From: Candidatus Rifleibacterium amylolyticum
GTDB lineage: Bacteria > Muiribacteriota > Ozemobacteria > Ozemobacterales > Ozemobacteraceae
Length of the DNA: 64,000 nucleotides
NCBI GenBank assembly: GCA_009917695.1
Contig: JAACJG010000003.1
Span: 248,001 to 312,000 of the forward strand
Direction: 5' to 3'
Position numbers and translations under genes: made by a program. Shown in pieces: positions 1 to 64,000 of this stretch; positions within the stretch are counted from its first letter, which is position 1, and every line of letters starts with the position of its first letter. Below the pieces are notes generated by a model. That model was not told the origin of the DNA, ran no database searches, and saw nothing but the letters and a program-made list of their open reading frames with translations.

Positions 1-1
1 T

Positions 2-124
2 TTACAGGAGCGCGAAATTGTAATTGTCTTCACTCCAGGTGCGTCGACCCCTCGTGGTAAACTTGGTAAAACTGAAGCTAAGGTCGAAGCAGAAGAAAAA
101 ACAAAAACTCCCGCAGTAAAATAA
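2..124 (+). CDS. 3' end of an unknown protein, possibly a secretin
   Basis: Only the last 40 codons are inside the window; the frame runs from base 2 to a TAA at 122-124. The fragment begins LQEREIVIVFTPG and ends in a Lys/Glu/Thr-rich tail. Type II/IV secretins often finish their beta-barrel domain with a similar ER-x-(hydrophobic)-F-TP stretch, so a secretin (PilQ/GspD-like) C-terminus is a reasonable guess and would suit the pseudopilin genes elsewhere in the window. The match is short and the identification weak. The next gene starts 20 bases downstream behind a good AGGAGG and is probably in the same transcript. Confidence 0.4.
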   Translation, partial: LQEREIVIVFTPGASTPRGKLGKTEAKVEAEEKTKTPAVK

Positions 125-144
125 CAGATCAGGAGGCATTAACG

Positions 145-1074
145 ATGAAAACCGTACGCATATTTACACTTATACTGGTGCTTTGTTCGATTGCCGGCGC
201 CGCCTGGGCCTCTGAAGAGCAATCGCGCAACCTTGACAAGAAGCTGAGCAGGCTCGAACGCTATATTTATGGCGATGAGCAGAATGGTTCAAACACAGAT
301 CGTTTGCGGCAGATCGAAGAAGATTTGTTCGGGCGCAACAGTGGCCGCAAGGAAGCTGAAAAAGCTGCATACCTGCATGATTTTGTTTTCAAGGGCTCTC
401 CGACCAATCCTTCGCTCGATATGAAGTTGAGTTTTCTTGAATGGCGACTGTTCAACCGCACTGGCGAAGGCAACCTCGAAACGCGCCTTGCCGATGTCGA
501 CAGGCAGGTTACCGGTCATATCTCGATGGAACCACTAGCTTTCAGGCTCGAACAGCAGATACATCTGATCATCGAAAATGGCATGATTTCTCTACATCAG
601 GTAACTATTCCACGTGGTACCGAAATCAAGATGCGTCTCAAAAAAGACATTTCCAGCCGCACTGCCAGAAAGAACGATCTCATACCAATGGTTCTGGCAC
701 ACGATGTGTTTATCGACAACAACATCCTGGTCATGACCAATGGCGGCATAGTGACTTCGTCAGTTAAATCGGTTCGCCGTGGCGGCCGCTTTGGGCGCAC
801 CGGCTATGTGAATCTCGACGTGACAAAAATTGAGAGCATGGATTCAAGCGAATTGCCGATTCAGATCGATGCCGCTGGCGAAAAATTCGACAAAAAGAAA
901 ATCGGCATGGCAGCTGGTGCTTCTACTCTTGGCTATCTTGTGCTTGGCCCGATTGGACTGGCAGGCGGCGCCTTCATCAAGGGCGGCGAAGTCGAAATCC
1001 CTGCCGGAACCGAGATCAGCGTTCGCACCACTGAAGACTGCAAGGTCATCGGTGTTCTGGTCAACCGCAAATAA
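145..1074 (+). CDS. Exported protein with coiled repeats and a beta-rich C-terminal half
   Basis: 309 residues. A Sec signal peptide covers about residues 1-22 (cleavage near WAS/EE). Residues 29-125 hold about four imperfect units of roughly 30 residues with the pattern RL-xx-LE-xx-LFG, for example LSRLERYIYG, LRQIEEDLFG and LSFLEWRLFN. Residues 150-309 look beta-rich and contain two related strands beginning PRGTEIKMR and PAGTEISVR, separated by a Gly-rich hydrophobic segment (about 253-277) that could touch or enter a membrane. The start is set by AGGAGG at 130-135. It follows the possible secretin end and precedes a strong terminator, so it may be the last gene of an envelope operon. I do not recognise the family. 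Confidence 0.7.
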   Translation: MKTVRIFTLILVLCSIAGAAWASEEQSRNLDKKLSRLERYIYGDEQNGSNTDRLRQIEEDLFGRNSGRKEAEKAAYLHDFVFKGSPTNPSLDMKLSFLEWRLFNRTGEGNLETRLADVDRQVTGHISMEPLAFRLEQQIHLIIENGMISLHQVTIPRGTEIKMRLKKDISSRTARKNDLIPMVLAHDVFIDNNILVMTNGGIVTSSVKSVRRGGRFGRTGYVNLDVTKIESMDSSELPIQIDAAGEKFDKKKIGMAAGASTLGYLVLGPIGLAGGAFIKGGEVEIPAGTEISVRTTEDCKVIGVLVNRK

Positions 1075-1106
1075 ATCACTGACAACTTTTTAATCGCTCC
1101 AATCTG

Positions 1107-1138
1107 AGGCCGGGCAATACGCCCGGCTTTGTCTTTTT
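1107..1138 (+). terminator. Rho-independent terminator
   Basis: GCCGGGC (1109-1115), a 5-base loop, GCCCGGC (1121-1127), then TTTGTCTTTTT. It closes the operon ending at 1074 and separates it from lgt. A small dyad, AGTAAC/GTTACT with a 7-base centre, lies at about 1155-1173 just before lgt and could be an operator; that is speculative. Confidence 0.85.
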
Positions 1139-1181
1139 AAAAGGCTTGTAGGCAGTAACTCGTTGTGTTACTCTTGCTGGC

Positions 1182-2030
1182 ATGTATCCATACCTGTTTA
1201 AAATCGGCCCCCTGACAATTGGTTCTTATGGCGTAATACTCGCCATTGCATTTTTTTCAGCCTTCATGCTGATTAACTGGCAGTTTCGCAAACATGGCTG
1301 CGACGAAGAACTGGCCTGGGATCTGCATTTCCTCGCGATTTTCGGAGGCATGGTCGGTTCACGCCTGATGCACATTATTGAGAACTTCAGAGAGTTCCTC
1401 AATGACCCGATGTCGATGATCTTTACCACCACCGGTTTTTCGGTGCTGGGTGGTTATGTTCTCGCTCTGGTATTGTGCACTTTGCGGGTGCGTTACGCTG
1501 GCCAGCCGTTTTTTAGAATAGCCGATTTATATGTGCCGGGAATGGCGCTCGGCTATGCTATCGGCCGTCTTGGCTGTATTGCTGCCGGCGACGGTTGCTA
1601 CGGTCTGCCCTGCAAACTTCCATGGGCAATGAATTTTCCCAATGGCCTGGTGACTACTCTCAGCGAAAAAAATCAAACACTGGCGGCGACCTATCAACGT
1701 CTGTTTCCTGGCGAACCGTTGCCAACCGATATCAGCGTGCATCCGACGCCCCTGTATGAATCTTTGTCTACTTTTGTTCTTCTGCTTATTCTGCTGTTTG
1801 CCGGTTGGCGCATCGGTGGCGGTCGCCGTTTCGCATTTTTTCTTATCTGGTTTGGCATTTCCCGTTTTCTCGTCGAGTTTATCAGACTTAATCCTGTGGT
1901 TTTATGGGGTTTGTCTTCGAGTCAGCTTTTGTCTGTTTTCTTCGTTCTGGCCGGAGTTTTCATCATGGCTGGAGCCCGGACGAGACTTGCAGATATTCAG
2001 GAAATAAACCAACAGCGCGCCGAAGATTGA
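1182..2030 (+). CDS. lgt: Prolipoprotein diacylglyceryl transferase
   Basis: 282 residues, an integral membrane protein with about seven hydrophobic helices. Lgt moves diacylglyceryl from phosphatidylglycerol to the lipobox Cys of prolipoproteins, the first step of lipoprotein maturation. The signature GYAIGRLGCIAAGDGCYG (residues 124-141) includes the essential Arg, in the variant where the usual Asn after RLG is Cys. A conserved HPTPLYES motif and an N-terminal SYG motif are also present. The length is normal. No clear Shine-Dalgarno precedes the ATG at 1182, so translation may be weak or the leader short. It lies 65 bases upstream of hprK on the same strand, as in many Firmicutes where lgt and hprK are neighbours. 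Confidence 0.95.
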   Translation: MYPYLFKIGPLTIGSYGVILAIAFFSAFMLINWQFRKHGCDEELAWDLHFLAIFGGMVGSRLMHIIENFREFLNDPMSMIFTTTGFSVLGGYVLALVLCTLRVRYAGQPFFRIADLYVPGMALGYAIGRLGCIAAGDGCYGLPCKLPWAMNFPNGLVTTLSEKNQTLAATYQRLFPGEPLPTDISVHPTPLYESLSTFVLLLILLFAGWRIGGGRRFAFFLIWFGISRFLVEFIRLNPVVLWGLSSSQLLSVFFVLAGVFIMAGARTRLADIQEINQQRAED

Positions 2031-2095
2031 AAACAATCGGCAACTGGTATATGCTGTTGCCGTAAAATCAATGGGAAAGGTTGCGAAACTAGCTT

Positions 2096-3019
2096 ATGGC
2101 TCTGATTCTGGTCAAGGAAATTGTACAGGACCAGGGGCTCACGGTCGTTGCCGGCAAAGAAGGGCTTGACCGCAAGGTCATCTCGTCAGAAGTCCATCGC
2201 CCTGGCCTGGAACTGGCTGGGTTTTTCGAGCATTTCGGCTATGAACGCATCATTGTGCTCGGGCGTACCGAACTTGCTTATCTTGGTGAGCAGACTGCCG
2301 AAACCCGCAAGGTGAGATTGCGTCAGCTGCTGTTTTTTAATATTCCATGTATCATCATAACTGACGATCTGCTTGTTCTCGATGAACTGATCGAGCTTTG
2401 CGACCAGAAAAAAATACCGCTTCTGCGCACTCCGGCCCGTACTGGCGAATTTATCTACCAGCTTTCGCGTTATCTCCACAATCGATTTGCACCGCGCAAG
2501 AGTGTTCACGGCGTCTTTGTCGAAGTTTATGGCGTTGGCATTCTCATCATGGGCTCTTCGGGAATAGGCAAGAGCGAATGCGCGCTCGAACTGATCAAGC
2601 GCGGCCATCGCCTGGTGGCCGACGATGCCGTTCAACTCATGAAAATCAGCGATACCAAAGTCGTCGGCTCGCCTGACGAAATGATACGTCATCACATGGA
2701 AATCCGTGGCCTGGGCATTATCGATATACGTTCTTTGTTCGGTATTGCCGCCACTGCTGACGAAAAGCCGGTAGATATGGTCATAAATCTTGAAAAGTGG
2801 GATGACCAGAAGGAATATGACCGCCTCGGCATTTTTCAGCGAACGGTTAAGTTTCTCAAAGTTGAGGTTCCCAGCACCACCATACCGGTGCGCGAAGGCC
2901 GAAATCTTGCCGTAGTTATCGAAACCGCCGCCATGAACTTTTATCTGCGGCGTATGGGTGTGCTCAGTGCCGAAAAGTTCTCAAAACAGTTGCGTGCCAA
3001 AATGGTCGGTGACTTTTAA
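2096..3019 (+). CDS. hprK: HPr kinase/phosphorylase
   Basis: 307 residues. HprK phosphorylates and dephosphorylates Ser46 of the PTS carrier HPr in response to glycolytic intermediates. The N-terminal domain (about 1-130) precedes a kinase domain with the P-loop GSSGIGKS (residues 153-160) and the HprK signature MEIRGLGIIDIRSLFG. The length matches the family. It overlaps yvcK by one base (TAATG), indicating translational coupling. The purine-rich AATGGGAAAGG lies rather far upstream of the ATG. No free HPr gene is visible in the window; the obvious substrate is the HPr domain inside the fusion at 37060-39609, which keeps the equivalent serine. Confidence 0.96.
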   Translation: MALILVKEIVQDQGLTVVAGKEGLDRKVISSEVHRPGLELAGFFEHFGYERIIVLGRTELAYLGEQTAETRKVRLRQLLFFNIPCIIITDDLLVLDELIELCDQKKIPLLRTPARTGEFIYQLSRYLHNRFAPRKSVHGVFVEVYGVGILIMGSSGIGKSECALELIKRGHRLVADDAVQLMKISDTKVVGSPDEMIRHHMEIRGLGIIDIRSLFGIAATADEKPVDMVINLEKWDDQKEYDRLGIFQRTVKFLKVEVPSTTIPVREGRNLAVVIETAAMNFYLRRMGVLSAEKFSKQLRAKMVGDF

Positions 3020-4347
3020 TGCTGCTGTCGTTTCGGCGCAAATTCAGCCATGAAATAAGAGCCCGTCGCTGGGTTGCCTTTCTTCTTCTCGGTCTTCTCA
3101 TGATGTGCTTTGGCTTTGTTTTTGCCGCCCTGGCAACCATAGTTCTGGCGCCGGCCAGTATCGAAACCGTTCGCAGCTTTCATCCGGTCGGATTGGCCCT
3201 TGCCGGTCTATCTTCGCTGCTTATCAGCATGTTCTGGCTGTCTAAAGGTTTTAAAACTGCGTTTCGTCTGCTCGACAGTCGTGATTACGGCCTTGCTACG
3301 CGTTTGCGCGAGTTCGTTTTTCAAAAGTCCCAGGCTGCCGGCAAGCTCTTTTCGATGGTGGCGCTTGGCGGTGGCACCGGTTTGAGTTCTCTGCTGAAAG
3401 GCATCAAAGAACTGCCGGTAAATCTTACTGCTATTGTCACCGTAACCGATGACGGTGGTTCTTCCGGTCGTCTGCGCAAAGAACTGCAGATATTGCCGCC
3501 GGGCGACATAAGAAACTGTCTGGTTGCGCTTTCAAGGTCAGAGAGTCTTCTCTCGCGGCTTTTTCAGTATCGTTTCGGCGACGGCGGCGAAATCGAAGGG
3601 CACAGTTTTGGCAACCTTTTTATCGCGGCCATGACTGGTGTTATCGGTGATTTTGGCAGTGCTGTGCGTGAAGCCAGCAATATTCTGGCAATAAAGGGTC
3701 ATGTAATACCAGTTACCAGCGACAATGTTCAGCTGGTGGCACAGTTTGCCGACGGCAGTGAAATAACCGGTGAAACCGCGATTTGTGAAGCGCGCAAGCC
3801 GATCAGCCGTATCGATCTGGTCCCGGCAGCACCACAGGCCAACCAGGAAGCGCTCAGTGCCATAGACGATGCTAACATGGTGGTTATGGGGCCGGGCAGC
3901 CTTTATACCAGCATCATTCCGAATCTTCTCGTGCCTGGTGTGGCGGAACATATCAACAACAGTGACGCCAAGGTAGTCTATATCTGCAATGTCATGACAC
4001 AACCCGGAGAAACAGATGGGTTCAGCGCTGCTGACCATGTCAGCGCCATACTCGAAAAGACGCCATTGCAGCGTATCGACATCGTGGTTGTTAACTCGCG
4101 TCGTGCCGCGCGCAGTCTGATGGAAAGATACGAAGCAAAGGGGCAATACTGGGTTGCGCCAACGGTCAAGAAAATTGAAGATATGGGGATCAGAGTCGTT
4201 GCGGCTGATATGTTGTTGCAGGCAGATCTGTTGCGTCATAATCCAACTTTGCTGGCAGCGATTCTAATCGGTCTGATCAATGAGAACAGGATCGAAGAGA
4301 CGGTTTCAGATGAGGTCGAAGAAGAGGAAAGTTTTTTTGATGATTGA
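3019..4347 (+). CDS. yvcK: YvcK/CofD-like gluconeogenesis factor with N-terminal membrane anchor
   Basis: 442 residues. YvcK proteins are UDP-sugar-binding regulators needed for growth on gluconeogenic carbon sources and for cell-wall homeostasis. The catalytic-like fold starts at ALGGGTGLSSLL (GGGTG at residues 117-121), followed by TVTDDGGSSGRLRKE, both diagnostic. Unlike the short B. subtilis form, about 110 residues precede it, with two hydrophobic helices (about 18-40 and 55-75), so this version is probably membrane-tethered. The start overlaps the hprK stop. The C-terminus is acidic. The hprK-yvcK-whiA order matches the Firmicute arrangement, but rapZ, which normally precedes yvcK, is missing. 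Confidence 0.93.
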   Translation: MLLSFRRKFSHEIRARRWVAFLLLGLLMMCFGFVFAALATIVLAPASIETVRSFHPVGLALAGLSSLLISMFWLSKGFKTAFRLLDSRDYGLATRLREFVFQKSQAAGKLFSMVALGGGTGLSSLLKGIKELPVNLTAIVTVTDDGGSSGRLRKELQILPPGDIRNCLVALSRSESLLSRLFQYRFGDGGEIEGHSFGNLFIAAMTGVIGDFGSAVREASNILAIKGHVIPVTSDNVQLVAQFADGSEITGETAICEARKPISRIDLVPAAPQANQEALSAIDDANMVVMGPGSLYTSIIPNLLVPGVAEHINNSDAKVVYICNVMTQPGETDGFSAADHVSAILEKTPLQRIDIVVVNSRRAARSLMERYEAKGQYWVAPTVKKIEDMGIRVVAADMLLQADLLRHNPTLLAAILIGLINENRIEETVSDEVEEEESFFDD

Positions 4348-4356
4348 GTCTGGCGC

Positions 4357-5259
4357 ATGAGTGAGGCTGATTACAGCACCGAGCTTAAACGCGAGATTTT
4401 TTCAGTTGCCAGGCAGCAGCTGCCATGTTGTGTGCAGTCGTTTCTGACTGGTCTGTTGCGCGGTTCGGCCCGCAATCCTCAGATAAAAGTGCGCAGGACT
4501 CTGCACCGACAGCTTCAGGCCGTTTTATCTCAGATACTGCCGCCTGATGCCGCTGTTGGCAGTGGCGGTACCGAAATACTGCTCGACAATAATTTCGATC
4601 AGCTGGTTCTTCGTCAGAAGCTCATAGAGCGTATCAAAAGGACCGGTGACGCTGCTTCCGGCAAACATTGCCAGAAGGCTTTTTTGCACGGACTGTTCAT
4701 TTCGCGTGGTTATATTCAGAATCCCGGGCGCGGCTATCATCTCGAATTCAGACTGCCCGGACACTGGTTGCCGGCTGCTTTCAGAACAGTGTGTCGACAG
4801 TTGCGGCTAAAATTTGGCAAATACAGAACCGAGTCCGGCGAAAGCTGTTTTTATCTCAAAAGCATTCGCCGTATCATCAAGTTTCTCAATGTTCTCGGGC
4901 TGTTTGAAAAGTCGCTCGAACTTTCTGATTTAAAGGCGACTCGCCGTCTGCTGTCGATGGTCAACCGCCAGGTCAATTTTGAAACTGCCAACATCAACCG
5001 TCTGATCGGCGCTGCCGAAGAGTCGATTTCTCAGATAGAGCAGCTGCTTGCCTATAGTGACCAGGAAATCTGGACGGAAAGCCTGCGTCAGCTCGCAATG
5101 ATGCGCCTCAAATACCCGCATGACAGCCTAGAAGTCCTGGGCCAACGCTTTGAACCGGCACTCAGCAAGTCAGCAGTGAATCACCGCCTGCGTCGAATAA
5201 AAAGTCTGCATGCCCGGCTTTTTGGCAAAAAATCCGAAGAGAATGTTGAATCAGCTTAA
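4357..5259 (+). CDS. whiA: WhiA-family DNA-binding regulator
   Basis: 300 residues. WhiA combines a degenerate LAGLIDADG homing-endonuclease fold with a C-terminal helix-turn-helix. Here the first part includes KAFLHGLFISRGYIQNPGRG (about residues 105-125), which aligns with the family's LRG-x-F-x-xGS-x-x-P motif, and the C-terminal part contains LRQLAMMRLKYPHDSLEVLG followed by SKSAVNHRLRRI, the conserved HTH. It begins 9 bases after yvcK and ends the operon. WhiA controls sporulation and division genes in Actinobacteria and Firmicutes; its role in non-spore-formers is unclear. The stop codon overlaps that of the converging gene at 5256. Confidence 0.93.
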   Translation: MSEADYSTELKREIFSVARQQLPCCVQSFLTGLLRGSARNPQIKVRRTLHRQLQAVLSQILPPDAAVGSGGTEILLDNNFDQLVLRQKLIERIKRTGDAASGKHCQKAFLHGLFISRGYIQNPGRGYHLEFRLPGHWLPAAFRTVCRQLRLKFGKYRTESGESCFYLKSIRRIIKFLNVLGLFEKSLELSDLKATRRLLSMVNRQVNFETANINRLIGAAEESISQIEQLLAYSDQEIWTESLRQLAMMRLKYPHDSLEVLGQRFEPALSKSAVNHRLRRIKSLHARLFGKKSEENVESA

Positions 5260-7460
5260 TCGCCAGCTGGCAGGCGGTGTGCAAAAATCAGCAGGGCGAA
5301 CAGATTGAGTGACAGTGCCGAGCATAGCAGCGCAAAGCTGGCGCTCATGCCAATTGCCGGTAACAACCAGAGGCCGCTTAACGCACCAACAACAAGTGCG
5401 CCACCATTGTCAGCCAAAATGAGCAGGCCGGCACTGTCGGCGGCTTTGCGGCCACTGCTACGCATTATGCTGTCTGCCACCGGAAATTCAATGCCGTCAA
5501 GAAAAGCGATCAGAAAAATCATCAGCCCGACCATCGCAGAGAAATGCAGCTGTGTCATACTGACGAAAAAAATGCAGAACGAAGTAAACAGAATCTGTAG
5601 CAGCTTCACCAGCTTTAGCCTCGATATCGCAGTTGTACGCAGCTGAACCCGGCCAAAAAGCATGGCGCCGCTGGCCAGCCCGATCATGTAAAGTCCAAAA
5701 AACAGAGCCGTCATCTGGTAGGCTGCTCCAAAGCGGTTCTGATACAAAAGAATCAATATGATTTCACTGAGAATGCCGGTTGCTCCGCTGATGGCAACTC
5801 CGCCGGCAATGACAGTTTTTACCGCAGCGTTGTTGCTGACGAAAGCAGGAACTAACATTAACAAAGAGGCGATTGCCAGAAATCCAGTGAGCAGTCGCGT
5901 AAATGATATGTTCTGCAGGTAGGGTAACCATTTGTTGAGTGCTGTGTCGCTGTAGATGTTCCATAGCTCGATCTGCTGCATAAAGCTTACGGGATGCGCA
6001 TCGGTGTTGAGCTCAATGTCAATATCACGCTTGAGCCACTCATCGAGCTCTTTTACCCGATGCGGCATGAGCAGGTTGTAAAAGCTCATCGGGAAAAAAG
6101 TAGTGGTATTTATTCTGCGCCCGGCAAAACGGTCAGAAAAATCGCGCGCGCTTTGTGGCAGCACCTGATCGGACTGGCTGGCAAAAAAGGTGATGACGCT
6201 TCCGGGTATCGCCAGACAATGATTAAACTCACGTCTGAGCGCATGCCAGATCGAAACGATCAGCTTGCCCAGCGTCTGATCAAGGTAGTTCTCGGCGCCC
6301 TGAACCTGAAGTGAAATTACACCTTCTGGTTCGAGAATTTTTTTTGCCGCTGTGAAAGCCTCTATCGTAAAAAGACGGTTGCCGGCAAGAGTCACCGGAG
6401 AGATGGCGTTGAAGATTATGCCGTCGAACTTTCTGTCGGTCTGATTTATATAAAAACGTGGGTCGGCAATGACTATCTCAATGCGGGCTTTGAGTTCAGG
6501 TGGGTAATCGAGCAATTTTACAAGATCTCTATCGTTTTCGACAATGGTCAGTTCGAGCTCGTTGTATTTGTTGAATTCAGCCACTACATCAGGGGTGGGA
6601 GCTCCGATGACGAGTATCTGCTGGTAAGTTTTGAGAGCGCTGACAAATGTGTGAACTCTGCTCTCGGCTGATTCAGCCAGAGGCCACGAATCGGTCAGCA
6701 TGCCATTCGAAAAAAGGCTTTTCTGCTCCCAGTAACTGCTTAACTGAAGCTTCTGATATGGTGTTTCGACCGTGGTTTCAAGCTTGCGCTCTGAGCCATG
6801 GATTTTTTGCCAGTATGCCTGTTCGACTCTCTGCGAGATGATCGGCGCGGTTATGAATACGGCCGGCACCGACAGCAGCAGCATCAATGCAGCAACTCTT
6901 CTGCGTCGAGTATCGATCATAATGCCAGTTAAAGCGATTATTGGCAGGCTGAGCAGGCAGATGATCGAATCTGCACGGCCGCCGATTACCAGTGAAAAGA
7001 AAATCCCGCCGACGAATCCGCCGAGAGCTTCGAGACTGTAGAAATAGCCGATGCTCTGGCGGGTGATTCTTATCATTGCCGGTATGAACATACCCAGAAT
7101 AAATGCGGCAGGAGTAATGGTAGACAACATGAACATCGCTGTAGCTGCGAATGAAATGAATTTTCCGCCAGGAGCGGGCAGCGGTTCGACTGCCAGATAT
7201 ATTACAAGAACCAGCAGCAGAGGTAATATTGCCAGAAGTTTCAGCAGTGTCGATGGTTTTATGCTGACTTTGCCGCCAGCATAGCCGCCGATGGCGATTC
7301 CCAGCAGCCATATACTCAAAAAAAGCCCAAGATGAATTTCGGTGCCGTAGAAGTGACCCATGAAAAATCTGAACAGAGACACCTGGGTCAGATTGGCGAT
7401 GAACCCGGCAATTGCAGCTGTTATTGCCAGTCGCGAACTTTTCGCGAAGTTGTCAGTCAT
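5256..7460 (-). CDS. Multipass membrane protein with spermidine-synthase-like domain
   Basis: 734 residues from the ATG at 7460. About six N-terminal helices, a soluble Rossmann methyltransferase-like domain (about residues 270-470) and five or six C-terminal helices form the architecture of membrane-bound spermidine synthase-like (SpeE-fold) proteins. The cofactor loop is degenerate (VIGAPTPDVVAEF) and is followed by LTIVENDRDLVKLL and VIADPRFYIN, typical of aminopropyltransferases. Enzymatic polyamine synthesis is not proven; many relatives have unknown functions. A longer reading frame starting at 7541 would run deep into the upstream gene and has no ribosome site. The chosen start overlaps the upstream pseudopilin-associated gene by 8 bases, implying co-translation. 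Confidence 0.8.
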   Translation of the reverse strand: MTDNFAKSSRLAITAAIAGFIANLTQVSLFRFFMGHFYGTEIHLGLFLSIWLLGIAIGGYAGGKVSIKPSTLLKLLAILPLLLVLVIYLAVEPLPAPGGKFISFAATAMFMLSTITPAAFILGMFIPAMIRITRQSIGYFYSLEALGGFVGGIFFSLVIGGRADSIICLLSLPIIALTGIMIDTRRRRVAALMLLLSVPAVFITAPIISQRVEQAYWQKIHGSERKLETTVETPYQKLQLSSYWEQKSLFSNGMLTDSWPLAESAESRVHTFVSALKTYQQILVIGAPTPDVVAEFNKYNELELTIVENDRDLVKLLDYPPELKARIEIVIADPRFYINQTDRKFDGIIFNAISPVTLAGNRLFTIEAFTAAKKILEPEGVISLQVQGAENYLDQTLGKLIVSIWHALRREFNHCLAIPGSVITFFASQSDQVLPQSARDFSDRFAGRRINTTTFFPMSFYNLLMPHRVKELDEWLKRDIDIELNTDAHPVSFMQQIELWNIYSDTALNKWLPYLQNISFTRLLTGFLAIASLLMLVPAFVSNNAAVKTVIAGGVAISGATGILSEIILILLYQNRFGAAYQMTALFFGLYMIGLASGAMLFGRVQLRTTAISRLKLVKLLQILFTSFCIFFVSMTQLHFSAMVGLMIFLIAFLDGIEFPVADSIMRSSGRKAADSAGLLILADNGGALVVGALSGLWLLPAIGMSASFALLCSALSLNLFALLIFAHRLPAGD

Positions 7461-8331
7461 GTATGTGCCGGCCGGTTCGGGTAATTTTGCGGACCTGCTG
7501 CAGATTTTTGCTGCCCGGTATGTCCTGGAAATCGATAACATTGCCGAGGCATTCGATTTCTATCGCCTCTTCGTTGTAGCGGCGAAGGCCCTGAATCGCC
7601 CTGATGGCAACGTTTTTGACCTGATAGTTCATGGTGTAGGGGTAGCCTTCGTCGTTTATACTCCAGCTTTGCTCGGTTTCGAGACCACTGGCCTTTTCGG
7701 TAACGAGCGCGGGCTGCAGAATCTGTCCGTCTACTGCATCGTTGGTGCAGTCTCTGAAAAAATAGGTGAGAAACTTCTCAGGTGAATGCCCGGCATTTGT
7801 GCTGTTGTCTGGAGCTATATACTTTTCGGGTGGGTCATTGGGTGCCAGTCCCGGTGCCAGGTAGCGATAATTCGGGTTGTAGAAGCTTGCGATTCGTATC
7901 ATTATTTCCGGCTCTGATCCCTTCATCTTGAGGGGTATATAAAAAAATCTGATACGGCCGCTAGAATCTGATTCTTCTGGCAATATTCTCTTATAGACAC
8001 CAGAAAGACTTTGTATTTTTTGAAATGTTGCCTCGCCGTCTTCGTTGCGAAAAGGAAACTCGGTAAAGTCAAAATATGGATTTTTGCCCTGCTGAAACTC
8101 GACAGCGTCATAAAGTTCAGTCGGAAAAAGTCTGGCTTTGAGCAGAAAATGCTGCATGGCCGCGCGCGCTGCAAAATAGGCCTGCTGATCGCGCAGAGAC
8201 AGCTTGGTGCGACCGGCAACACTGCGGTGATGAAAAGCCATTGTGCCAAACATCACCAGCAGACAAAGTGAAAAGACGACAACAATTATTATTGCCATGC
8301 CTCTTTTGTTTGATATAAGAGGTTTATACAT
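7453..8331 (-). CDS. PilX/GspK-like pilus or secretion minor component
   Basis: 292 residues. After a short basic leader ending in KRG, a hydrophobic helix (AIIIVVVFSLCLLVMFGTMA) is followed by a motif AYFAARAAMQHFLLK and a mostly soluble domain. This is the organisation of PilX_N/GspK-like proteins, which associate with minor pseudopilins at the tip of type IV pili or type II secretion pseudopili. The glycine before the hydrophobic run could be a prepilin-peptidase site, but the usual Glu+5 is absent. It overlaps the pseudopilin gene upstream and the membrane transferase-like gene downstream by 8 bases each, so the three form one coupled minus-strand operon. The gene at 23108 is a paralogue. 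Confidence 0.7.
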   Translation of the reverse strand: MYKPLISNKRGMAIIIVVVFSLCLLVMFGTMAFHHRSVAGRTKLSLRDQQAYFAARAAMQHFLLKARLFPTELYDAVEFQQGKNPYFDFTEFPFRNEDGEATFQKIQSLSGVYKRILPEESDSSGRIRFFYIPLKMKGSEPEIMIRIASFYNPNYRYLAPGLAPNDPPEKYIAPDNSTNAGHSPEKFLTYFFRDCTNDAVDGQILQPALVTEKASGLETEQSWSINDEGYPYTMNYQVKNVAIRAIQGLRRYNEEAIEIECLGNVIDFQDIPGSKNLQQVRKITRTGRHIHD

Positions 8332-9286
8332 CTATGTCTGCCTTTATGGTCATCAGATGAATGCGTCGCATGCCTGTGCCTGGTTGTTCAGGCGTTTTCA
8401 TATAGGCCTTTTCGATGTTCCACTGAACTTCGATAATAAGCCTCTTCAGACCGCAGTATTTGAAGTTTTCGTCGTTGCTGTAGCTGACCAGACTCTTTGC
8501 CATCCTCTGATTCATGCGAACCGCAGTCGGATTTTCAAATCTGAAAGCGTCAGCATGAAACTTTTCGTAGCCTTCGTCACGGTAAAAATTTTCGTGGTTT
8601 TCTGAGACCTTTTTAGGCAGTTCAGTTTCGAAAAGGTGGTTGGTGCCGTCTGACATTTGACTTACCGGGTTGGGAACATACTTGATCTGATGCCAGGCCT
8701 GGCTCTGCAGTTTAGCCGGGTTTTTAAGAAAGCTGAACGTTGGCTCATGTGTCGGAAATGCCGCAAAATCAGCTGGGGCTTTGCCCGGGTATTCATTGCC
8801 GATTCTCTTCATTTCCGGTTTTAAATTTACTGATTTGGCGAGTGCAGGGATGTCTTCGACGCGCAGGGTGATTTTATAATGCTGGCCGCGCGGGTCGCTG
8901 ATCACTATCTGACAGGGCCAACCCGCCGACGTTTTTTCGCTGCCGGGGTAAACCGTGTTGATAAATCGGGTTGCCCACTCTTCGTTGTAACTTTCGTAGC
9001 CTTCGACCCCAGCGAGGTCATCGATACGTATATAGGCAGGAATTCCGGCGCGCAGAGCCTGAAAGGGAACGTTGTCGAGCATGGCGTTGAGTGTTTCTGA
9101 TGCGCGACTGATGGCGAACATTCGCGATACGTTATAATCGGTGTCGGCGGCGCCTTTGGTCATGAAATAGAAGACCGGTACCATGGTCGCTGCCAGTATT
9201 GCCATGGCAAGAACGATTTCTACCATTGTAAAAGCGCTTTGCCGCTTGATCGATAAATTGTTTTGACGCACTTTTCGTTGTGACAT
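8324..9286 (-). CDS. Type IV pilin-like (pseudopilin) protein
   Basis: 320 residues. A basic leader (residues 1-18) ends in SAF, followed by TMVEIVLAMAILAATMVP, the class III prepilin signal with Glu at +5 (E23). The residue before the cleavage point is Ala instead of the usual Gly, which could slow processing. The rest is a long globular domain, larger than typical major pilins, so a minor pseudopilin (PilV/PilW/GspJ-like) is likely. It is first in a minus-strand operon and diverges from the radical SAM gene. No strong ribosome site precedes the ATG. Confidence 0.78.
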   Translation of the reverse strand: MSQRKVRQNNLSIKRQSAFTMVEIVLAMAILAATMVPVFYFMTKGAADTDYNVSRMFAISRASETLNAMLDNVPFQALRAGIPAYIRIDDLAGVEGYESYNEEWATRFINTVYPGSEKTSAGWPCQIVISDPRGQHYKITLRVEDIPALAKSVNLKPEMKRIGNEYPGKAPADFAAFPTHEPTFSFLKNPAKLQSQAWHQIKYVPNPVSQMSDGTNHLFETELPKKVSENHENFYRDEGYEKFHADAFRFENPTAVRMNQRMAKSLVSYSNDENFKYCGLKRLIIEVQWNIEKAYMKTPEQPGTGMRRIHLMTIKADIDV

Positions 9287-9403
9287 ATGCTATTATCAAG
9301 TTAGCAGAACTTAAATGCAGTAGCAAACATAACATATAGTAACACGGACTGTTCGCAAAACCAGTAACATTCAAAAACTCAACTATGAAGGTCTCTGTTT
9401 GAC

Positions 9404-10546
9404 ATGAATGGCAGATGGTCAGTCGACCGAAGAACTTTTATTGGAACTGCTGCGGCCTTGGCTGGAAGTTGCATGTTTGGCCGCTGTGCTCCGGTTTTTG
9501 CGGGGCAGGAAAGCGACTTCCCGGCCGAGTATGTTATGGCTCTGCCAGATGGCCGCCTGCAATGCCAGCTTTGCCCAAATGGCTGTATTCCGGCAGAAGG
9601 TGAAAATGGCAATTGTCGTGCCCGTGGCGTAAGAAACGGTCAGTTTACCAGCCTTGTTTACGGTTTTCCCTGCGTCATCGCAGTTGACCCTGTCGAAAAA
9701 ATGCCGCTGTTTCACTATCATGTGCATGGTCCGGCTTTGTCAATTTCAACCGCAGGCTGTAATCTTGTCTGTCAGTATTGCCAGAACTGGCAGTTCTCCC
9801 AGAAATCGCCGGCAGAAACCGCCAATTTCGCCATGAGCCCTTCAGATATAGTTTTGCGTGCCGTCGATATGCAGCTGCGCACGATCGGCTTTTTTTACAC
9901 AGAACCGACTATCTATATTGAATATATGAAAGATGTGGCGAGACTGGCAAAAAAGAGCAATATCAAAACCGTCATGGTTACCGCCGGTTACATAAACTCG
10001 GAGCCGCTCAAGGATCTTTTTGAGTTGATCGACATGTTTGTGGTTGGTTACAAAGGGTTTACCGAAGGCTTTTATGCCGAAACCATCGGTGGTAAGCTCG
10101 ACCCGGTAAAGAAGGCGCTGATTGCGATAAAGGAAGCAGGATGTCATCTTGAGGTTGTCTCTTTGTTGATACCTGGCAAAAATGATGACATGAATGAATT
10201 TGCGGCCGGTGCCGAGTGGTTCGTTAAAAATCTCGGTAGCGATGTTCCCTGGCATTTCTCGCGCTTTTTGCCGGAATTTCTGCTCAAGAATCTGCCGCCG
10301 ACGCCGAATGGCGTGCTCGAAACGGCGCGCGAAATCGCGATAAAGGCTGGGGTTAAGTATGCATATACCGGTAATAATCCCGGTCAGGAAGGCAACCACA
10401 CCTATTGCCCGGGTTGTGGCAAAAAAGTTGTCGAACGCCTTGGTTTCAAGGTGTTACGCAGTTTCCTATCTGCCGGAAAATGTCAGGACTGCGGTTATCA
10501 GATTCCTGGTGTGTGGCTTGATGATCTGCCGAATGGCAATATCTGA
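9404..10546 (+). CDS. AmmeMemoRadiSam-type radical SAM enzyme with Tat signal
   Basis: 380 residues. The N-terminus SVDRRTFIGTAAALAG is a twin-arginine signal. The radical SAM cluster motif is CNLVCQYC (Cys119, Cys123, Cys126), preceded by a CQLCPNGC motif and followed at the C-terminus by CPGCGKK and CQDCGYQIPG, a zinc-ribbon-like tail. This layout matches the PflA-like radical SAM protein of the AmmeMemoRadiSam group, which usually occurs with AMMECR1 and MEMO1 homologues; neither is nearby. Substrate and reaction are unknown. An exported radical SAM enzyme would be unusual, because the cluster needs reductant. The next gene lies 16 bases downstream. Confidence 0.85.
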   Translation: MNGRWSVDRRTFIGTAAALAGSCMFGRCAPVFAGQESDFPAEYVMALPDGRLQCQLCPNGCIPAEGENGNCRARGVRNGQFTSLVYGFPCVIAVDPVEKMPLFHYHVHGPALSISTAGCNLVCQYCQNWQFSQKSPAETANFAMSPSDIVLRAVDMQLRTIGFFYTEPTIYIEYMKDVARLAKKSNIKTVMVTAGYINSEPLKDLFELIDMFVVGYKGFTEGFYAETIGGKLDPVKKALIAIKEAGCHLEVVSLLIPGKNDDMNEFAAGAEWFVKNLGSDVPWHFSRFLPEFLLKNLPPTPNGVLETAREIAIKAGVKYAYTGNNPGQEGNHTYCPGCGKKVVERLGFKVLRSFLSAGKCQDCGYQIPGVWLDDLPNGNI

Positions 10547-10562
10547 TATCGGAGAATAAATT

Positions 10563-11798
10563 ATGAAAAAAGTGGCAATTCTGCTGTTTTGCCTGATGCT
10601 GGTCAATTCTGCTGTGTTCGCCGAAGACAACTATATCGACGAGCTCGGCGCCCTGGTTGAAGAGATCTCTTTGCTCAACGTCTTGCGTGGACTCTATCTG
10701 AATGAGGAGCAGGCCAGGCAGATTGCGGCGTTTGCTCTCGAAGCCGAAGCGATTCGGGAAAAAGCAAAGGCTGATATTGCGCAGTTGCAAGCTGCCGAGG
10801 CGTTTCGTCAGTTGCGCGATGAACTTTATACCGCTCTGGTCGAAGATCCGCCGAAAATACGCGACAAGGTCGTAGAATTCGATAACCAGGCACATGAGAT
10901 AACCGGTGAGGCTCTCAATAAAATTGCCCGCCTCGAAGACGAGGTGCGCAAGGTTCTTACGCATGGTCAGCAGAAAATTATCTGGGAATTCGTTCCCTGT
11001 ATCGTTCCTGAGCTTGATTTCGAAAATCCGGTGAGAACTGGCCAGGCAGAAGCCAGCAGTCGCTTGTTGCCTGCTCTCAAGCTTATCAGAAACACTCCCG
11101 AAGACATGTGGAAAAAGCACGGACAGGACTATCTCGATCATATTCTCAAGGTAACCGAGCAGGAAGTCGGTAAGATGACTGATGATACCCGTGACGATCT
11201 GCGTCGTCGTCTGGTTAAGCACGCCTGGAAGATAAGAAAAATGAACGAAGCTGACTTTATGATCAATCGCGATAAGCTTGCTGAAGAGTTGCTACTGATT
11301 AATCGCGAGCATACGTTACGCAGCGGTCATCGTATTACCGGCAAAATTGCCCGCTTTCTCCTGTCATCGCATGCAGCAAAGGTGTTGCCCAAGTGGGTAG
11401 AAACGCATTTTAGCCAGTCAGCCGTTCCGACGACTCCTTATGGAACAGATGTAACGCCAGCTTCTGAATCAGTTCCGGTTTCTGAGTCATCGGAATCTAA
11501 TGCTGTTCCGGCCTCATCATCTGAAAATCTCGATCAGTCTCTGGCGCCCGCAACTGAAAAACCGGCCATTGACGCCGACATTCATTTCTGGAACGAGCTG
11601 GTGCCGGCATCTTTGGCCAGACTGGCTGAAACACCTTTTTATGACCATATTTATCACGCTTTTGGCCAGAATTACAGCCGGGCTTTTTTTGACGAGAACA
11701 ATCGCTATGCAGATATTTACGAAGTTATAAACAATGCCGGAAAAATACTCGAAGGCGGTCGCCCGGACTACTACAGTCTTACCCCCGGCGAGCCCTGA
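10563..11798 (+). CDS. Exported helical protein of unknown function
   Basis: 411 residues with a clear signal peptide (cleavage near VFA/ED, residue 20). Residues 30-150 are strongly helical and charged, with the segment LRGLYLNEEQARQI recalling the LTxxQ repeats of Spy/CpxP periplasmic chaperones; the similarity is weak. Residues about 297-335 are Pro/Ser/Glu-rich and probably disordered, followed by a conserved-looking C-terminal domain. GGAG in the preceding TCGGAGAATAA gives the start. It sits 16 bases after the radical SAM gene and may be its periplasmic partner or substrate; that link rests only on position. Confidence 0.65.
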   Translation: MKKVAILLFCLMLVNSAVFAEDNYIDELGALVEEISLLNVLRGLYLNEEQARQIAAFALEAEAIREKAKADIAQLQAAEAFRQLRDELYTALVEDPPKIRDKVVEFDNQAHEITGEALNKIARLEDEVRKVLTHGQQKIIWEFVPCIVPELDFENPVRTGQAEASSRLLPALKLIRNTPEDMWKKHGQDYLDHILKVTEQEVGKMTDDTRDDLRRRLVKHAWKIRKMNEADFMINRDKLAEELLLINREHTLRSGHRITGKIARFLLSSHAAKVLPKWVETHFSQSAVPTTPYGTDVTPASESVPVSESSESNAVPASSSENLDQSLAPATEKPAIDADIHFWNELVPASLARLAETPFYDHIYHAFGQNYSRAFFDENNRYADIYEVINNAGKILEGGRPDYYSLTPGEP

Positions 11799-11807
11799 AA
11801 CGAAAAC

Positions 11808-12797
11808 TCAGGGGTTGATTATGATTGCTGCGCCTCGTGCGGTACCGACCAGCAAGTTGCCGTTTTCATCAAGGCACATGGCTTTTATGTGACTTGACGG
11901 CAGACCATTGGCTTCGGTTAACAGCGGGCCGGGCAGGTTTCCCTGCCAGAACTGAACGCCAACCGGACTGCCAAGCCAGATGCGACTGCCAGTGCGTTGC
12001 AGGTGCGTGACCGGCAGAGCTTTTATGCCATCGACCTTGCGCAGCAGTGACCAGTTTTTGCCGTCGAAAATTGCCAGGCCGCGGCTGGTTCCGGCAATGA
12101 TGCGGTCGTCTGTATAGTCGCAGATGCTGAAAACTTCGCGGGCCGGAAATTCAGGAAAAAGCCATCTGTCGACGTTGAGTTCGACATTTGACTTTATTTC
12201 TGTGCGCAGACGAACGATGCCGTTGCTGCTGCCGAGCCATAAATGCGTAAGCTGCATGAATACCGTCAGCAGGCTGTTGTCATAAAAATGCATGATCTTA
12301 TAGTTGGCGAAGCTCGGATTTATGGTTTCGACGAAGCGGCTGACGCCATGCTCGCGATGACCGAGCCAGAGATAATCATCGGCATCGACATGCATGCAGA
12401 CGACACGGTTATTGAGTAATCCCGGCGCGTCAGGAAACCGCATAGTTTCCCATTTGCCAGAATTGTAGCGGCAGATGCCGAACCCACCAAAGGTTGAATT
12501 CTGGGCGACCCAGATTTCATTGTTCAAAACGGCAACCGAAGTTATGTTGCCGGCTGCTGAAAGCGGGGAATTTTCTGGAGTAAATGACTGAATCGAGCCG
12601 TCGCTGGCTTCGACAAACAGGCTGTTGATGGAGGCCCAGACGCGCAGCCCGTCATTGGCAGCTACTGCCTTTATTTCTCGGTCAGCGATCGCCGGATGTG
12701 AAATCTTTGATATGGCAAAGGTTTCTTCTGATCTGGCCTGCGAAAAACTGATGCAGAAAAGAATGATCAGTATAGTCATCAGTCTGAATCTTTTCAT
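11808..12797 (-). CDS. Exported beta-propeller protein (two-component regulator propeller repeats)
   Basis: 329 residues, starting at the ATG at 12797, with a GAGG ribosome site and a signal peptide (residues 1-22). An in-frame ATG at 12830 lies inside the preceding terminator hairpin and was not used. Propeller blades are marked by WLGHREHGVSRF, WLGSSNGIVRL, IIAGTSRGLAIFDG, WLGSPVGVQFW and LLVGTARGAAII, the Reg_prop pattern found in hybrid two-component sensors, but no kinase or membrane sensor domain is attached. It is probably a periplasmic binding or scaffold protein. A second propeller protein lies at 17301-18281, upstream in the same cluster. Confidence 0.8.
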   Translation of the reverse strand: MKRFRLMTILIILFCISFSQARSEETFAISKISHPAIADREIKAVAANDGLRVWASINSLFVEASDGSIQSFTPENSPLSAAGNITSVAVLNNEIWVAQNSTFGGFGICRYNSGKWETMRFPDAPGLLNNRVVCMHVDADDYLWLGHREHGVSRFVETINPSFANYKIMHFYDNSLLTVFMQLTHLWLGSSNGIVRLRTEIKSNVELNVDRWLFPEFPAREVFSICDYTDDRIIAGTSRGLAIFDGKNWSLLRKVDGIKALPVTHLQRTGSRIWLGSPVGVQFWQGNLPGPLLTEANGLPSSHIKAMCLDENGNLLVGTARGAAIIINP

Positions 12798-12821
12798 ATC
12801 AGAAACCTCGCGGATGAAATA

Positions 12822-12856
12822 AGCCCTCATGCAGGTATGATACCTGCATGAGGGCT
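12822..12856 (-). terminator. Perfect 35-base palindrome acting as terminator
   Basis: Two 17-base arms, AGCCCTCATGCAGGTAT and its exact complement, meet at a single central base (12839). On the minus strand the hairpin is followed by TATTTCATCC, a modest T-rich tail. It lies between the 915-residue exported gene and the propeller gene, so it probably ends or attenuates the upstream transcript; it could also stabilise the mRNA end. Confidence 0.75.
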
Positions 12857-12879
12857 CGAATTCAACAGATTATCGCAGA

Positions 12880-15627
12880 TCAGCGATTATCGATAGATCT
12901 GGTTCTGAAACTGGCTGGCAGAACGTTGATATTGAACTTGAGTTCACGGGCCTCACCTATGCCGCCGTCTTTGGCGCGATCATAGGCTTTAACTCGGAAC
13001 TGATACCAGCCGGCTGCCCGGAAGATGTGATAAAAACTGACTTTGGGGTCGAATTCGTTGAGCTCGAATTTGCCAAGCCCGCTGCCGTCTTTAACAATCC
13101 TGTTGCTGCTGACGATCTGGCCATCCTGTTCGTATTCGAGGTCTTCGAGTTTGCCGGTTGGCTGCTGATTATCATTGAGGGCTTCGATTTCGACCTCGGT
13201 CTTGAGAATGCCCCGGAACGGAGTCAGGCTGTCGATGTTGTCGTAAGGGGCAATGCTGAAGCGCATGCGCTGGTCTTCGACCGGAATGCCGTTTTTGTCG
13301 GGACCATCGGGATCGGTCGGGAACATTGGCAGCTTTTCCTGGGTGCCATCAACTTTGACCACCATCCATTCGCTGCCGGTCATGTCGATATCGCCGGCAA
13401 CGCCGTCTTCGCCGTGATTCTTTACAGTCCCTGATTTTACGTCTTTGCTTACTAACTGGCCCCCGGCTTCAATTGCTTCAACCGGAGGAATACCGATTTT
13501 ATGAGTGACGCCGTTATTCATGTCTTCGGCTTCGACGTTGATCAGCGGTTTGCTGAAAGCAGCCACGTCTTCGACTTTGATCAGAGAACCGGCAGGAGCT
13601 GCGTTACCGCAGCAGTTTGAAACTTCCTGGGTCATCAGACAATCAGGCGGATGGCTCATTGAGTCACCATAATAGAGCTCGGCGAGGGTTTTGCGGTTGG
13701 CATCGTCAATTCCGGCACTGGCGAGTACCTGGCGTTCTGTACCAGACATTTTCTTGCCGGCAATCGGAGTTGCGCTGTGATCGTTCCATTCAATCGAATT
13801 GGTTGCGAAGTGTCTGGGCAGGATGACGCGCTTTCCGGCCACAGTCCATGAGCCACTGGTTACTTCTATAGTTTGACCAGTGGCAGGATCGGTTTTATTG
13901 ACAGGTTTTTCGTTGTGCTGAGAAGGGATGTTCTCGAGAGCAATTGGCCCTACGATACATCTGCCAAGATGAACTTCGAAGCCGATCGGGGCGAATCTGG
14001 TTGCTTCGCGCGTGCCCTCATTCGAGCTGTCGATGAAGGTTTTCAGCTCCTGCATGGCGGTGCGGGCATCAACTGCTGCCTGTGAAGTTTTTCCGGCTAA
14101 CTCATCCATGATGTCAGCGTAGACCGACAATTCGGCTGAACTCTTCTTCTTCCAGGCTTCGTTGAGCTCGTTGGTGCGGGTTACCGGGTCGCCGTTCTGA
14201 TAGAGGCAGTAATATACGACTCCCTTTTCCCAGGGTTCTAGGAATTTTCCGGGCCAGCTGTTGGTATAGCGGTCGGCAATGAATTTGTCGCGCTTTTCCT
14301 GCGGCTGGTGCTTCCAGTAGGGGTGATGTGATTCGTAATATTCTCGTTCGCGCGAACTGTAAGCTCGACCAAGATAGGGGCCGTAGGTGCCGTTAGACTT
14401 GAGAAAGTAAAAGAACATCACGGATTCGAGATTGCTGGCTCCGTCATAGAAAGGATTTGGCAGCTGATAAAGTTCATCCGGGCTGAACTGATATTCAAAG
14501 TTGCTGGTGATTGCCGGAGACTCGGGCTGCAGGTCTGAATTCTCGTTCTCATAGGAAACCGTCATGCCATCAGGTCCGCCGTTGTAACCAAGATATTTGC
14601 CGACTACGCCAGGATAGACGGAGCCCTGAGGGTTGAGGAAATCCTGAGAGATTTCAGGGTATGAGTAATCTTCAACGTAGACCATGCTGTAGTCGGTAAA
14701 CTCGTTGTAAGTTTTTCCGTCGATTTCAGCGGTAAGGTTCCATGAGTCTTTAAGTGCATCTGGCACAGGTTTGGTTGTCTTGTTGGCGCCTTCCGGGCCG
14801 AATTTTACGAAAGCGCTGTCATCTGGGAGAGCTCCAAGATTTGCGGTTCCGGGAATGTCTCCGTCAGGATTTGCTGTGCCGACCGCGGCTTCAGGGTAAC
14901 CGTTGCCTGCGGTTGCTGGAGCAGGAACTTCGGCGCGCTCATAGGTCATGATCATGCCGACCTGCTGTAGAAATTTCGAACCAGCAACGTCGTCGCGGCC
15001 ACGGATACCTGAGTCAAAAGCAGTGGTGTGCTTGTTTACGAACAACTTTTTGTCAGGAATATCGCTTTCGCTTTTGGCTCCGGTTGCCATTTCCTTGAAG
15101 AACTGTGCATTGACAAGGTTTGGCCTGAGAAATGGTGTCCATACGCTGCCACCCGAAGTTCCATTCTTGTTGCCATTGTCAAGGTCCTTTTTTCTGTCGT
15201 CGGGTTGCTCAAAGAACCAGTGATACTTAACGTTGCGATAAATGTAGAACTTGTTGCTAGACTTCTCTTTGACTATAAAGGGAAATTTGTCTTTGCCGGC
15301 GCCGGTGTTGCGATAAATCAGCGTGGCGTCAGTGAGCATGTTGGCTTTGTTCTTGACGACCGGCTGTGGCTCGTAAAGCGGCATCCAGATGGCTATCTGG
15401 GCTTCCGGCTTGTCGGAATAGCCTGGTACGCGCTCGATGTTCATGCCGTCGGCCAGCGGGCCATCAGCTTCGAACTTTGAGTCGAACGGCCTGATCATAG
15501 ACTGCGGAAAATAACTCGATTCTTTGCCGGGTGTCACCTCTACCGCTGATAATGGCAGGGTTGCGGCCAGGCCGATCAGTAAAAGAAAAACAATACAGAA
15601 CGGTCTTTGCACTCTATTAGATCTCAT
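12880..15627 (-). CDS. Large exported protein of unknown function
   Basis: 915 residues from the ATG at 15627, which has an ideal AGGAGGAG site. A signal peptide ends near LPLSA/VE. No catalytic motif is recognisable. The protein is rich in Tyr, Pro, Asp and Gly, consistent with secreted beta-domains, and contains a Cys cluster (SNCCG) about two-thirds along. The last 110 residues look like an Ig/PKD-type domain (AGWYQFRVKAYDRAKDGGIG). It is the third gene of a minus-strand operon behind a propeller protein and a TPR protein; gene order suggests the three work together at the cell surface. Its only start alternative, at 15654, lies upstream of the ribosome site. Confidence 0.75.
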   Translation of the reverse strand: MRSNRVQRPFCIVFLLLIGLAATLPLSAVEVTPGKESSYFPQSMIRPFDSKFEADGPLADGMNIERVPGYSDKPEAQIAIWMPLYEPQPVVKNKANMLTDATLIYRNTGAGKDKFPFIVKEKSSNKFYIYRNVKYHWFFEQPDDRKKDLDNGNKNGTSGGSVWTPFLRPNLVNAQFFKEMATGAKSESDIPDKKLFVNKHTTAFDSGIRGRDDVAGSKFLQQVGMIMTYERAEVPAPATAGNGYPEAAVGTANPDGDIPGTANLGALPDDSAFVKFGPEGANKTTKPVPDALKDSWNLTAEIDGKTYNEFTDYSMVYVEDYSYPEISQDFLNPQGSVYPGVVGKYLGYNGGPDGMTVSYENENSDLQPESPAITSNFEYQFSPDELYQLPNPFYDGASNLESVMFFYFLKSNGTYGPYLGRAYSSREREYYESHHPYWKHQPQEKRDKFIADRYTNSWPGKFLEPWEKGVVYYCLYQNGDPVTRTNELNEAWKKKSSAELSVYADIMDELAGKTSQAAVDARTAMQELKTFIDSSNEGTREATRFAPIGFEVHLGRCIVGPIALENIPSQHNEKPVNKTDPATGQTIEVTSGSWTVAGKRVILPRHFATNSIEWNDHSATPIAGKKMSGTERQVLASAGIDDANRKTLAELYYGDSMSHPPDCLMTQEVSNCCGNAAPAGSLIKVEDVAAFSKPLINVEAEDMNNGVTHKIGIPPVEAIEAGGQLVSKDVKSGTVKNHGEDGVAGDIDMTGSEWMVVKVDGTQEKLPMFPTDPDGPDKNGIPVEDQRMRFSIAPYDNIDSLTPFRGILKTEVEIEALNDNQQPTGKLEDLEYEQDGQIVSSNRIVKDGSGLGKFELNEFDPKVSFYHIFRAAGWYQFRVKAYDRAKDGGIGEARELKFNINVLPASFRTRSIDNR

Positions 15628-15654
15628 AACTCCTCCTGAGTTGATTTTGAACAC

Positions 15655-17301
15655 TCAATTAGTCTTAAGCTGGCTTTGAATCAGCGCTTCAAATTCGCGG
15701 GCTCTTCTTATGCCCTCTTCGTTTTCGTAGAGCCAGCGCTTTACAGCTGGTGCTGCCGATGAATCAGGGTTTTTGGCAAGATAATCCTGAAAGTAGCTGT
15801 AGGCAAATTCCTGATTGGCCATGGCACGGTAGACCCGGCTGAATCGCGGCCGGTCACGCACCAGCAGATCGCCGGGAAACGACTCGTGACCCCTGCCGGA
15901 ATAGAGCTGGCCAAGTCGCAGTTTGGCCTGGTAGGCGATATCGTCTTCGTAAAGCGCAAGCAGACTGTAGATCTGCATCGCCTTTGCCGGATATTCGTCG
16001 AGTTCCAGGAAGACTGCTTTCCAGAATTCAACACGCGGGTCGCCTCTAACAATGCTTTCGCATTTGGCAAGGTGGAGATTTGCCCGATAATCGCCGCCTC
16101 TGGCGAGTATTTCGAGCATTCCCAGATTGACGTCAAAATTTTCAGGGTTCATTTCATAGGCGAGATTGAACATTACCAGAGCGAAGCCATTGTTATCATT
16201 TTTGAGGTAGGCTTTGCCAAGACTGACGAGCGGCATATAACTTTCGGGCCACTGTGCTCTCGCCTTTTGCAGAATTTCTATGGCTTTGGGAAACTGGCTC
16301 ATGCGTTGATAAACGTCGCCAAGGCCAAGATAGGCCAGCATGTTACTGGTATCGCTCTTGATGACCTTTTCGTAATCTTTTACCGCCTGCTGATACTGTT
16401 TTCTTTCAGTAGCAAGCTGAGCCGAAAGAATGAGCAGGTCGACATTCTCTGGATCCTTTTTCAACAGCGGCGAAAGGATGGTCTCGGCCTTTGCCAGGTC
16501 GGGTTTGCCCGCATATATGCAGGCTCTGGCCCAGGCAGTCTGTTGTTTGAATGATAGATCGGTTTTGCCGGCCTTTTCAAGGGCGGCGTAGACGCGCATG
16601 GCTTTTTGGTAATAACTGCTGCCAACCATTTCGAGAATATCTGCCGTCTTCAAAAGCAGGTCGATGTTGTCTGGTTCGATATCAACTGTTGCCAGCAATT
16701 CGTCGGCGGCAGCCTGTATCCGCCCGGCATCGACGTGCATCATTGCTTTTCGATAACCATTGCGTGCTTTCGAATTTTTCAGGCTGGCAAGATCGTAAAT
16801 GTTCTTTTCGTCATCAGGCGCCTGATTCTGTACTGGTGGCGCTTCTGGTTTCGTGTCGGCCGGAGGTTCAACCGGCGCGCTTTCGCCTGCAGCAACTTTA
16901 GTCGGCTCGCTGCCAGCTTCAGGTTCTTCAACTGTTGCGCTGAAATCTGTTTCGTGAGCTTTGCTTTCATCACTGCCCGCCGGCTTTTTCGCCTGGGTGA
17001 GCTCACGCAGCTTTTTGGCCCGGTCGAGAGCTTTGTCCGCCAGATCTATGCGCCCGAGCTTGCGCAGAGAAATACTGAAAAGATACCAGGCTTCTGCGTG
17101 CCGCGGATGGTCTTTTATTTCATCCTTGCGCTGGGTCAGCAGCTTGTTGAATAATTCAGCTGACATCTGGAACTTGCCCGTCTGAATGAGTGCTTTGCCT
17201 GATTCTATGTTGAGTTCAATATCGTCGCCAGCTGTAACTGCAGATATTGTAAGAGTTAACAGACAGGCAAGGATAATGCCGGTAAATTTTGCCACCTTCA
17301 T
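15655..17301 (-). CDS. Exported TPR-repeat protein
   Basis: 548 residues, with a signal peptide (cleavage near VTA/GD). TPR units occur at the N-terminus (AEAWYLFSISLRKLGRIDLADKAL) and densely from about residue 170 to 430. Between them, residues 100-160 are rich in Pro, Glu, Ala and Lys, a flexible linker. TPR domains bind other proteins, so it may scaffold assembly of the large exported protein encoded next. The start overlaps the stop of the upstream propeller gene by one base (TAATG), so the two are translationally coupled; its stop lies 27 bases before the next start. Confidence 0.8.
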   Translation of the reverse strand: MKVAKFTGIILACLLTLTISAVTAGDDIELNIESGKALIQTGKFQMSAELFNKLLTQRKDEIKDHPRHAEAWYLFSISLRKLGRIDLADKALDRAKKLRELTQAKKPAGSDESKAHETDFSATVEEPEAGSEPTKVAAGESAPVEPPADTKPEAPPVQNQAPDDEKNIYDLASLKNSKARNGYRKAMMHVDAGRIQAAADELLATVDIEPDNIDLLLKTADILEMVGSSYYQKAMRVYAALEKAGKTDLSFKQQTAWARACIYAGKPDLAKAETILSPLLKKDPENVDLLILSAQLATERKQYQQAVKDYEKVIKSDTSNMLAYLGLGDVYQRMSQFPKAIEILQKARAQWPESYMPLVSLGKAYLKNDNNGFALVMFNLAYEMNPENFDVNLGMLEILARGGDYRANLHLAKCESIVRGDPRVEFWKAVFLELDEYPAKAMQIYSLLALYEDDIAYQAKLRLGQLYSGRGHESFPGDLLVRDRPRFSRVYRAMANQEFAYSYFQDYLAKNPDSSAAPAVKRWLYENEEGIRRAREFEALIQSQLKTN

Positions 17302-18281
17302 TACTTGTTCTCCTCAAGACCTTTATCGCTGAAAAGATATTTCAATGTAAAGTTTGTACCACTATCTGATATATAGATTTTACCATCAGTCGTACCAATA
17401 AAAAACCTGTTTTTTGCGTCGAATGCTGCACACTTTGCATTTGCTACCGGGTCAGTCAGCTTGCAGACAACACCATTTACAAGCTGCCAGACAGATTTGT
17501 CACCTATAACCAGTGTTTGCGAAGCAGACGGCAATATAAAATGAATCATACCATCTATTTCTGTTACCTTTGTCGGGTCTTTGCCAGGCAGTAATTCATA
17601 GAGACCGTTTCTGGTGGTTGCGATCAGCAGTCTGTCATTATCTACAGCCAGATGGTTTATGCCCCGGTTGAGCTGGGCGTATTGCGGCTTCCACTCATGA
17701 ACAGAAATGCCGGTTGAGTAAAGTCCGGTCGAAGTGCCAAGCCATAGACGATGTTGCCACTCGACTATCGAGTTGACCCACGCAAGATTTACTGGTTGTA
17801 TCTGGCTGACTGGTAGCCAGCTGTCGTCTTTAAAATATGCGGTACCACTACCTACTGAACCGATAAGAACGGTTGTCGATGAGGTAACAGTCAGAGCGTG
17901 CAGCTTGCCAAAACCATCGTGCTGCTTTACTGGTTCGATCTGATCGAGCTCGGTGTTTATTCGAATACATCCGCCTCCAGCTGTGGCTACCCAGAGATAA
18001 TGACCGTCGAACAGCAGATTGTTGATCATCGGGTAAGGTTGCTGTGTCTTTTCATCGAAGAATCTGGTGATTTTCTTTTCGTCTGCAACCCATAATCCGC
18101 GGCCAAAGCTGCCGATCCAGAGTCTTCCGCGCTGATCGAAAGCCATGCTGCGGATTGTGGCGTCGTGGTTGGCAAACTTTGTTTGTGCGACTGATGTTTT
18201 GTACAAGTAAAGAACAGCGATTATCAATGCCGGAATTATCAGTGACAGCCTGTTGTTGCTTAGTTTAAAGGTTGCCCCCAT
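17301..18281 (-). CDS. Membrane-anchored beta-propeller protein
   Basis: 326 residues. A hydrophobic segment (about residues 13-30, LIIPALIIAVLYLYKT) is an uncleaved anchor or signal peptide. Propeller blades follow: LWIGSFGRGLWV, LWVATAGGGCIRI, LWLGTSTGLYSTG and LLIATTRNGLYEL, the same Reg_prop type as the gene at 11808. It is the first gene of the minus-strand operon with the TPR protein and the 915-residue protein. No signalling domain is fused to it. AAAGGT lies just upstream of the ATG. Confidence 0.78.
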   Translation of the reverse strand: MGATFKLSNNRLSLIIPALIIAVLYLYKTSVAQTKFANHDATIRSMAFDQRGRLWIGSFGRGLWVADEKKITRFFDEKTQQPYPMINNLLFDGHYLWVATAGGGCIRINTELDQIEPVKQHDGFGKLHALTVTSSTTVLIGSVGSGTAYFKDDSWLPVSQIQPVNLAWVNSIVEWQHRLWLGTSTGLYSTGISVHEWKPQYAQLNRGINHLAVDNDRLLIATTRNGLYELLPGKDPTKVTEIDGMIHFILPSASQTLVIGDKSVWQLVNGVVCKLTDPVANAKCAAFDAKNRFFIGTTDGKIYISDSGTNFTLKYLFSDKGLEENK

Positions 18282-18484
18282 TTTGCCTGCACCTTTCAGA
18301 TGACATCAGTATTGTTTCATGTTATGAGATTTTGCTTTTCGTACATCTATACGATCATACCGACTCTAAAGTTACACTTAATGGAAATTATCTGTTTTCT
18401 GGTTCTATTCCAAGATAATGAGAATGTCTGGCATTTCAGTGGTTTTAAACAAATCGATTGAGTTTTTCAGCCGTTTTATGTATC

Positions 18485-18513
18485 TTGACAGTGGTCGGGG
18501 GGTATGCTAGTAT
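18485..18513 (+). promoter_or_regulatory. Sigma-70 promoter upstream of hpf
   Basis: TTGACA at 18485-18490, a 17-base spacer, then TAGTAT at 18508-18513. It points at hpf, about 60 bases downstream. The remaining 200 bases of this gap (18282-18484) show no other gene. Confidence 0.8.
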
Positions 18514-18572
18514 TTGCTACCCTGATCATATCCGGGGAATAGCGTCTATTCCTCATCATTCGGAGGCTTTTT

Positions 18573-19160
18573 ATGCAATTTGTTATCAAAGGCAAAAATC
18601 TTCAGCTTACTGATGCGCTCAAAGAATACGCAGAAAAGAAGTTGACGACTATCACCAAATACTTCGACCACATCGTCGAGGTTGATGTTACCCTTTCTGT
18701 TAAAGACTCAAAAGATCTCAGCCGCAGCAGAGTTTGCGAAGTAACCGTGTGGGCCAAGTCCATCGGTAACCCGATTCACGGCAAATCAGCTTCCGAAGAC
18801 CTTTATGCTTCAATCGACATGGTCGCCGAAAAGATCGAGCGCCAGGTCAAGAAGTTCAAAGAAAAGATTACCGGCCGCCGCAGAAGCAACAAGGGCGCCG
18901 ATAAGCAGGCTACTCACAGCGTTCTGTCATTCGGCGAAGATTTTGCCAGCAGAACTGAAAGCGCACCCGAAGAAAACAAGCCGAAAATCGTGCGCAGTGG
19001 CACTTTCCCGATGCGTCCGATGTTTTCCGATGAAGCGGCCGAACAACTCGACCTCTTCAATCAGGATTTCTTCGTTTTCTCAAATGCCGAAACCAACAGA
19101 ATCAACGTGATTTATCGTCGCAGCGATGGTAATTTCGGCCTTATCGAGCCCGAATATTAA
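18573..19160 (+). CDS. hpf: Long-form ribosome hibernation promoting factor
   Basis: 195 residues. The N-terminal YfiA/RaiA domain (about 1-100) begins MQFVIKGKNLQLTDAL, the typical beta-strand and helix. A charged linker (about 105-150) leads to the C-terminal dimerisation domain ending NVIYRRSDGNFGLIEPEY. Long HPF causes 70S ribosomes to pair as inactive 100S particles in stationary phase. CGGAGG lies upstream of the ATG. The next gene is ptsN, 36 bases on, recalling the hpf-ptsN pairing of the rpoN region in Proteobacteria, though rpoN itself is not here. Confidence 0.95.
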   Translation: MQFVIKGKNLQLTDALKEYAEKKLTTITKYFDHIVEVDVTLSVKDSKDLSRSRVCEVTVWAKSIGNPIHGKSASEDLYASIDMVAEKIERQVKKFKEKITGRRRSNKGADKQATHSVLSFGEDFASRTESAPEENKPKIVRSGTFPMRPMFSDEAAEQLDLFNQDFFVFSNAETNRINVIYRRSDGNFGLIEPEY

Positions 19161-19196
19161 AGATAACCAACCCCTGACAGGGATGCAGGAGGAGTT

Positions 19197-19652
19197 TTGG
19201 AACTAAGCGAATTTATATCACCCCAGCTTACCAAGTTGGAATTGAGTTCCACCACCAAGCTCGATGCCATTAAAGAGCTTATCGACATGCTTGATACTGC
19301 CGGCTATCTTACCGATGCCGACGCTTTTCTGAAGTCTGTCCTCGAAAGGGAAAAAGTTGGTTCTACCGGCATTGGCAAAGGAATAGCCATTCCCCACTCT
19401 CGCACGGCGACTGTCAGAGAAGTAGTTGTAGCCATTGGTCGCTCGAGTGCCGGCATAGAGTTTGAAGCATTGGATAACCGTCCAGTGCATCTGGTATTTC
19501 TGATCGCAGCTCCAATCGAGTCGGGCGGCCTTTATCTCAAGGCTCTGGCGAGGTTGTCGAGACTTCTGCGCTATCAGGAATTCAGAACCGAACTCATGGA
19601 AGCCGAATCGGTCGACGAAGTCATCAAGATTATCTCTGCCGAAGAGAAATAA
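19197..19652 (+). CDS. ptsN: PTS EIIA domain protein of the nitrogen/fructose type
   Basis: 151 residues, starting at TTG 19197 behind AGGAGGAG. The fold belongs to the EIIA-fructose/mannitol/Ntr family: GIGKGIAIPHSRT carries the phosphorylated His (His67), and VHLVFLIAAP and YLKALARLSRLLR follow. Such proteins take phosphate from a HPr and mostly regulate potassium, nitrogen or carbon metabolism rather than transporting sugar. Linkage to hpf favours the regulatory Ntr type. No dedicated NPr or EI-Ntr is visible, so it probably receives phosphate from the fusion at 37060. Confidence 0.88.
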   Translation: MELSEFISPQLTKLELSSTTKLDAIKELIDMLDTAGYLTDADAFLKSVLEREKVGSTGIGKGIAIPHSRTATVREVVVAIGRSSAGIEFEALDNRPVHLVFLIAAPIESGGLYLKALARLSRLLRYQEFRTELMEAESVDEVIKIISAEEK

Positions 19653-19757
19653 CAGTGGCAATGTTCAGGCCTTAACCGGCTTGAACAAGGGCTGATCGCA
19701 TTTTCTGGCGCGCGCCTTTACCGAGGCCGCGCCTTCTATGTTGAAAGGGGTCGCAGC

Positions 19758-22529
19758 ATGTTCGACTGGCTGTATAAATTCATCAGATTTTTCATTCCTG
19801 ATTTCAACGCACGTGAACTGGCAAGGCTTGACGATACTCTCGAAGAAGTAAACGCTCTCGAAGAACATTTCAAGAGCCTGTCAAACGAAGAGCTCGCTGG
19901 TATGACTCTCAAGTTCCGCCAGCAGCTGTATGAAGGCAAGCCTGTTGATTACATCAAGGCCGAAGCTTTTGCTGTAGTGCGCGAAACGGCCCGTCGTGTT
20001 TTGAATATGCGCCATTACGATGTTCAGATCCTTGGTGGTCTTGCTCTGCACGAGGGTCGCATCGTCGAAATGAAAACCGGTGAAGGTAAAACCCTGGTCG
20101 CCACGTTGCCTCTCTATCTCAACGCCCTTGAGCTCAACCCTGACTGGGTTGCACTGGCAGAAGAAGAATTCAAGGACAAGCCAGTAGAATTTAAACCGTT
20201 GATGGATCACAATGGTCTGATGGTGCCAGTTGGGCGCGGCGCTTTGCTGGTGACGGTCAACGATTACCTTGCCCGCCGCGACTCTGAGTGGATGGGGCGA
20301 GTATACAAGTTTCTCGGCCTCACCGTTGGCCTGAACGTGCATGGTCTTGACTCGGAACAGAAGCGAGCGGCTTATGCTGCTGATATTACCTACGGTACCA
20401 ACAACGAGTTCGGGTTCGACTATCTGCGCGACAATATGGCTCTGAGCCTTGCCGACTGCGTGCAGCGCAGCGAATACAACTTTTCGATCGTCGATGAAGT
20501 CGACTCAATTCTCATCGATGAGGCGAGAACGCCTCTTATCATCTCAGGGCCGGCCGAAAAAGCGACTTCACTCTATTTCATCTTTGCCAAAATAGTTCGT
20601 GAAATTCTCAAGCCTGAAGTTGACTATATTATTGACGAAAAGCACCATGGCGTTTCAGTCACCGAAGCGGGTATCGCCAAGGTTGAAAAGGCTCTTGGCG
20701 TTGAAAACCTTTATGACAACAATAACATGGATCACGTGCATCACCTGCAGAATGCACTCAAGGCCAAACACTTTTTCCATCGTGATAAAGAATACATCGT
20801 CAGGCCGCGCGAGGATGGGCGTGGTCAGGAAGTCGTCATCGTCGATGAATTTACCGGGCGTCTGATGTTCGGCCGGCGCTATTCTGATGGTCTGCATCAG
20901 GCGATCGAGGCCAAGGAAGGCGTGCCGATTCAGCAGGAAAACCAGACTCTCGCTTCGATCACCTTTCAGAACTATTTCCGCTTATACCGCAAGCTGGCTG
21001 GTATGACTGGTACTGCTGAAACCGAAGCAAAAGAATTCAACGAGATTTACAAGTGCGAAGTCGTTGTGATTCCACCGAACAAGCCCTGCATACGCCAGGA
21101 TCTTGCCGACGTAATCTACAAGACAGTTGTCGAGAAGTTCGAAGCAATAGTAGAAAATATTATCGAAATCAATAAGCGCAAACAGCCGGTGCTGGTCGGA
21201 ACCATCTCGATCGAAAAGAGTGAGCTGATTGCGGCCATGTTGCGCAAGCGTGGTATCGAGTGCCAGGTTCTCAACGCCAAATATCACGAAAAAGAGGCTG
21301 AGATAGTAGCTCAGGCTGGTCGCGAAGGCAGTATAACCATAGCTACCAACATGGCTGGCCGTGGTACAGATATTTTGCTCGGTGGTAACCCCGAAATGCT
21401 GGCCAAAGAAGAACTTGGCCACTCTGAAGGAGAAGAATACACGGCTGCCGTGGCAAAATACCGCGCACTATGCGAGGCCGAAAAGCAGCGAGTTATCGAA
21501 GCTGGTGGCCTGTTTATTCTCGGCACAGAACGCCACGAATCTCGACGAATTGATAATCAGCTGCGCGGCCGTGCCGGTCGCCAGGGCGATCCGGGCGCCA
21601 GCCAGTTCTATCTGTCGCTTGAAGACGATCTGATGCGCCTGTTTGGTTCGGTCAACATCGCCGGCTGGATGGAAAAACTCGGTTGGGAAAAGGGTGAACC
21701 GATTGAACACCCATGGATATCCAAGTCTATAGAGAGCGCGCAGCGCAAGGTCGAAGCCTATCACTTCGATGTGCGCAAACACGTTCTCAAGTACGATGAC
21801 GTCATGAATCAGCAGCGAACTGTAATTTATCAGGAACGCCGCAAAGCTCTCGAACAGGAACAGATTTACGAAGATCTCCTGTCGATGATCGATGAAGTCA
21901 TCGAAGACGCGGTAGGTAATGCTCTCAACCCTGATGTAGATCCTGACGATTATGATTACAATGCGCTGGCTGACCAGCTCAAAAAGATTTTTCCGATCGA
22001 AGCCGAGGGTGGCGATCCGCACAAGGCAAAGCCAGGTCAGCTTTGTTCGTATTCCCGCGAAGAGCTGATCAACGAACTGCGCCGCCGGGCGCTCGATAAG
22101 CTGGCGGCCAAGAGGGCTGAACTCGGCGATCAGGACTTTTTCAGCATGCAGAAATTTTTGCTGCTGCAGATCGTAGACAGCAAATGGAAAGACCATCTGC
22201 ACAATATGGACAACCTGCAGGATGGTATTCATCTGCGTTCCTGGGGACAGCGTGATCCGCTGGTCGAGTATAAAATTGAAGGTTTTCAGATGTTTCAGAA
22301 CATGATCGACAGCATCAAGGAAGACCTGCTTTATTACATGTACCGCGTATCATACTCACGTGCCGAAGAACGTGAAGCCCAGGAAAAGAAGGAACAGGAA
22401 GTTTATTACAACCGCGGTGACGAAGAAGAAAAGACGAAAGCGCCGGTTCGAGCCGAAGAATCGGTCGATCGTAACGCTCCCTGCCCATGTGGCAGTGGCA
22501 AGAAATACAAAAAGTGCTGCGGTCGCTGA
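19758..22529 (+). CDS. secA: Protein translocase ATPase SecA
   Basis: 923 residues. SecA drives preproteins through SecYEG using ATP. The Walker A motif MKTGEGKT is at residues 105-112; VDEVDSILIDEARTPLIISG marks the DEAD-like motif; TNMAGRGTDILLGG and QLRGRAGRQGDPG mark motifs V and VI. The C-terminus is the zinc-binding SEC-C tail CPCGSGKKYKKCC, which in other bacteria binds SecB and lipids. Compared with E. coli, about 35 extra residues (125-163) sit between Walker A and the VTVNDYLARRD motif. GAAAGGGG precedes the ATG. Confidence 0.97.
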   Translation: MFDWLYKFIRFFIPDFNARELARLDDTLEEVNALEEHFKSLSNEELAGMTLKFRQQLYEGKPVDYIKAEAFAVVRETARRVLNMRHYDVQILGGLALHEGRIVEMKTGEGKTLVATLPLYLNALELNPDWVALAEEEFKDKPVEFKPLMDHNGLMVPVGRGALLVTVNDYLARRDSEWMGRVYKFLGLTVGLNVHGLDSEQKRAAYAADITYGTNNEFGFDYLRDNMALSLADCVQRSEYNFSIVDEVDSILIDEARTPLIISGPAEKATSLYFIFAKIVREILKPEVDYIIDEKHHGVSVTEAGIAKVEKALGVENLYDNNNMDHVHHLQNALKAKHFFHRDKEYIVRPREDGRGQEVVIVDEFTGRLMFGRRYSDGLHQAIEAKEGVPIQQENQTLASITFQNYFRLYRKLAGMTGTAETEAKEFNEIYKCEVVVIPPNKPCIRQDLADVIYKTVVEKFEAIVENIIEINKRKQPVLVGTISIEKSELIAAMLRKRGIECQVLNAKYHEKEAEIVAQAGREGSITIATNMAGRGTDILLGGNPEMLAKEELGHSEGEEYTAAVAKYRALCEAEKQRVIEAGGLFILGTERHESRRIDNQLRGRAGRQGDPGASQFYLSLEDDLMRLFGSVNIAGWMEKLGWEKGEPIEHPWISKSIESAQRKVEAYHFDVRKHVLKYDDVMNQQRTVIYQERRKALEQEQIYEDLLSMIDEVIEDAVGNALNPDVDPDDYDYNALADQLKKIFPIEAEGGDPHKAKPGQLCSYSREELINELRRRALDKLAAKRAELGDQDFFSMQKFLLLQIVDSKWKDHLHNMDNLQDGIHLRSWGQRDPLVEYKIEGFQMFQNMIDSIKEDLLYYMYRVSYSRAEEREAQEKKEQEVYYNRGDEEEKTKAPVRAEESVDRNAPCPCGSGKKYKKCCGR

Positions 22530-22585
22530 GCGACTGACCCTCGATCTGTCTGCTCCAGCCTGATGCAATTTTGCCGGGCTGGTTG

Positions 22586-22591
22586 TATAAT
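22586..22591 (+). promoter_or_regulatory. Possible -10 box for the pseudopilin gene
   Basis: A perfect TATAAT occurs in the gap after secA, 32 bases before the preferred start at 22623. The -35 position (ATGCAA) is poor, so this is tentative. Confidence 0.35.
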
Positions 22592-22622
22592 GTCTGTACA
22601 TCTTGTGTTGCGGATAAGATTT

Positions 22623-23099
22623 ATGTTGCGTAACTGGCAAAAACGGGCGGGCGTTTCTCTTATAGAAGTCATGATCGCCATGGCGATACTGTCTACGCTT
22701 GCCCTGCCGATGGGAATGTTCCTGGTCGAGCAGATGCGCGGCAGTTCGCAACTGGGCGATTACTATCAGATCCTCAATCTGCTTGAAGAAAAGCTCGAAA
22801 TTGTTCTTGATATGAGGTTTCAGGATATTCCGGTCGGTGATGTCAAGGATGTGCTGGTCGAGTCTCAAGGCAGTCGCGGACTGGATCTGCGTCCAGCCGA
22901 AGTTGCCCGTAATATGGTAAATTTTCGTATGCGCTGCGAAATGCTGCCGGTCAACTTTTCAGCGCTCAAGGATGCAGCGTCGAACGAACTTCAATCGATA
23001 GTGGCAGAAGATGGCATGAAGCGAGTCGAGATTTTTGCTGAGTGGGGCGACAAGCGCCAGCACAGTCTCAATCTGGTTGCATACAGGGCGAATCTTTGA
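22623..23099 (+). CDS. Type IV pilin-like minor pseudopilin
   Basis: 158 residues from ATG 22623. The leader MLRNWQKRAG is followed by VSLIEVMIAMAILSTLALPMG, a textbook prepilin signal with Gly at -1 and Glu at +5 (E15). The globular domain is short. An in-frame upstream start at 22563 would give an abnormally long leader and was rejected. It is paired with a PilX-like gene directly downstream, repeating the arrangement at 7453-9286, and is likely a PilV/GspI-type minor subunit. Confidence 0.8.
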   Translation: MLRNWQKRAGVSLIEVMIAMAILSTLALPMGMFLVEQMRGSSQLGDYYQILNLLEEKLEIVLDMRFQDIPVGDVKDVLVESQGSRGLDLRPAEVARNMVNFRMRCEMLPVNFSALKDAASNELQSIVAEDGMKRVEIFAEWGDKRQHSLNLVAYRANL

Positions 23100-23107
23100 A
23101 CAGATTA

Positions 23108-23566
23108 ATGATCAAACACAAGCAGGGGCTGGCTTTGCCCATCATCCTCGGACTGGTAATGTTTCTAGCCATCTGGATCGGTTCGCTGGCCTGGACGATG
23201 ACCAATGCGCGCAGTCGTTTTCAACAGGTTCACAAGGCGCGAAAAGCTTATTTTATGGCTCGTTCTGGCCTTCAGCACTTTCTTCTGAAGCTCAAAATGT
23301 TGCAGAGAAACGGTCTTGAGTCAATGCGTGCTCTTGAGCGGGCCAATGAAGATGAAAAAAAAGTTCTCTATTCTGTCTTTATACAGGATATAATAGTACC
23401 ACCGGATAATTCTTATTCGGCCGAACGGTACGATTACCGGGTCAAGACCTTTAACATTGAATCGGTAGATTACGATAATGCCCGTATTACCATGCAGGTT
23501 GAGACTGAAGGCAGTTTCGGCGGGCAGAAGAACAGCATAAGCCGGCTTATCCGTGTCAGTAGATAA
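23108..23566 (+). CDS. Short PilX/GspK-like protein
   Basis: 152 residues. The leader MIKHKQG precedes a hydrophobic helix (LALPIILGLVMFLAIWIGSL), then the motif AYFMARSGLQHFLLK, almost identical to AYFAARAAMQHFLLK in the gene at 7453-8331. It begins 8 bases after the pseudopilin gene; a TTG at 23096 overlapping the previous stop is an alternative start. It is shorter than its paralogue, lacking most of the C-terminal domain. Probable role: minor component of a type IV pilus or type II secretion complex. Confidence 0.68.
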   Translation: MIKHKQGLALPIILGLVMFLAIWIGSLAWTMTNARSRFQQVHKARKAYFMARSGLQHFLLKLKMLQRNGLESMRALERANEDEKKVLYSVFIQDIIVPPDNSYSAERYDYRVKTFNIESVDYDNARITMQVETEGSFGGQKNSISRLIRVSR

Positions 23567-23591
23567 GCCGTAATTTCAGGAGGTATGAACC

Positions 23592-24720
23592 GTGGATTTC
23601 GAAGTAGTCGAAAAGATACGCGAAATGAAAACCCGGCTCTCCGGCATCGGGAGCCATCTTTGACCTGCCCAACAAAAGGCGGGAAATCGAAGAGCTTGAA
23701 TCGACAACACTGAACCCGAATTTCTGGAACGACCGTAACCGCGCCCAGGCTATCAGTCAGAAGATAGCAGATCTCAAAAAGGCATGCGATACTTACGAAT
23801 CGGTGCAGAAAGAATTCAACGATACGGTTGAACTGATGGAGCTGGCTGAGGCAGAAAACGACGATGCCATGTTCCAGCAGCTTTATTCACAGCTGGATCC
23901 GATAAATCATCGTATTGATGGTCTTGAGCTGACTACTTTCCTTTCCGAGCCTTACGATAATTCAGATACTTATCTGTCGATCAAACCGGGCGCCGGTGGC
24001 ACTGAGTCGAGTGACTGGGCTTCGATGCTTTATCGCATGTATCTGCGTTATATCGAAAACGCCGGATTCAAATACGAAGTGCTCGACCTCCAGGAAGAAG
24101 AGCATGGCATAAAAGCAGCCACAATTAAGGTTAAAGGCCCTTACGCCTACGGTTATCTTAAAGGTGAAAAGGGCGTTCATCGCCTTGTTCGCATTTCGCC
24201 ATTCGATTCGAATGCGCGCCGTCACACCAGTTTTACTGCGGTTGACGTCTTGCCGGTTCTGCCTGAAGACGTCGATGTCGAAATCAGAGATGACGATTTG
24301 AAGCTCGATTTCTTCAGAAGTTCTGGCGCTGGCGGTCAGCATGTTAACAAGACCAGCAGTGCCGTGCGCATAACCCATATGCCGACCGGAATTGTTGTTG
24401 CCTGTCAGATCGAGCGCAGTCAGCATCAGAATCGCGAAGTTGCCCTGGGCATGCTGAAGGCAAAACTGTATGAGCTGCAGCAACGTGAAAAGCAGAAGGA
24501 AATAAAGAATTTACAGGGCGATATGAAGAATATCGCCTGGGGCAGCCAGATCCGTTCTTACGTTTTCTGTCCTTATACTCTGGTAAAAGATCTGCGAACT
24601 GGCGAACAGACTTCAGATGTGCGCCGGGTCATGGATGGAGATCTTGAGCCTTTTGTTAAGGCTTATCTGAACTGGCACGCGAATGGTGAGAAACCTCTTA
24701 ACATAAGCGAAGCCGAGTGA
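23592..24720 (+). CDS. prfB: Peptide chain release factor 2 with programmed +1 frameshift
   Basis: About 375 residues when the frameshift is made. GTG 23592 follows AGGAGG with 8-base spacing. Codon 23 is CTT (23658-23660), followed by in-frame TGA 23661-23663 and C. Slipping +1 on CTT-T continues as DLPNKRREIEELE and stays open to TGA 24720. GGGAG just upstream is the internal Shine-Dalgarno-like stimulator. RF2 marks: SPF at 202-204 (stop-codon recognition) and GGQ at 247-249 (peptide release), close to E. coli numbering. RF2 reads UGA and UAA, so low RF2 favours frameshifting, an autoregulatory loop. This is an intact gene, not a pseudogene. Confidence 0.97.
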
Positions 24721-24730
24721 GGTGCAGGTT

Positions 24731-26479
24731 ATGAATCTGGGCAGGCGAATTCTTAAAAGTATGCGTCGCGGCAGCGCAATGTTTTTGCTGATGACAGTAG
24801 TTGGTGTTCTCTATATATTTGGCATGCTGTTGATCAACTACATGACGCAGGAGCGGACGCAGACGGCCAAGCTTGGCGAAAATCTCCAGGCTTTCTGTCT
24901 GGCCGAGGCCGCAGTCGAGAAAGCCATGCTCAAGATGCGTGAGATTTTCAACGAAAAACTGCTGTCAGAAGAGGGTGAGGTTAACGACCAGATTCTCTCT
25001 CTGCTCGACATAGACCGTGCCGAGAATTTCAGCCTGCGCATAAGAATACAGGATGGCGAAGTTATCGACGGCGGTACTGCCGAGGTGCTGGTTGAAGTTA
25101 ACAATCTGCGTCTGACTCCATTCAAGACTTACATCGATGAATACGAAGACGTGCCGCCAGCTCTCAAGGTTTATCGCAAAGAGAACCGTGATACCTACGC
25201 TGATAAGGCGCTTGGCGGCTGGGAAGGCCTGTTGCGCTTCGAAGCTGTCGGTAAATATCGCAACGCCGAGAAGAAACTCGAAGTGATACGAGAACTCAAG
25301 GTAACCGACCTGACACCACCGGCTGAGAATTACACGCTTTTCGTGGCCAGCCGCAAAGACGAGTATCTGCGACATGGCGAGTTCAGATGCCGCAACTGGA
25401 GCGTGGTAAGAGATCTCAAAGCGCTTATCGATGATATCGCCGAAAAGACCGGTAATGCTTTTCAGGAGACGCTGGGCAACACCGCCAGCGACTACTTCTG
25501 GGAACCAAATATGGCCAGTAACGTCAGTTTTGAGGGTGAGATCAAGGTTCGAATTCTCAAAGTTATCCGCAAGCTGGTAATGTCGGTTTCTGACCTCAAG
25601 GTAAAGGACTTTGTCGATTTTTCGATTGGCAAACTTCATCCTTATCTCTGGGGAAAAATCCGCACCAATGGCCGGTTGCATGTTTATCTGCCGTTTTTTG
25701 CCGCCGACGATATTATCAACTACTTTAAAGACAACTCCATTTTTTCGCATCAGCGCCCCGAAATCGGTTATCTGTTCTGCAACAATCAGCTGCACGACCC
25801 TTATCTGAGCAAATACACCTATTATGAAGGCGAGATAATCAGGTATTATCAGAAACTCAAGCCTTACGTTCTTGGTATCACTGAAACACCGTATCCGAGT
25901 TCAGATCCCTACACGATAAATACCAAGTTTGACTTTGTTTCACGCAATCCTGACAAACTAGAACCAATGCAGCTCGCCCGCATCAAGAAAGATGCCAAAG
26001 ATTACTGCCATGAATTCATCGAACGCGATCTGATCCTGCAGGGCACTTATTCAAAACCTGCGGCCATAATGGGACTTGTTTACGTTCAGGGCAACCTTTT
26101 TATTGGTGGCCGTATTTCCGGTCAGGCTATGATCGTAGCGCAAGGTGATATTATAATCACCGACAATGTTGTTCAAGACAGCGCGGCGTCATTTCTCTCG
26201 CTGGTCTCGCTTAATGGTTCGGTCAAATATGCCCGTGAACTCAAAAACGCCAAGGTCGAAGCTGCTATTTACGCAAAAGAAAGCGTAGTCGGCGGCGAAC
26301 AGATAAATATCTTCGGCAATCTTGTCGTCGACTCGCTGAATCGCCAGAAAGGCGAAGATGGCGCATTGATCATGCCAAAAAAGGTAATGATCAATTACGA
26401 TTCAAAGCTCAAAAGCGAAGTCGGCAGCAACGTCTGCTTCAATATTTCTGACCTGATCACGACGATGCGCGATCTCTGA
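24731..26479 (+). CDS. PilX-like protein with long beta-rich C-terminal domain
   Basis: 582 residues from ATG 24731 (a GTG at 24722 is less likely because GAGGTG at about 24718 fits the ATG). After a basic leader a hydrophobic helix (AMFLLMTVVGVLYIFGMLLI) is followed by AFCLAEAAVEKAMLK, related to the PilX/GspK pattern in its two smaller paralogues. The C-terminal third (about 440-570) has short repeating strands such as GLVYVQGNLFIGG, GQAMIVAQGDIIIT and ASFLSLVSLNGS, suggesting a beta-solenoid like bactofilin or adhesin domains. It follows prfB by 10 bases. Function in a pilus or surface assembly is inferred. Confidence 0.65.
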   Translation: MNLGRRILKSMRRGSAMFLLMTVVGVLYIFGMLLINYMTQERTQTAKLGENLQAFCLAEAAVEKAMLKMREIFNEKLLSEEGEVNDQILSLLDIDRAENFSLRIRIQDGEVIDGGTAEVLVEVNNLRLTPFKTYIDEYEDVPPALKVYRKENRDTYADKALGGWEGLLRFEAVGKYRNAEKKLEVIRELKVTDLTPPAENYTLFVASRKDEYLRHGEFRCRNWSVVRDLKALIDDIAEKTGNAFQETLGNTASDYFWEPNMASNVSFEGEIKVRILKVIRKLVMSVSDLKVKDFVDFSIGKLHPYLWGKIRTNGRLHVYLPFFAADDIINYFKDNSIFSHQRPEIGYLFCNNQLHDPYLSKYTYYEGEIIRYYQKLKPYVLGITETPYPSSDPYTINTKFDFVSRNPDKLEPMQLARIKKDAKDYCHEFIERDLILQGTYSKPAAIMGLVYVQGNLFIGGRISGQAMIVAQGDIIITDNVVQDSAASFLSLVSLNGSVKYARELKNAKVEAAIYAKESVVGGEQINIFGNLVVDSLNRQKGEDGALIMPKKVMINYDSKLKSEVGSNVCFNISDLITTMRDL

Positions 26480-26487
26480 CCCTTCTT

Positions 26488-28176
26488 TCAATCAGGGTAG
26501 GCTGAGATGAATTCGAACGATGGCATGCGCACAAGCTGGCCAAGATCGTTGATGATGTCGTAAAATTTCCAGTCGGTGGTGCCGTTGAAGGTTATCATCT
26601 GTCCTTCGCGGGCAAAGGGCGGGAAACCGCCGCGCCTTGTCGCCAGCAGAAAAGTCGGCTGATTGTTGAAGTGACTGTTGAGACGATAATCGTTGCGTTC
26701 CCGGCTCATGGCGTCGAGTTCATCCTGGCTGAGTTCTTTGATCATCAAAAGAAAATCGCGGCCGTGTCGGGTGATCTTGCGAGCTATATAACCACGCCAT
26801 TCAACTGTAATTGGCCCGGTAAAACGGGTTTTGAAGTTGATATCGTTGAGTTGCCAGTATTGTAGATTGGTTCCGGCAAAATTACCACGAGTTGCAGTGA
26901 AGCCTTCGCGCGCCGGGCGTTGTTTCTCTTCTTCTTCGCGAATCTTGAAGCGGGCGACTTCGAGTTTTCTTACCGCATCCCGGCGTGAGCTTTCCAGTAG
27001 ATTGCCGGTTGCCAGAGCCTGGCTGAAGAGATTTGCGGCTTCTTCGAATTTGTTTGTCGTGAATGCATGATTTCCCCGCAGATAAAGGTCGTTGGCCAGA
27101 TTACCGGCCGATTCACTCAACCGCATCTGGAGATTGGGATTACCGGGGTTCATTGCATTGGCGCGGGCGTAATATTCTTTGGCCTTTTCCGGGCTGCCCA
27201 TAGTCTCGTAGATACGTGCCATTTCAAGGGCTACCGAGGCCTGTGGTTTGACCACGTAGTAGATCTGATAATTTTTTATGGCATCTTCAAGCAAATTGAC
27301 CCTTGAATAATTGCGGCCGAGCAGGTAGTAGGCGTCGTAGAATTTGTCATCTACCCGCAGACATTCTTCGAGATGCTTGATTGACGCAAAAAGATCGCCT
27401 TTCAGGCTGAGCGCCTTGCCTAAAAGAAAGTGTGCGCGTGGGCTGTCGGGATTGTTTTGAAGAATGTTTTCAAGCGCTGCTATTGCCTCGTCTGTCTTGC
27501 CGCTGTCGAGAAGAGTTTCAGCCCGCTGCTCGCCCGCTGGTCTGGAAGCCTGAGCGGTGGCGCGCAGGGGTAATGGAGGTAGTTTCAGATCCTGGGTGCT
27601 GATTCTGTTTGTTGGCTGCATTGGCGGTAATGCCGGTGTTGCCGGTTGAGTAACTACCCTGGCTGTCTGCGTTGGCAGTGTCGGGCGTGGCTGAACAGGT
27701 GCTTGAACCGGTGTTTGGGTCGGTTGTTGGGTAATAATGCGTGCTGGCGCCGCTGACTGTGGGGGTTCATATTTGACTACTGGTGCTGCAGTCGGTGCTT
27801 GCGTCTGCGCTTCGGTCTGGGCGTTGTAAGCCTTGATGCGTTTCAGCTCTACGCTGCATCTGGCGATCCCACGTCTGGCAGCAACCATGGAGGTGTCGAG
27901 AGAAGCCGCGAGTCGGTATTCCTTCAATGCTTCATCAAAATTGCCGGTGAGCTCGAATAGACGGCCAAGATTGAAATGTACGCCGGGGTGGCGGGGTGAT
28001 TGCTCGTATGCCTGCTTCAGCGCCTGATGAGCCTGTTTGTAGCGCTGCTGATAAATGTGGTTAACCGCTTCTTCGACAAGAATGTTGGTGTTGTCGAAGG
28101 CCAGAAGCGGAATGCTGCCGGCAGCAGCCAGCGCCGCTGACAGAATCAGGGTTTTCAACTTGCCCGGGTATTTCAT
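26488..28176 (-). CDS. Exported TPR-repeat protein
   Basis: 562 residues from ATG 28176 (AAAGGA upstream; a TTG two codons earlier is possible). A signal peptide is followed by TPR units (VHFNLGRLFELTGNFDEALKE), a Pro/Gln/Thr-rich linker of about 90 residues with repeated PTQTP and APVQ tracts, more TPRs (about 215-400), and a C-terminal beta-rich domain (about 430-560) I cannot name. It ends 8 bases from the converging PilX-like gene. The Pro/Gln linker suggests it spans part of the envelope. Confidence 0.75.
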   Translation of the reverse strand: MKYPGKLKTLILSAALAAAGSIPLLAFDNTNILVEEAVNHIYQQRYKQAHQALKQAYEQSPRHPGVHFNLGRLFELTGNFDEALKEYRLAASLDTSMVAARRGIARCSVELKRIKAYNAQTEAQTQAPTAAPVVKYEPPQSAAPARIITQQPTQTPVQAPVQPRPTLPTQTARVVTQPATPALPPMQPTNRISTQDLKLPPLPLRATAQASRPAGEQRAETLLDSGKTDEAIAALENILQNNPDSPRAHFLLGKALSLKGDLFASIKHLEECLRVDDKFYDAYYLLGRNYSRVNLLEDAIKNYQIYYVVKPQASVALEMARIYETMGSPEKAKEYYARANAMNPGNPNLQMRLSESAGNLANDLYLRGNHAFTTNKFEEAANLFSQALATGNLLESSRRDAVRKLEVARFKIREEEEKQRPAREGFTATRGNFAGTNLQYWQLNDINFKTRFTGPITVEWRGYIARKITRHGRDFLLMIKELSQDELDAMSRERNDYRLNSHFNNQPTFLLATRRGGFPPFAREGQMITFNGTTDWKFYDIINDLGQLVRMPSFEFISAYPD

Positions 28177-28208
28177 TGGCAACGTCCTTTAAACTTGATC
28201 TGGCTTTT

Positions 28209-28238
28209 TTGACTAGCCTTCTGATTATATGCTATTAT
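28209..28238 (+). promoter_or_regulatory. Sigma-70 promoter for a 28-residue membrane peptide
   Basis: TTGACT (28209-28214), an 18-base spacer, TATTAT (28233-28238). It lies about 30 bases before the ATG at 28270 and supports expression of that small gene. Confidence 0.75.
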
Positions 28239-28269
28239 CGTTTTTGAAACAAACCTGATGGAGGTCGGC

Positions 28270-28356
28270 ATGTCTATTTTCCGTTTTATCTGGTGGGCAG
28301 TCATAATCAGTATCTGTGCTTTTGCCGGTTACATCTACGGCTATCTCGCCGAGTAA
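28270..28356 (+). CDS. 28-residue single-helix membrane peptide
   Basis: The frame begins ATG 28270, with GGAGG five bases upstream, and ends TAA 28354-28356. After MSIFRF it is one hydrophobic stretch, IWWAVIISICAFAGYIYGYL, ending AE, enough for one membrane crossing. The strong promoter and ribosome site argue that it is expressed. Small membrane peptides often bind and regulate larger membrane proteins; the partner here is unknown, and no homologue can be named. Confidence 0.65.
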   Translation: MSIFRFIWWAVIISICAFAGYIYGYLAE

Positions 28357-28426
28357 TCTGCGCTGATATCGACCCGGTGCGCCTCTGAAGCCTGCCATGC
28401 AGGCCGCTCAGTCAGGCTGTGTCGGG

Positions 28427-28630
28427 TTATTCTGTTTTAGTCAGGTGATTGAATCTACCGTGCTTTTTCAACAGTTCGACATATTCGGCCTGTAATTCTG
28501 CCACTCCGAACAACGCGGCGGTAAGAAAATCCTGACGGCTGTAACCGTGTCGACGTGTGAGTTCGCTGAAACTCTTACCTTCAGCAAGCTGGTCGAGAAT
28601 TTTCTCAGATGTCGTCAAAGTTCGAGACAT
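28427..28630 (-). CDS. Small helical, possibly DNA-binding protein
   Basis: 67 residues from ATG 28630, with GGAG eight bases upstream (an in-frame start at 28681 lacks a site). The segment ILDQLAEGKSFSELTRRHGYSRQDFLTAALFGVAEL resembles the helix-turn-helix-like C-terminal half of DUF433 antitoxins, where a 'xGxSxxEIxxxxxxLtxxDVxAAL' pattern is common. No toxin gene is adjacent. It diverges from cysS. Confidence 0.6.
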   Translation of the reverse strand: MSRTLTTSEKILDQLAEGKSFSELTRRHGYSRQDFLTAALFGVAELQAEYVELLKKHGRFNHLTKTE

Positions 28631-28768
28631 GTTTTTTCTCCTGCATTTATTATTCTTAAATAAAATATCGGCAATATGCAACCGGTTGGCCCGTATTTTT
28701 AGTTATTATTGTCGGGCGCCTGTGATATTATCAGAACCTGAAAAACTAAACCACACATGGAGGAGCCC

Positions 28769-30217
28769 ATGGCACTCACACTCTACAATTCGATCAGTCG
28801 CCAGAAAGAAGAATTTGTGCCGATTGAACCCGGCCATGTCGGCATATACGTCTGTGGCCCGACAGTCTATGGTCCGCCACATCTGGGTCATGCCAAGAGT
28901 TATATCACTTTTGACGTCCTGGTAAAGCACCTTCGTCAGTCCGGCTTAAAGGTTCGTTATGTACAGAACATTACTGATGTTGGCCATCTTACTGACGATG
29001 CTGATGCCGGCGAAGACAAAATTCAGCGTCAGGCCCGTATCGATCAGGTACATCCCTGGGAAATCGTCGACAAGTGGACGCGACAATACATGAACGACAT
29101 GGAAAAATTGCGCGTTGCTCACCCCAACTTTTATGTGCGTGCCAGTCAGCATATTGGTGAGCAGATAGAGGCCGTGCAGAAGCTTGTCGACAAGGGGCAT
29201 GCTTACGTGGTTGACGGCAATGTGTATTACGATGTCGAATCTTTTCCTGAGTATGGAAAGCTTTCTGGCCGTCGTCTCGAAGAGCAGAAAGAGGGGGTGC
29301 GCGTAGAATCGCGCAGTGACAAAAAGAATTCACGTGATTTCGCTCTCTGGAAAAAGGCAGAGCCAGGTCATATCCTTAAATGGAATTCTCCCTGGGGCCC
29401 GGGTTATCCAGGCTGGCACATTGAATGCTCTGTTATGGCTACCAAGTATCTTGGCGATACCTTTGACATTCATGGTGGCGGCCTCGAAAACAAGTTTCCG
29501 CACCATGAGTGTGAAATCGCTCAATCTGAAGCTCTCAACGGAGTTCCGTTCTGCCGCTACTGGGTTCACAATAACATGGTCACCGTTGATGGCATCAAAA
29601 TGGGCAAGTCTCTTGGCAATTTCAAGACCTGCGAAGATCTGCTGGCGAGACACTCGCCCGAAGCTCTGCGCGCCTTTGTGCTGACCACTCACTACCGTTC
29701 GCCTTCCAACTACACCGAAGAAGCTATTTCGGCTGCTGCCAGTGGTCTTAGCCGACTGGCTCAGCTGCAGACTGCGCTGCTTGAGATTATCGATAAGAAT
29801 GTCAGTGCTGGCGCATCTGATAACGAAGCTGAGAAGCTCTGCAGTGAAGTCGAGGCAAAAATTCGCGAACGTCTCGATGATGACATTGATACTCCAGGGG
29901 CAATAGCTACTTTGTACAGTTTTGTCACTGAGGTAAACCGCTTTATCGGTGCCAGCGCCTTATCGGCCAATACTGCAAAGCTGATTCTTTCGGTTATCCA
30001 GAAGTGGGGCGGCGATGTGCTTGGTATTCTGCCGCCTGTCGCCGGTGAAAATGCTGATGTCGACATTGCTCCGATCATGCAGATGCTTATCGAACTGCGC
30101 CAGGAAATGAAGGCAGCCAAAAAGTACGATGTCGCCGATGCGATTCGCAATCGCCTTAAAGACGCGGGTATTCTCATCGAAGATACTCGTGATGGAGCGC
30201 GCTGGAAGCGTATTTGA
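28769..30217 (+). CDS. cysS: Cysteinyl-tRNA synthetase
   Basis: 482 residues from ATG 28769, behind GGAGG; an ATG at 28757 has no site. Class I synthetase marks: HLGH at residues 38-41 (HIGH motif), KMGKS at 277-281 (KMSKS), zinc ligands starting with Cys29 in YVCGPTVYG, and [11 protein letters not shown]. It charges tRNA-Cys. Full length. It is followed directly by Mini-III RNase and an rlmB-type methyltransferase, the cysS-mrnC-rlmB order of Firmicutes. Confidence 0.97.
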
Positions 30218-30218
30218 C

Positions 30219-30677
30219 GTGGAAGTTAACAAAAAACGCTTTGGTGGATCTGACAGCTTCAGTCTTGCCGACACATGGAATGCCGAGGAGGTTGCGCGCC
30301 TGCCGGCCCGCACTTTAGCCTATATCGGTGATGCCGTGTATGAGCTTGGTCTTCGTATGGCTCATGTGCGAAGTGGCATAGACTCGGCTGGTCGGCTGCA
30401 TGACTCGATGGTTGGGCATGTAAACGCCACTGCCCAGGCCAGGATTTTCGACATGGTGTTCGCCGAGCTCGATGAAAACGAGCAGCAGATGGTAAAGACC
30501 TGGCGTAATGCTAAAACGCCGGCCCGCTATGGCTCTGGCACCCGGGCCGAGTATGCGCGTGCAACAGCACTCGAGGCCTGGGTTGCCTGGTTGTTCTTGA
30601 CCGGCCAGAAAGAGCGTCTCCAGAAATTGTTCGAACTTATTACCGGCCAGGTTCATGAGACCGGCCAAAACGACTGA
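30219..30677 (+). CDS. mrnC: Mini-ribonuclease III
   Basis: 152 residues from GTG 30219, one base after the cysS stop; ATG 30192 inside cysS is an alternative. The RNase III catalytic fold without an RNA-binding domain: LAYIGDAVYELGLR carries the metal-binding Asp/Glu cluster, followed by WRNAKTPARYGSGTRAEYARATALEAWVAWLFLTG, diagnostic for Mini-III. In B. subtilis it trims 23S rRNA ends. Normal length. Its position between cysS and the rlmB-like gene is conserved in Firmicutes. Confidence 0.9.
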   Translation: MEVNKKRFGGSDSFSLADTWNAEEVARLPARTLAYIGDAVYELGLRMAHVRSGIDSAGRLHDSMVGHVNATAQARIFDMVFAELDENEQQMVKTWRNAKTPARYGSGTRAEYARATALEAWVAWLFLTGQKERLQKLFELITGQVHETGQND

Positions 30678-30693
30678 AACAGGAAGAACAGGC

Positions 30694-31830
30694 ATGAATA
30701 AAAGATCAGGTGGTTCAAAAGATTTTGGCAGACGCGGCGATTTTGCAAAAAAGCCCAGGCGTGATGACGACCGACAGGGGCGTCCTGAGCGGCTAGCTCG
30801 TGGCCCGGGAAAGGAACATCGCGATAATAACGACAGGCCTGATCGTGCCGGCAAATCTGATAGACCTTTCAGGCCTGATCGGCCTGGCAGGCCAGATCGC
30901 GCTGGCCGTCCGGATCGTCATGGTTCGCCTGAGCGGAAAGACGAAAGTTCTCGCAAGGGGCCTGGTCGTCAGGACGGGCAAAACCGTCCGCAACGTCAGG
31001 ACTGGCAGGAGCGCCCGGTTCAGCCGCAGCGAAAGCAGCCTGAAAAGAGCTTTGACAAGCGTGATAACGAAAATTTTTCGGCGCCGACCGAAGATGAACG
31101 CCTGGTTATAAAGGGGCGGCACGAGGTGCTTCAGGCCCTTGAAGGTGGTCAGACTATAGATTCGGTTGTAATTTCGACAGCTGTCAGGGGACCGGTCGGT
31201 GGTCAGATTCGCGAACTGGCTGCACAGCGGCATGTTCCGGTAAAAGAGCTTGGCCCGGATCTGTTTGAACGCAAGTTTGGCGCCAAAAGTCAGGGTGTCG
31301 TTGCTGTTGGCGGAGTTTTTGACTACTGTGAACTGGCAGAGCTAGTTGATCGTCTGCCGGCTGGCCGTCGCATCCTGGTTGCTCTCAACCACGTCGAAGA
31401 CCCGCGCAATCTCGGAGCAATAGTGCGCACGGTCGAGGCTTCGGGCTGTGGTGGCGTTATCATACCCAAACACCGCGCGGCCGGGATGACTGAGTGGGCA
31501 ATACGTACTGCCCAGGGAGCGGCAGCGCACCTGCCCGTCGCCCGTGTAAACAACATGGGCACAGCGCTTGAGCAACTCAAAGAATCTGGTTTCTGGGTTG
31601 TCGGTCTTGATGGCAGCGCTGAGAAAAAATATGACGAGCTGATGTACAATAGCGACGTCGTTCTTGTGGCAGGAGGCGAAGATGCGGGGTTGGGCGAAAG
31701 AATTCAGCGGGTTTGCGACGATCTGGTGGCGATTCCACTTGCCGGCAGAACCCCTTCTTTAAACGTCTCAGTCAGCACTGCCGTGGTTTTGTACGAAATT
31801 TTGCGCCAGCGACGGTTTTTTCAAAAATAA
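30694..31830 (+). CDS. rlmB: TrmH/SpoU-family rRNA 2'-O-methyltransferase with long basic tail
   Basis: 378 residues from ATG 30694 (AGGAAG upstream). The C-terminal 250 residues are a standard RlmB: substrate-binding domain, then the SpoU motifs NHVEDPRNLGAIVRTVEAS, VVLVAGGEDAGL and IPLAGRTPSLNVSVSTAVVL, which form the knotted SAM site. It probably methylates G2251 of 23S rRNA. About 130 N-terminal residues are a disordered, Arg/Asp/Pro/Gly-rich tail with repeats like RPDRPGRPDRAGRPDRHG. Such tails are common RNA-binding extensions but are unusual in RlmB. Confidence 0.9.
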   Translation: MNKRSGGSKDFGRRGDFAKKPRRDDDRQGRPERLARGPGKEHRDNNDRPDRAGKSDRPFRPDRPGRPDRAGRPDRHGSPERKDESSRKGPGRQDGQNRPQRQDWQERPVQPQRKQPEKSFDKRDNENFSAPTEDERLVIKGRHEVLQALEGGQTIDSVVISTAVRGPVGGQIRELAAQRHVPVKELGPDLFERKFGAKSQGVVAVGGVFDYCELAELVDRLPAGRRILVALNHVEDPRNLGAIVRTVEASGCGGVIIPKHRAAGMTEWAIRTAQGAAAHLPVARVNNMGTALEQLKESGFWVVGLDGSAEKKYDELMYNSDVVLVAGGEDAGLGERIQRVCDDLVAIPLAGRTPSLNVSVSTAVVLYEILRQRRFFQK

Positions 31831-31842
31831 TTCAAAAAACAG

Positions 31843-31871
31843 TTGACATTAAACTGCAACTGCTTTATAAT
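31843..31871 (+). promoter_or_regulatory. Consensus sigma-70 promoter for the tRNA-tuf operon
   Basis: TTGACA (31843-31848), exactly 17 bases, TATAAT (31866-31871): a perfect consensus promoter. It lies about 46 bases before tRNA-Thr. The short leader contains a CAGTTC-TTTTT-GAACTG hairpin. Such strength suits the tRNA and EF-Tu genes that follow. Confidence 0.95.
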
Positions 31872-31917
31872 CGCTCAATACCGTTAGCACGGTACAGTTC
31901 TTTTTGAACTGGTAGCC

Positions 31918-31990
31918 GCCGGCGTAGCTCAATTGGCAGAGCAGCTGACTTGTAATCAGCAGGTTGCGGGTTCGAGTCCCATCGCCGGCT
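31918..31990 (+). tRNA. tRNA-Thr (anticodon TGT)
   Basis: 73 bases, no encoded CCA. Acceptor GCCGGCG pairs with CGCCGGC; anticodon arm GCTGA-CTTGTAA-TCAGC places TGT at the anticodon, reading ACA. T-loop TTCGAGT is standard. Confidence 0.97.
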
Positions 31991-31998
31991 TGGCAGAC

Positions 31999-32081
31999 GG
32001 AGAGATGCCCGAGTGGCTAAAGGGGGCAGACTGTAAATCTGTTGGCTAGCGCCTACGCTGGTTCAAATCCAGCTCTCTCCA
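31999..32081 (+). tRNA. tRNA-Tyr (anticodon GTA)
   Basis: 83 bases with a long variable arm, as expected for bacterial tRNA-Tyr. Acceptor GGAGAGA pairs with TCTCTCC; anticodon loop CTGTAAA gives GTA. Confidence 0.97.
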
Positions 32082-32088
32082 GTGAAGT

Positions 32089-32161
32089 GCCCGTGTAGCT
32101 CAGACGGTAGAGCACTTGCATGGTAAGCAAGAGGTCACCGGTTCAATCCCGGTCGCGGGCT
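32089..32161 (+). tRNA. tRNA-Thr (anticodon GGT)
   Basis: 73 bases. Acceptor GCCCGTG pairs with CGCGGGC (one G-U); anticodon arm CTTGC-ATGGTAA-GCAAG gives GGT, reading ACC. It lies directly before tuf. In E. coli a tRNA-Gly sits between tRNA-Tyr and this tRNA; here only 7 bases separate them. Confidence 0.97.
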
Positions 32162-32219
32162 TTTAATTGTGTCTTGGGTCGCATTACGATTTCCCATAAT
32201 TTCTCAGGAGGACAGCCAA

Positions 32220-33410
32220 ATGGCAAAGGAAACTTTTACCAGAACCAAACCGCACGTTAACGTTGGAACCATCGGTCACATTGACCATGGCAAAACTACG
32301 CTTACCGCTGCTATCACAATGACATCAGCTAAGGCTGGTGGAGCTAAAGTTATGAACTATTCAGACATTGACTCAGCTCCTGAAGAAAAAGCACGTGGTA
32401 TTACAATCAACACCGCCCATGTTGAATATGAAAGCCCCAAGCGCCACTATGCTCACGTCGATTGTCCAGGTCACGCCGACTACATCAAGAACATGATCAC
32501 CGGCGCAGCACAGATGGACGGCGCGATCCTCGTCGTTGCAGCTACTGACGGCCCGATGCCGCAGACTCGTGAACACATCCTCCTGGCCCGCCAGGTTGGT
32601 GTTCCCAAAATCGTGGTTTTCCTCAACAAGTGCGACCTGGTTGACGACGAAGAACTGCTTGATCTGGTAGAACTCGAAGTTCGCGACCTGCTCAGCAAAT
32701 ATGAATTCCCCGGCGACGACACACCGATCATCCGCGGTTCAGCTACCAAAGCAGTTTCTGCTAACGGCGAAGGCCCCGACTGCGAATGCATTCACAAGCT
32801 GCTTGAAACTCTTGACGCTTACATCCCGGAACCGGAACGCGCTCTTGACAAGCCCTTCCTGCTCCCGATCGAAGACGTATTCACCATCACTGGTCGCGGC
32901 ACTGTCGTTACCGGTCGTATCGAACGCGGCATCATCAAGGTTGGCGAAAAGGTTGAGCTGGTTGGTATCAAAGAAACCCGCGAAACCACCGTTACCGGTG
33001 TTGAAATGTTCCGCAAGCTGCTTGACCAGGGTCAGGCCGGCGACAACGTTGGTCTCCTGCTCCGCGGCATTGAAAAGAATGACGTTGAACGCGGCATGGT
33101 TCTTGCCAAGCCCGGCAGCATCAAGCCTCACAAGAAGTTCCACTCACAGGTTTACGTTCTGAGCAAGGAAGAAGGCGGACGCCACAAACCTTTCTTCTCA
33201 GGCTACAGACCCCAGTTCTACTTCAGAACCACTGACGTTACTGGCGTTGTGCAGCTCGGCGAAGGCAAAGAAATGATCATGCCCGGCGATCGCGCTGAAT
33301 TCCAGTGCGAACTGATCACTCCGATCGCCTGCGAAGAAGGTCTCCGCTTCGCAATCCGTGAAGGCGGCCGCACAATCGGCGCTGGCGTCGTCACCAAGAT
33401 CATCGAATAA
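32220..33410 (+). CDS. tuf: Elongation factor Tu
   Basis: 396 residues from ATG 32220, behind CAGGAGG. EF-Tu brings aminoacyl-tRNA to the ribosome. GTPase motifs: GHIDHGKTT (G1), RGITI (G2), DCPGHADY (G3), NKCD (G4). Full length; the coding sequence shows strong codon bias typical of highly expressed genes. It belongs to the tRNA-tuf-secE-nusG-rpl cluster. It is followed by two hairpins before rpmG. Confidence 0.99.
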
Positions 33411-33423
33411 GTATGTAAGTTTC

Positions 33424-33482
33424 GGGGGCGGAACCTTCCGCCCCCTGCTAATCTTTAACAAGCCGACCCTGTCGGCTTTTTT
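33424..33482 (+). terminator. Double hairpin and terminator after tuf
   Basis: First hairpin GGGGGCGGAA/TTCCGCCCCC (33424-33445) without a T-run; second, AAGCCGAC/GTCGGCTT with a CCT loop and TTTT (33460-33482), is a classic terminator. It probably lowers read-through into rpmG-secE-nusG, letting tuf be transcribed more than the downstream genes. Confidence 0.85.
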
Positions 33483-33497
33483 AAGCGAGGTACCGTT

Positions 33498-33647
33498 ATG
33501 CGAGAAAAAATTACTCTGGTTTGCAGCAGTTGCAAACGCAAAAACTACATGTCCATGAAAAACAAGCGTAACGACCCCGATCGCATCGAGCTGAAGAAGT
33601 ATTGCAGCGCTGAGCGCAAGCATACCATTCACAAAGAAGGCAAGTAA
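33498..33647 (+). CDS. rpmG: Ribosomal protein L33 with an incomplete zinc site
   Basis: 49 residues, ATG 33498 to TAA 33647. It begins [19 protein letters not shown] and has the conserved [17 protein letters not shown]33 is a small 50S protein near the E site. The zinc form has two CxxC pairs; here the first (Cys9, Cys12) is intact, but the second is CSAE, leaving only Cys36. GCGAGG precedes the start. The gene lies between tuf and tRNA-Trp-secE, a common place for L33. Confidence 0.93.
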
Positions 33648-33666
33648 GGGTCAGCTGGTTTTACTT

Positions 33667-33739
33667 AGGCCAATAGCTCAATTGGCAGAGCACCGGTCTC
33701 CAAAACCGGGGGTTGGGGGTTCGACTCCCTCTTGGCCTG
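33667..33739 (+). tRNA. tRNA-Trp (anticodon CCA)
   Basis: 73 bases. Acceptor AGGCCAA pairs with TTGGCCT; anticodon arm CCGGT-CTCCAAA-ACCGG gives CCA. Located between rpmG and secE as in many Firmicutes and other phyla. Confidence 0.97.
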
Positions 33740-33773
33740 ATTGAATACCCCAAAGGAAGAACGAGGGTCACGC

Positions 33774-34001
33774 ATGAGTAAAATTGCATCCTGGTGGAAA
33801 GAAACCTCCCGCTTCTTGCGAGAAGTCTGGATCGAAGTCAGGCCGACCAATGGTCGCGTCTCCTGGCCTACTTACGAGAATGTAAAAGTGTCGACCAAGG
33901 TCGTCATCATTTCGTCTATCGGTCTCGGACTTTTTATTGGTCTGCTCGATATCTTGTTTGGCAAGGTGTTGACCATGATCATAGGTGGCGGAACGGTATA
34001 A
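33774..34001 (+). CDS. secE: Protein translocase subunit SecE
   Basis: 75 residues from ATG 33774 (GAGGG six bases upstream). It has an amphipathic helix with FLREVWIEVRPTNGRVSWP, the conserved SecE motif that packs on SecY, and one transmembrane helix (VVIISSIGLGLFIGLLDILF). The single-helix form is the usual short SecE. It precedes nusG by 9 bases, the classic secE-nusG pair. Confidence 0.96.
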   Translation: MSKIASWWKETSRFLREVWIEVRPTNGRVSWPTYENVKVSTKVVIISSIGLGLFIGLLDILFGKVLTMIIGGGTV

Positions 34002-34010
34002 GGGTTAATC

Positions 34011-34556
34011 GTGGATATTTTAAAAGCAAAATGGTATGTCATCCATACCAACTCCGGTTCAGAATACAAGGTTAAAAAGAACCTCGAAAACCGCATCGAG
34101 CTTCTCGGTAAAAAAGACAGCATCTTCCAGGTGATGGTCCCCGAGGAAAGCGCCGAGCGGGTGCAGGATGGCGAGCGCGTAACTCAGACCCGCAAGATCT
34201 ATCCTGGTTATGTTCTGGTTCAGATGGATATGGACGACGACACCTGGACGGTTGTTAAAAACACTCCTGGTGTTACCGGTTTTGTCGGCCTCGGCAGCAA
34301 ACCGACCCCTCTGCATGATAAAGAAGTGCAGACCGTTCTTCGTGCTGCCGGTATCGGACCGCAACGCTCGGCTGCCATGACCCCGATCGGTTTCACCGAA
34401 GGTCAGACAGTCAAGATCATCGATGGCCCGTTCACCGACTTTATTGGCGTTATCAAAGAAATCAATCAGGAAAAGCGCAAGGCCAAAGTTCTCGTGTTCA
34501 TATTCGGCCGCGACACTGCTATCGAAGTTGATCTCATTCAGCTCGAAGAAGCCTGA
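34011..34556 (+). CDS. nusG: Transcription antitermination factor NusG
   Basis: 181 residues from GTG 34011. The NGN domain starts at KWYVIHTNSGSEYKVKKNL; IYPGYVLVQMDMDD, TPGVTGFVG and the C-terminal KOW domain (GQTVKIIDGPFTDFIGVIKEIN) follow. NusG binds RNA polymerase and links it to Rho or the ribosome. Full length. Only a weak GGGTT ribosome site precedes the GTG, so translation may be coupled to secE. Confidence 0.97.
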   Translation: MDILKAKWYVIHTNSGSEYKVKKNLENRIELLGKKDSIFQVMVPEESAERVQDGERVTQTRKIYPGYVLVQMDMDDDTWTVVKNTPGVTGFVGLGSKPTPLHDKEVQTVLRAAGIGPQRSAAMTPIGFTEGQTVKIIDGPFTDFIGVIKEINQEKRKAKVLVFIFGRDTAIEVDLIQLEEA

Positions 34557-34594
34557 TATAAGTAGAATAAGTTCTCAGAAGGAGTTCAAAAGTT

Positions 34595-35020
34595 ATGGCC
34601 AAGAAATTAGTAGCTGTTGTTAAATTGCAGATTCCGGCTGGTAAAGCAAATCCGGCCCCCCCGGTTGGTCCCGCTCTTGGCCAGCATGGTGTTAACATCA
34701 TGGACTTCTGTAAGAATTTCAACCATCGGACTCAAAAAGAAGGCGATTCGATCATACCGGTAGAAATCTCTATTTTCGCCGACAGATCTTACACCTTTAT
34801 TACCAAGACTCCGCCGGTTGCATTCCTGCTGAAGAAGGCCGCTGGCATCGCCAAGGGCAACCAGACCCCCGGTCGCACCAAGCTCGGTCAGGTGACCATG
34901 GCTCAGGTCAAGGAAATCGCCGAAAAGAAAATGCCCGACCTGACTGCTGCTTCGATTGAAGCCGCTATCAACGTGGTCAAAGGCACAGCCCGCAGCATGG
35001 GCATGGAAGTTGTAGACTAA
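34595..35020 (+). CDS. rplK: 50S ribosomal protein L11
   Basis: 141 residues, ATG 34595 behind AAGGAG. Contains [20 protein letters not shown] and the C-terminal rRNA-binding region [16 protein letters not shown]...[10 protein letters not shown]. It helps form the GTPase-associated centre with L10 and L7/L12. Standard position after nusG. Confidence 0.98.
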
Positions 35021-35028
35021 CTAATTGT

Positions 35029-35047
35029 CCGGCCCGTCTATGGCCGG
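35029..35047 (+). other. Hairpin between rplK and rplA
   Basis: CCGGCC and GGCCGG with a 7-base loop lie between the L11 stop and the L1 ribosome site. It could be a processing or L1-feedback site; there is no direct evidence. Confidence 0.35.
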
Positions 35048-35078
35048 TTGACCTCTAAAGAAAGGAGGAAGCACAAAT

Positions 35079-35795
35079 ATGCCGAAACACTCCAAAAGGT
35101 TCAGAAATCTTAGCAAAGATCTCGAACATCTCAAGGTTTATTCTGTAGAAGAAGCTTTCGACAGAGTTAAGAAGACCGCTACCGCCAAGTTCGATGAATC
35201 CATCGACATCGCTATCCGCACCGGACTTGATCCGAAATATGCTGATCAGCAACTGCGTGGAAGCTGCGTTCTTCCGCACGGCACTGGTAAAACTACCCGT
35301 GTTGTCGTCTTCGCCGCAGGCCAGAAAGCAGAAGAGGCCAGAAGCGCTGGAGCAGACTTCGTAGGTGCCGAAGATCTCGTCACCAAGATAGAAGGAGGCT
35401 GGGTTGATTTTGATGCCGCCGTCGCCACACCCGACATGATGAGATTCGTCGGAAAGCTCGGTAGAATTCTTGGTCCCCGCAACCTGATGCCCAACCCCAA
35501 AGTTGGAACAGTCACTCAGGATGTGGCCAAGGTTATCACCGAACTCAAGGCCGGTAAGGTTCAGTACCGCGTTGAAAAAGCCGGTATCATCCACTCAACT
35601 CTCGGGAAAGCTTCATTTGACGCCAAAAAGCTCAAAGACAACTTTCTCGCCTTCTTCCAGGCTATCAACAAAGCCAAACCGTCTGGTGCCAAGGGCACCT
35701 ATATCAAGTCGGCAACCATCAGCTCTACCATGGGCCCTGGTTTCCAGGTTGATGTGAATGAAGCAAGAGTAGAATCAGAAAAGTCCTCTACCTGA
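35079..35795 (+). CDS. rplA: 50S ribosomal protein L1
   Basis: 238 residues, ATG 35079 behind AAAGGAGG. L1 forms the L1 stalk and in many bacteria represses its own operon. Recognisable by [40 protein letters not shown] and the C-terminal [11 protein letters not shown]. The C-terminal extension is typical of bacteria. Confidence 0.98.
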
Positions 35796-35805
35796 TTCTG
35801 AACTG

Positions 35806-35925
35806 GTCGAAGACCGCAGGTCTTAATGTAATTGGCTTAAACAGCCTCCCTGCCGAGACTGGAAAACAGTACGATTCTTATCGAACCGTTTCCGGTTAAG
35901 GCGCCGGAAACGGTTCTTTTATTCC
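35806..35925 (+). promoter_or_regulatory. L10 leader with attenuator-like hairpin
   Basis: Between rplA and rplJ the RNA carries AAGACCGCAGGTCTTAAT and CCCTGCCGAGACTGG, resembling the L10 leader bound by the L10-L7/L12 complex. A 13-base-pair hairpin, GAACCGTTTCCGG/CCGGAAACGGTTC (35883-35916), then TTTTATT, lies just before the L10 ribosome site and looks like a regulated terminator. Binding of L10 complex probably controls whether rplJL is read. Confidence 0.8.
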
Positions 35926-35944
35926 TCAAAAGGAGGTGAAAACA

Positions 35945-36454
35945 TTGAAAGATATTTCTCACAAGGAAGCTTACGTAAAGGAATTTGCAGAAAAGCTCGC
36001 CAAGTCGCAGGTTGTCGTTCTCGCCAACTGTGAAGGCGTTCAGGTTTCTGATATGACTGCGTTGCGCAAAGCTGTGCGTGAAACCGGTTCTGAGCTGCGT
36101 GTCGTTAAAAACACTCTGCTGTGCCGCGCTCTGCACAACACCCCGATGAAAGAGCTCGAAGCTCACATGAAGGGTTCTACCGCCGTGACCTTTGGTTACA
36201 ATGACCCGATCGCGCCGGTAAAAGCACTGTTCGAATTCGCCGACAAAGCCAAAAAGTTCACGTTCAAAGCTGGTTTTATGGATGGTCAGGCTCTCGATGT
36301 CAATCAGCTGACCGCTCTCTCCAAGATTCCAGGCCGCAAAGAACTGTATGGTATGCTGGCTTCTGCCGTTCAGGGCCCGATCCGCAAGTTTGCCGGAGTT
36401 CTCGATGCTCTCCGCGAAAAGAGAGAAAAAGAGGCCGCTCCTGCTGCCGCATGA
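35945..36454 (+). CDS. rplJ: 50S ribosomal protein L10
   Basis: 169 residues from TTG 35945; the in-frame GTG at 35936 lies inside the AGGAGGTG ribosome site and cannot be the start. L10 anchors L7/L12 dimers on the stalk. Recognisable by KEAYVKEFAEKLAKSQVVVL and VKNTLLCRAL. The Ala/Pro-rich C-terminus after the last helix is normal for binding L7/L12. Confidence 0.95.
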   Translation: MKDISHKEAYVKEFAEKLAKSQVVVLANCEGVQVSDMTALRKAVRETGSELRVVKNTLLCRALHNTPMKELEAHMKGSTAVTFGYNDPIAPVKALFEFADKAKKFTFKAGFMDGQALDVNQLTALSKIPGRKELYGMLASAVQGPIRKFAGVLDALREKREKEAAPAAA

Positions 36455-36523
36455 TTTTAAAGACTGCAGGGCATGGTGCTCGGCAGTTTGACTTTGTAAA
36501 AGACTTATCAAGGAGTTATTAAA

Positions 36524-36883
36524 ATGACTAAAGAACAGATTCTCGAGAGCATCGAAAAGATGACCGTTCTCGAACTTTCCGAACTCGTAAAAGCCATCGA
36601 AGAAAAATTCGATGTAACCGCCAACGCCCCCGTTATGATGGCTGCTGGCCCGGCCGCTGCTGTAGCTGAAAAAGACGAATTTGACGTCGTCATCGAAAGC
36701 AATGGCGCCAACAAGATCAACGTTATTAAAGCCGTTCGCGAACTGACTGGTCTCGGCCTCAAAGAAGCCAAAGACCTGGTTGACGCAGTTCCGAAGACCC
36801 TCAAAGAAGGCGTTTCTAAGGCTGATGCTGAAGCCATGAAGAAGAAGCTCACCGAAGCAGGCGCTACTGTAGCCCTCAAGTAA
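36524..36883 (+). CDS. rplL: 50S ribosomal protein L7/L12
   Basis: 119 residues, ATG 36524 behind AAGGAG. N-terminal dimerisation domain, an Ala/Gly hinge (about 38-50), and the C-terminal domain with [33 protein letters not shown], which contacts translation factors. Its transcript ends at a strong terminator; rpoB does not follow. Confidence 0.98.
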
Positions 36884-36904
36884 GTTCGAGTTTAACTCTG
36901 CTTT

Positions 36905-36935
36905 AAAACTGCCCCGCTTGCGGGGCAGTTTTTGC
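36905..36935 (+). terminator. Strong terminator after rplL
   Basis: AACTGCCCCG (36907-36916), loop CTTG, CGGGGCAGTT (36921-36930), TTT. It ends the ribosomal operon. A possible extended -10 promoter (TGTTAAAAT, 37012-37020) for the PTS genes lies further down. Confidence 0.92.
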
Positions 36936-37059
36936 ATTCAGGATTTTCTAAATGCTTACAGGCAAAGGATTTGACTTACGCAAGATTCGTGTAGAACTTG
37001 CACTGTCGGTTTGTTAAAATAGCTGATACAAAGTCTATTTTGATTGGGAGAGACAAGCC

Positions 37060-39609
37060 ATGACGGCCAGTGCCGATAAAGTGGAGATTTTTGCGCCTCT
37101 GTCCGGATACCTTTTGCCCCTTGAAATGGTTCCTGACCCGGTTTTTGCTCAGAAGCTCGTCGGTGATGGCATTTCGCTTGACCCGACCAGCAATGTGCTT
37201 AAGGCGCCTGTAGCCGGAGTAATAATTCAACTGCATGCAGCAGCTCATGCTCTGACCATCAGAACTGCAAGCGGTGCCGAGATTCTTATACATGTTGGCC
37301 TCGATACGGTCAAGCTTGGCGGCAAAGGATTTGAAGCGCTGGTTACCAAGGGCGACAATGTAAGTGTTGGGCAACCGTTGATCAGGTTTAATGCTGATTT
37401 TGTCGCCACCAATGCCCGCAGCCTGTTGACTCAGATTCTTGTCTCCAATCCCGAAACTGTTAGAGATTTGAAGCGTGAGTCTGGAGTGGTCGAAGAAGGC
37501 AGTGACGTGATATTTTCGTTTGTGCCGGCAACAGCCTCTGATAAAGCAACTGCGCCAGTTGCTGCATCTACGCAGCGCGTAGTTTCAGAAACCATTGTAA
37601 TCGTTAACCCGTCGGGAATACACGCCCGTCCGGCATCAGTTCTTGCCGGAATGGCCCGCCAGTTCAGCTGTGATCTACAGCTGCAGAAAGGCGATCGCGC
37701 GGTAAATGCCCGCAGTGTCTCTGCACTGATGGCACTGGAAGTTGCCAGAGACGACAAAGTCGTGCTGGTAGCCAACGGAGAAGACGCTGCCAAGGCAGTG
37801 GAATACATCGCGCCACGTCTGGCTGAAGGTCTTGGCGAAAACCTCTCTGCTGCTGCGGACGAACAGAAAGAGCAATATGTCATGGCTGAAACGACGAAGG
37901 CCGGGCAAATGGCTGGAATCGGCGCTTCGCGTGGTGTTGCCATCGGCAAGGTTCTTCGCTTGCGCAGTGAAAAATATGATATTCCAGAAGCCGGTCGTGG
38001 CTACAAATACGAACAATCAGAGTTCAGCAATGCTGTCAAGCGCGCAACCCTGCAGTTGTCTTCTCTACAGGATAAACTCAAGCGTTCAGGCAATCCCGAG
38101 CGTGCCGCAATTTTTGCAGCTCACGCCGAACTTCTTGACGATCCTGAGCTCATGGAGCTCGTTGAACGTGGCATAATGACCGGAAAAAGCGCGGCTTATG
38201 CCTGGCACGGAGCTTTCACCACACATGCTGAAAGATTGCAGAGCCTCAATAACCAGCTGCTGGCAGCTCGTGCCAATGATCTTAAGGACCTCGGCTACCG
38301 GGTTTTACGAATACTGCTGTCGATCGAGGAGAAAAGCTACAATCTGTCCGACAAACAGGTGATAATAGCTGAAGATCTCACGCCTTCGACCATTGTGAAT
38401 ATAGACAAGGAGCTTGTAGTCGCCTGTTGCACCGTTTCTGGAGGCGCTACTTCACACGTTGCAATTCTCGCGCGATCGATGGGGCTGCCGGCAATAGTCG
38501 GACTCGACCCCGCTGCGCTCGAACTCAAAGATGGCACTCTGGTTGTGGTCGATGGCAATCGCGGCATTCTGACAGTCGAACCCGATGACAAAGAAATCAG
38601 AATCGTCGAAGGTACCATGCAACGGGAAGAACTGACGCGCGCCGAAGAAAAGATGCATGCCTCAGAAACCGCTATAACTTCAGATGGCATCGAAATTCGT
38701 GTTGTTGCCAATATTGGTGATGTCTCTTCGGCTGGTCAGGCTGTTGATCTTGGCGCTGAAGGCGTCGGACTGCTGCGTTCAGAGTTTCTTTTCATGAATC
38801 GATCAGTCGCCCCTTCAGAAGAAGAACAATACACGGCTTATCTTGCCGTTGCCGAGAAGATGGGGAAAGAGCGCCCGATAATTATCAGAACGCTCGATGT
38901 CGGTGGCGATAAACCGCTTTCCTACCTGCCCATTCCACATGAAGAAAACCCGTTCCTGGGTGAGCGCGGTATCAGAGTTTGTCTCAATCGCCCAGAAATA
39001 TTGATAACCCAGCTGCGCGCCATTTTGCGGGTGGCTCAGGATTACGATGTCAGGGTGATGTTTCCGATGATCACCGACATCGAAGAGTGGCGCCAGGCGC
39101 GCCGGATTCTGCACGAAACCGCCGCTGCCATGAAACTGCCGATAATCAAGGCCGGCATCATGATCGAGGTTCCCTCAGCTGCAATGCTCGCTGAAAACTT
39201 TGCCTCCGAAACCGATTTTTTCTCGATCGGCACTAACGATCTAAGTCAGTATGTTCTGGCCATGGATCGCGGTCATCCGAAGATGGCCGGCAAAATTGAC
39301 GCCATGCACCCGTCGATATTGCGCATAATGAGCATTGTAGCTGAAGCCGGTCGTCGGCATAAAATTGAAGTAGGCGTCTGCGGTGGCCTTGCCAGCGATA
39401 TTGAAGGTATTGCCGCGCTTATTGGCCTGGGCATAAGCAAGTTGAGCGTCGATATTCCGGTAATTGCCACGGTTAAAGCTGTTATACGCAGATTGTCTGC
39501 CGCAAAATGCTCTGAACTGGTGGGTGAGGCGACCAGAATGAGTGATGCCATGGCAGTCAGGCAGGCTTTTAAAAAGCTCATGGAAGACGGGCGAGGTGAA
39601 CGGAAATGA
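37060..39609 (+). CDS. PTS phosphotransfer fusion EIIA(Glc)-HPr-EI
   Basis: 849 residues carrying all soluble PTS steps. EIIA of glucose type (about 1-150): phospho-His78 in [12 protein letters not shown]. HPr (about 165-260): GIHARPAS with His188, and Ser219 in [11 protein letters not shown], spaced 31 residues, as His15 and Ser46 are in free HPr. Enzyme I (about 275-849): [21 protein letters not shown] with His466, then the PEP-binding barrel. Phosphate from PEP passes EI, HPr, EIIA, then the EIIB of the next gene, whose start overlaps this stop by 4 bases. Ser219 implies control by HprK. GGGAGAGAC lies upstream. Confidence 0.93.
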
Positions 39610-41408
39610 AAAAACTCTTACAAAGTGCTTTTGCTACTCTACAGAAAATCGGCAAGTCGATGATGCTGCCGGTTTCAGTTCTGCCGGTTGCCGGCATTCT
39701 TCTCGGTGTGGGCAGCTCGAATTTCAGCATGATCCCGGCGGTTATATCCAAAACCATGGCCCAGGCCGGCGGCGCAATTTTTGGCAACCTGCCGCTCATC
39801 TGTGCGCTTGGCGTGTGCCTGGGCCTCACCAATAACGACGGTGTGGCGGCTTTGGCCGGACTTGTCGGTTATGCGGTAATGGTTGCGACCATGGGCGTCA
39901 TGGCCACATATTATGGAGTCAATACCAGCAGTGTAATGGGCATGCAGTCTATCGACACCGGCGTTCTTGGTGGTGTTCTCGCCGGCCTCATCGCGGCCTG
40001 GCTTTTCAATCGCTTCTATCGCGTGCAGTTGCCACCTTATCTTGGCTTTTTCTCGGGGAAGCGCCTGGTTCCTATTCTTACTTCGTTTGCTGCGATAGGT
40101 CTTGGCTTGTTACTGAGTGTGATCTGGCCCCCAATTGGTAATCTTATTGGCCGCTTCTCACGCTGGGCAGCTTCTGAAGATCCGGCAACCGCTTTTGCCA
40201 TTTATGGCGTGGTCGAGCGTGCCCTGCTGCCGTTTGGTCTGCATCACATCTGGAACGCGCCCTTCTTTTTTGAAGTCGGTGAGTTTACATCTGCCGGTGA
40301 AGTTATCAGGGGCGAACTGCACCGTTATGTTGCCGGCGACCCGACTGCCGGCAACATGGCTGGCGGCTATCTGTTCAAAATGTTTGGTCTGCCCGCTGGC
40401 GCTCTTGCTATATGGTATACCGCCAAACCAGAGAACAAGGCGCGTGTCGGCGGCATAATGGGCTCTGCCGCACTTACCTCTTTTCTTACCGGTATTACTG
40501 AACCTATCAAGTTTTCGTTCCTTTTCCTGGCACCGTTGCTGTACGGTGTTCATGCCGTCATGACTGCCGGCGCCTATTATCTCTGTATTGTCATGGGTAT
40601 AAAGCATGGCATGACCTTTTCGCATGGATTTATCGATTATGTCCTGCTGTTTTCCAAATCGACCAACGGTTTTGGCATACTCTATGTTGGCGCCGTATGG
40701 GCTGTACTGTATTTCTTCGTTTTCCGCTTCGTCATTCTCAAATTCAATCTCAAGACGCCGGGACGTGAAGATGTGCCGGAAGTCGATGTCGCCAGTGTTG
40801 CCGAGAACGAATTCTCGCGTCAGCTGGTGCTTGCCTTTGGCGGCAAAAGCAATATAGTCAGCCTTGATGCCTGCATTACCCGCCTGCGTATGGAACTGAA
40901 GGACACGAAAAAGGCAGATCCCGAACGTCTCAAACAGCTGGGCGCCGTTGGTGTCGTCGATGTTGGCACTGGTTTGCAGGCAATATTCGGTACGCGTTCA
41001 GAAATTCTCAGGACCGAAATGCAGGAATACCTTAATGTCGCCGGGGAAGAAGCCGAACTGCCTGCTGATAATGCCGGAATTCGGCTGGTGAAAGCAGAGT
41101 CAGCGCCAGGCTTTCCTACTGTTCCTGCCGATCCGGATGCTCGAAAGAAATGCGAAAGATGGCTGATCGCTGTCGGTGGCAACGATAATCTGGTCGAAGT
41201 TTCGGCATGCGCTGAAACCCGTCTGCGTATAAAACTGCGCGAGCCAGCCGTGATCGATAGTAAAAAGCTACGCGACAGCGGTATCAAAGGCATCATGAAT
41301 TTTGATGAAGGTATCGTTCACCTGTTGACCGGGCTTGGTGCCCATCAGTATGCTGTCGAAATGAAAGGCCTTATCGCTGCTGGCTTTGCTGGTGAAACTG
41401 ATGACTAG
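39606..41408 (+). CDS. PTS glucose-family EIIC with two EIIB domains
   Basis: 600 residues. EIIC of the glucose/N-acetylglucosamine superfamily (about 1-385), about ten hydrophobic segments, with [15 protein letters not shown] and [17 protein letters not shown] typical of substrate binding and gating. EIIB1 (about 400-480) has phospho-Cys423 in [11 protein letters not shown] second EIIB-like domain (about 515-595) has Cys535 in [10 protein letters not shown], one residue longer between Cys and TRLR. The second copy may be phosphorylated or regulatory. Sugar imported and phosphorylated: probably glucose or GlcNAc. Translationally coupled to the fusion upstream. Confidence 0.9.
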
Positions 41409-41985
41409 TGACGAATTAGATTCAGCTGAAAAGCTGCCGGTAATGCCGCCAAACCGGGAAGTGTTCGAAATCACCCGAATGGGCCTGCCACTGAGTTTAA
41501 AAGATAATCTGCTCTGCGGCCTGGTCATAGTTCTTGCAATAGATCTGCAGATAAGATTGAGCCATACCTTCCTGGCAGAGGGGCTGATCGCTTTTGCCGG
41601 CTTTATCGGCTATGTGGCGATGCGTTACTGGCTGCTGACCAGGCGTTATCCCGCACCCGGTGATCTGGTGATCGAAAATGGCGCAATATATTTTCCTGCC
41701 AGCATTAATGGTGGACAGGCAGACTCTTTTGACCTGTCGAACTGCATCGTAAAGTTTTATGTGAATCGTGGTAAAAGTGGCGTCAGCAAAACATCTGTCG
41801 AGTTTCGACATGGTCTTCAGGTCGTCAAAATCAACAGCTTAAGCATCGATCTCGATCAGCTCGACAAAGCTCTGACTGCCCGCGGCGTATCGATTCAGCG
41901 CGAATTCTGGCAGATGGGTCTTTACGCCGTCGGATTTCTGCTTATTGCAATTCTTATTTTTATCGTCTTTATGGTATTGCGCTAG
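41401..41985 (+). CDS. Small membrane protein, unknown
   Basis: 194 residues from ATG 41401, overlapping the PTS permease stop by 8 bases. Two hydrophobic helices (about 32-75), a soluble beta-rich middle (about 85-150), and one C-terminal helix ([18 protein letters not shown]). The middle resembles a bacterial PH-like domain between helices, but I cannot name the family. Coupling to the permease suggests a role with it. The stop overlaps that of larE on the other strand. Confidence 0.65.
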
Positions 41986-42812
41986 TCGATACGGTTCATC
42001 GAACCTTTACGATAGCCCGCGATATCGATACAGATATGCTTGTAGCCAAGTTCTGACAATTGTCGGAAAAGGCTGGCCGCGATATCGAGTGCGCGATGAA
42101 CCTGGTCTGGTGCAACCTCGATGCGCGCAAGATTGCCATGGTGTCGCAGGCGACACTGAGCCAGACCGGCATCACGCAACAACTCTTCGCTTCTTTCGAT
42201 CTTTTGTAAAATTTCTATAGATATGACAGTTCCGGTTTCTATGCGTGTTGCCAGACAACTCTGTGCCGGCCGGACCAGGTTAGTTGCTCCCCAGTGGCGC
42301 AGCACTTCGCCGACCATGGCCTTGCTGAAGCCACATTCGAGCAGCGGGCTGACGATACCAAGTTCTTTGAGTGCCTGTCGGCCTGGCCTGTAATCATCAT
42401 TATCGTCAGTTACCGACCCCTCGCAGACTCGATGATCAGAGCCTGCTTCAGCAAGAATGCTTTTAAAAATGGCCTTTTTGCAATGATAGCAGCGCAGTGC
42501 CGGGTTAGCGGTAACCAGCGGGTCGGCAAGAGGACTCACCTTGATTTCCTTGAGCCTGAGGCCATGCTTAAGCGCAACAACTCTTGCTATGCGCATTTCT
42601 GACGCGCTCATGAATTCAGAATCGACCAGTATGGCCTGATAACTGTCAGGCAAAAAATTGTGCGCAGCCAGCGCCAGCAGCGAGCTGTCCATGCCGCCCG
42701 AAAAAGCTATTGTTACAGGCTGCAGTCGTTCTAGGCAGCTGCGCAACCTGTCGAGGGCGTCAGCTGTTTCTGGTAACAGAACCGTTTTTGCGCTTACGTT
42801 GGTGTCTTTCAT
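41982..42812 (-). CDS. larE: LarE-type sacrificial sulfur transferase
   Basis: 276 residues from ATG 42812 (ATG 42848 is an alternative). PP-loop SGGMDSSLLALA binds ATP; RCYHCKKAIFKSIL and RPAQSCLATRIETG are LarE-family motifs, the second carrying the Cys whose sulfur is given up in making the nickel-pincer cofactor of lactate racemase. No larA, larB or larC is in the window. A TTGTGC-18-TACAAT pattern just upstream would give an almost leaderless mRNA, and no ribosome site is seen at either start. Confidence 0.86.
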   Translation of the reverse strand: MKDTNVSAKTVLLPETADALDRLRSCLERLQPVTIAFSGGMDSSLLALAAHNFLPDSYQAILVDSEFMSASEMRIARVVALKHGLRLKEIKVSPLADPLVTANPALRCYHCKKAIFKSILAEAGSDHRVCEGSVTDDNDDYRPGRQALKELGIVSPLLECGFSKAMVGEVLRHWGATNLVRPAQSCLATRIETGTVISIEILQKIERSEELLRDAGLAQCRLRHHGNLARIEVAPDQVHRALDIAASLFRQLSELGYKHICIDIAGYRKGSMNRID

Positions 42813-42983
42813 CACTGCCGATTGTAGCAGAATAACATGTTTTGGCACAACATAGCGGCCGGTCAGTTTTCAGGTGAATCTGAATATAGTGGCAGTAACC
42901 GCTGATTCTAATGATTGACGCAGATCTTTTGAGAGGTTCGATTCGTTGTAGTAAAGATGGAATGACCGAAAGAGATGAAATTA

Positions 42984-43011
42984 GTCATCCTGCACGCAGT
43001 CGCAGGATCCA
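42984..43011. repeat. REP-like palindromic element
   Basis: GTCATCCTGCACGCAGTCGC followed by AGGATCCA: a 7-base stem (ATCCTGC/GCAGGAT). Very similar sequences are scattered in many unrelated bacterial genomes. A weak TCCCA/TGGGA hairpin with a T-run follows at about 43020-43040. The rest of the gap 42849-43117 shows no gene. Confidence 0.6.
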
Positions 43012-43117
43012 TGTCTGACTTCCCACCTGGGATTTTTTTAAGTTTCTGGCAGGTGTCGCATATGCTGTAGTTATCTGTTACTCTGATGGTGAGTTGCATG
43101 TCAGATGGTGAGGATAT

Positions 43118-44350
43118 ATGAAAAAAATCAAATCGATTGTCTGCCTTTTGCTGTTTCTTAACTGTTGTGCGTTTTCACCGGTGTCAGGCGGCTTTAAAAC
43201 TGGTGATTCGGCTGATAATGTCGAAATACAGCTCAAGGCTGAAGCTGAATCTCTGATGACGCAGACAAACAACGTCAGTTCCAGCAGCGAAGTGGCAAAA
43301 ATATGGAAATACGTCGAATACCTCTGGGATAAAGACCGGCGTCCCGAAGCCGGCCGATATATCGAAGCCGGTCTGACCTTCGAGCCCTTTAACTATTATT
43401 ATCAGGCAAAACTGGCTCTGGTTCTGGCTGAACAGGGACGGAACCGCGAGGCTTACGATCGGGCGCAGATCGTCTATGAAAAAGCCGAAGATGAAGAAAC
43501 TGTCGAGATGATTCTGCCCATTCTCAAAAAAAGTCTGCCGGCCCAGTTTAAAAGCATGGAAGCGGCTGAATTTGCCTCGCCAACAGTCGTTCTGGTAACA
43601 ATGGGCGAAGTTAACCATCTGCTTGTGCTTGAGTTGCAGCAGAAAATCAGCGAATATACCGGGCTTGCTGTGGTTGTTTTCAGTGAAACAGGCACTCCGC
43701 CGCCCCCTGACCGCAGTTTTTTTACTTCGGAAATCAGGAGAATGCGCCCGACCATTCTTGGTATGCCCGAGATGGTTGCCTGGTTGAACTCTCACAATAT
43801 AGCCACGGCGTCACTCGCAACCGACAATGAACTGTTCGTGAAAACCATGCAGCAGTTTCTCGAAGAAAACAACCCGGTGGCGGCAAAGGGTTTTAAAACC
43901 AATATGGATCTGGCGCGCCTGCGGCTGCAGCAATGGAGTTACGATTCGTTGCGTGATTATCTGGTCGCCATGGCCGCCCCGCACAGAAACGAAAAATGGC
44001 TGCTGATAGGCATAACCAGCTATGACATGTACATGGCTGATACCAATTATGTTTTTGCCGGCACCAATCCCTATGCTCAGGCGATAATCTCATATCGGCG
44101 TTTCATGAGCGATTTCAACCAGGAACCCGAGAATCGCAAGCGGCTGTTGTCGCGTCTGTTCAAACAGTTTCTGTCGGTATTCGGGCTGCTCAACGGTATG
44201 ACCCGTTGCACTTTTCCCGACTGCGCCAGGGTTTTTCCGCGTAATATCGCTGAGCACGACGAAAAGCCGGAATATCTGTGTGACGAATGCCGTCAGACTC
44301 TTGAAAAATTGCTCAAAACAAGGATCCAACCGAAACCAGCCCGTCGCTGA
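43118..44350 (+). CDS. Exported archaemetzincin-like protein lacking the catalytic motif
   Basis: 410 residues with a signal peptide (residues 1-24) and a helical N-terminal region, probably TPR-like. The C-terminal 230 residues follow the archaemetzincin plan: LLIGITSYDMYMADTNYVFAG matches the conserved strand before the active site. The family signature HExxHxxGx3Cx4CxMx17CxxC is kept only in part: Gly360, Cys364, Cys369, Cys388 and Cys391 are present, but the three zinc His and the Glu are Ser353, Leu357, Arg363 and Val354. So the structural Cys4 zinc survives while the catalytic zinc does not: a probable pseudo-protease. GAGG upstream gives the start. Confidence 0.75.
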   Translation: MKKIKSIVCLLLFLNCCAFSPVSGGFKTGDSADNVEIQLKAEAESLMTQTNNVSSSSEVAKIWKYVEYLWDKDRRPEAGRYIEAGLTFEPFNYYYQAKLALVLAEQGRNREAYDRAQIVYEKAEDEETVEMILPILKKSLPAQFKSMEAAEFASPTVVLVTMGEVNHLLVLELQQKISEYTGLAVVVFSETGTPPPPDRSFFTSEIRRMRPTILGMPEMVAWLNSHNIATASLATDNELFVKTMQQFLEENNPVAAKGFKTNMDLARLRLQQWSYDSLRDYLVAMAAPHRNEKWLLIGITSYDMYMADTNYVFAGTNPYAQAIISYRRFMSDFNQEPENRKRLLSRLFKQFLSVFGLLNGMTRCTFPDCARVFPRNIAEHDEKPEYLCDECRQTLEKLLKTRIQPKPARR

Positions 44351-44429
44351 AGTGCTTGTTTTTGCGAGTTTCTGCCAGTCGTGATTTATGCTATCATGCT
44401 CAAAATATTTTGAAGGCTGGAGCTGAAGC

Positions 44430-45347
44430 ATGAGTCTCGATAACGTTCATTTCAAGGCCGGTTACAACTTTCTCGGACTGGCAGAAGAAGACAGCAGATA
44501 CGAAGATGCCCGCGCCGTAATTATTCCTGTTCCTTATGACAGCACAACCTCATATCGTGCTGGCACTCGCGAAGGCCCTTTTGCCATTCTCACCGCCTCC
44601 CGCCAGGTCGAACTCTATGACCTCGACCTGCAATGCGAACCTCTCAGCAGCGGTGTTCACACTCTGCCTGAGCTTGAACCCGACATGCAGGGCCCGGCAG
44701 CGACATTGCAGAATATTGAAGCGGCCGTCAAGGCAGTGCTTGCCGACGGCAAGTTCCCTGTTATGCTTGGCGGCGAACACAGTATCAGCTCCGCGCCGAT
44801 AAAGGCAGTCAGAGAAAAGTATGGCGCCGGCCTGTCGGTATTGCAGCTCGACGCGCATTCAGACCTGCGTGATACTTACGAAAACACACCATACAACCAC
44901 GCCGCCGTAATGCGCCGCGTCATCGATCTGGTCAAACTTACACAGGTTGGTATTCGCAACACCTGCCGTGACGAGATGGAATTCATCAAAAAGAGCGGTC
45001 ACGACGGCATTATCTGGGCAAGCGAAATGACCGGCTCCGACAACGCGTGGATCGATCGGGTAATGAACCGGCTTACCGACAATGTTTACATCACCGTTGA
45101 TCTCGATGCCTTCGATCCTTCGATCATGCCTGCTACCGGCACGCCAGAACCAGGCGGTATGCTGTGGTATCCGACCCTGCAACTGCTCAATCGCGTTATC
45201 GACGAAAAGAATGTCGTCGGCTTCGATGTCGTCGAGCTCTGCCCGATTCCCGGAAATATTGCCTCGGACTTTCTCGCCGCAAAACTGGTTTTTAAAATGC
45301 TCGGCCGTATTTTCAAAAAGAACGGCTGGATTGGCGGGGAAAGCTGA
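44430..45347 (+). CDS. speB: Agmatinase
   Basis: 305 residues, arginase/ureohydrolase fold. Manganese ligands in GGEHS, DAHSD and DLDAFDPS are all present, and ATGTPEPGG is typical of agmatinases. It turns agmatine into putrescine and urea. ATG 44430 follows GGAG. The gene overlaps the prepilin peptidase by one base (TGATG), an unexpected pairing. Confidence 0.9.
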   Translation: MSLDNVHFKAGYNFLGLAEEDSRYEDARAVIIPVPYDSTTSYRAGTREGPFAILTASRQVELYDLDLQCEPLSSGVHTLPELEPDMQGPAATLQNIEAAVKAVLADGKFPVMLGGEHSISSAPIKAVREKYGAGLSVLQLDAHSDLRDTYENTPYNHAAVMRRVIDLVKLTQVGIRNTCRDEMEFIKKSGHDGIIWASEMTGSDNAWIDRVMNRLTDNVYITVDLDAFDPSIMPATGTPEPGGMLWYPTLQLLNRVIDEKNVVGFDVVELCPIPGNIASDFLAAKLVFKMLGRIFKKNGWIGGES

Positions 45348-46150
45348 TGCCTGATTTTCAGCTGCATCTGGTTTTGATCGCCGCCGTACTGGGTGCTCTG
45401 GCCGGCCGTCGCATCGGTTGGGCTATACGCGCATGGCCTGGTCACGAAACCTTTCACTGTGATTATCTCTATTGCGGCGACTGCGAGGGCGGCAAACGTC
45501 GTGGTTGTTATAATGCCGGTCGCACCCAGGATCGCCTGTATACGCTGTTTTCGATCCTGGTAGCTGCCGCAGCTGCTGCCTGGTGGGGCGCTTCGACGCG
45601 AACACTCATTGCCTGGCTGATGACGGTAAGCTGTCTGATCGTGACTGTCGTTGACATTCGCTATCTGATCATTCCAGATACTTTGTCTATCAACGGCTGC
45701 TGGACCGGCCTGCTTTATGCTGCCGGCTGCTGGGTCTGGGTAAAGGCCGGTTACGCGCCGCCGTCATACCATATCGAGTTTACCGATTCGCTGATCGGTT
45801 TTATTGTTGGCGGCGGCTTCTTGTGGCTGCTTGGCCAGATGGCACTGCTGCTCTTCAAAAAGGAAGGTATGGGCGGCGGTGATGTTAAGCTGCTCGCGGC
45901 ATTTGGCGCCTGGGCCGGCTGGCAGGCTGTAATCGGCACTACGGTCATAGCCAGTTTTCTCGGTGCCACCGGCGGCATTCTTGGCATTCTTTATCAGAAG
46001 ATTCGCTATCGCAAAGAATACAAGCCGCTTACTCACATGATTCCTTTCGGCCCTTACCTGTGCATCGGGTTTCTTTTTGTGTTCTTTTTTGGCGTTGAAC
46101 CTTTGCTGAATCTCGTAGAAGCTTACAACGCCTGGCTCTATTCGAATTAA
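45347..46150 (+). CDS. pilD: Type IV prepilin peptidase
   Basis: 267 residues, about seven hydrophobic segments. The aspartyl catalytic pair is in VDIRYLIIPD and GMGGGDVKL (A24 signature, GGGD for GxGD). The N-terminal methylase region has a Cys-rich loop (CDYLYCGDCEGGKRRGC) in place of the standard two CxxC motifs. It would cut the leaders of the pseudopilins at 8324 and 22623. The start overlaps speB. Confidence 0.9.
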   Translation: MPDFQLHLVLIAAVLGALAGRRIGWAIRAWPGHETFHCDYLYCGDCEGGKRRGCYNAGRTQDRLYTLFSILVAAAAAAWWGASTRTLIAWLMTVSCLIVTVVDIRYLIIPDTLSINGCWTGLLYAAGCWVWVKAGYAPPSYHIEFTDSLIGFIVGGGFLWLLGQMALLLFKKEGMGGGDVKLLAAFGAWAGWQAVIGTTVIASFLGATGGILGILYQKIRYRKEYKPLTHMIPFGPYLCIGFLFVFFFGVEPLLNLVEAYNAWLYSN

Positions 46151-46202
46151 AGCCAGTAGAAGCTCTCGATCAGGTCGTCGTTAAAACCGGGGCAAGAATT
46201 GT

Positions 46203-46231
46203 TTGACAATTTAGATCTCAGTTGATAGACT
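46203..46231 (+). promoter_or_regulatory. Sigma-70 promoter of secG
   Basis: TTGACA (46203-46208), 17 bases, TAGACT (46226-46231), 45 bases before the secG start. Confidence 0.7.
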
Positions 46232-46275
46232 CAGAAACTCGAAGATTGTACCGAAGATGAAGGAGTGTTCAGATT

Positions 46276-46653
46276 ATGCTCGCTGGTTTCATTCAGTTGA
46301 TTCATATTCTCGTTTGCGTTGGTTTGATCGTTGTCGTTCTGCTTCAGGCAGACAAAGGTGAAGGCCTGGCCGGAGCTTTCGGCGGTGGCGCATCTTCTAC
46401 TGTATTTGGCGAACGCGGCAGCGGCGGCTTTATGTCCAAGCTGACTACGACCATGGCAGTAATTTTCATGATCACCTCTCTCATCATCGCAGTTTATGTT
46501 CCGCGCTGGGAAGAAGCTCAGCCGCAGGTCAACTATTCACAGGGCGCAACCATGCCGATGGCAATGCCTGGCATGCCTCCGATGGATGTTCCGATAGCTC
46601 CAGTCGCCCCCGCTGGCGGTGAAGCTCCGGCCCCCGCTCCCACCGGAAACTGA
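46276..46653 (+). CDS. secG: Protein translocase subunit SecG
   Basis: 125 residues. Two hydrophobic helices (about 5-25 and 55-73) flank the conserved ADKGEGLAGAFGGGASSTVFG. SecG assists SecYE-driven export. The C-terminal 45 residues are Met/Pro/Ala-rich and probably cytoplasmic or disordered, longer than usual. ATG 46276 follows GAAGGAG, and a strong terminator follows. Confidence 0.94.
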   Translation: MLAGFIQLIHILVCVGLIVVVLLQADKGEGLAGAFGGGASSTVFGERGSGGFMSKLTTTMAVIFMITSLIIAVYVPRWEEAQPQVNYSQGATMPMAMPGMPPMDVPIAPVAPAGGEAPAPAPTGN

Positions 46654-46670
46654 TTCAGACTGTAATTCTA

Positions 46671-46696
46671 AAAGCTGCCGAAAGGCAGCTTTTTTA
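46671..46696 (+). terminator. Terminator after secG
   Basis: AAAGCTGCC, GAAA loop, GGCAGCTTT, TTTT: an ideal Rho-independent terminator. Confidence 0.95.
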
Positions 46697-46774
46697 TTGC
46701 GAATTTTTCCTGCCGCATCCACCAGACTCCGGCTGCCAGCTGAATATGTTTGAAAGGTATGGCGATAACGCCTG

Positions 46775-46802
46775 TTGACGAATGCTGTACAGACTGTATA
46801 CT
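46775..46802 (+). promoter_or_regulatory. Sigma-70 promoter
   Basis: TTGACG (46775-46780), 16 bases, TATACT (46797-46802), for the exported protein at 46892. The leader contains TTCGT/ACGAA arms. Confidence 0.65.
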
Positions 46803-46891
46803 TAAAAAATATATTGAGCGTTTCTGTAATTTTCGTGCGTTCATTACGAAACGAATATTGCCTGGTAGTTGTCATGAATAAGGAGAATACA

Positions 46892-47824
46892 ATGCTTAAA
46901 AGAGGTCTGATGGTTCTGGCGCTGTTGCTTGCGATGCTCGCGCCACTGCACGCCCAGAATTATGAATTCATTCTTTACGCTTTTCCGCCGGCTACGCCTC
47001 TTGACTGGTCGTCGCCGCTTAAGCTTGCTTATGGAGCAGGTCTCAAAGGCCGCCTGGTTTTTGAGCATGGCAAAAACAAGCACACAATTGGCCACGCATT
47101 CATGGAACTGCGCAAAGATGGCAAGAGAGTCGAGTTGACCGGTTCGACTACCGCTCCTGATGCCCCTTCAGATGCAGACTTTATCACCAGACATGGTTAT
47201 GGTCTCGGGGTGCTGTTTGCGCCGATGAAGGGTGCTCTCGATTGCAGCGACAAGCTCGATTCAGAATTGATCGACCGCTACAAGACCGGCAAAGTCATGT
47301 ATATTCGCTTCATTATCAATGAAAAGGCCTACAGTCGCATGAAGCAATATATTGACGAGTATCGTGCCAAAGGCTACGACCAGATTTACAACGGCAATAA
47401 CGAGCCGCGCAAAGGTACTGGCGCCGGATGCTCGGCTTTTGCCATGAGTTTTCTCGACGTCTGCGGTTATATCGATCCAATGTTTGAAAAAGAGTGGATC
47501 CGTCGGGTTAATCTGCCAAAAAGCCTGGTTGGCGGGCCGCTTACTGGCAACAAAGTTTCATTGGCAAAAACCATTTTCAAGGCGCATTGGGCAAAGCCTG
47601 GCGAAGAGGCGATTCCGTTAGCGCTCTATGACCCCGAGTTGATGTATAACTGGCTCAAAGAAACTCACAAGCAGGCTTTTAAACTATACAAAGAGCAGGG
47701 AAACTACAAAAGCATGAAGGTGCTTGGCAGGAATTTCAGATTCGACCAGCGTGGCAAAGCAACTGGTCTGATTATCGACATTACCGATCTGCCCCCGGCC
47801 ACCGATCCGATTTGGCAGAACTGA
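46892..47824 (+). CDS. Exported protein with possible permuted NlpC/P60-type fold
   Basis: 310 residues from ATG 46892 (AAGGAG upstream). Signal peptide ends near LHA/QN. Two conserved-looking sites could be catalytic: IGHAFMEL (His) around residue 67 and, about 110 residues later, GAGCSAFAMSFLD (Cys). His before Cys is the order of circularly permuted NlpC/P60 (LRAT-like) proteins. The rest does not match a family I know. It stands alone between a promoter and a terminator. Possible role in cell-wall or lipid hydrolysis; the function is not established. Confidence 0.55.
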   Translation: MLKRGLMVLALLLAMLAPLHAQNYEFILYAFPPATPLDWSSPLKLAYGAGLKGRLVFEHGKNKHTIGHAFMELRKDGKRVELTGSTTAPDAPSDADFITRHGYGLGVLFAPMKGALDCSDKLDSELIDRYKTGKVMYIRFIINEKAYSRMKQYIDEYRAKGYDQIYNGNNEPRKGTGAGCSAFAMSFLDVCGYIDPMFEKEWIRRVNLPKSLVGGPLTGNKVSLAKTIFKAHWAKPGEEAIPLALYDPELMYNWLKETHKQAFKLYKEQGNYKSMKVLGRNFRFDQRGKATGLIIDITDLPPATDPIWQN

Positions 47825-47834
47825 CGTTCAGCAT

Positions 47835-47866
47835 AAAAAAAAGCGGCTGTTACAGCCGCTTTTTTT
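47835..47866. terminator. Bidirectional terminator
   Basis: AAAGCGGCTG, TTA, CAGCCGCTTT, flanked by A and T runs on both sides. It serves the exported gene on the plus strand and the flotillin-like gene on the minus strand. Confidence 0.92.
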
Positions 47867-48434
47867 ATCGGCGCTTTTTATCAGCGCTGGAAATTTCTAT
47901 CTGAATCGCTTTTTTGATGTCGAGTTCGACGTTGCGTTTGCGGGCTTCTTCGAGGGCTGCGACGACACGCACTATATTGCCGTCGCCCAGATTTATAGCG
48001 GCGGCGTCTTTGAAGGTCAGTTCGATATTGCGTTTTTTTGCTTCAATCAGGCCGCTTACCAGCAGTTCAGGATTGCCGCCGGCCAATCGGTGAGCTTCGA
48101 GAATATGTAGCGCATTCGGAGTCTGCTCTTCTTTTTCGAGGCGTATCAGTTCAAGCATTTCCTCATCATCGCCATCGTATTCTTCTGGTTCGGGTGCTTT
48201 GCCTGGCTTGTCGGGTTCTGGCTCGATGCCAGCCTGTTTGAGCCTTATAGCTGCTTTTACTATGGAATGTGGATCTGTGCCGCGCAGTCGCATGCTGATC
48301 AGATCTAAGGGTGTAACCGCAACTTTGGCGGCCGCTGCTGAGACGATCAAAGATATTGGTATCAGCCAGGCGAACAGTATCAGCAGAAAAACTACCGGAA
48401 TCAGCATCGTAACTACAAATAGGGTAATATTCAT
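47865..48434 (-). CDS. Truncated flotillin-like (FloA-related) protein
   Basis: 189 residues. A hydrophobic N-terminus (LFVVTMLIPVVFLLILFAWL) and two stretches match the start of FloA/YqfA: TPLDLISMRLRGTDPHSIVKA and LEAHRLAGGNPELLVSGLIEA. An acidic insert of about 35 residues separates them, and the SPFH core and C-terminal coiled coil of full FloA (about 330 residues) are missing. Two tandem units (RNIELTFKDAAAINLGDG and RNVELDIKKAIQIE) end the protein. The reading frame is clean, with GAGG before the start, so it looks like a real short form rather than a broken gene. Confidence 0.65.
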   Translation of the reverse strand: MNITLFVVTMLIPVVFLLILFAWLIPISLIVSAAAAKVAVTPLDLISMRLRGTDPHSIVKAAIRLKQAGIEPEPDKPGKAPEPEEYDGDDEEMLELIRLEKEEQTPNALHILEAHRLAGGNPELLVSGLIEAKKRNIELTFKDAAAINLGDGNIVRVVAALEEARKRNVELDIKKAIQIEISSADKKRR

Positions 48435-48481
48435 ATGTTGTCCTCGAAAAGAACTGGTGGTCTGTCAATATTGAATCTGGC

Positions 48482-48591
48482 TTGCGAGGAGGGCGTCAGC
48501 CCGACGAAGCGTATGCCGAAGGCATAAGCCCAGCTTCTGAGAGGCTAATCCCATTGTCAGAGAGATTGCTTCGTCGCTACGCTCCTCGCAA
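48482..48591. repeat. Palindromic interspersed element
   Basis: The ends are inverted repeats: TTGCGAGGAG...GACGAAGC (48482-48510) and GCTTCGTCGC...CTCCTCGCAA (48568-48591). A TATGCC-GAA-GGCATA hairpin lies inside. Almost the same GTCATTGCGAGGAGCGTAGC sequence is a known scattered repeat in many bacterial phyla. No transposase is nearby. No gene is seen in 48435-48721. Confidence 0.75.
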
Positions 48592-48654
48592 TGACCATTT
48601 TTTACCATGCCATTCAACTTTGACAAGGCACAAGCACCGCTTTGCTGAGCACGA

Positions 48655-48694
48655 ATAAAAAGACCGGCTGCCAAAGGAGTTTTGACAGCCGGTC
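48655..48694 (-). terminator. Terminator of eno
   Basis: On the minus strand GACCGGCTG, a 15-base loop, CAGCCGGTC and TTTTTATT, 27 bases past the enolase stop. Confidence 0.85.
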
Positions 48695-48721
48695 AGGGTG
48701 TTTTAAGCGGGTGGTTGTTGA

Positions 48722-50077
<1,356 letters not shown>

Positions 50078-50103
50078 CTATTTGCAAAAGCATCACTTAA
50101 CAC

Positions 50104-50132
50104 TTGACAATTATGCTGCAATGTGGCATAAA
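50104..50132 (+). promoter_or_regulatory. Sigma-70 promoter for the KAS III-like gene
   Basis: TTGACA (50104-50109), 17 bases, CATAAA (50127-50132), 40 bases before ATG 50172. Confidence 0.65.
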
Positions 50133-50171
50133 ATTTTGCATTGCAAAATAACACGGCAACAGGAGAATATC

Positions 50172-51158
50172 ATGGCAAAATATGCAAGAATCGCTGGCAG
50201 CGGCGTATATATACCGACAGAAGAACATTCTAACGAGGAATTCAGGAGGAAATTCGGTGAAGAGATCATCAATAAAAGCGAAGAGGCAACAGGTATTCTT
50301 ACCCGATTTCGTGCTCCGGCCGACTGGGCAACTTCGGATCTGGCGGTGGAAGCCTGCCGGGCAGCCATGGCAGATGCCGGAGTGCAGCCAGAAGACATCG
50401 ATCTGATTGTTTTAGGCACTGATACTCCTGATTATATAACTCCCGCCACTTCTGTTGTGGTGCAGCATAAACTGGGAGCAAAAAATGCCGGCACTTTCGA
50501 TGTCGGTTGTGCCTGCGCATCATTCCCAACTGGGCTTTCCATAGCTTCCGGCATGATGTCGAATCAGCCGAACATCAAGCGGGCTCTGGTTATCGGTGTT
50601 TACATGATGCAGCGCCTCGCTGATCTCGATAACGATCCGATGAGCTTTTATTACGGCGATGGCGCCGGCGCGGTAGTTCTAGAAGCCAGCGACAAACCAG
50701 GCTTTATTTCGTCAGCACTGGCTGCTGATGGCTCTTATTACGAGTGTTGGGGAATTTACTCGAGTGGCACCAAGGAACCGCCCAGCGAGGAGTCGCTCAA
50801 GGCCGGTCGCACAAAGGTGCGCTTCGTTACGCCTTTCCCTTCAACCGTGAATCGTGAAGGCTGGCCGAAACGGGTGCGTGAAGTAGCCGTAAATGGCGGG
50901 TTCAAGGTCGAAGACATCGATCATATTGTTTTTACTCAGGTTCGCAGTAAGACTATCACTCAGGTTATGGAAGACCTCGGTCTGCCAGAGCAGAAAGCGG
51001 TCAAGATCATGCATGAATACGGTTATATGGGTTCGGCTTGCCTGCCTGTAGCTTTTGACGTAGCGCGCCGTCGCGGTCTGGTTAAAGAAGGCAATCTGGT
51101 CGTGTTCGTTGGTTCTGGCGTGGGCTATAACCAGTGCGCCGTTGCTATGCGACTCTGA
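50172..51158 (+). CDS. Ketoacyl-ACP synthase III-like thiolase-fold protein with altered triad
   Basis: 328 residues from ATG 50172 (AGGAG upstream). The fold and length match FabH; the nucleophile Cys115 is in GCACASFPTGL. In FabH the His and Asn of the triad lie in PHQAN and GNTSAAS; here the aligned segments read FTQVR (Thr255) and GYMGSAC (Tyr285), so both are replaced. Family members with changed triads exist (PqsC, DpsC types), and such proteins may transfer acyl groups without decarboxylation. Standing alone with its own promoter, it is unlikely to be the main FabH. Confidence 0.78.
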   Translation: MAKYARIAGSGVYIPTEEHSNEEFRRKFGEEIINKSEEATGILTRFRAPADWATSDLAVEACRAAMADAGVQPEDIDLIVLGTDTPDYITPATSVVVQHKLGAKNAGTFDVGCACASFPTGLSIASGMMSNQPNIKRALVIGVYMMQRLADLDNDPMSFYYGDGAGAVVLEASDKPGFISSALAADGSYYECWGIYSSGTKEPPSEESLKAGRTKVRFVTPFPSTVNREGWPKRVREVAVNGGFKVEDIDHIVFTQVRSKTITQVMEDLGLPEQKAVKIMHEYGYMGSACLPVAFDVARRRGLVKEGNLVVFVGSGVGYNQCAVAMRL

Positions 51159-51164
51159 TCTAAA

Positions 51165-51215
51165 ACAACAAAACCCCGCTCTCGGAAAAACTCCCGATCG
51201 CGGGGATTTGTTTTG
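51165..51215. terminator. Hairpin terminator between converging genes
   Basis: CCCCGC (51174-51179) pairs with GCGGGG (51200-51205), with flanking AACAAA/TTTGTT pairs around one A-A mismatch and an inner TCGG/CCGA stem. It may serve the genes on both sides. Confidence 0.7.
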
Positions 51216-51236
51216 CTGTTTTAGAGGTCGCTAAAC

Positions 51237-51920
51237 CTAGAAGCCAGAATCGTAAGAGTCTCCACGTCTGCCTTTGGGCAGATCAGGCAGAGCCGGCAGC
51301 AGCGCGGGAATAGATGGTGAGCCATATTGAGCCCCACTTCCGTCGCCGCCAAGTCGGTTCATGTGGTCGACGAGTCGCTGCTTGATTTCGTGAGCACGCA
51401 GTTCGCTGCCCGGATGCAGGCCACGAGCACGGGCGCGATAAACCATGTCGTTCATGCGCTCCTGTGCATCGGCCGGCAATGTCGCGGAACTTTCATAGAC
51501 AGCCTGAGGGCCTATCGGCGTGAGCTGTACCGGCATCGGACTGGTCGGCAGCATTCCAGGCCCAGACATGGGTATCGGAGAAACCATAGGTATCGGGGGT
51601 TCCTGCGGCGGCGCGAGTTGCGCCAGCTTTTTGCGGTGTTCGGCCATAGCCAGTTCCCAGGTATATACGTCTGGCTCGTAAATCAGCGGGGCATTGCTTT
51701 CTTTTATGCCACGCACGAATCTTTTCTGGTCGCGGTTGAATACAGCTTTGCCGCTTTTGGCGTAAAGACCGCTTCTGATCATGTGCTCAGAGAAGTCGAG
51801 GTGTTCGAATCTGTCACGATTCGGCCCTTCAAGCACCGCATGCGCAGGCAGGCAGGCGGCAAGGCTGAAAAGTCCGGCCATGGCGATTCCACCCACCAGG
51901 CCTTTAACTGTAATTTGCAT
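51237..51920 (-). CDS. Exported proline-rich protein of unknown function
   Basis: 227 residues. Signal peptide to about residue 28 (AHA/VL), with a Cys at residue 23 that does not make a good lipobox. The N-terminal half is charged and helical; residues 100-140 are Pro/Met-rich (PPIPMVSPIPMSGPGMLP); the C-terminus is Gly/Ser-rich. GGAGGG precedes ATG 51920. No family recognised. Confidence 0.65.
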   Translation of the reverse strand: MQITVKGLVGGIAMAGLFSLAACLPAHAVLEGPNRDRFEHLDFSEHMIRSGLYAKSGKAVFNRDQKRFVRGIKESNAPLIYEPDVYTWELAMAEHRKKLAQLAPPQEPPIPMVSPIPMSGPGMLPTSPMPVQLTPIGPQAVYESSATLPADAQERMNDMVYRARARGLHPGSELRAHEIKQRLVDHMNRLGGDGSGAQYGSPSIPALLPALPDLPKGRRGDSYDSGF

Positions 51921-51991
51921 GATACCCTCCAGAAAACAGAAACTTGCTTACAAAAGTGAAAATCTGTTTAAACCTGCCGCCTTTGTCAAGA

Positions 51992-52035
51992 ACAAAAAAT
52001 TTGCCCCGGCTTTGCTTTTGGCATTGCCGGGGCAA
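51992..52035 (-). terminator. Terminator of the small heat-shock operon
   Basis: On the minus strand TTGCCCCGGC, 15-base loop, GCCGGGGCAA, then ATTTTTTGTT. Confidence 0.88.
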
Positions 52036-52065
52036 TCGTTTAACAGAGGCTGTCAGTAACGCAGG

Positions 52066-52467
52066 TCAGTTGATTTTTACATCGATTGTGCGAGGTTTGA
52101 GAGCTTCTGCCCGAGGCAGGAAGATCGACAGAACGCCATTTTTCATCTCAGCGTTGATTTTTTCCTGATCGACGCTTTCGCTGAGCTCGAACTGCCGGTA
52201 GTAGTTGGCCGGTTCAAATTCGTGCAGCAGGTAGGCTGTATCGTTCTTCGCATTTACGTGGCCTTCGATCGTCAGTATGTTGTTTTCGACCTTGATTCTG
52301 AGGCCGTCCTTCTGGACGCCCGGCAGGTCGCAGAGAACATGAAGCCCGTTTTCTTCTTCATATATGTCGGTCAGTGGCGTTACATAAGCCTCTGGATTTC
52401 TGGTTATTTCGCGTTTTACCACCTGATTTTCGGTATTCTGGGTTGCGGGAATAGTTTTTTCGGCCAT
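52066..52467 (-). CDS. Small heat-shock protein (Hsp20 family)
   Basis: 133 residues from ATG 52467 (GGAG upstream). Alpha-crystallin domain with VTPLTDIYEEENGLHVLCDLPG, the VLSIFLPRAE beta-strand (the I-x-I type tail is partly present), and a short N-terminal arm. A holdase that keeps unfolded proteins soluble under stress. It lies 30 bases after a second Hsp20 gene in the same transcript. Confidence 0.9.
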   Translation of the reverse strand: MAEKTIPATQNTENQVVKREITRNPEAYVTPLTDIYEEENGLHVLCDLPGVQKDGLRIKVENNILTIEGHVNAKNDTAYLLHEFEPANYYRQFELSESVDQEKINAEMKNGVLSIFLPRAEALKPRTIDVKIN

Positions 52468-52497
52468 GGTAATCTCTCCTTTCTTTCTGCTCTTCAA

Positions 52498-52944
52498 TTA
52501 GTCGACCTTGATTTCGATCTGGCGGGGTTTGGCTTCTTCTGCTTTCGGCAGAGTGATTTTAAGAATGCCGTTTGTGTATTCTGCTTCGACTTTGTCTGGG
52601 TTGATCTGGGTCGGCAGTTCGATGGTGCGGGTGAACTTGCCGGCTGAGCGCTCACTGCGATGGAACTTTTCGCTGGCAACCTTCACGGTTGCTTTCTCAC
52701 CGCTGATCGTCAGCTTATCACGCAGAGCGGTCACTTTGAGGCTCTGGCTTTCGAGGCCAGGGGCAAGTGCTTCGACGTAAATATTCTGATCGTCAGCCGA
52801 AATGTTCATCATCGGGAAGTGGCGTGCAGATACACCCGGCAGAAAAGCCATGCGCGGCCAGCCGCTGATCGAGTTGAGCCGGGCAAGCTCGCCCAGCTGA
52901 GACTGCAGTTGATCCATTTCCTTCAAGAGATTCCAGATTGACAT
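52498..52944 (-). CDS. Small heat-shock protein (Hsp20 family), first of a pair
   Basis: 148 residues, ATG 52944 behind AGGAGG. Crystallin domain with [38 protein letters not shown] and [13 protein letters not shown]; the N-terminal arm is longer than in the downstream copy. Paired small Hsps can form mixed oligomers, as IbpA and IbpB do. A near-perfect sigma-54 promoter lies 56 bases upstream. Confidence 0.92.
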
Positions 52945-52999
52945 ATTCTTATTCCTCCTGCTTATGAGTTTGCGTTAATTGCTTTACGCCAACTAATAT

Positions 53000-53016
53000 T
53001 GCAAGGGGCGTGCCAA
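53000..53016 (-). promoter_or_regulatory. Sigma-54 promoter of the Hsp20 operon
   Basis: On the minus strand TTGGCACG-CCCC-TTGCA: the -24 (GG) and -12 (GC) boxes have consensus bases and spacing. Predicted start about 12 bases below the -12 box, near 52989. Upstream (53040-53108) TTGC/GCAA dyads such as CGTTGC-11-GCAACG could bind the activator. No sigma-32-like or CIRCE element is seen. Confidence 0.8.
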
Positions 53017-53108
53017 CTTTTAGAATTGGCTGTTGGAAAGGGTTTTCGCGAATTTGCTGCTGTTTCGCAACCGGCGCATGCAACGTTGCGCGGCGTCGCA
53101 GCAACGCG

Positions 53109-53972
53109 TCAGTGAATGAAAAGTTCGGGTGAACGAACGGTTTGACCGATAAAACTTGCTTCGAGACTGTGAATGGTGACGTAACCATGGTAGCCGTAGC
53201 GACCGACGTCGCGCATGATCAGCAGGCCGTGGTCGTTCCAGACGCCGGTTTTTGCATATTCATCGAAGCGGGCTTTGATAAGTTCAGTAATATCGATAAT
53301 TGTCTCGTTTTCGCCATCTTCGCCGAGAATTGCCGGAACAGAGGGCTTTTCTGCATAATCGCCGCCTTCTCTGTGCCATACGATAAGTGGAGCCGAGTGA
53401 TACCAGTCGCATCCGTCATGTTTTTTTTCGCGCACCCCGGCCAGGCCAGTTCCTGCTGCGAACGGTCGTGTCAGAAGATAGATTCTTACTGGCACGCCAT
53501 TGTATTTGCCATGATCGGCAACACAAAGTTTAAGCAGTGCGCGCCTGACATTGAAATCTTGCATGTCGACCTGAGCCATGGCAAATGCCTGCGGAATATC
53601 AAACCGTAGCAGGTAGCGCAGAGTGGTTGGTCCGCCCCATGAGCCGATGTGGCCGATTTTATCGCCGCCGCTGTTACGGTCATCACGATATTGGCGGATA
53701 CGCGCGTGCGGATGCCTTATGAATGCGTCGCTGCCAGTGCGCACGACTACCCTGGCGCTGTGACTGCGTTCCGGTATGATCGGCCACTGCAGTTTGCGCA
53801 GGCATTTTGGGCAGGTCAGAGCATCAGAGGCAACTGGGTAATTGCAGTATCTGCAGCTGGTAATAGCCTCGGCTACAGGCGCAAAGGCAAAGATGAAGAT
53901 GCCATACAGCAACAATACTGGCAGAAATCGCCTCAGAATCAGGCATTTTGCTGATTCTGCCCTCGCGTTCAT
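53109..53972 (-). CDS. Exported zinc-ribbon and DNRLRE-type domain protein
   Basis: 287 residues from ATG 53972 (GTG 53996 possible). A signal peptide ends near AEA/IT, followed at once by a zinc ribbon SCRYCNYPVASDALTCPKC, unusual outside the cytoplasm. The rest (about 65-287) matches DNRLRE-type domains of secreted proteins: TTLRYLLRFDIPQ, RRALLKLCVADHG, ETIIDITELIKARF and a final GLLIMRDVGRYGYHGYVTIHSLEA. Function unknown, perhaps surface matrix. It lies 41 bases below the HEAT protein gene. Confidence 0.7.
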   Translation of the reverse strand: MNARAESAKCLILRRFLPVLLLYGIFIFAFAPVAEAITSCRYCNYPVASDALTCPKCLRKLQWPIIPERSHSARVVVRTGSDAFIRHPHARIRQYRDDRNSGGDKIGHIGSWGGPTTLRYLLRFDIPQAFAMAQVDMQDFNVRRALLKLCVADHGKYNGVPVRIYLLTRPFAAGTGLAGVREKKHDGCDWYHSAPLIVWHREGGDYAEKPSVPAILGEDGENETIIDITELIKARFDEYAKTGVWNDHGLLIMRDVGRYGYHGYVTIHSLEASFIGQTVRSPELFIH

Positions 53973-54013
53973 CTTGACTGGATTGCTCTCTGACACTAGG
54001 GTTTCAGGCCCGC

Positions 54014-56908
54014 TTACTCAAACTCGGGTGGTGCCGAAGACTGGCGGGCTTCGACGTTAATTCGCGCAATCATCTTGCTGGCATACTGCCCCTGCTGGCT
54101 CTTTGGCCCAGCTGATTTTGCGACTTTGCCAAACACCTGGGCCGCCTCTTTATAGGCGCGGCGGCGGTAATAGACCATGCCGAGGTTGAGTTTGAGAGTG
54201 ATGTCTTCAGGGCTGATAGTGGTTGCCATGACATAGGCTTTGGTGGCATCGATCAACTTGCCGGTCTTGTAATAAAGGTTGCCGAGAGCCGAGTAGACAT
54301 AAGCGGCGCGAGAATTGATCCTGATCGCTTCTTTGAGAAATTTTTCTGCTTCACGCATGGCACCGAGACGCATCTGGCGCATGCCTGCATTGAATGCCTT
54401 CTGAAACATCTCCTGCTGGCGGCGTGCCGCGGCAATTGCCTTTTCGGTTTTCTTGAATTCTTCTGGCGGCAGTATCTGTTCGAGCGCGCTCAACGCCTCG
54501 CGGCTGATGACTGCATCTTTGTCTTTAAGCGCCTGAATAAGAACGTTTTTGGCATTGATGACCCGCATGATACCAAGTGCTCTGATGGCGGCTCTTCTTT
54601 CATCCCAGTTTTCCTTGTTCTGGGCCATTTTGACGAACTCGGTGACAATGGCCGGATTGCCGAGTTCAGCCAGTGCCTCGATGTAGGCCAGGCGGACTTC
54701 ACTTTCCTGTTCTTTGTCGAAGCGCTTTTTGAGCTCTTCATAGCAGCGTGGGTGGCTGATACGGGCCAGCGCCTTGACTATATGTATTTTGAGGTCGAGC
54801 GTGTCTTCGTCGAGAAGCTTGATAAGATCTACAAAAGCACGGTTTACCCGCATTTCGCCGAGAATTTTGATTGCCTGAAATTTGAGAGCCCATGATTCGC
54901 GCTGCAGAGTCGAAATGAGGCCGGGTACCGCACGTTCATCACCGATTTTGCCAAGCGATATTATGGCGGCCATCGCGAGATCTTCATCTTCATCTTCGAG
55001 CGCTTCGATCAAGGCATTAACTGCAGAACCATCGCCAAGGGTGCCGAGAGTTTCGGCCGCGGCTATACGTGCCGGCCAGTATTCATCTTTGAGGTGCGGT
55101 TGAATGGCTTCGCTGTCGCTGTGCTTGCCTATCTGGCCAATGCTCAAAATCGCCTGGCGTCTGATTTCTTCAGATTTGCTCTGCAAAAGCTGAATGACCT
55201 GAGGACGCGCTTCGCCGCCGAAACCGATCAATGCACGTCTTATCCAGTAATTGACGTGCTCATCGAACTTGCCGAGATTGCGGCAGAGTTTTGGTATCAT
55301 CAGAGCCGGGCCGATGCGGATAAAAGTTGCGCAGACACTTTCGAGCAGCATGCGCTTCTCGCTTTTGAGCAGCGCGAAGAGATCGTCGATGATTTCGCCG
55401 CCGTAATTAGCCAACGCCTTTTGCGCCGCATCGCGGATCGATTCAGAAGGATCTTCGAGAGCTCTGAACAGCAGTGGCAGTGACATGCCGGCACGGATAC
55501 GTCCGAGAGAGCGCAAAACCCAATATCTCGCCTCTGAATCGGTAGAGTCGGTAGCGAGCGCTGTAAGTTCCATCAGCGCGTCTTCACCGTAACCGCCGAG
55601 AACGTCTGAGGTCGTTTTGCGAATTGTCCACGAGCGGTCTTTGAAAAGCTTGATCAGATGAGGGTAGATGCCGCGCGGTTTGATCTCGCCGATGGCGCGC
55701 AGAGCCCAGTAACGCACGTCTTCTTCGACTGAACTCAGTGCCTTGAGAAGATTTGCCACCGCCTTGGTGCCGAATTTTACTATAGCCCGGCAGGCATGTT
55801 TGCGTACAACCCAGGCCGGGTCAAGAAACCGTTCGATCATTGCTGGCACTGAATCAGGATTAAGGTAGTATCCCATAGATTCGAGTGCGGCCATGCGGAT
55901 TTCTGGATCGGGATCTGAAAGAAACTTCTTGATATCGGCGTATGCCGTTTGTTCGTGCATTTTGCCGAGAATTCTGATCGCCCAGTAGCGCCGTTCCTTA
56001 TCCTGACTTTCAAGGGCAGAAACCAGCGGAAAAACGGCTTCACTGCCCATGTCGGTGAGTGCCTGCGCTGCCAGGGCTCTGCCCATCCAGTATTCGCTCG
56101 ACAGCGATTCCATCAGATATGGAATCGAATGAGTGCCGAAATCCTTGAGAATCTCATATATCAGGTCGCGAATCAGCTCTGATGGCTGCGAAAGCGCTTC
56201 GAACAGCTTGGCTGCCACATTCGGGTCGCCAATTTCTCTGAGAGCTCTCAGAGCAGCGATTCTTACTCCGATATCTCGATCCTGCAGCTTTTCGAGCAGG
56301 ATTTTGGCGTGCGAACGGTCGCGCAGGTGCCCGATGCAGATGGCTGACCAGAATCTGATGTTAGAGTCATTGTCGTCTATCGCGAGCTTAAGCGCCTCAA
56401 CCGCGCCCTTGCCCATTCGAGTGACAGCAGATGCCGCTCTCGATCTGATTTTCCATGATTTATCGCCAAAAAGTCTGATGAGAAGTGCCAGGCTTGCACG
56501 CGGGTGGCGAGCCAGGCTGCGGGCGGCCATGTTGGCTACTTCATCGCGTTGATCGCGAATCAATGTCATCAGGCTTTCAATTGCATCTTCGTTATCACAG
56601 CTGCCCAGAGAATGAGCAACTCTGATTCTGACATCGGCAGACTTGTCTCTGGCCAGAGGCTGTAAAATCTCACCGAGATTTGGCGGGTTGATGAGGCTTA
56701 ACGCTTCAATTACGGCACATCTGACTTCACGTGAACGGTCTGACAGAATTTTGGTGAGAGGTTCTACGGCTATTGGGGTTTTGAGTCTGCCAAGCGACTT
56801 GACAGCTTTAAGGCGTTTGGTAATAAGCGTCGAGCGCAGTTCGGTAACCAGATCTTCGAGCTCGTTCTGTATTGCAATATCGACTTTAATCTGACTCTTC
56901 GCGGCCAT
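54014..56908 (-). CDS. Giant HEAT-repeat protein with C-terminal TPRs
   Basis: 964 residues, no signal peptide, so probably cytoplasmic. About 25 HEAT (PBS lyase type) repeats fill residues 20-790, marked by units such as VRIRVAHSLGSCDNEDAIESL and VRYWALRAIGEIKPRGIY. After a charged helix (about 810-850), two or three TPRs (AAYVYSALGNLYYKTGKLIDATKAY) complete the protein. It is a scaffold without catalytic motif. Many repeats contain RYWAxRxLG, a lineage-specific pattern. GAGGG precedes ATG 56908. Confidence 0.85.
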   Translation of the reverse strand: MAAKSQIKVDIAIQNELEDLVTELRSTLITKRLKAVKSLGRLKTPIAVEPLTKILSDRSREVRCAVIEALSLINPPNLGEILQPLARDKSADVRIRVAHSLGSCDNEDAIESLMTLIRDQRDEVANMAARSLARHPRASLALLIRLFGDKSWKIRSRAASAVTRMGKGAVEALKLAIDDNDSNIRFWSAICIGHLRDRSHAKILLEKLQDRDIGVRIAALRALREIGDPNVAAKLFEALSQPSELIRDLIYEILKDFGTHSIPYLMESLSSEYWMGRALAAQALTDMGSEAVFPLVSALESQDKERRYWAIRILGKMHEQTAYADIKKFLSDPDPEIRMAALESMGYYLNPDSVPAMIERFLDPAWVVRKHACRAIVKFGTKAVANLLKALSSVEEDVRYWALRAIGEIKPRGIYPHLIKLFKDRSWTIRKTTSDVLGGYGEDALMELTALATDSTDSEARYWVLRSLGRIRAGMSLPLLFRALEDPSESIRDAAQKALANYGGEIIDDLFALLKSEKRMLLESVCATFIRIGPALMIPKLCRNLGKFDEHVNYWIRRALIGFGGEARPQVIQLLQSKSEEIRRQAILSIGQIGKHSDSEAIQPHLKDEYWPARIAAAETLGTLGDGSAVNALIEALEDEDEDLAMAAIISLGKIGDERAVPGLISTLQRESWALKFQAIKILGEMRVNRAFVDLIKLLDEDTLDLKIHIVKALARISHPRCYEELKKRFDKEQESEVRLAYIEALAELGNPAIVTEFVKMAQNKENWDERRAAIRALGIMRVINAKNVLIQALKDKDAVISREALSALEQILPPEEFKKTEKAIAAARRQQEMFQKAFNAGMRQMRLGAMREAEKFLKEAIRINSRAAYVYSALGNLYYKTGKLIDATKAYVMATTISPEDITLKLNLGMVYYRRRAYKEAAQVFGKVAKSAGPKSQQGQYASKMIARINVEARQSSAPPEFE

Positions 56909-57043
56909 AGAATCCCTCGCACGTTATTTGATACTCTGAGCAGTATGCCCTGACCAAATAAGATAACACTATTCCCAGCTTTTTGCTCAGATGAATTTTC
57001 TGCGAATGTACAGCACATCTATTCCAGACGCTTTTGCCTCTGG

Positions 57044-57072
57044 TTGAAAAAAACAGCGTTAGCCTATATCAT
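57044..57072 (+). promoter_or_regulatory. Sigma-70 promoter
   Basis: TTGAAA (57044-57049), 17 bases, TATCAT (57067-57072), 36 bases before ATG 57108. Confidence 0.65.
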
Positions 57073-57107
57073 GAGTCTATCTGAAACTGAATTCTACGGA
57101 GTTGATC

Positions 57108-57950
57108 ATGAAAAAGGCGCTGCCGGTTGCATTATTGCTTTTGATCGCATTTTTGTTCGCTGGTTTTTTGCCGGTAATGGCTGATGAGAAGATCATAGTG
57201 CCGGGTGAACCACCAATTACCGCTTTTGCTGTCGACTGCCATATTCGACTGCTCGAATTTGTACTGACAACGCGATTGACAGTCGCTCAGAAGGATGCGT
57301 TTCTGGCCGAGATTACGAATGAATGCGCCGAGATGAGCAAAGAAGAAAAGGAAGATTTTCTTGAGGCGATAACACTGGCAGATTCACTCGCTGAACTTGA
57401 TGAAGAAGAGCTTGAAGTAGTTCAGGCAGATCTCGCTGACGATTTTGCCCAAACCGCCGCAGAAGTGCCTGAAGACGTATCTTCTCAGTTGTTCATCCGT
57501 CTGCAGAAAGAAAGTTCGCAGAAAGTTTTTCAGGAAGGCGAGATTCTGATAACGGTTCAGGCAGTAGATGCCTTTGTCGAATATCTGGCCTTTCTGGCAC
57601 AGCCTGATCAACCGGTCTGGTATGATGCTTCTGCTACAGCCGTCATTAAAGATACTCTGACCAGCAATTTTGCCAGTATGAGCCGCACCGAAAAGGATGC
57701 ACTCGAGGACTTTCAGGCTGGCTGGTATATGATCAGGGCGGCATGGCAGAATGTCGAAGATCAGAAAAAGAAGGATGCCTGGCGTCAGGGCTTTGCTGCC
57801 TGTGGCATAAAGCCGGGTATTGTGCCTGATATCAACATGATCAAAGCTGCGCTGGCCGAAAAGGTTTTTGCCGGGCTTATCGATGAGGCCGGCGAATACG
57901 GAGTAGAGCCCTATGAATGGGCTGTTGAACTTGGTGTAAGAGTCTGGTAA
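57108..57950 (+). CDS. Exported acidic helical protein, internally duplicated
   Basis: 280 residues from ATG 57108 (GGAG upstream; TTG 57102 possible). Signal peptide to about residue 25 (VMA/DE). Two related halves: AFLAEITNECAEMSKEEKEDFLEAI and, 120 residues later, TLTSNFASMSRTEKDALEDFQ, pointing to a duplicated helical unit. No family known. It ends 11 bases before the scramblase-like gene, probably one transcript. Confidence 0.65.
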   Translation: MKKALPVALLLLIAFLFAGFLPVMADEKIIVPGEPPITAFAVDCHIRLLEFVLTTRLTVAQKDAFLAEITNECAEMSKEEKEDFLEAITLADSLAELDEEELEVVQADLADDFAQTAAEVPEDVSSQLFIRLQKESSQKVFQEGEILITVQAVDAFVEYLAFLAQPDQPVWYDASATAVIKDTLTSNFASMSRTEKDALEDFQAGWYMIRAAWQNVEDQKKKDAWRQGFAACGIKPGIVPDINMIKAALAEKVFAGLIDEAGEYGVEPYEWAVELGVRVW

Positions 57951-57961
57951 GGGAGGAAGTT

Positions 57962-58540
57962 ATGGCTAACATAGCAATGAAGCACAAATACATCGTAAAG
58001 GAAATGGTGGGGGCAACCAAACTTTGCGAGTCTTACATGATTTTAGATCCGCAGAATGGCAGTTTTCTTGGCAGTATCGACGAAGAAGCGACAACAGCAC
58101 AGAGTCTTGCCCGCGCGTTCCTTGACAAGGCTTTCCTGCCGGTTAAGCTGGTTATGCGTGATCCACAGGGAAATCAGGTTCTTGAAATTACCAGGCCGGC
58201 GGCACTGGCCAGTTCAGTTTTTACCGTGCGGGGCGCCGACAACAAAATACTTGGGCGCTTGAAACAGAAGTTTTCCTTCATGAATCCAGGTGTTGCAATC
58301 GAAGACGGCAACGGGCAAAGCCTCGGTACTATCGCCGGTGGCTGGCGCTTTCGAAATTTTCAGTTCAAAGATAATAACGGCAACCCGATCGCGACGATCA
58401 GGCACAAGTCAGAAGGCTTGCTGCGCGAGCTTCTAACTACTGCCGACACCTATGAACTCGAAATTCACGCCGATACGTCGATGAGTATGATCAGCCTTGC
58501 TGCGACGGTCTGTATCGATTTTATCTATCACGAAGATTGA
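57962..58540 (+). CDS. Scramblase/LURP-one-related protein
   Basis: 192 residues, ATG 57962 behind GGGAGG. A tubby-like beta-barrel of the phospholipid-scramblase-related/LURP-one family: YMILDPQNGSFLGSI, VLEITRPAAL, FTVRGADNKILGRLKQ and a hydrophobic final helix (SMISLAATVCIDFIYH) that would occupy the barrel or the membrane. The role in bacteria is unknown. The 3' end overlaps the converging peptidase gene by 20 bases. Confidence 0.75.
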   Translation: MANIAMKHKYIVKEMVGATKLCESYMILDPQNGSFLGSIDEEATTAQSLARAFLDKAFLPVKLVMRDPQGNQVLEITRPAALASSVFTVRGADNKILGRLKQKFSFMNPGVAIEDGNGQSLGTIAGGWRFRNFQFKDNNGNPIATIRHKSEGLLRELLTTADTYELEIHADTSMSMISLAATVCIDFIYHED

Positions 58541-59441
58541 TTTTCAGCTTATTTAATCGTCGTCGTGCCCAGAGATGGGCAACTTTCCCTGCCAGATTAG
58601 CCGCTCGCAAAGAAAATTCGAGCGAGCGGCAGATAGCCGGGGTCAGGTAAGCGATTCTGATCAACTGCCAGTAAAGCGCATTCATGTCGGGTGCGCTGAA
58701 CTCTATCATGTCGCCTGATCCTTGAAGATTCCATCTTTTGCGCATTTTTTCAGCAACCGCAGCGCCATCGCGCATGGTTATGCTGGCATCGAAAGGCCCG
58801 GCCGGCCGATGCGGCGGCGGCAACCGGTCGGGTTTGCGCGTAAACGTAATCAAAGCTTCTGCTGCCTGTGCCGCCAGTTTTTTGCGTATCTCGCCGGCAG
58901 GTTCGCGCAGTGGCTTTTCAACTTCGCAGACAATCAGGCCGGGTATTACCCAGACCGCCTGGGAGCAGGCTTCCTGGCAGCCACTGAAAAATGCTGGTCG
59001 CAGACCATAATCTGCTACCGAAGAGGCAAAAAGCTCGGCTTCGCAAAGAGGATGCTCGTTAACTTCTATTTCGGCCAGCTTTGAAGTCAGTGTGTGCGGC
59101 AGAAATCCCGGGGTCCCTGATGCGGCGTGCAGGCCGACCATCATCAGCAGGTCGTAGCTGCTGACATCGCCAATGCCGATAACCGGGCCGCTCTTATAGC
59201 CCTGATCGAGCTCGACGCCTTCTATAAGAAGTTCCTTAAATATATTGTAACCGGTGCGATGAAAGTCTTTGATGCGGATATGCGTTGCGCCGGCCCGCAG
59301 CAGACTGCTGCATATTTCGTTGAGATCAAGGGTGAGACCGACACAGGCGCGTACCCAGCCGTCGTTGAAAAGCTGTGCATCCTCGCGTTGCAGGCAGGCC
59401 GTAGAACCTTCGATATCGGCAAGAATAAGTACGTTTGTCAT
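58521..59441 (-). CDS. M55 D-aminopeptidase family (DppA-like)
   Basis: 306 residues. Zinc ligands and the family pattern are visible: LADIEGST (Asp8, Glu10), DFHRTGYNI, GLHAASGTPGFLPHTLTS, and EVNEHPLCEAELFASSVADYG. DppA cleaves D-Ala dipeptides, probably from recycled peptidoglycan. About 50 residues after the catalytic domain are basic and unusual (RRRLNKLKINLRDR). The start is 2 bases after the HD-GYP gene stop, so the two are coupled. Confidence 0.82.
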   Translation of the reverse strand: MTNVLILADIEGSTACLQREDAQLFNDGWVRACVGLTLDLNEICSSLLRAGATHIRIKDFHRTGYNIFKELLIEGVELDQGYKSGPVIGIGDVSSYDLLMMVGLHAASGTPGFLPHTLTSKLAEIEVNEHPLCEAELFASSVADYGLRPAFFSGCQEACSQAVWVIPGLIVCEVEKPLREPAGEIRKKLAAQAAEALITFTRKPDRLPPPHRPAGPFDASITMRDGAAVAEKMRKRWNLQGSGDMIEFSAPDMNALYWQLIRIAYLTPAICRSLEFSLRAANLAGKVAHLWARRRLNKLKINLRDR

Positions 59442-59443
59442 GA

Positions 59444-61402
59444 TCAGCGAAACATACGGCCTTCGAGAACCCGATAAACTCTTTTATCGATAAAAATATC
59501 GACGATTTCGCGATTGATGTGGTTCTGGTCGACATCCATATGTAGTATGTCGAGGGCTTTCTGTAGCGGCACAGCCGGCTTATAAGGGCGATCCTGGGCG
59601 GTCAGAGCGTCAAAAATGTCAGCTACTCCCAGCATCTGTGATTCTATAGGAATTTCATCGCGTGTCAGATGATTGGGGTAACCTCGGCCATTAAGCTTCT
59701 CATGATGGGCATAAGCTATTTCGGGAACCCGGCTGAGGTCTTTTGTCCACGGAATTTTCGACAAAAATTTGAAAGTATGACGAACGTGTGATTCGATTTC
59801 GATTCTCTCGGCTTCTGACAAAGAACCGCGGCGTATCGAAAGAACGTGGGTTTCGCGCTCGGTAAGCATCGGCGTCATCAGTCCGTCCCGGCCAAGATGA
59901 TGTTGTTTGCCAAGCTCGATCAGCTTGTGAAAGCTTCGATCTTCGAGCAGGGATGGTTCATTGGCCTTGATCAAAAAGTCGAGGGTTTCCTGGACTTCCT
60001 GGATACGTTCTCTGAACGATGCTTCCAGTGAGGGCCTGATCAGCTGAAATCTTTCGATGCCGTTTTCTACAGCATATTCGAGGCATTCCCGGTAAAAGTC
60101 GGCTTCTATAGATTTTTTAATGTAACGGTAACGTTCTTTGAGGCTGTCCAGTTCGTATGGAAACAGCTTTTTTGCCTTGACCAGAACTTCTTCGCGCACT
60201 CCAACCTTACCGAAATCATGCAGAAGCGAAGCGTAACGCAATTCGGTCAGCTTCTTCTGGTCGAAATGAACTTTTGCCAGTTCTCCACTGCTGACCTTGT
60301 TTATTTCGTATGCCAGAGCTATAGTCAACTCGGCGACTCGCTCAGAATGACCATGTGTAGTAGGGTCGCGCGATTCGATGGCAAAGATCGATGCCTTGAC
60401 AAAGCCTTCGAACAGCCGTTTTATATCCTGATACAGTCGTGAGTTTTCGAGAGCGACAGCGGCCTGAGAGGCCAGGCTGCTCAATAACTCGACGTCATCA
60501 TGGTTGAACGGTCTGACCTGGTCGAGAGGCAACGATTGCCCGGCGACCTTCTGTGCGTAATCGGCCCGCTTGTTAATCAGCTGGATTACCCCGAGAACTT
60601 CGCCATTTTTGTTGCGCATCGGCACCGCCAGCATCGATCTGGATCGATACCCGGATTTCTGGTCGTAACTTTTATTAAAAGTAAATGAGAAAGCTGGCGG
60701 TATGTCGTAGGCGTCGAGCAGATTGACTGCTTTTTTGGCGCTGGCTGTATAGCCACAGATGCTGTGACCATCAACCGGCAGAACGGAGTTTTCTTTTACT
60801 GACCAGTCGAGGGAAACATTCTGCGACAGCTTGAAACGTAGCTGGTGCTCACCTTCAAGCAGATAGAGACTGCCGGCATCAGCTTCGGTAATGTTGCGAC
60901 TCTGGGTGAGGATAAGCTCGAGCAGCTTGTCGGGGTCGTTCTCTGAAGAAAGAGCTATGCCGATTTTATGCAGCGCATCGATATTCTCTCTGGCTGTCTG
61001 AAGCTCTTTTTCAAAGTCATGCTCAGGTAGATAACGCGCCCGGCCTGCTCGCACTTTTAGTGCCAGATCGTAAAGTTCGTTTTCGCTGACCGGCAGGCTC
61101 ACATAAGTAAAAAGTCGGTTGGCGAAGAGATGTTCGAGATAGCTCTGACTGAGCCTGTCGCCGACGATCAACAGTGGCAGATTCTTGTCGGCTTTATCGA
61201 GAAAATGAAGAAAGTTGAGGAGATTAGAAGTAAAGACCTTTTCGTATATGAATAAAATGCTGTCTTTTTCAGGATGTTTGAGCTCGGAAAACTGTTCACC
61301 GCTTAAAAAAACTGTTTTGACGTCGTCGCGTCTGAAAAAAGCAGCAAAAGGTTCTGTATCGGGAAATGCCGTTGCATATAGCCTGATCATTCGCTGCGCC
61401 AT
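59444..61402 (-). CDS. GAF/HD-GYP signalling protein
   Basis: 652 residues. An N-terminal receiver-like domain (about 1-120) without a clear phospho-Asp, a GAF domain (about 140-325), and an HD-GYP domain: HD at 395-396 (SLLHDFGKVG), and HHEKLNGRGYP around residue 567-577. HD-GYP proteins hydrolyse cyclic di-GMP, relevant to pilus and surface behaviour. Between HD and GYP about 115 extra residues, mostly helical (about 410-525), are inserted. The gene starts 18 bases above yitT's lower neighbour on the minus strand. Confidence 0.88.
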   Translation of the reverse strand: MAQRMIRLYATAFPDTEPFAAFFRRDDVKTVFLSGEQFSELKHPEKDSILFIYEKVFTSNLLNFLHFLDKADKNLPLLIVGDRLSQSYLEHLFANRLFTYVSLPVSENELYDLALKVRAGRARYLPEHDFEKELQTARENIDALHKIGIALSSENDPDKLLELILTQSRNITEADAGSLYLLEGEHQLRFKLSQNVSLDWSVKENSVLPVDGHSICGYTASAKKAVNLLDAYDIPPAFSFTFNKSYDQKSGYRSRSMLAVPMRNKNGEVLGVIQLINKRADYAQKVAGQSLPLDQVRPFNHDDVELLSSLASQAAVALENSRLYQDIKRLFEGFVKASIFAIESRDPTTHGHSERVAELTIALAYEINKVSSGELAKVHFDQKKLTELRYASLLHDFGKVGVREEVLVKAKKLFPYELDSLKERYRYIKKSIEADFYRECLEYAVENGIERFQLIRPSLEASFRERIQEVQETLDFLIKANEPSLLEDRSFHKLIELGKQHHLGRDGLMTPMLTERETHVLSIRRGSLSEAERIEIESHVRHTFKFLSKIPWTKDLSRVPEIAYAHHEKLNGRGYPNHLTRDEIPIESQMLGVADIFDALTAQDRPYKPAVPLQKALDILHMDVDQNHINREIVDIFIDKRVYRVLEGRMFR

Positions 61403-61420
61403 GGGTACTTCTCCATGAGT

Positions 61421-62305
61421 TCAACCTTTTTCCCGATTGATTTCGTCGCTGAGCCTGACAAAGCCATGTCCAAGGATCTGGCGTGCATCACCAACTATGA
61501 CGAAGGCGTCAGGGTCATACTCGTAGATGATCTGGCGCAGAATCGGCATTTCTTTGCGGCGCACGGCGGTAAGCAAAACGCTGGTCGGTTTGGCCGTGTA
61601 AACGCCGACGCCATTGAGGCAGGTCACGCCGCGATGCAGGTCTTCGATAATCGCCCAGCTGATTTCGTCTGGAAATTTTGAAATTATAAATACTGTACGG
61701 AAGACCGACATGCCCTCGAGAACGGCATCGATTACCTTGCTGCTGAAAAACACAGTTATCAGACCATAGAGAGCAAGCTCGGGGCCAAAGGCATAGCCGG
61801 CAAGTCCGGTAACCAGCACATTTGAGAACAACATCACATCTCCTACCGGAATATGGTAGCGAAAATGCAGAATCTGACTGATAATATCCACCCCACCTGT
61901 AGTACCGCCGGCTCGAAAAGTCATTCCAACGCCGACGCCTGATATCAGTCCGCCATAAAGACAGGCGAGAATTGGATCTTTCGTCAGCGGAGGCATACCG
62001 TAAACATTCATCATCAATTCGATGGCAGCTGAAGTTATCAGAATCGACAGCAGGGTTTTCCAGGCAGAGCGTCGGCCGATAAGCCAGGCCTGTAGCGAAA
62101 TCAGAATTATGTTGCCACCGAAAACAACAGCGCCAACCGGGGTTCCGATCATGTAATACAAAATGGTGGCTACGCCGGTAAGACCACCGGTCGCGATTTT
62201 ATTGGGAACGGTAAAGGCTGACAGGCTGAATGCAACCAGTATCGAGCCAACCACTATGTAGAGGATGTCTCTGATCCGGACTGCCGGCAGTGGTGCTTTG
62301 GGCAT
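61421..62305 (-). CDS. YitT-family membrane protein
   Basis: 294 residues. About five or six transmembrane helices (about 10-190), with FTVPNKIATGGLTGVATIL and RAGGTTGGVDIISQIL, both typical of the YitT/DUF161 family, then a cytoplasmic DUF2179 domain (ISWAIIEDLHRGVTCLNGVGVYT). The substrate is unknown. A TTGTCT-17-TAAAAT promoter and GGAG site precede it. Confidence 0.87.
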   Translation of the reverse strand: MPKAPLPAVRIRDILYIVVGSILVAFSLSAFTVPNKIATGGLTGVATILYYMIGTPVGAVVFGGNIILISLQAWLIGRRSAWKTLLSILITSAAIELMMNVYGMPPLTKDPILACLYGGLISGVGVGMTFRAGGTTGGVDIISQILHFRYHIPVGDVMLFSNVLVTGLAGYAFGPELALYGLITVFFSSKVIDAVLEGMSVFRTVFIISKFPDEISWAIIEDLHRGVTCLNGVGVYTAKPTSVLLTAVRRKEMPILRQIIYEYDPDAFVIVGDARQILGHGFVRLSDEINREKG

Positions 62306-62344
62306 GGAATCTCCGAACAGGAAAAGATTGGATAGAATCCATGC

Positions 62345-62373
62345 ATTTTAGCACAGGGGTGATTATTAGACAA
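62345..62373 (-). promoter_or_regulatory. Sigma-70 promoter of the YitT-family gene
   Basis: On the minus strand TTGTCT (62373-62368), 17 bases, TAAAAT (62350-62345). The neighbouring gap (62374-62487) contains only weak CTGCCGA/TCGGCAG and CCTGAT/ATCAGG hairpins. Confidence 0.7.
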
Positions 62374-62487
62374 TCTGCCGAACAGTCTTTCTTGCTTTAT
62401 CGGCAGGGTTGATTTAGCATTCTGCCATGATCCTGATGTGGTAAAATAATCAGGCAGGGTTTAAGTTCGTCGAAAAGTTATGAATGA

Positions 62488-62622
62488 TTACTCTTCGTTA
62501 TTGAAGTTGCCACGGTAAAATATGACAAATTTGCAGTGGGCGCAGTTAAGAGTAAAGTAAGGGCTCTGACGACCTGAATGAGACTTTCTGACCATTGGGG
62601 TACTGCATTGTGGGCAAAGCAT
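62488..62622 (-). CDS. 44-residue zinc-ribbon protein
   Basis: ATG 62622 to TAA 62488, with AGGAGG nine bases upstream. It opens MLCPQCSTPM and later has LNCAHCKFVIFYRG: two CxxC knuckles 20 residues apart, the spacing of a zinc ribbon. The hydrophobic FVIF end is typical of such mini proteins. Function unknown; it could be a nucleic-acid or protein adaptor. It diverges from the sensor gene. Confidence 0.72.
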   Translation of the reverse strand: MLCPQCSTPMVRKSHSGRQSPYFTLNCAHCKFVIFYRGNFNNEE

Positions 62623-62659
62623 TCCGGGCCTCCTGTTTCGTGATTCACGAGTATTGGAC

Positions 62660-62689
62660 TTGTCGTTTTTTTATAGGTTCCAGTAATAT
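62660..62689 (+). promoter_or_regulatory. Possible sigma-70 promoter of the sensor gene
   Basis: TTGTCG (62660-62665), 18 bases, TAATAT (62684-62689). It would give a leader of about 9 bases without a ribosome site. Confidence 0.45.
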
Positions 62690-62704
62690 TATCGGCATTT
62701 ATAT

Positions 62705-64000
62705 ATGAAAAGTTTAGAGTCTTTAACCGGAAAATCTGGCAAGGTCTGGCTCAAGCCGGCGAAGCTGCTGGCTTTGGCTGGCATTGCCGCCAGCATCTGT
62801 GTGTTTTTTCTGGCTGCGTGGTTATATCGTTTTCCAGAAAGACTGGCGCAGGAACAGGCCTTGCAGAGAGCTGACGGAATAGTGAATCTGGCTGCCGAGA
62901 TAGTGGTGCGGCCGGTGCAGCAGCTCAGAAATTCTCTGGCGCTTATGGCTAAAAACCCGGACTTGCGGCAGGTTGCCAGTGCCAGTGTTGTTGTGGCCTG
63001 GCAGCAAAAAGTTCAGGGCGATCTTTTGTTGCTTCTTGACTCTTATGAGCCGTTTCTCGGGCACCTGTATGAACAGATTCTGGAATTCTCACGCGGTATC
63101 GACTATTTTCTCGAACTGCCATCTGCTCTGGCGCGGCGACTGGCGACTATTGCCGGAATGTCATTCAACGACGACGAATCGGGTGATCCGCCAGCTATGT
63201 TGGCGCCGACCAGCATTTCAGAGGATGAACTCATGCGAATGAATGCGCAGACGGATTTCGTTCGCGCCAAAGTGGCTGCGGCCCGTCAATTGCTGATTGA
63301 TTCGTGCGGTTATTATCTGCAGGCGGCTGTGACGATTGAACGGCTGGCCGGTTTTGGCAGCCAGTCTTTGCGCGATGTCGCTGCTGTTGAAGACTTTTTT
63401 TCGGCGGCACTCAATGACGAAATGTTGCGCGCAATAACATTGAGAAGCCTTGATGGTGAGGTTCTGGCAATAACAGGCGATGTGTCAGCTGAAAGTTTGC
63501 GCCTTGACGCGCGTGATTGCAGGGCAATTGCTGCCGGCAGTATTTTCTTTTCCGGCCCGGTAGGTTATGATACTCGACGCAAACATGCGCTATGGTGGGT
63601 TGCTGTGCCGGTGCGCGATGAAAACCGCAATCCGGTGGCATGCCTGACCGCATTTATCGATGTTGACTTTTTATGCCGGGCTGCCGAAAAAATTGCTGAG
63701 ACAACCGGCAGCCGATTGATTTTTTCTGACTTGAATGGTGTGGTCATAGGCCATGCCGATCGTGAAACGGTTGCCAAACAGGTTAACGTCAGCCGGGTTT
63801 TTCCATCTTTTGTCCGCGAGGCAGATCGTGGGTTCAGCTGCCGTTTTGTCAGACACGATGGCCGCCTGCTTTTACAGGCGGGTAAGAGCATACGCTACGG
63901 TAACGTCAGGCATCTGCCGGACTGGTATGTTTACTACGAGCACGATCTAACTGGATTTGCAGCGCAAAGTCAATTTCTTGTCACTCTTTCAGTAATTCTG
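62705..64000 (+). CDS. Membrane sensor protein, N-terminal part (runs off window)
   Basis: 432 codons are open from ATG 62705 to the window end. One transmembrane helix (about 21-43) is followed by a large extracytoplasmic domain, with a helical first part (about 50-200) and a Cache/PAS-like second part (AITLRSLDGEVLAITGD, LIFSDLNGVVIGHADRE, WYVYYEHDLTGF). A second helix begins near residue 424. This is the input half of a histidine kinase, GGDEF/HD-GYP or chemotaxis receptor; the output domain lies outside. Confidence 0.8.
   Translation, partial: MKSLESLTGKSGKVWLKPAKLLALAGIAASICVFFLAAWLYRFPERLAQEQALQRADGIVNLAAEIVVRPVQQLRNSLALMAKNPDLRQVASASVVVAWQQKVQGDLLLLLDSYEPFLGHLYEQILEFSRGIDYFLELPSALARRLATIAGMSFNDDESGDPPAMLAPTSISEDELMRMNAQTDFVRAKVAAARQLLIDSCGYYLQAAVTIERLAGFGSQSLRDVAAVEDFFSAALNDEMLRAITLRSLDGEVLAITGDVSAESLRLDARDCRAIAAGSIFFSGPVGYDTRRKHALWWVAVPVRDENRNPVACLTAFIDVDFLCRAAEKIAETTGSRLIFSDLNGVVIGHADRETVAKQVNVSRVFPSFVREADRGFSCRFVRHDGRLLLQAGKSIRYGNVRHLPDWYVYYEHDLTGFAAQSQFLVTLSVIL

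Follow-up and report, generated by a model that had tools for sequence, protein, structure and literature searches.

The window analysed here is a stretch of 64,000 bp from Candidatus Rifleibacterium amylolyticum, and the gene of interest occupies positions 43118-44350 of its forward strand: a complete open reading frame of 410 codons plus stop, with an ATG start and a GAGG upstream. From the translation, a PF07998 match above cut-off and orthologues in the genus, we annotate the whole as a putative exported TPR / pseudo-archaemetzincin. A divergent Asn_synthase-like PP-loop gene adjoins it, and downstream of the M54 gene lie genes for an arginase-family protein, a type IV leader peptidase and SecG; this downstream set is common to members of the genus only. 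Comparison of neighbouring genes across phyla revealed none that is conserved and no partner gene kept alongside, and with nothing in common, the neighbourhood was rejected as a clue to function. One exception was found, within Verrucomicrobiota only, where an ankyrin-repeat/CBM48 protein adjoins two closely related copies of the family gene. These neighbours (L107 8240-10705 and L109 5749-8037) are secreted ankyrin-repeat proteins with two C-terminal carbohydrate-binding modules of the CBM48/AMPK type.

Residues 296-397 match the Pfam Peptidase_M54 profile (PF07998) with 33.1 bits against a gathering cut-off of 24.4 (E 7e-8), and a phmmer search of the PDB returned the archaemetzincins 3lmc (E 2e-10), 2x7m (E 4e-7), 3zvs and 4axq. 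The score for the NCBIfam archaemetzincin subfamily NF033823 (68.5 bits) is below its cut-off of 145. AlphaFold2 was given seven sequences, the window protein aligned with six relatives, yielding a model with pLDDT 78.5; a second model from the same sequences, reordered around L047 from Verrucomicrobia, reached 82.5. Confidence is thus moderate overall (pLDDT 78-83, from seven sequences), and the strand beside the cleft (residues 306-318) is poorly predicted. In Foldseek searches of the PDB, archaemetzincins rank first for both models (target-normalised TM-score about 0.8 to 3zvs), with TPR proteins mostly next; the four best matches to the window-protein model are all archaemetzincins, aligned over about 240-260 columns. 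Gaps over an insert interrupt the aligned stretches, and the rmsd is large in some cases, so the result is to be read as a ranking with TM-scores and not as rmsd. An archaemetzincin had been proposed in the initial annotation from residue patterns, with a PF07998 search and a structure prediction named as checks; both came out in its favour, and at the level of sequence and model they confirm the protein as an M54 homologue.

The same order of elements is predicted in both models: seven TPR-like N-terminal helices, a beta-alpha-beta unit, a helical insert, three more strands, the long former active-site helix and a cysteine-bearing tail. The TPR-like domain covers residues 29-136 (43202-43525, forward strand, as are all features below), as delimited by the seven model helices, the family profile and the TPR_19 matches of relatives. 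The first beta-alpha-beta of the M54 fold spans residues 156-189 (43583-43684; strands 156-162 and 184-189, helix 167-181), as seen in the model and by Foldseek. An insert of about 70 residues, helical in the model (200-268; 43715-43921), is absent from intact M54 proteins in the family alignment. The M54 core then runs over residues 275-358 (43940-44191) by the model and the PDB alignment, ending in the former active-site helix (337-358). The picture of a C-terminal archaemetzincin half behind a helical N-terminal half therefore needs redrawing: the M54 fold is there, starting at about residue 155 with its first beta-alpha-beta at 156-189, and a signal peptide and helices do precede it, while the separate domain is only about residues 29-136 and the other helices belong to the M54 insert.

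In the PDB alignment, S353-V-F-G-L-L-N-G-M-T-R363 (44174-44206), followed by C364, stands opposite HExxHxxGxxHC. The three His and the Glu of this motif are present in 36/36 intact M54 domains of our family alignment and none is left in the window protein, just as had been read from the translation; the alignment to 3lmc and 2x7m agrees. The Met-turn methionine, kept in 34/36 intact domains, is also missing, its place being taken by Arg371 (44228-44230; CxM has become CAR, C369-A-R371). The window protein shares with archaemetzincins (M54, PF07998; AfAmzA 3zvs, MkAmzA 2x7m, 3lmc) the fold, the element order and a Cys4 site, together with the conserved residues D303, F313, S325, R328, R346 and D381; it differs from them in lacking the His ligands, the Glu and the Met-turn Met, and in adding a signal peptide, a TPR domain and the helical insert. 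With ligands, Glu and Met-turn missing, it cannot, on its sequence, be a metzincin protease, and it is probably non-enzymatic.

The Cys4 site consists of Cys364 (44207-44209), Cys369 (44222-44224) and Cys388-x2-Cys391 (44279-44290), reading C364-x4-C369 and C388-x2-C391 as the initial annotation had it, with the spacing of 3lmc and 2x7m; translation, PDB alignment and family alignment agree on all four. The argument that an intact Cys4 site marks selection for the fold holds for the window protein, but it does not extend to the whole inactive lineage: each cysteine is present in 14 to 17 of 18 members, yet the site is wholly lost in one relative (L105) and reduced to one Cys in three others (L110, L112, L115).

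The former active site of this TPR-bearing lineage has acquired residues of its own. No member retains the first His, the Glu or the third His, while the second position is still His in three (L061, L062, L089). At the third-His position, R363 recurs in 15/18, and the Met position carries R in 14/18 and R or K in 15/18; other conserved positions are Q350 (13/18), S353 (10/18), Y/F373 (18/18) and D381 (17/18), and P367, A370, Y/F373 and P374 characterise the lineage. By the alignment, R363 and R371 would form a pair of new basic residues at positions once beside the zinc. The strong conservation of S353, R363, R371 and D381 at or near the old site could speak for a site rebuilt as a different enzyme or around a different metal. 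We consider this quite unlikely: beyond those common to intact M54s no polar residue is invariant, relatives have G, A, W or T in place of S353, and the lost ligands have not been replaced by an HxH or a Cys/His cluster.

The N-terminus of the window protein reads as a probable Sec signal peptide (residues 1-25, MKKIKSIVCLLLFLNCCAFSPVSGG; 43118-43192), with a KK n-region and a hydrophobic core, in keeping with the export that had been proposed. Congeners end this segment in the AxA manner (FVAAAF, FTANAL), and some relatives show lipobox-like ends (FLGC in L103, ISSC in L102, FCAC in L113). For one congener (L046, 296-440), the frame extends upstream into an apparent dispersed repeat (RNEVTKQSH), making the true start uncertain. 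The TPR domain emerges at the family level: the window sequence alone has no TPR match in Pfam, but relatives score above the TPR_19 cut-off, and positions 56-121 of the family profile align directly with designed TPR proteins. With a profile of the TPR part alone, 17/19 inactive proteins are recovered and 0/38 intact ones; 7 of these 17 went into building the profile, so the independent count is 10/12. One of the two that it misses (L062) has a split reading frame. A Spirochaetaceae member (L102, 7394-9304) carries an additional N-terminal DUF1266 domain (112 bits) ahead of the TPR and pseudo-M54 parts.

Two complete congener orthologues (62% and 60% identity) have the same replacement, SVFG[LF]LNGMxRC; in a third orthologue from the genus, the contig end cuts the gene before the motif. 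Relatives in two other phyla mostly show S/A-x-x-G-x-x-x-G-x-x-R-C at this place. When 84,980 species genomes were scanned with two strict family peptides, the same architecture and loss came up in a Riflebacteria MAG of another family (L050), in two MAGs from Verrucomicrobia (L047, L048) and in one from Spirochaetaceae (L049); the scan also recovered a divergent protein from Methylobacterium (L051). We then searched 388 Verrucomicrobia-phylum and 393 Spirochaetes-phylum genomes with a C-terminal domain profile, at an E-value limit of 1e-8 that may miss more divergent members; carriers number about 12/388 (about 3%) and about 3/393 (about 1%), and 5/40 in Riflebacteria, the phylum of the window genome. 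Altogether some 20 inactive TPR-M54 genes are found in Riflebacteria, Verrucomicrobiota and Spirochaetota, a sparse but broad family, and the loss of the motif is common to all members of the TPR lineage (18 of them aligned). Among 299 Pseudomonadota genomes only the known divergent Methylobacterium gene was found. Plasmid and phage collections gave no match, and an origin from either was rejected.

A restored HExxH in close homologues would have pointed to a sequencing error, but the two congeners carry the same replacement. Between congeners, pN is 0.19-0.26 against a pS of 0.68-0.76 (near saturation), and differences at third codon positions outnumber those at second positions about 2.4- to 3-fold; this low pN and third-position excess indicate that the gene is under purifying selection. 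A few relatives do have broken genes (the frames of L111 7951-8901 and L106 7150-8344 are interrupted, by decay or assembly error). Given the full-length frame, the strong purifying selection and the recurrence of the replacement both in congeners and in other phyla, we give hardly any credence to a decaying gene or a sequencing or assembly error at the window locus, and rejected both pseudogene and sequencing error.

The tree of the family alignment (59 M54 domains) was built without the 11 columns of the active-site motif. One of its branches, with support 98/90, has the 36 intact M54 domains on one side and, on the other, the 18 inactive rows together with the Methylobacterium protein. Support is weak (37/83) for the branch uniting exactly the 18 inactive rows, since the position of the Methylobacterium row among them is unstable. 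The inactive label needs one change on this tree, from which we infer that catalysis was lost once in the lineage and that Riflebacteria, Verrucomicrobiota and Spirochaetota have since retained the inactive form. The Methylobacterium protein itself (L051 5560-6618, Methylobacterium sp. J-076) is exported and M54-like, lacks HExxH, CxxC and TPR, and keeps the lineage motif PRSLAEHDRKP; its placement is unsure, on a long branch.

Inactive archaemetzincins as such are already known, and to that extent the initial annotation, which knew of no description of such a class, needs correcting. Some archaemetzincins are inactive in vitro, and the function of the family is obscure (PMC3427221). CarG of Myxococcus xanthus is a non-proteolytic archaemetzincin in which HQx2Hx2Ex2HC and the Met are retained. 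It acts in transcription, in the cytoplasm and together with CarD (PMC8156234), through protein contact and without proteolysis (PMC8156234, PMC3427221). The window protein resembles CarG in its M54 descent, the predicted absence of proteolysis, the retained Cys4 site and, presumably, action through protein contacts (with CarD, for CarG). It also has a sub-threshold match to the NCBIfam profile for non-proteolytic archaemetzincin-like proteins, NF033824. A CarG-type transcription co-factor nevertheless has next to no likelihood: the NF033824 score is 44.7 bits against a cut-off of 250 (relatives 21-56 bits), and the window protein carries both a signal peptide and a TPR domain, whereas myxobacterial CarG is cytoplasmic, has lost only the Glu (to Gln) and retains three His, two zincs and the Met (PMC8156234). 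Membership in the CarG group was rejected on the score and on the absence of HQxxHxxExxHC with its three His; no carD is adjacent to the gene, whose neighbours are the PP-loop and arginase-family genes. In the open-access literature consulted, CarG and AMZ1 are the only doubtful or inactive archaemetzincins found, and no TPR form or exported inactive archaemetzincin is described. The TPR / pseudo-archaemetzincin lineage is apparently undescribed so far.

TPRs bind proteins, and the M54 cleft formerly bound peptides; an exported adaptor is therefore the simplest use for a protein combining the two. We favour, with a probability of roughly 60%, an exported, M54-descended pseudoprotease that lost catalysis once and serves as an adaptor, the TPR part docking and the former cleft no longer cutting. 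It would leave the cytoplasm by Sec, soluble in the window species and lipid-anchored in some relatives; its TPR would dock a protein partner, and the M54-derived domain may hold a polypeptide or an anionic group, uncut, in the former cleft. The binding-protein role proposed for it at the outset would agree with this. By analogy, it could work at the cell surface or in the periplasm as do NlpI and LbcA for Prc and CtpA. Both of these TPR lipoproteins serve as scaffolds for periplasmic enzymes (PMC5686067, PMC7049810, PMC11021448), and the likeness of NlpI (E. coli) and LbcA (P. aeruginosa PA4667), both exported, is functional and by analogy only: they have no M54 domain, LbcA has 11 TPRs, and their known partners are Prc, CtpA and peptidoglycan hydrolases.

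A narrower proposal, which we hold tentatively and regard as doubtful, is that in an ancient, so far undescribed exported TPR / pseudo-archaemetzincin family the zinc site became a conserved basic pocket; in the periplasm, this pocket would capture anionic ends of polypeptides or cell-wall groups. Somewhat less probable still is that the M54-derived domain serves purely as a rigid structural element with a ligand-free cleft, all binding being done by the TPR and the helical insert. Relatives do differ in the Cys4 site, at the second His position and in parts of the pocket, and besides the motif loss the strongest common feature is the TPR; but the new conserved positions cluster at the zinc motif and Met-turn (R363, P367, R371, Y/F373-P374), as if the site were still used.

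Pseudoproteases such as the iRhoms commonly modulate an intact protease (PMC6451368), and one Riflebacteria genome (G038) has two intact M54 genes beside the inactive one. The window protein might likewise be a decoy or allosteric modulator, in trans, of an intact M54 paralogue. We find this very improbable, since no second M54 gene was found in the window genome, which leaves no intact paralogue of its own to modulate, and other sampled carriers in Verrucomicrobiota and Spirochaetota gave the inactive gene only (E 1e-8). Under the favoured adaptor reading, a target from another protease family is possible.

Metzincins have a textbook fold defined by the zinc site and the Met-turn. A lineage that has neither, has gained a TPR domain and is kept in three phyla points to a second, non-catalytic use of the fold outside the cytoplasm, with the M54 fold probably reused for binding instead of cutting. 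Such a non-cutting sister lineage also offers a way to ask what the archaemetzincin cleft binds. Proteins of the family pass the Pfam M54 cut-off and are likely annotated as peptidases, an annotation that misleads.

We also note some other M54 proteins: (i) An exported or membrane-anchored subfamily with the zinc motif intact (mostly HE[TMA]GHMFGxxHC) and an NGxNxLxExD tail occurs in Riflebacteria, Verrucomicrobiota and Spirochaetota (L010, L021-L023, L026, L066, L068, L071-L082, L084-L086, L095, L096). Its members with HE[TM]GHMFGxxHC (L010, L021-L023, L066-L086 in part, L095, L096) resemble the window family in being exported or membrane-anchored M54s of the same phyla, but differ in keeping the zinc motif, lacking a TPR and forming their own clade (100/99 support). 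(ii) Two further M54 proteins, L008 (1306-1842) and L083, have destroyed zinc motifs (QEVAYLFGLSYC and LRAAGLALGLEQC, respectively); they lie outside the TPR lineage, and their losses are apparently independent of it.
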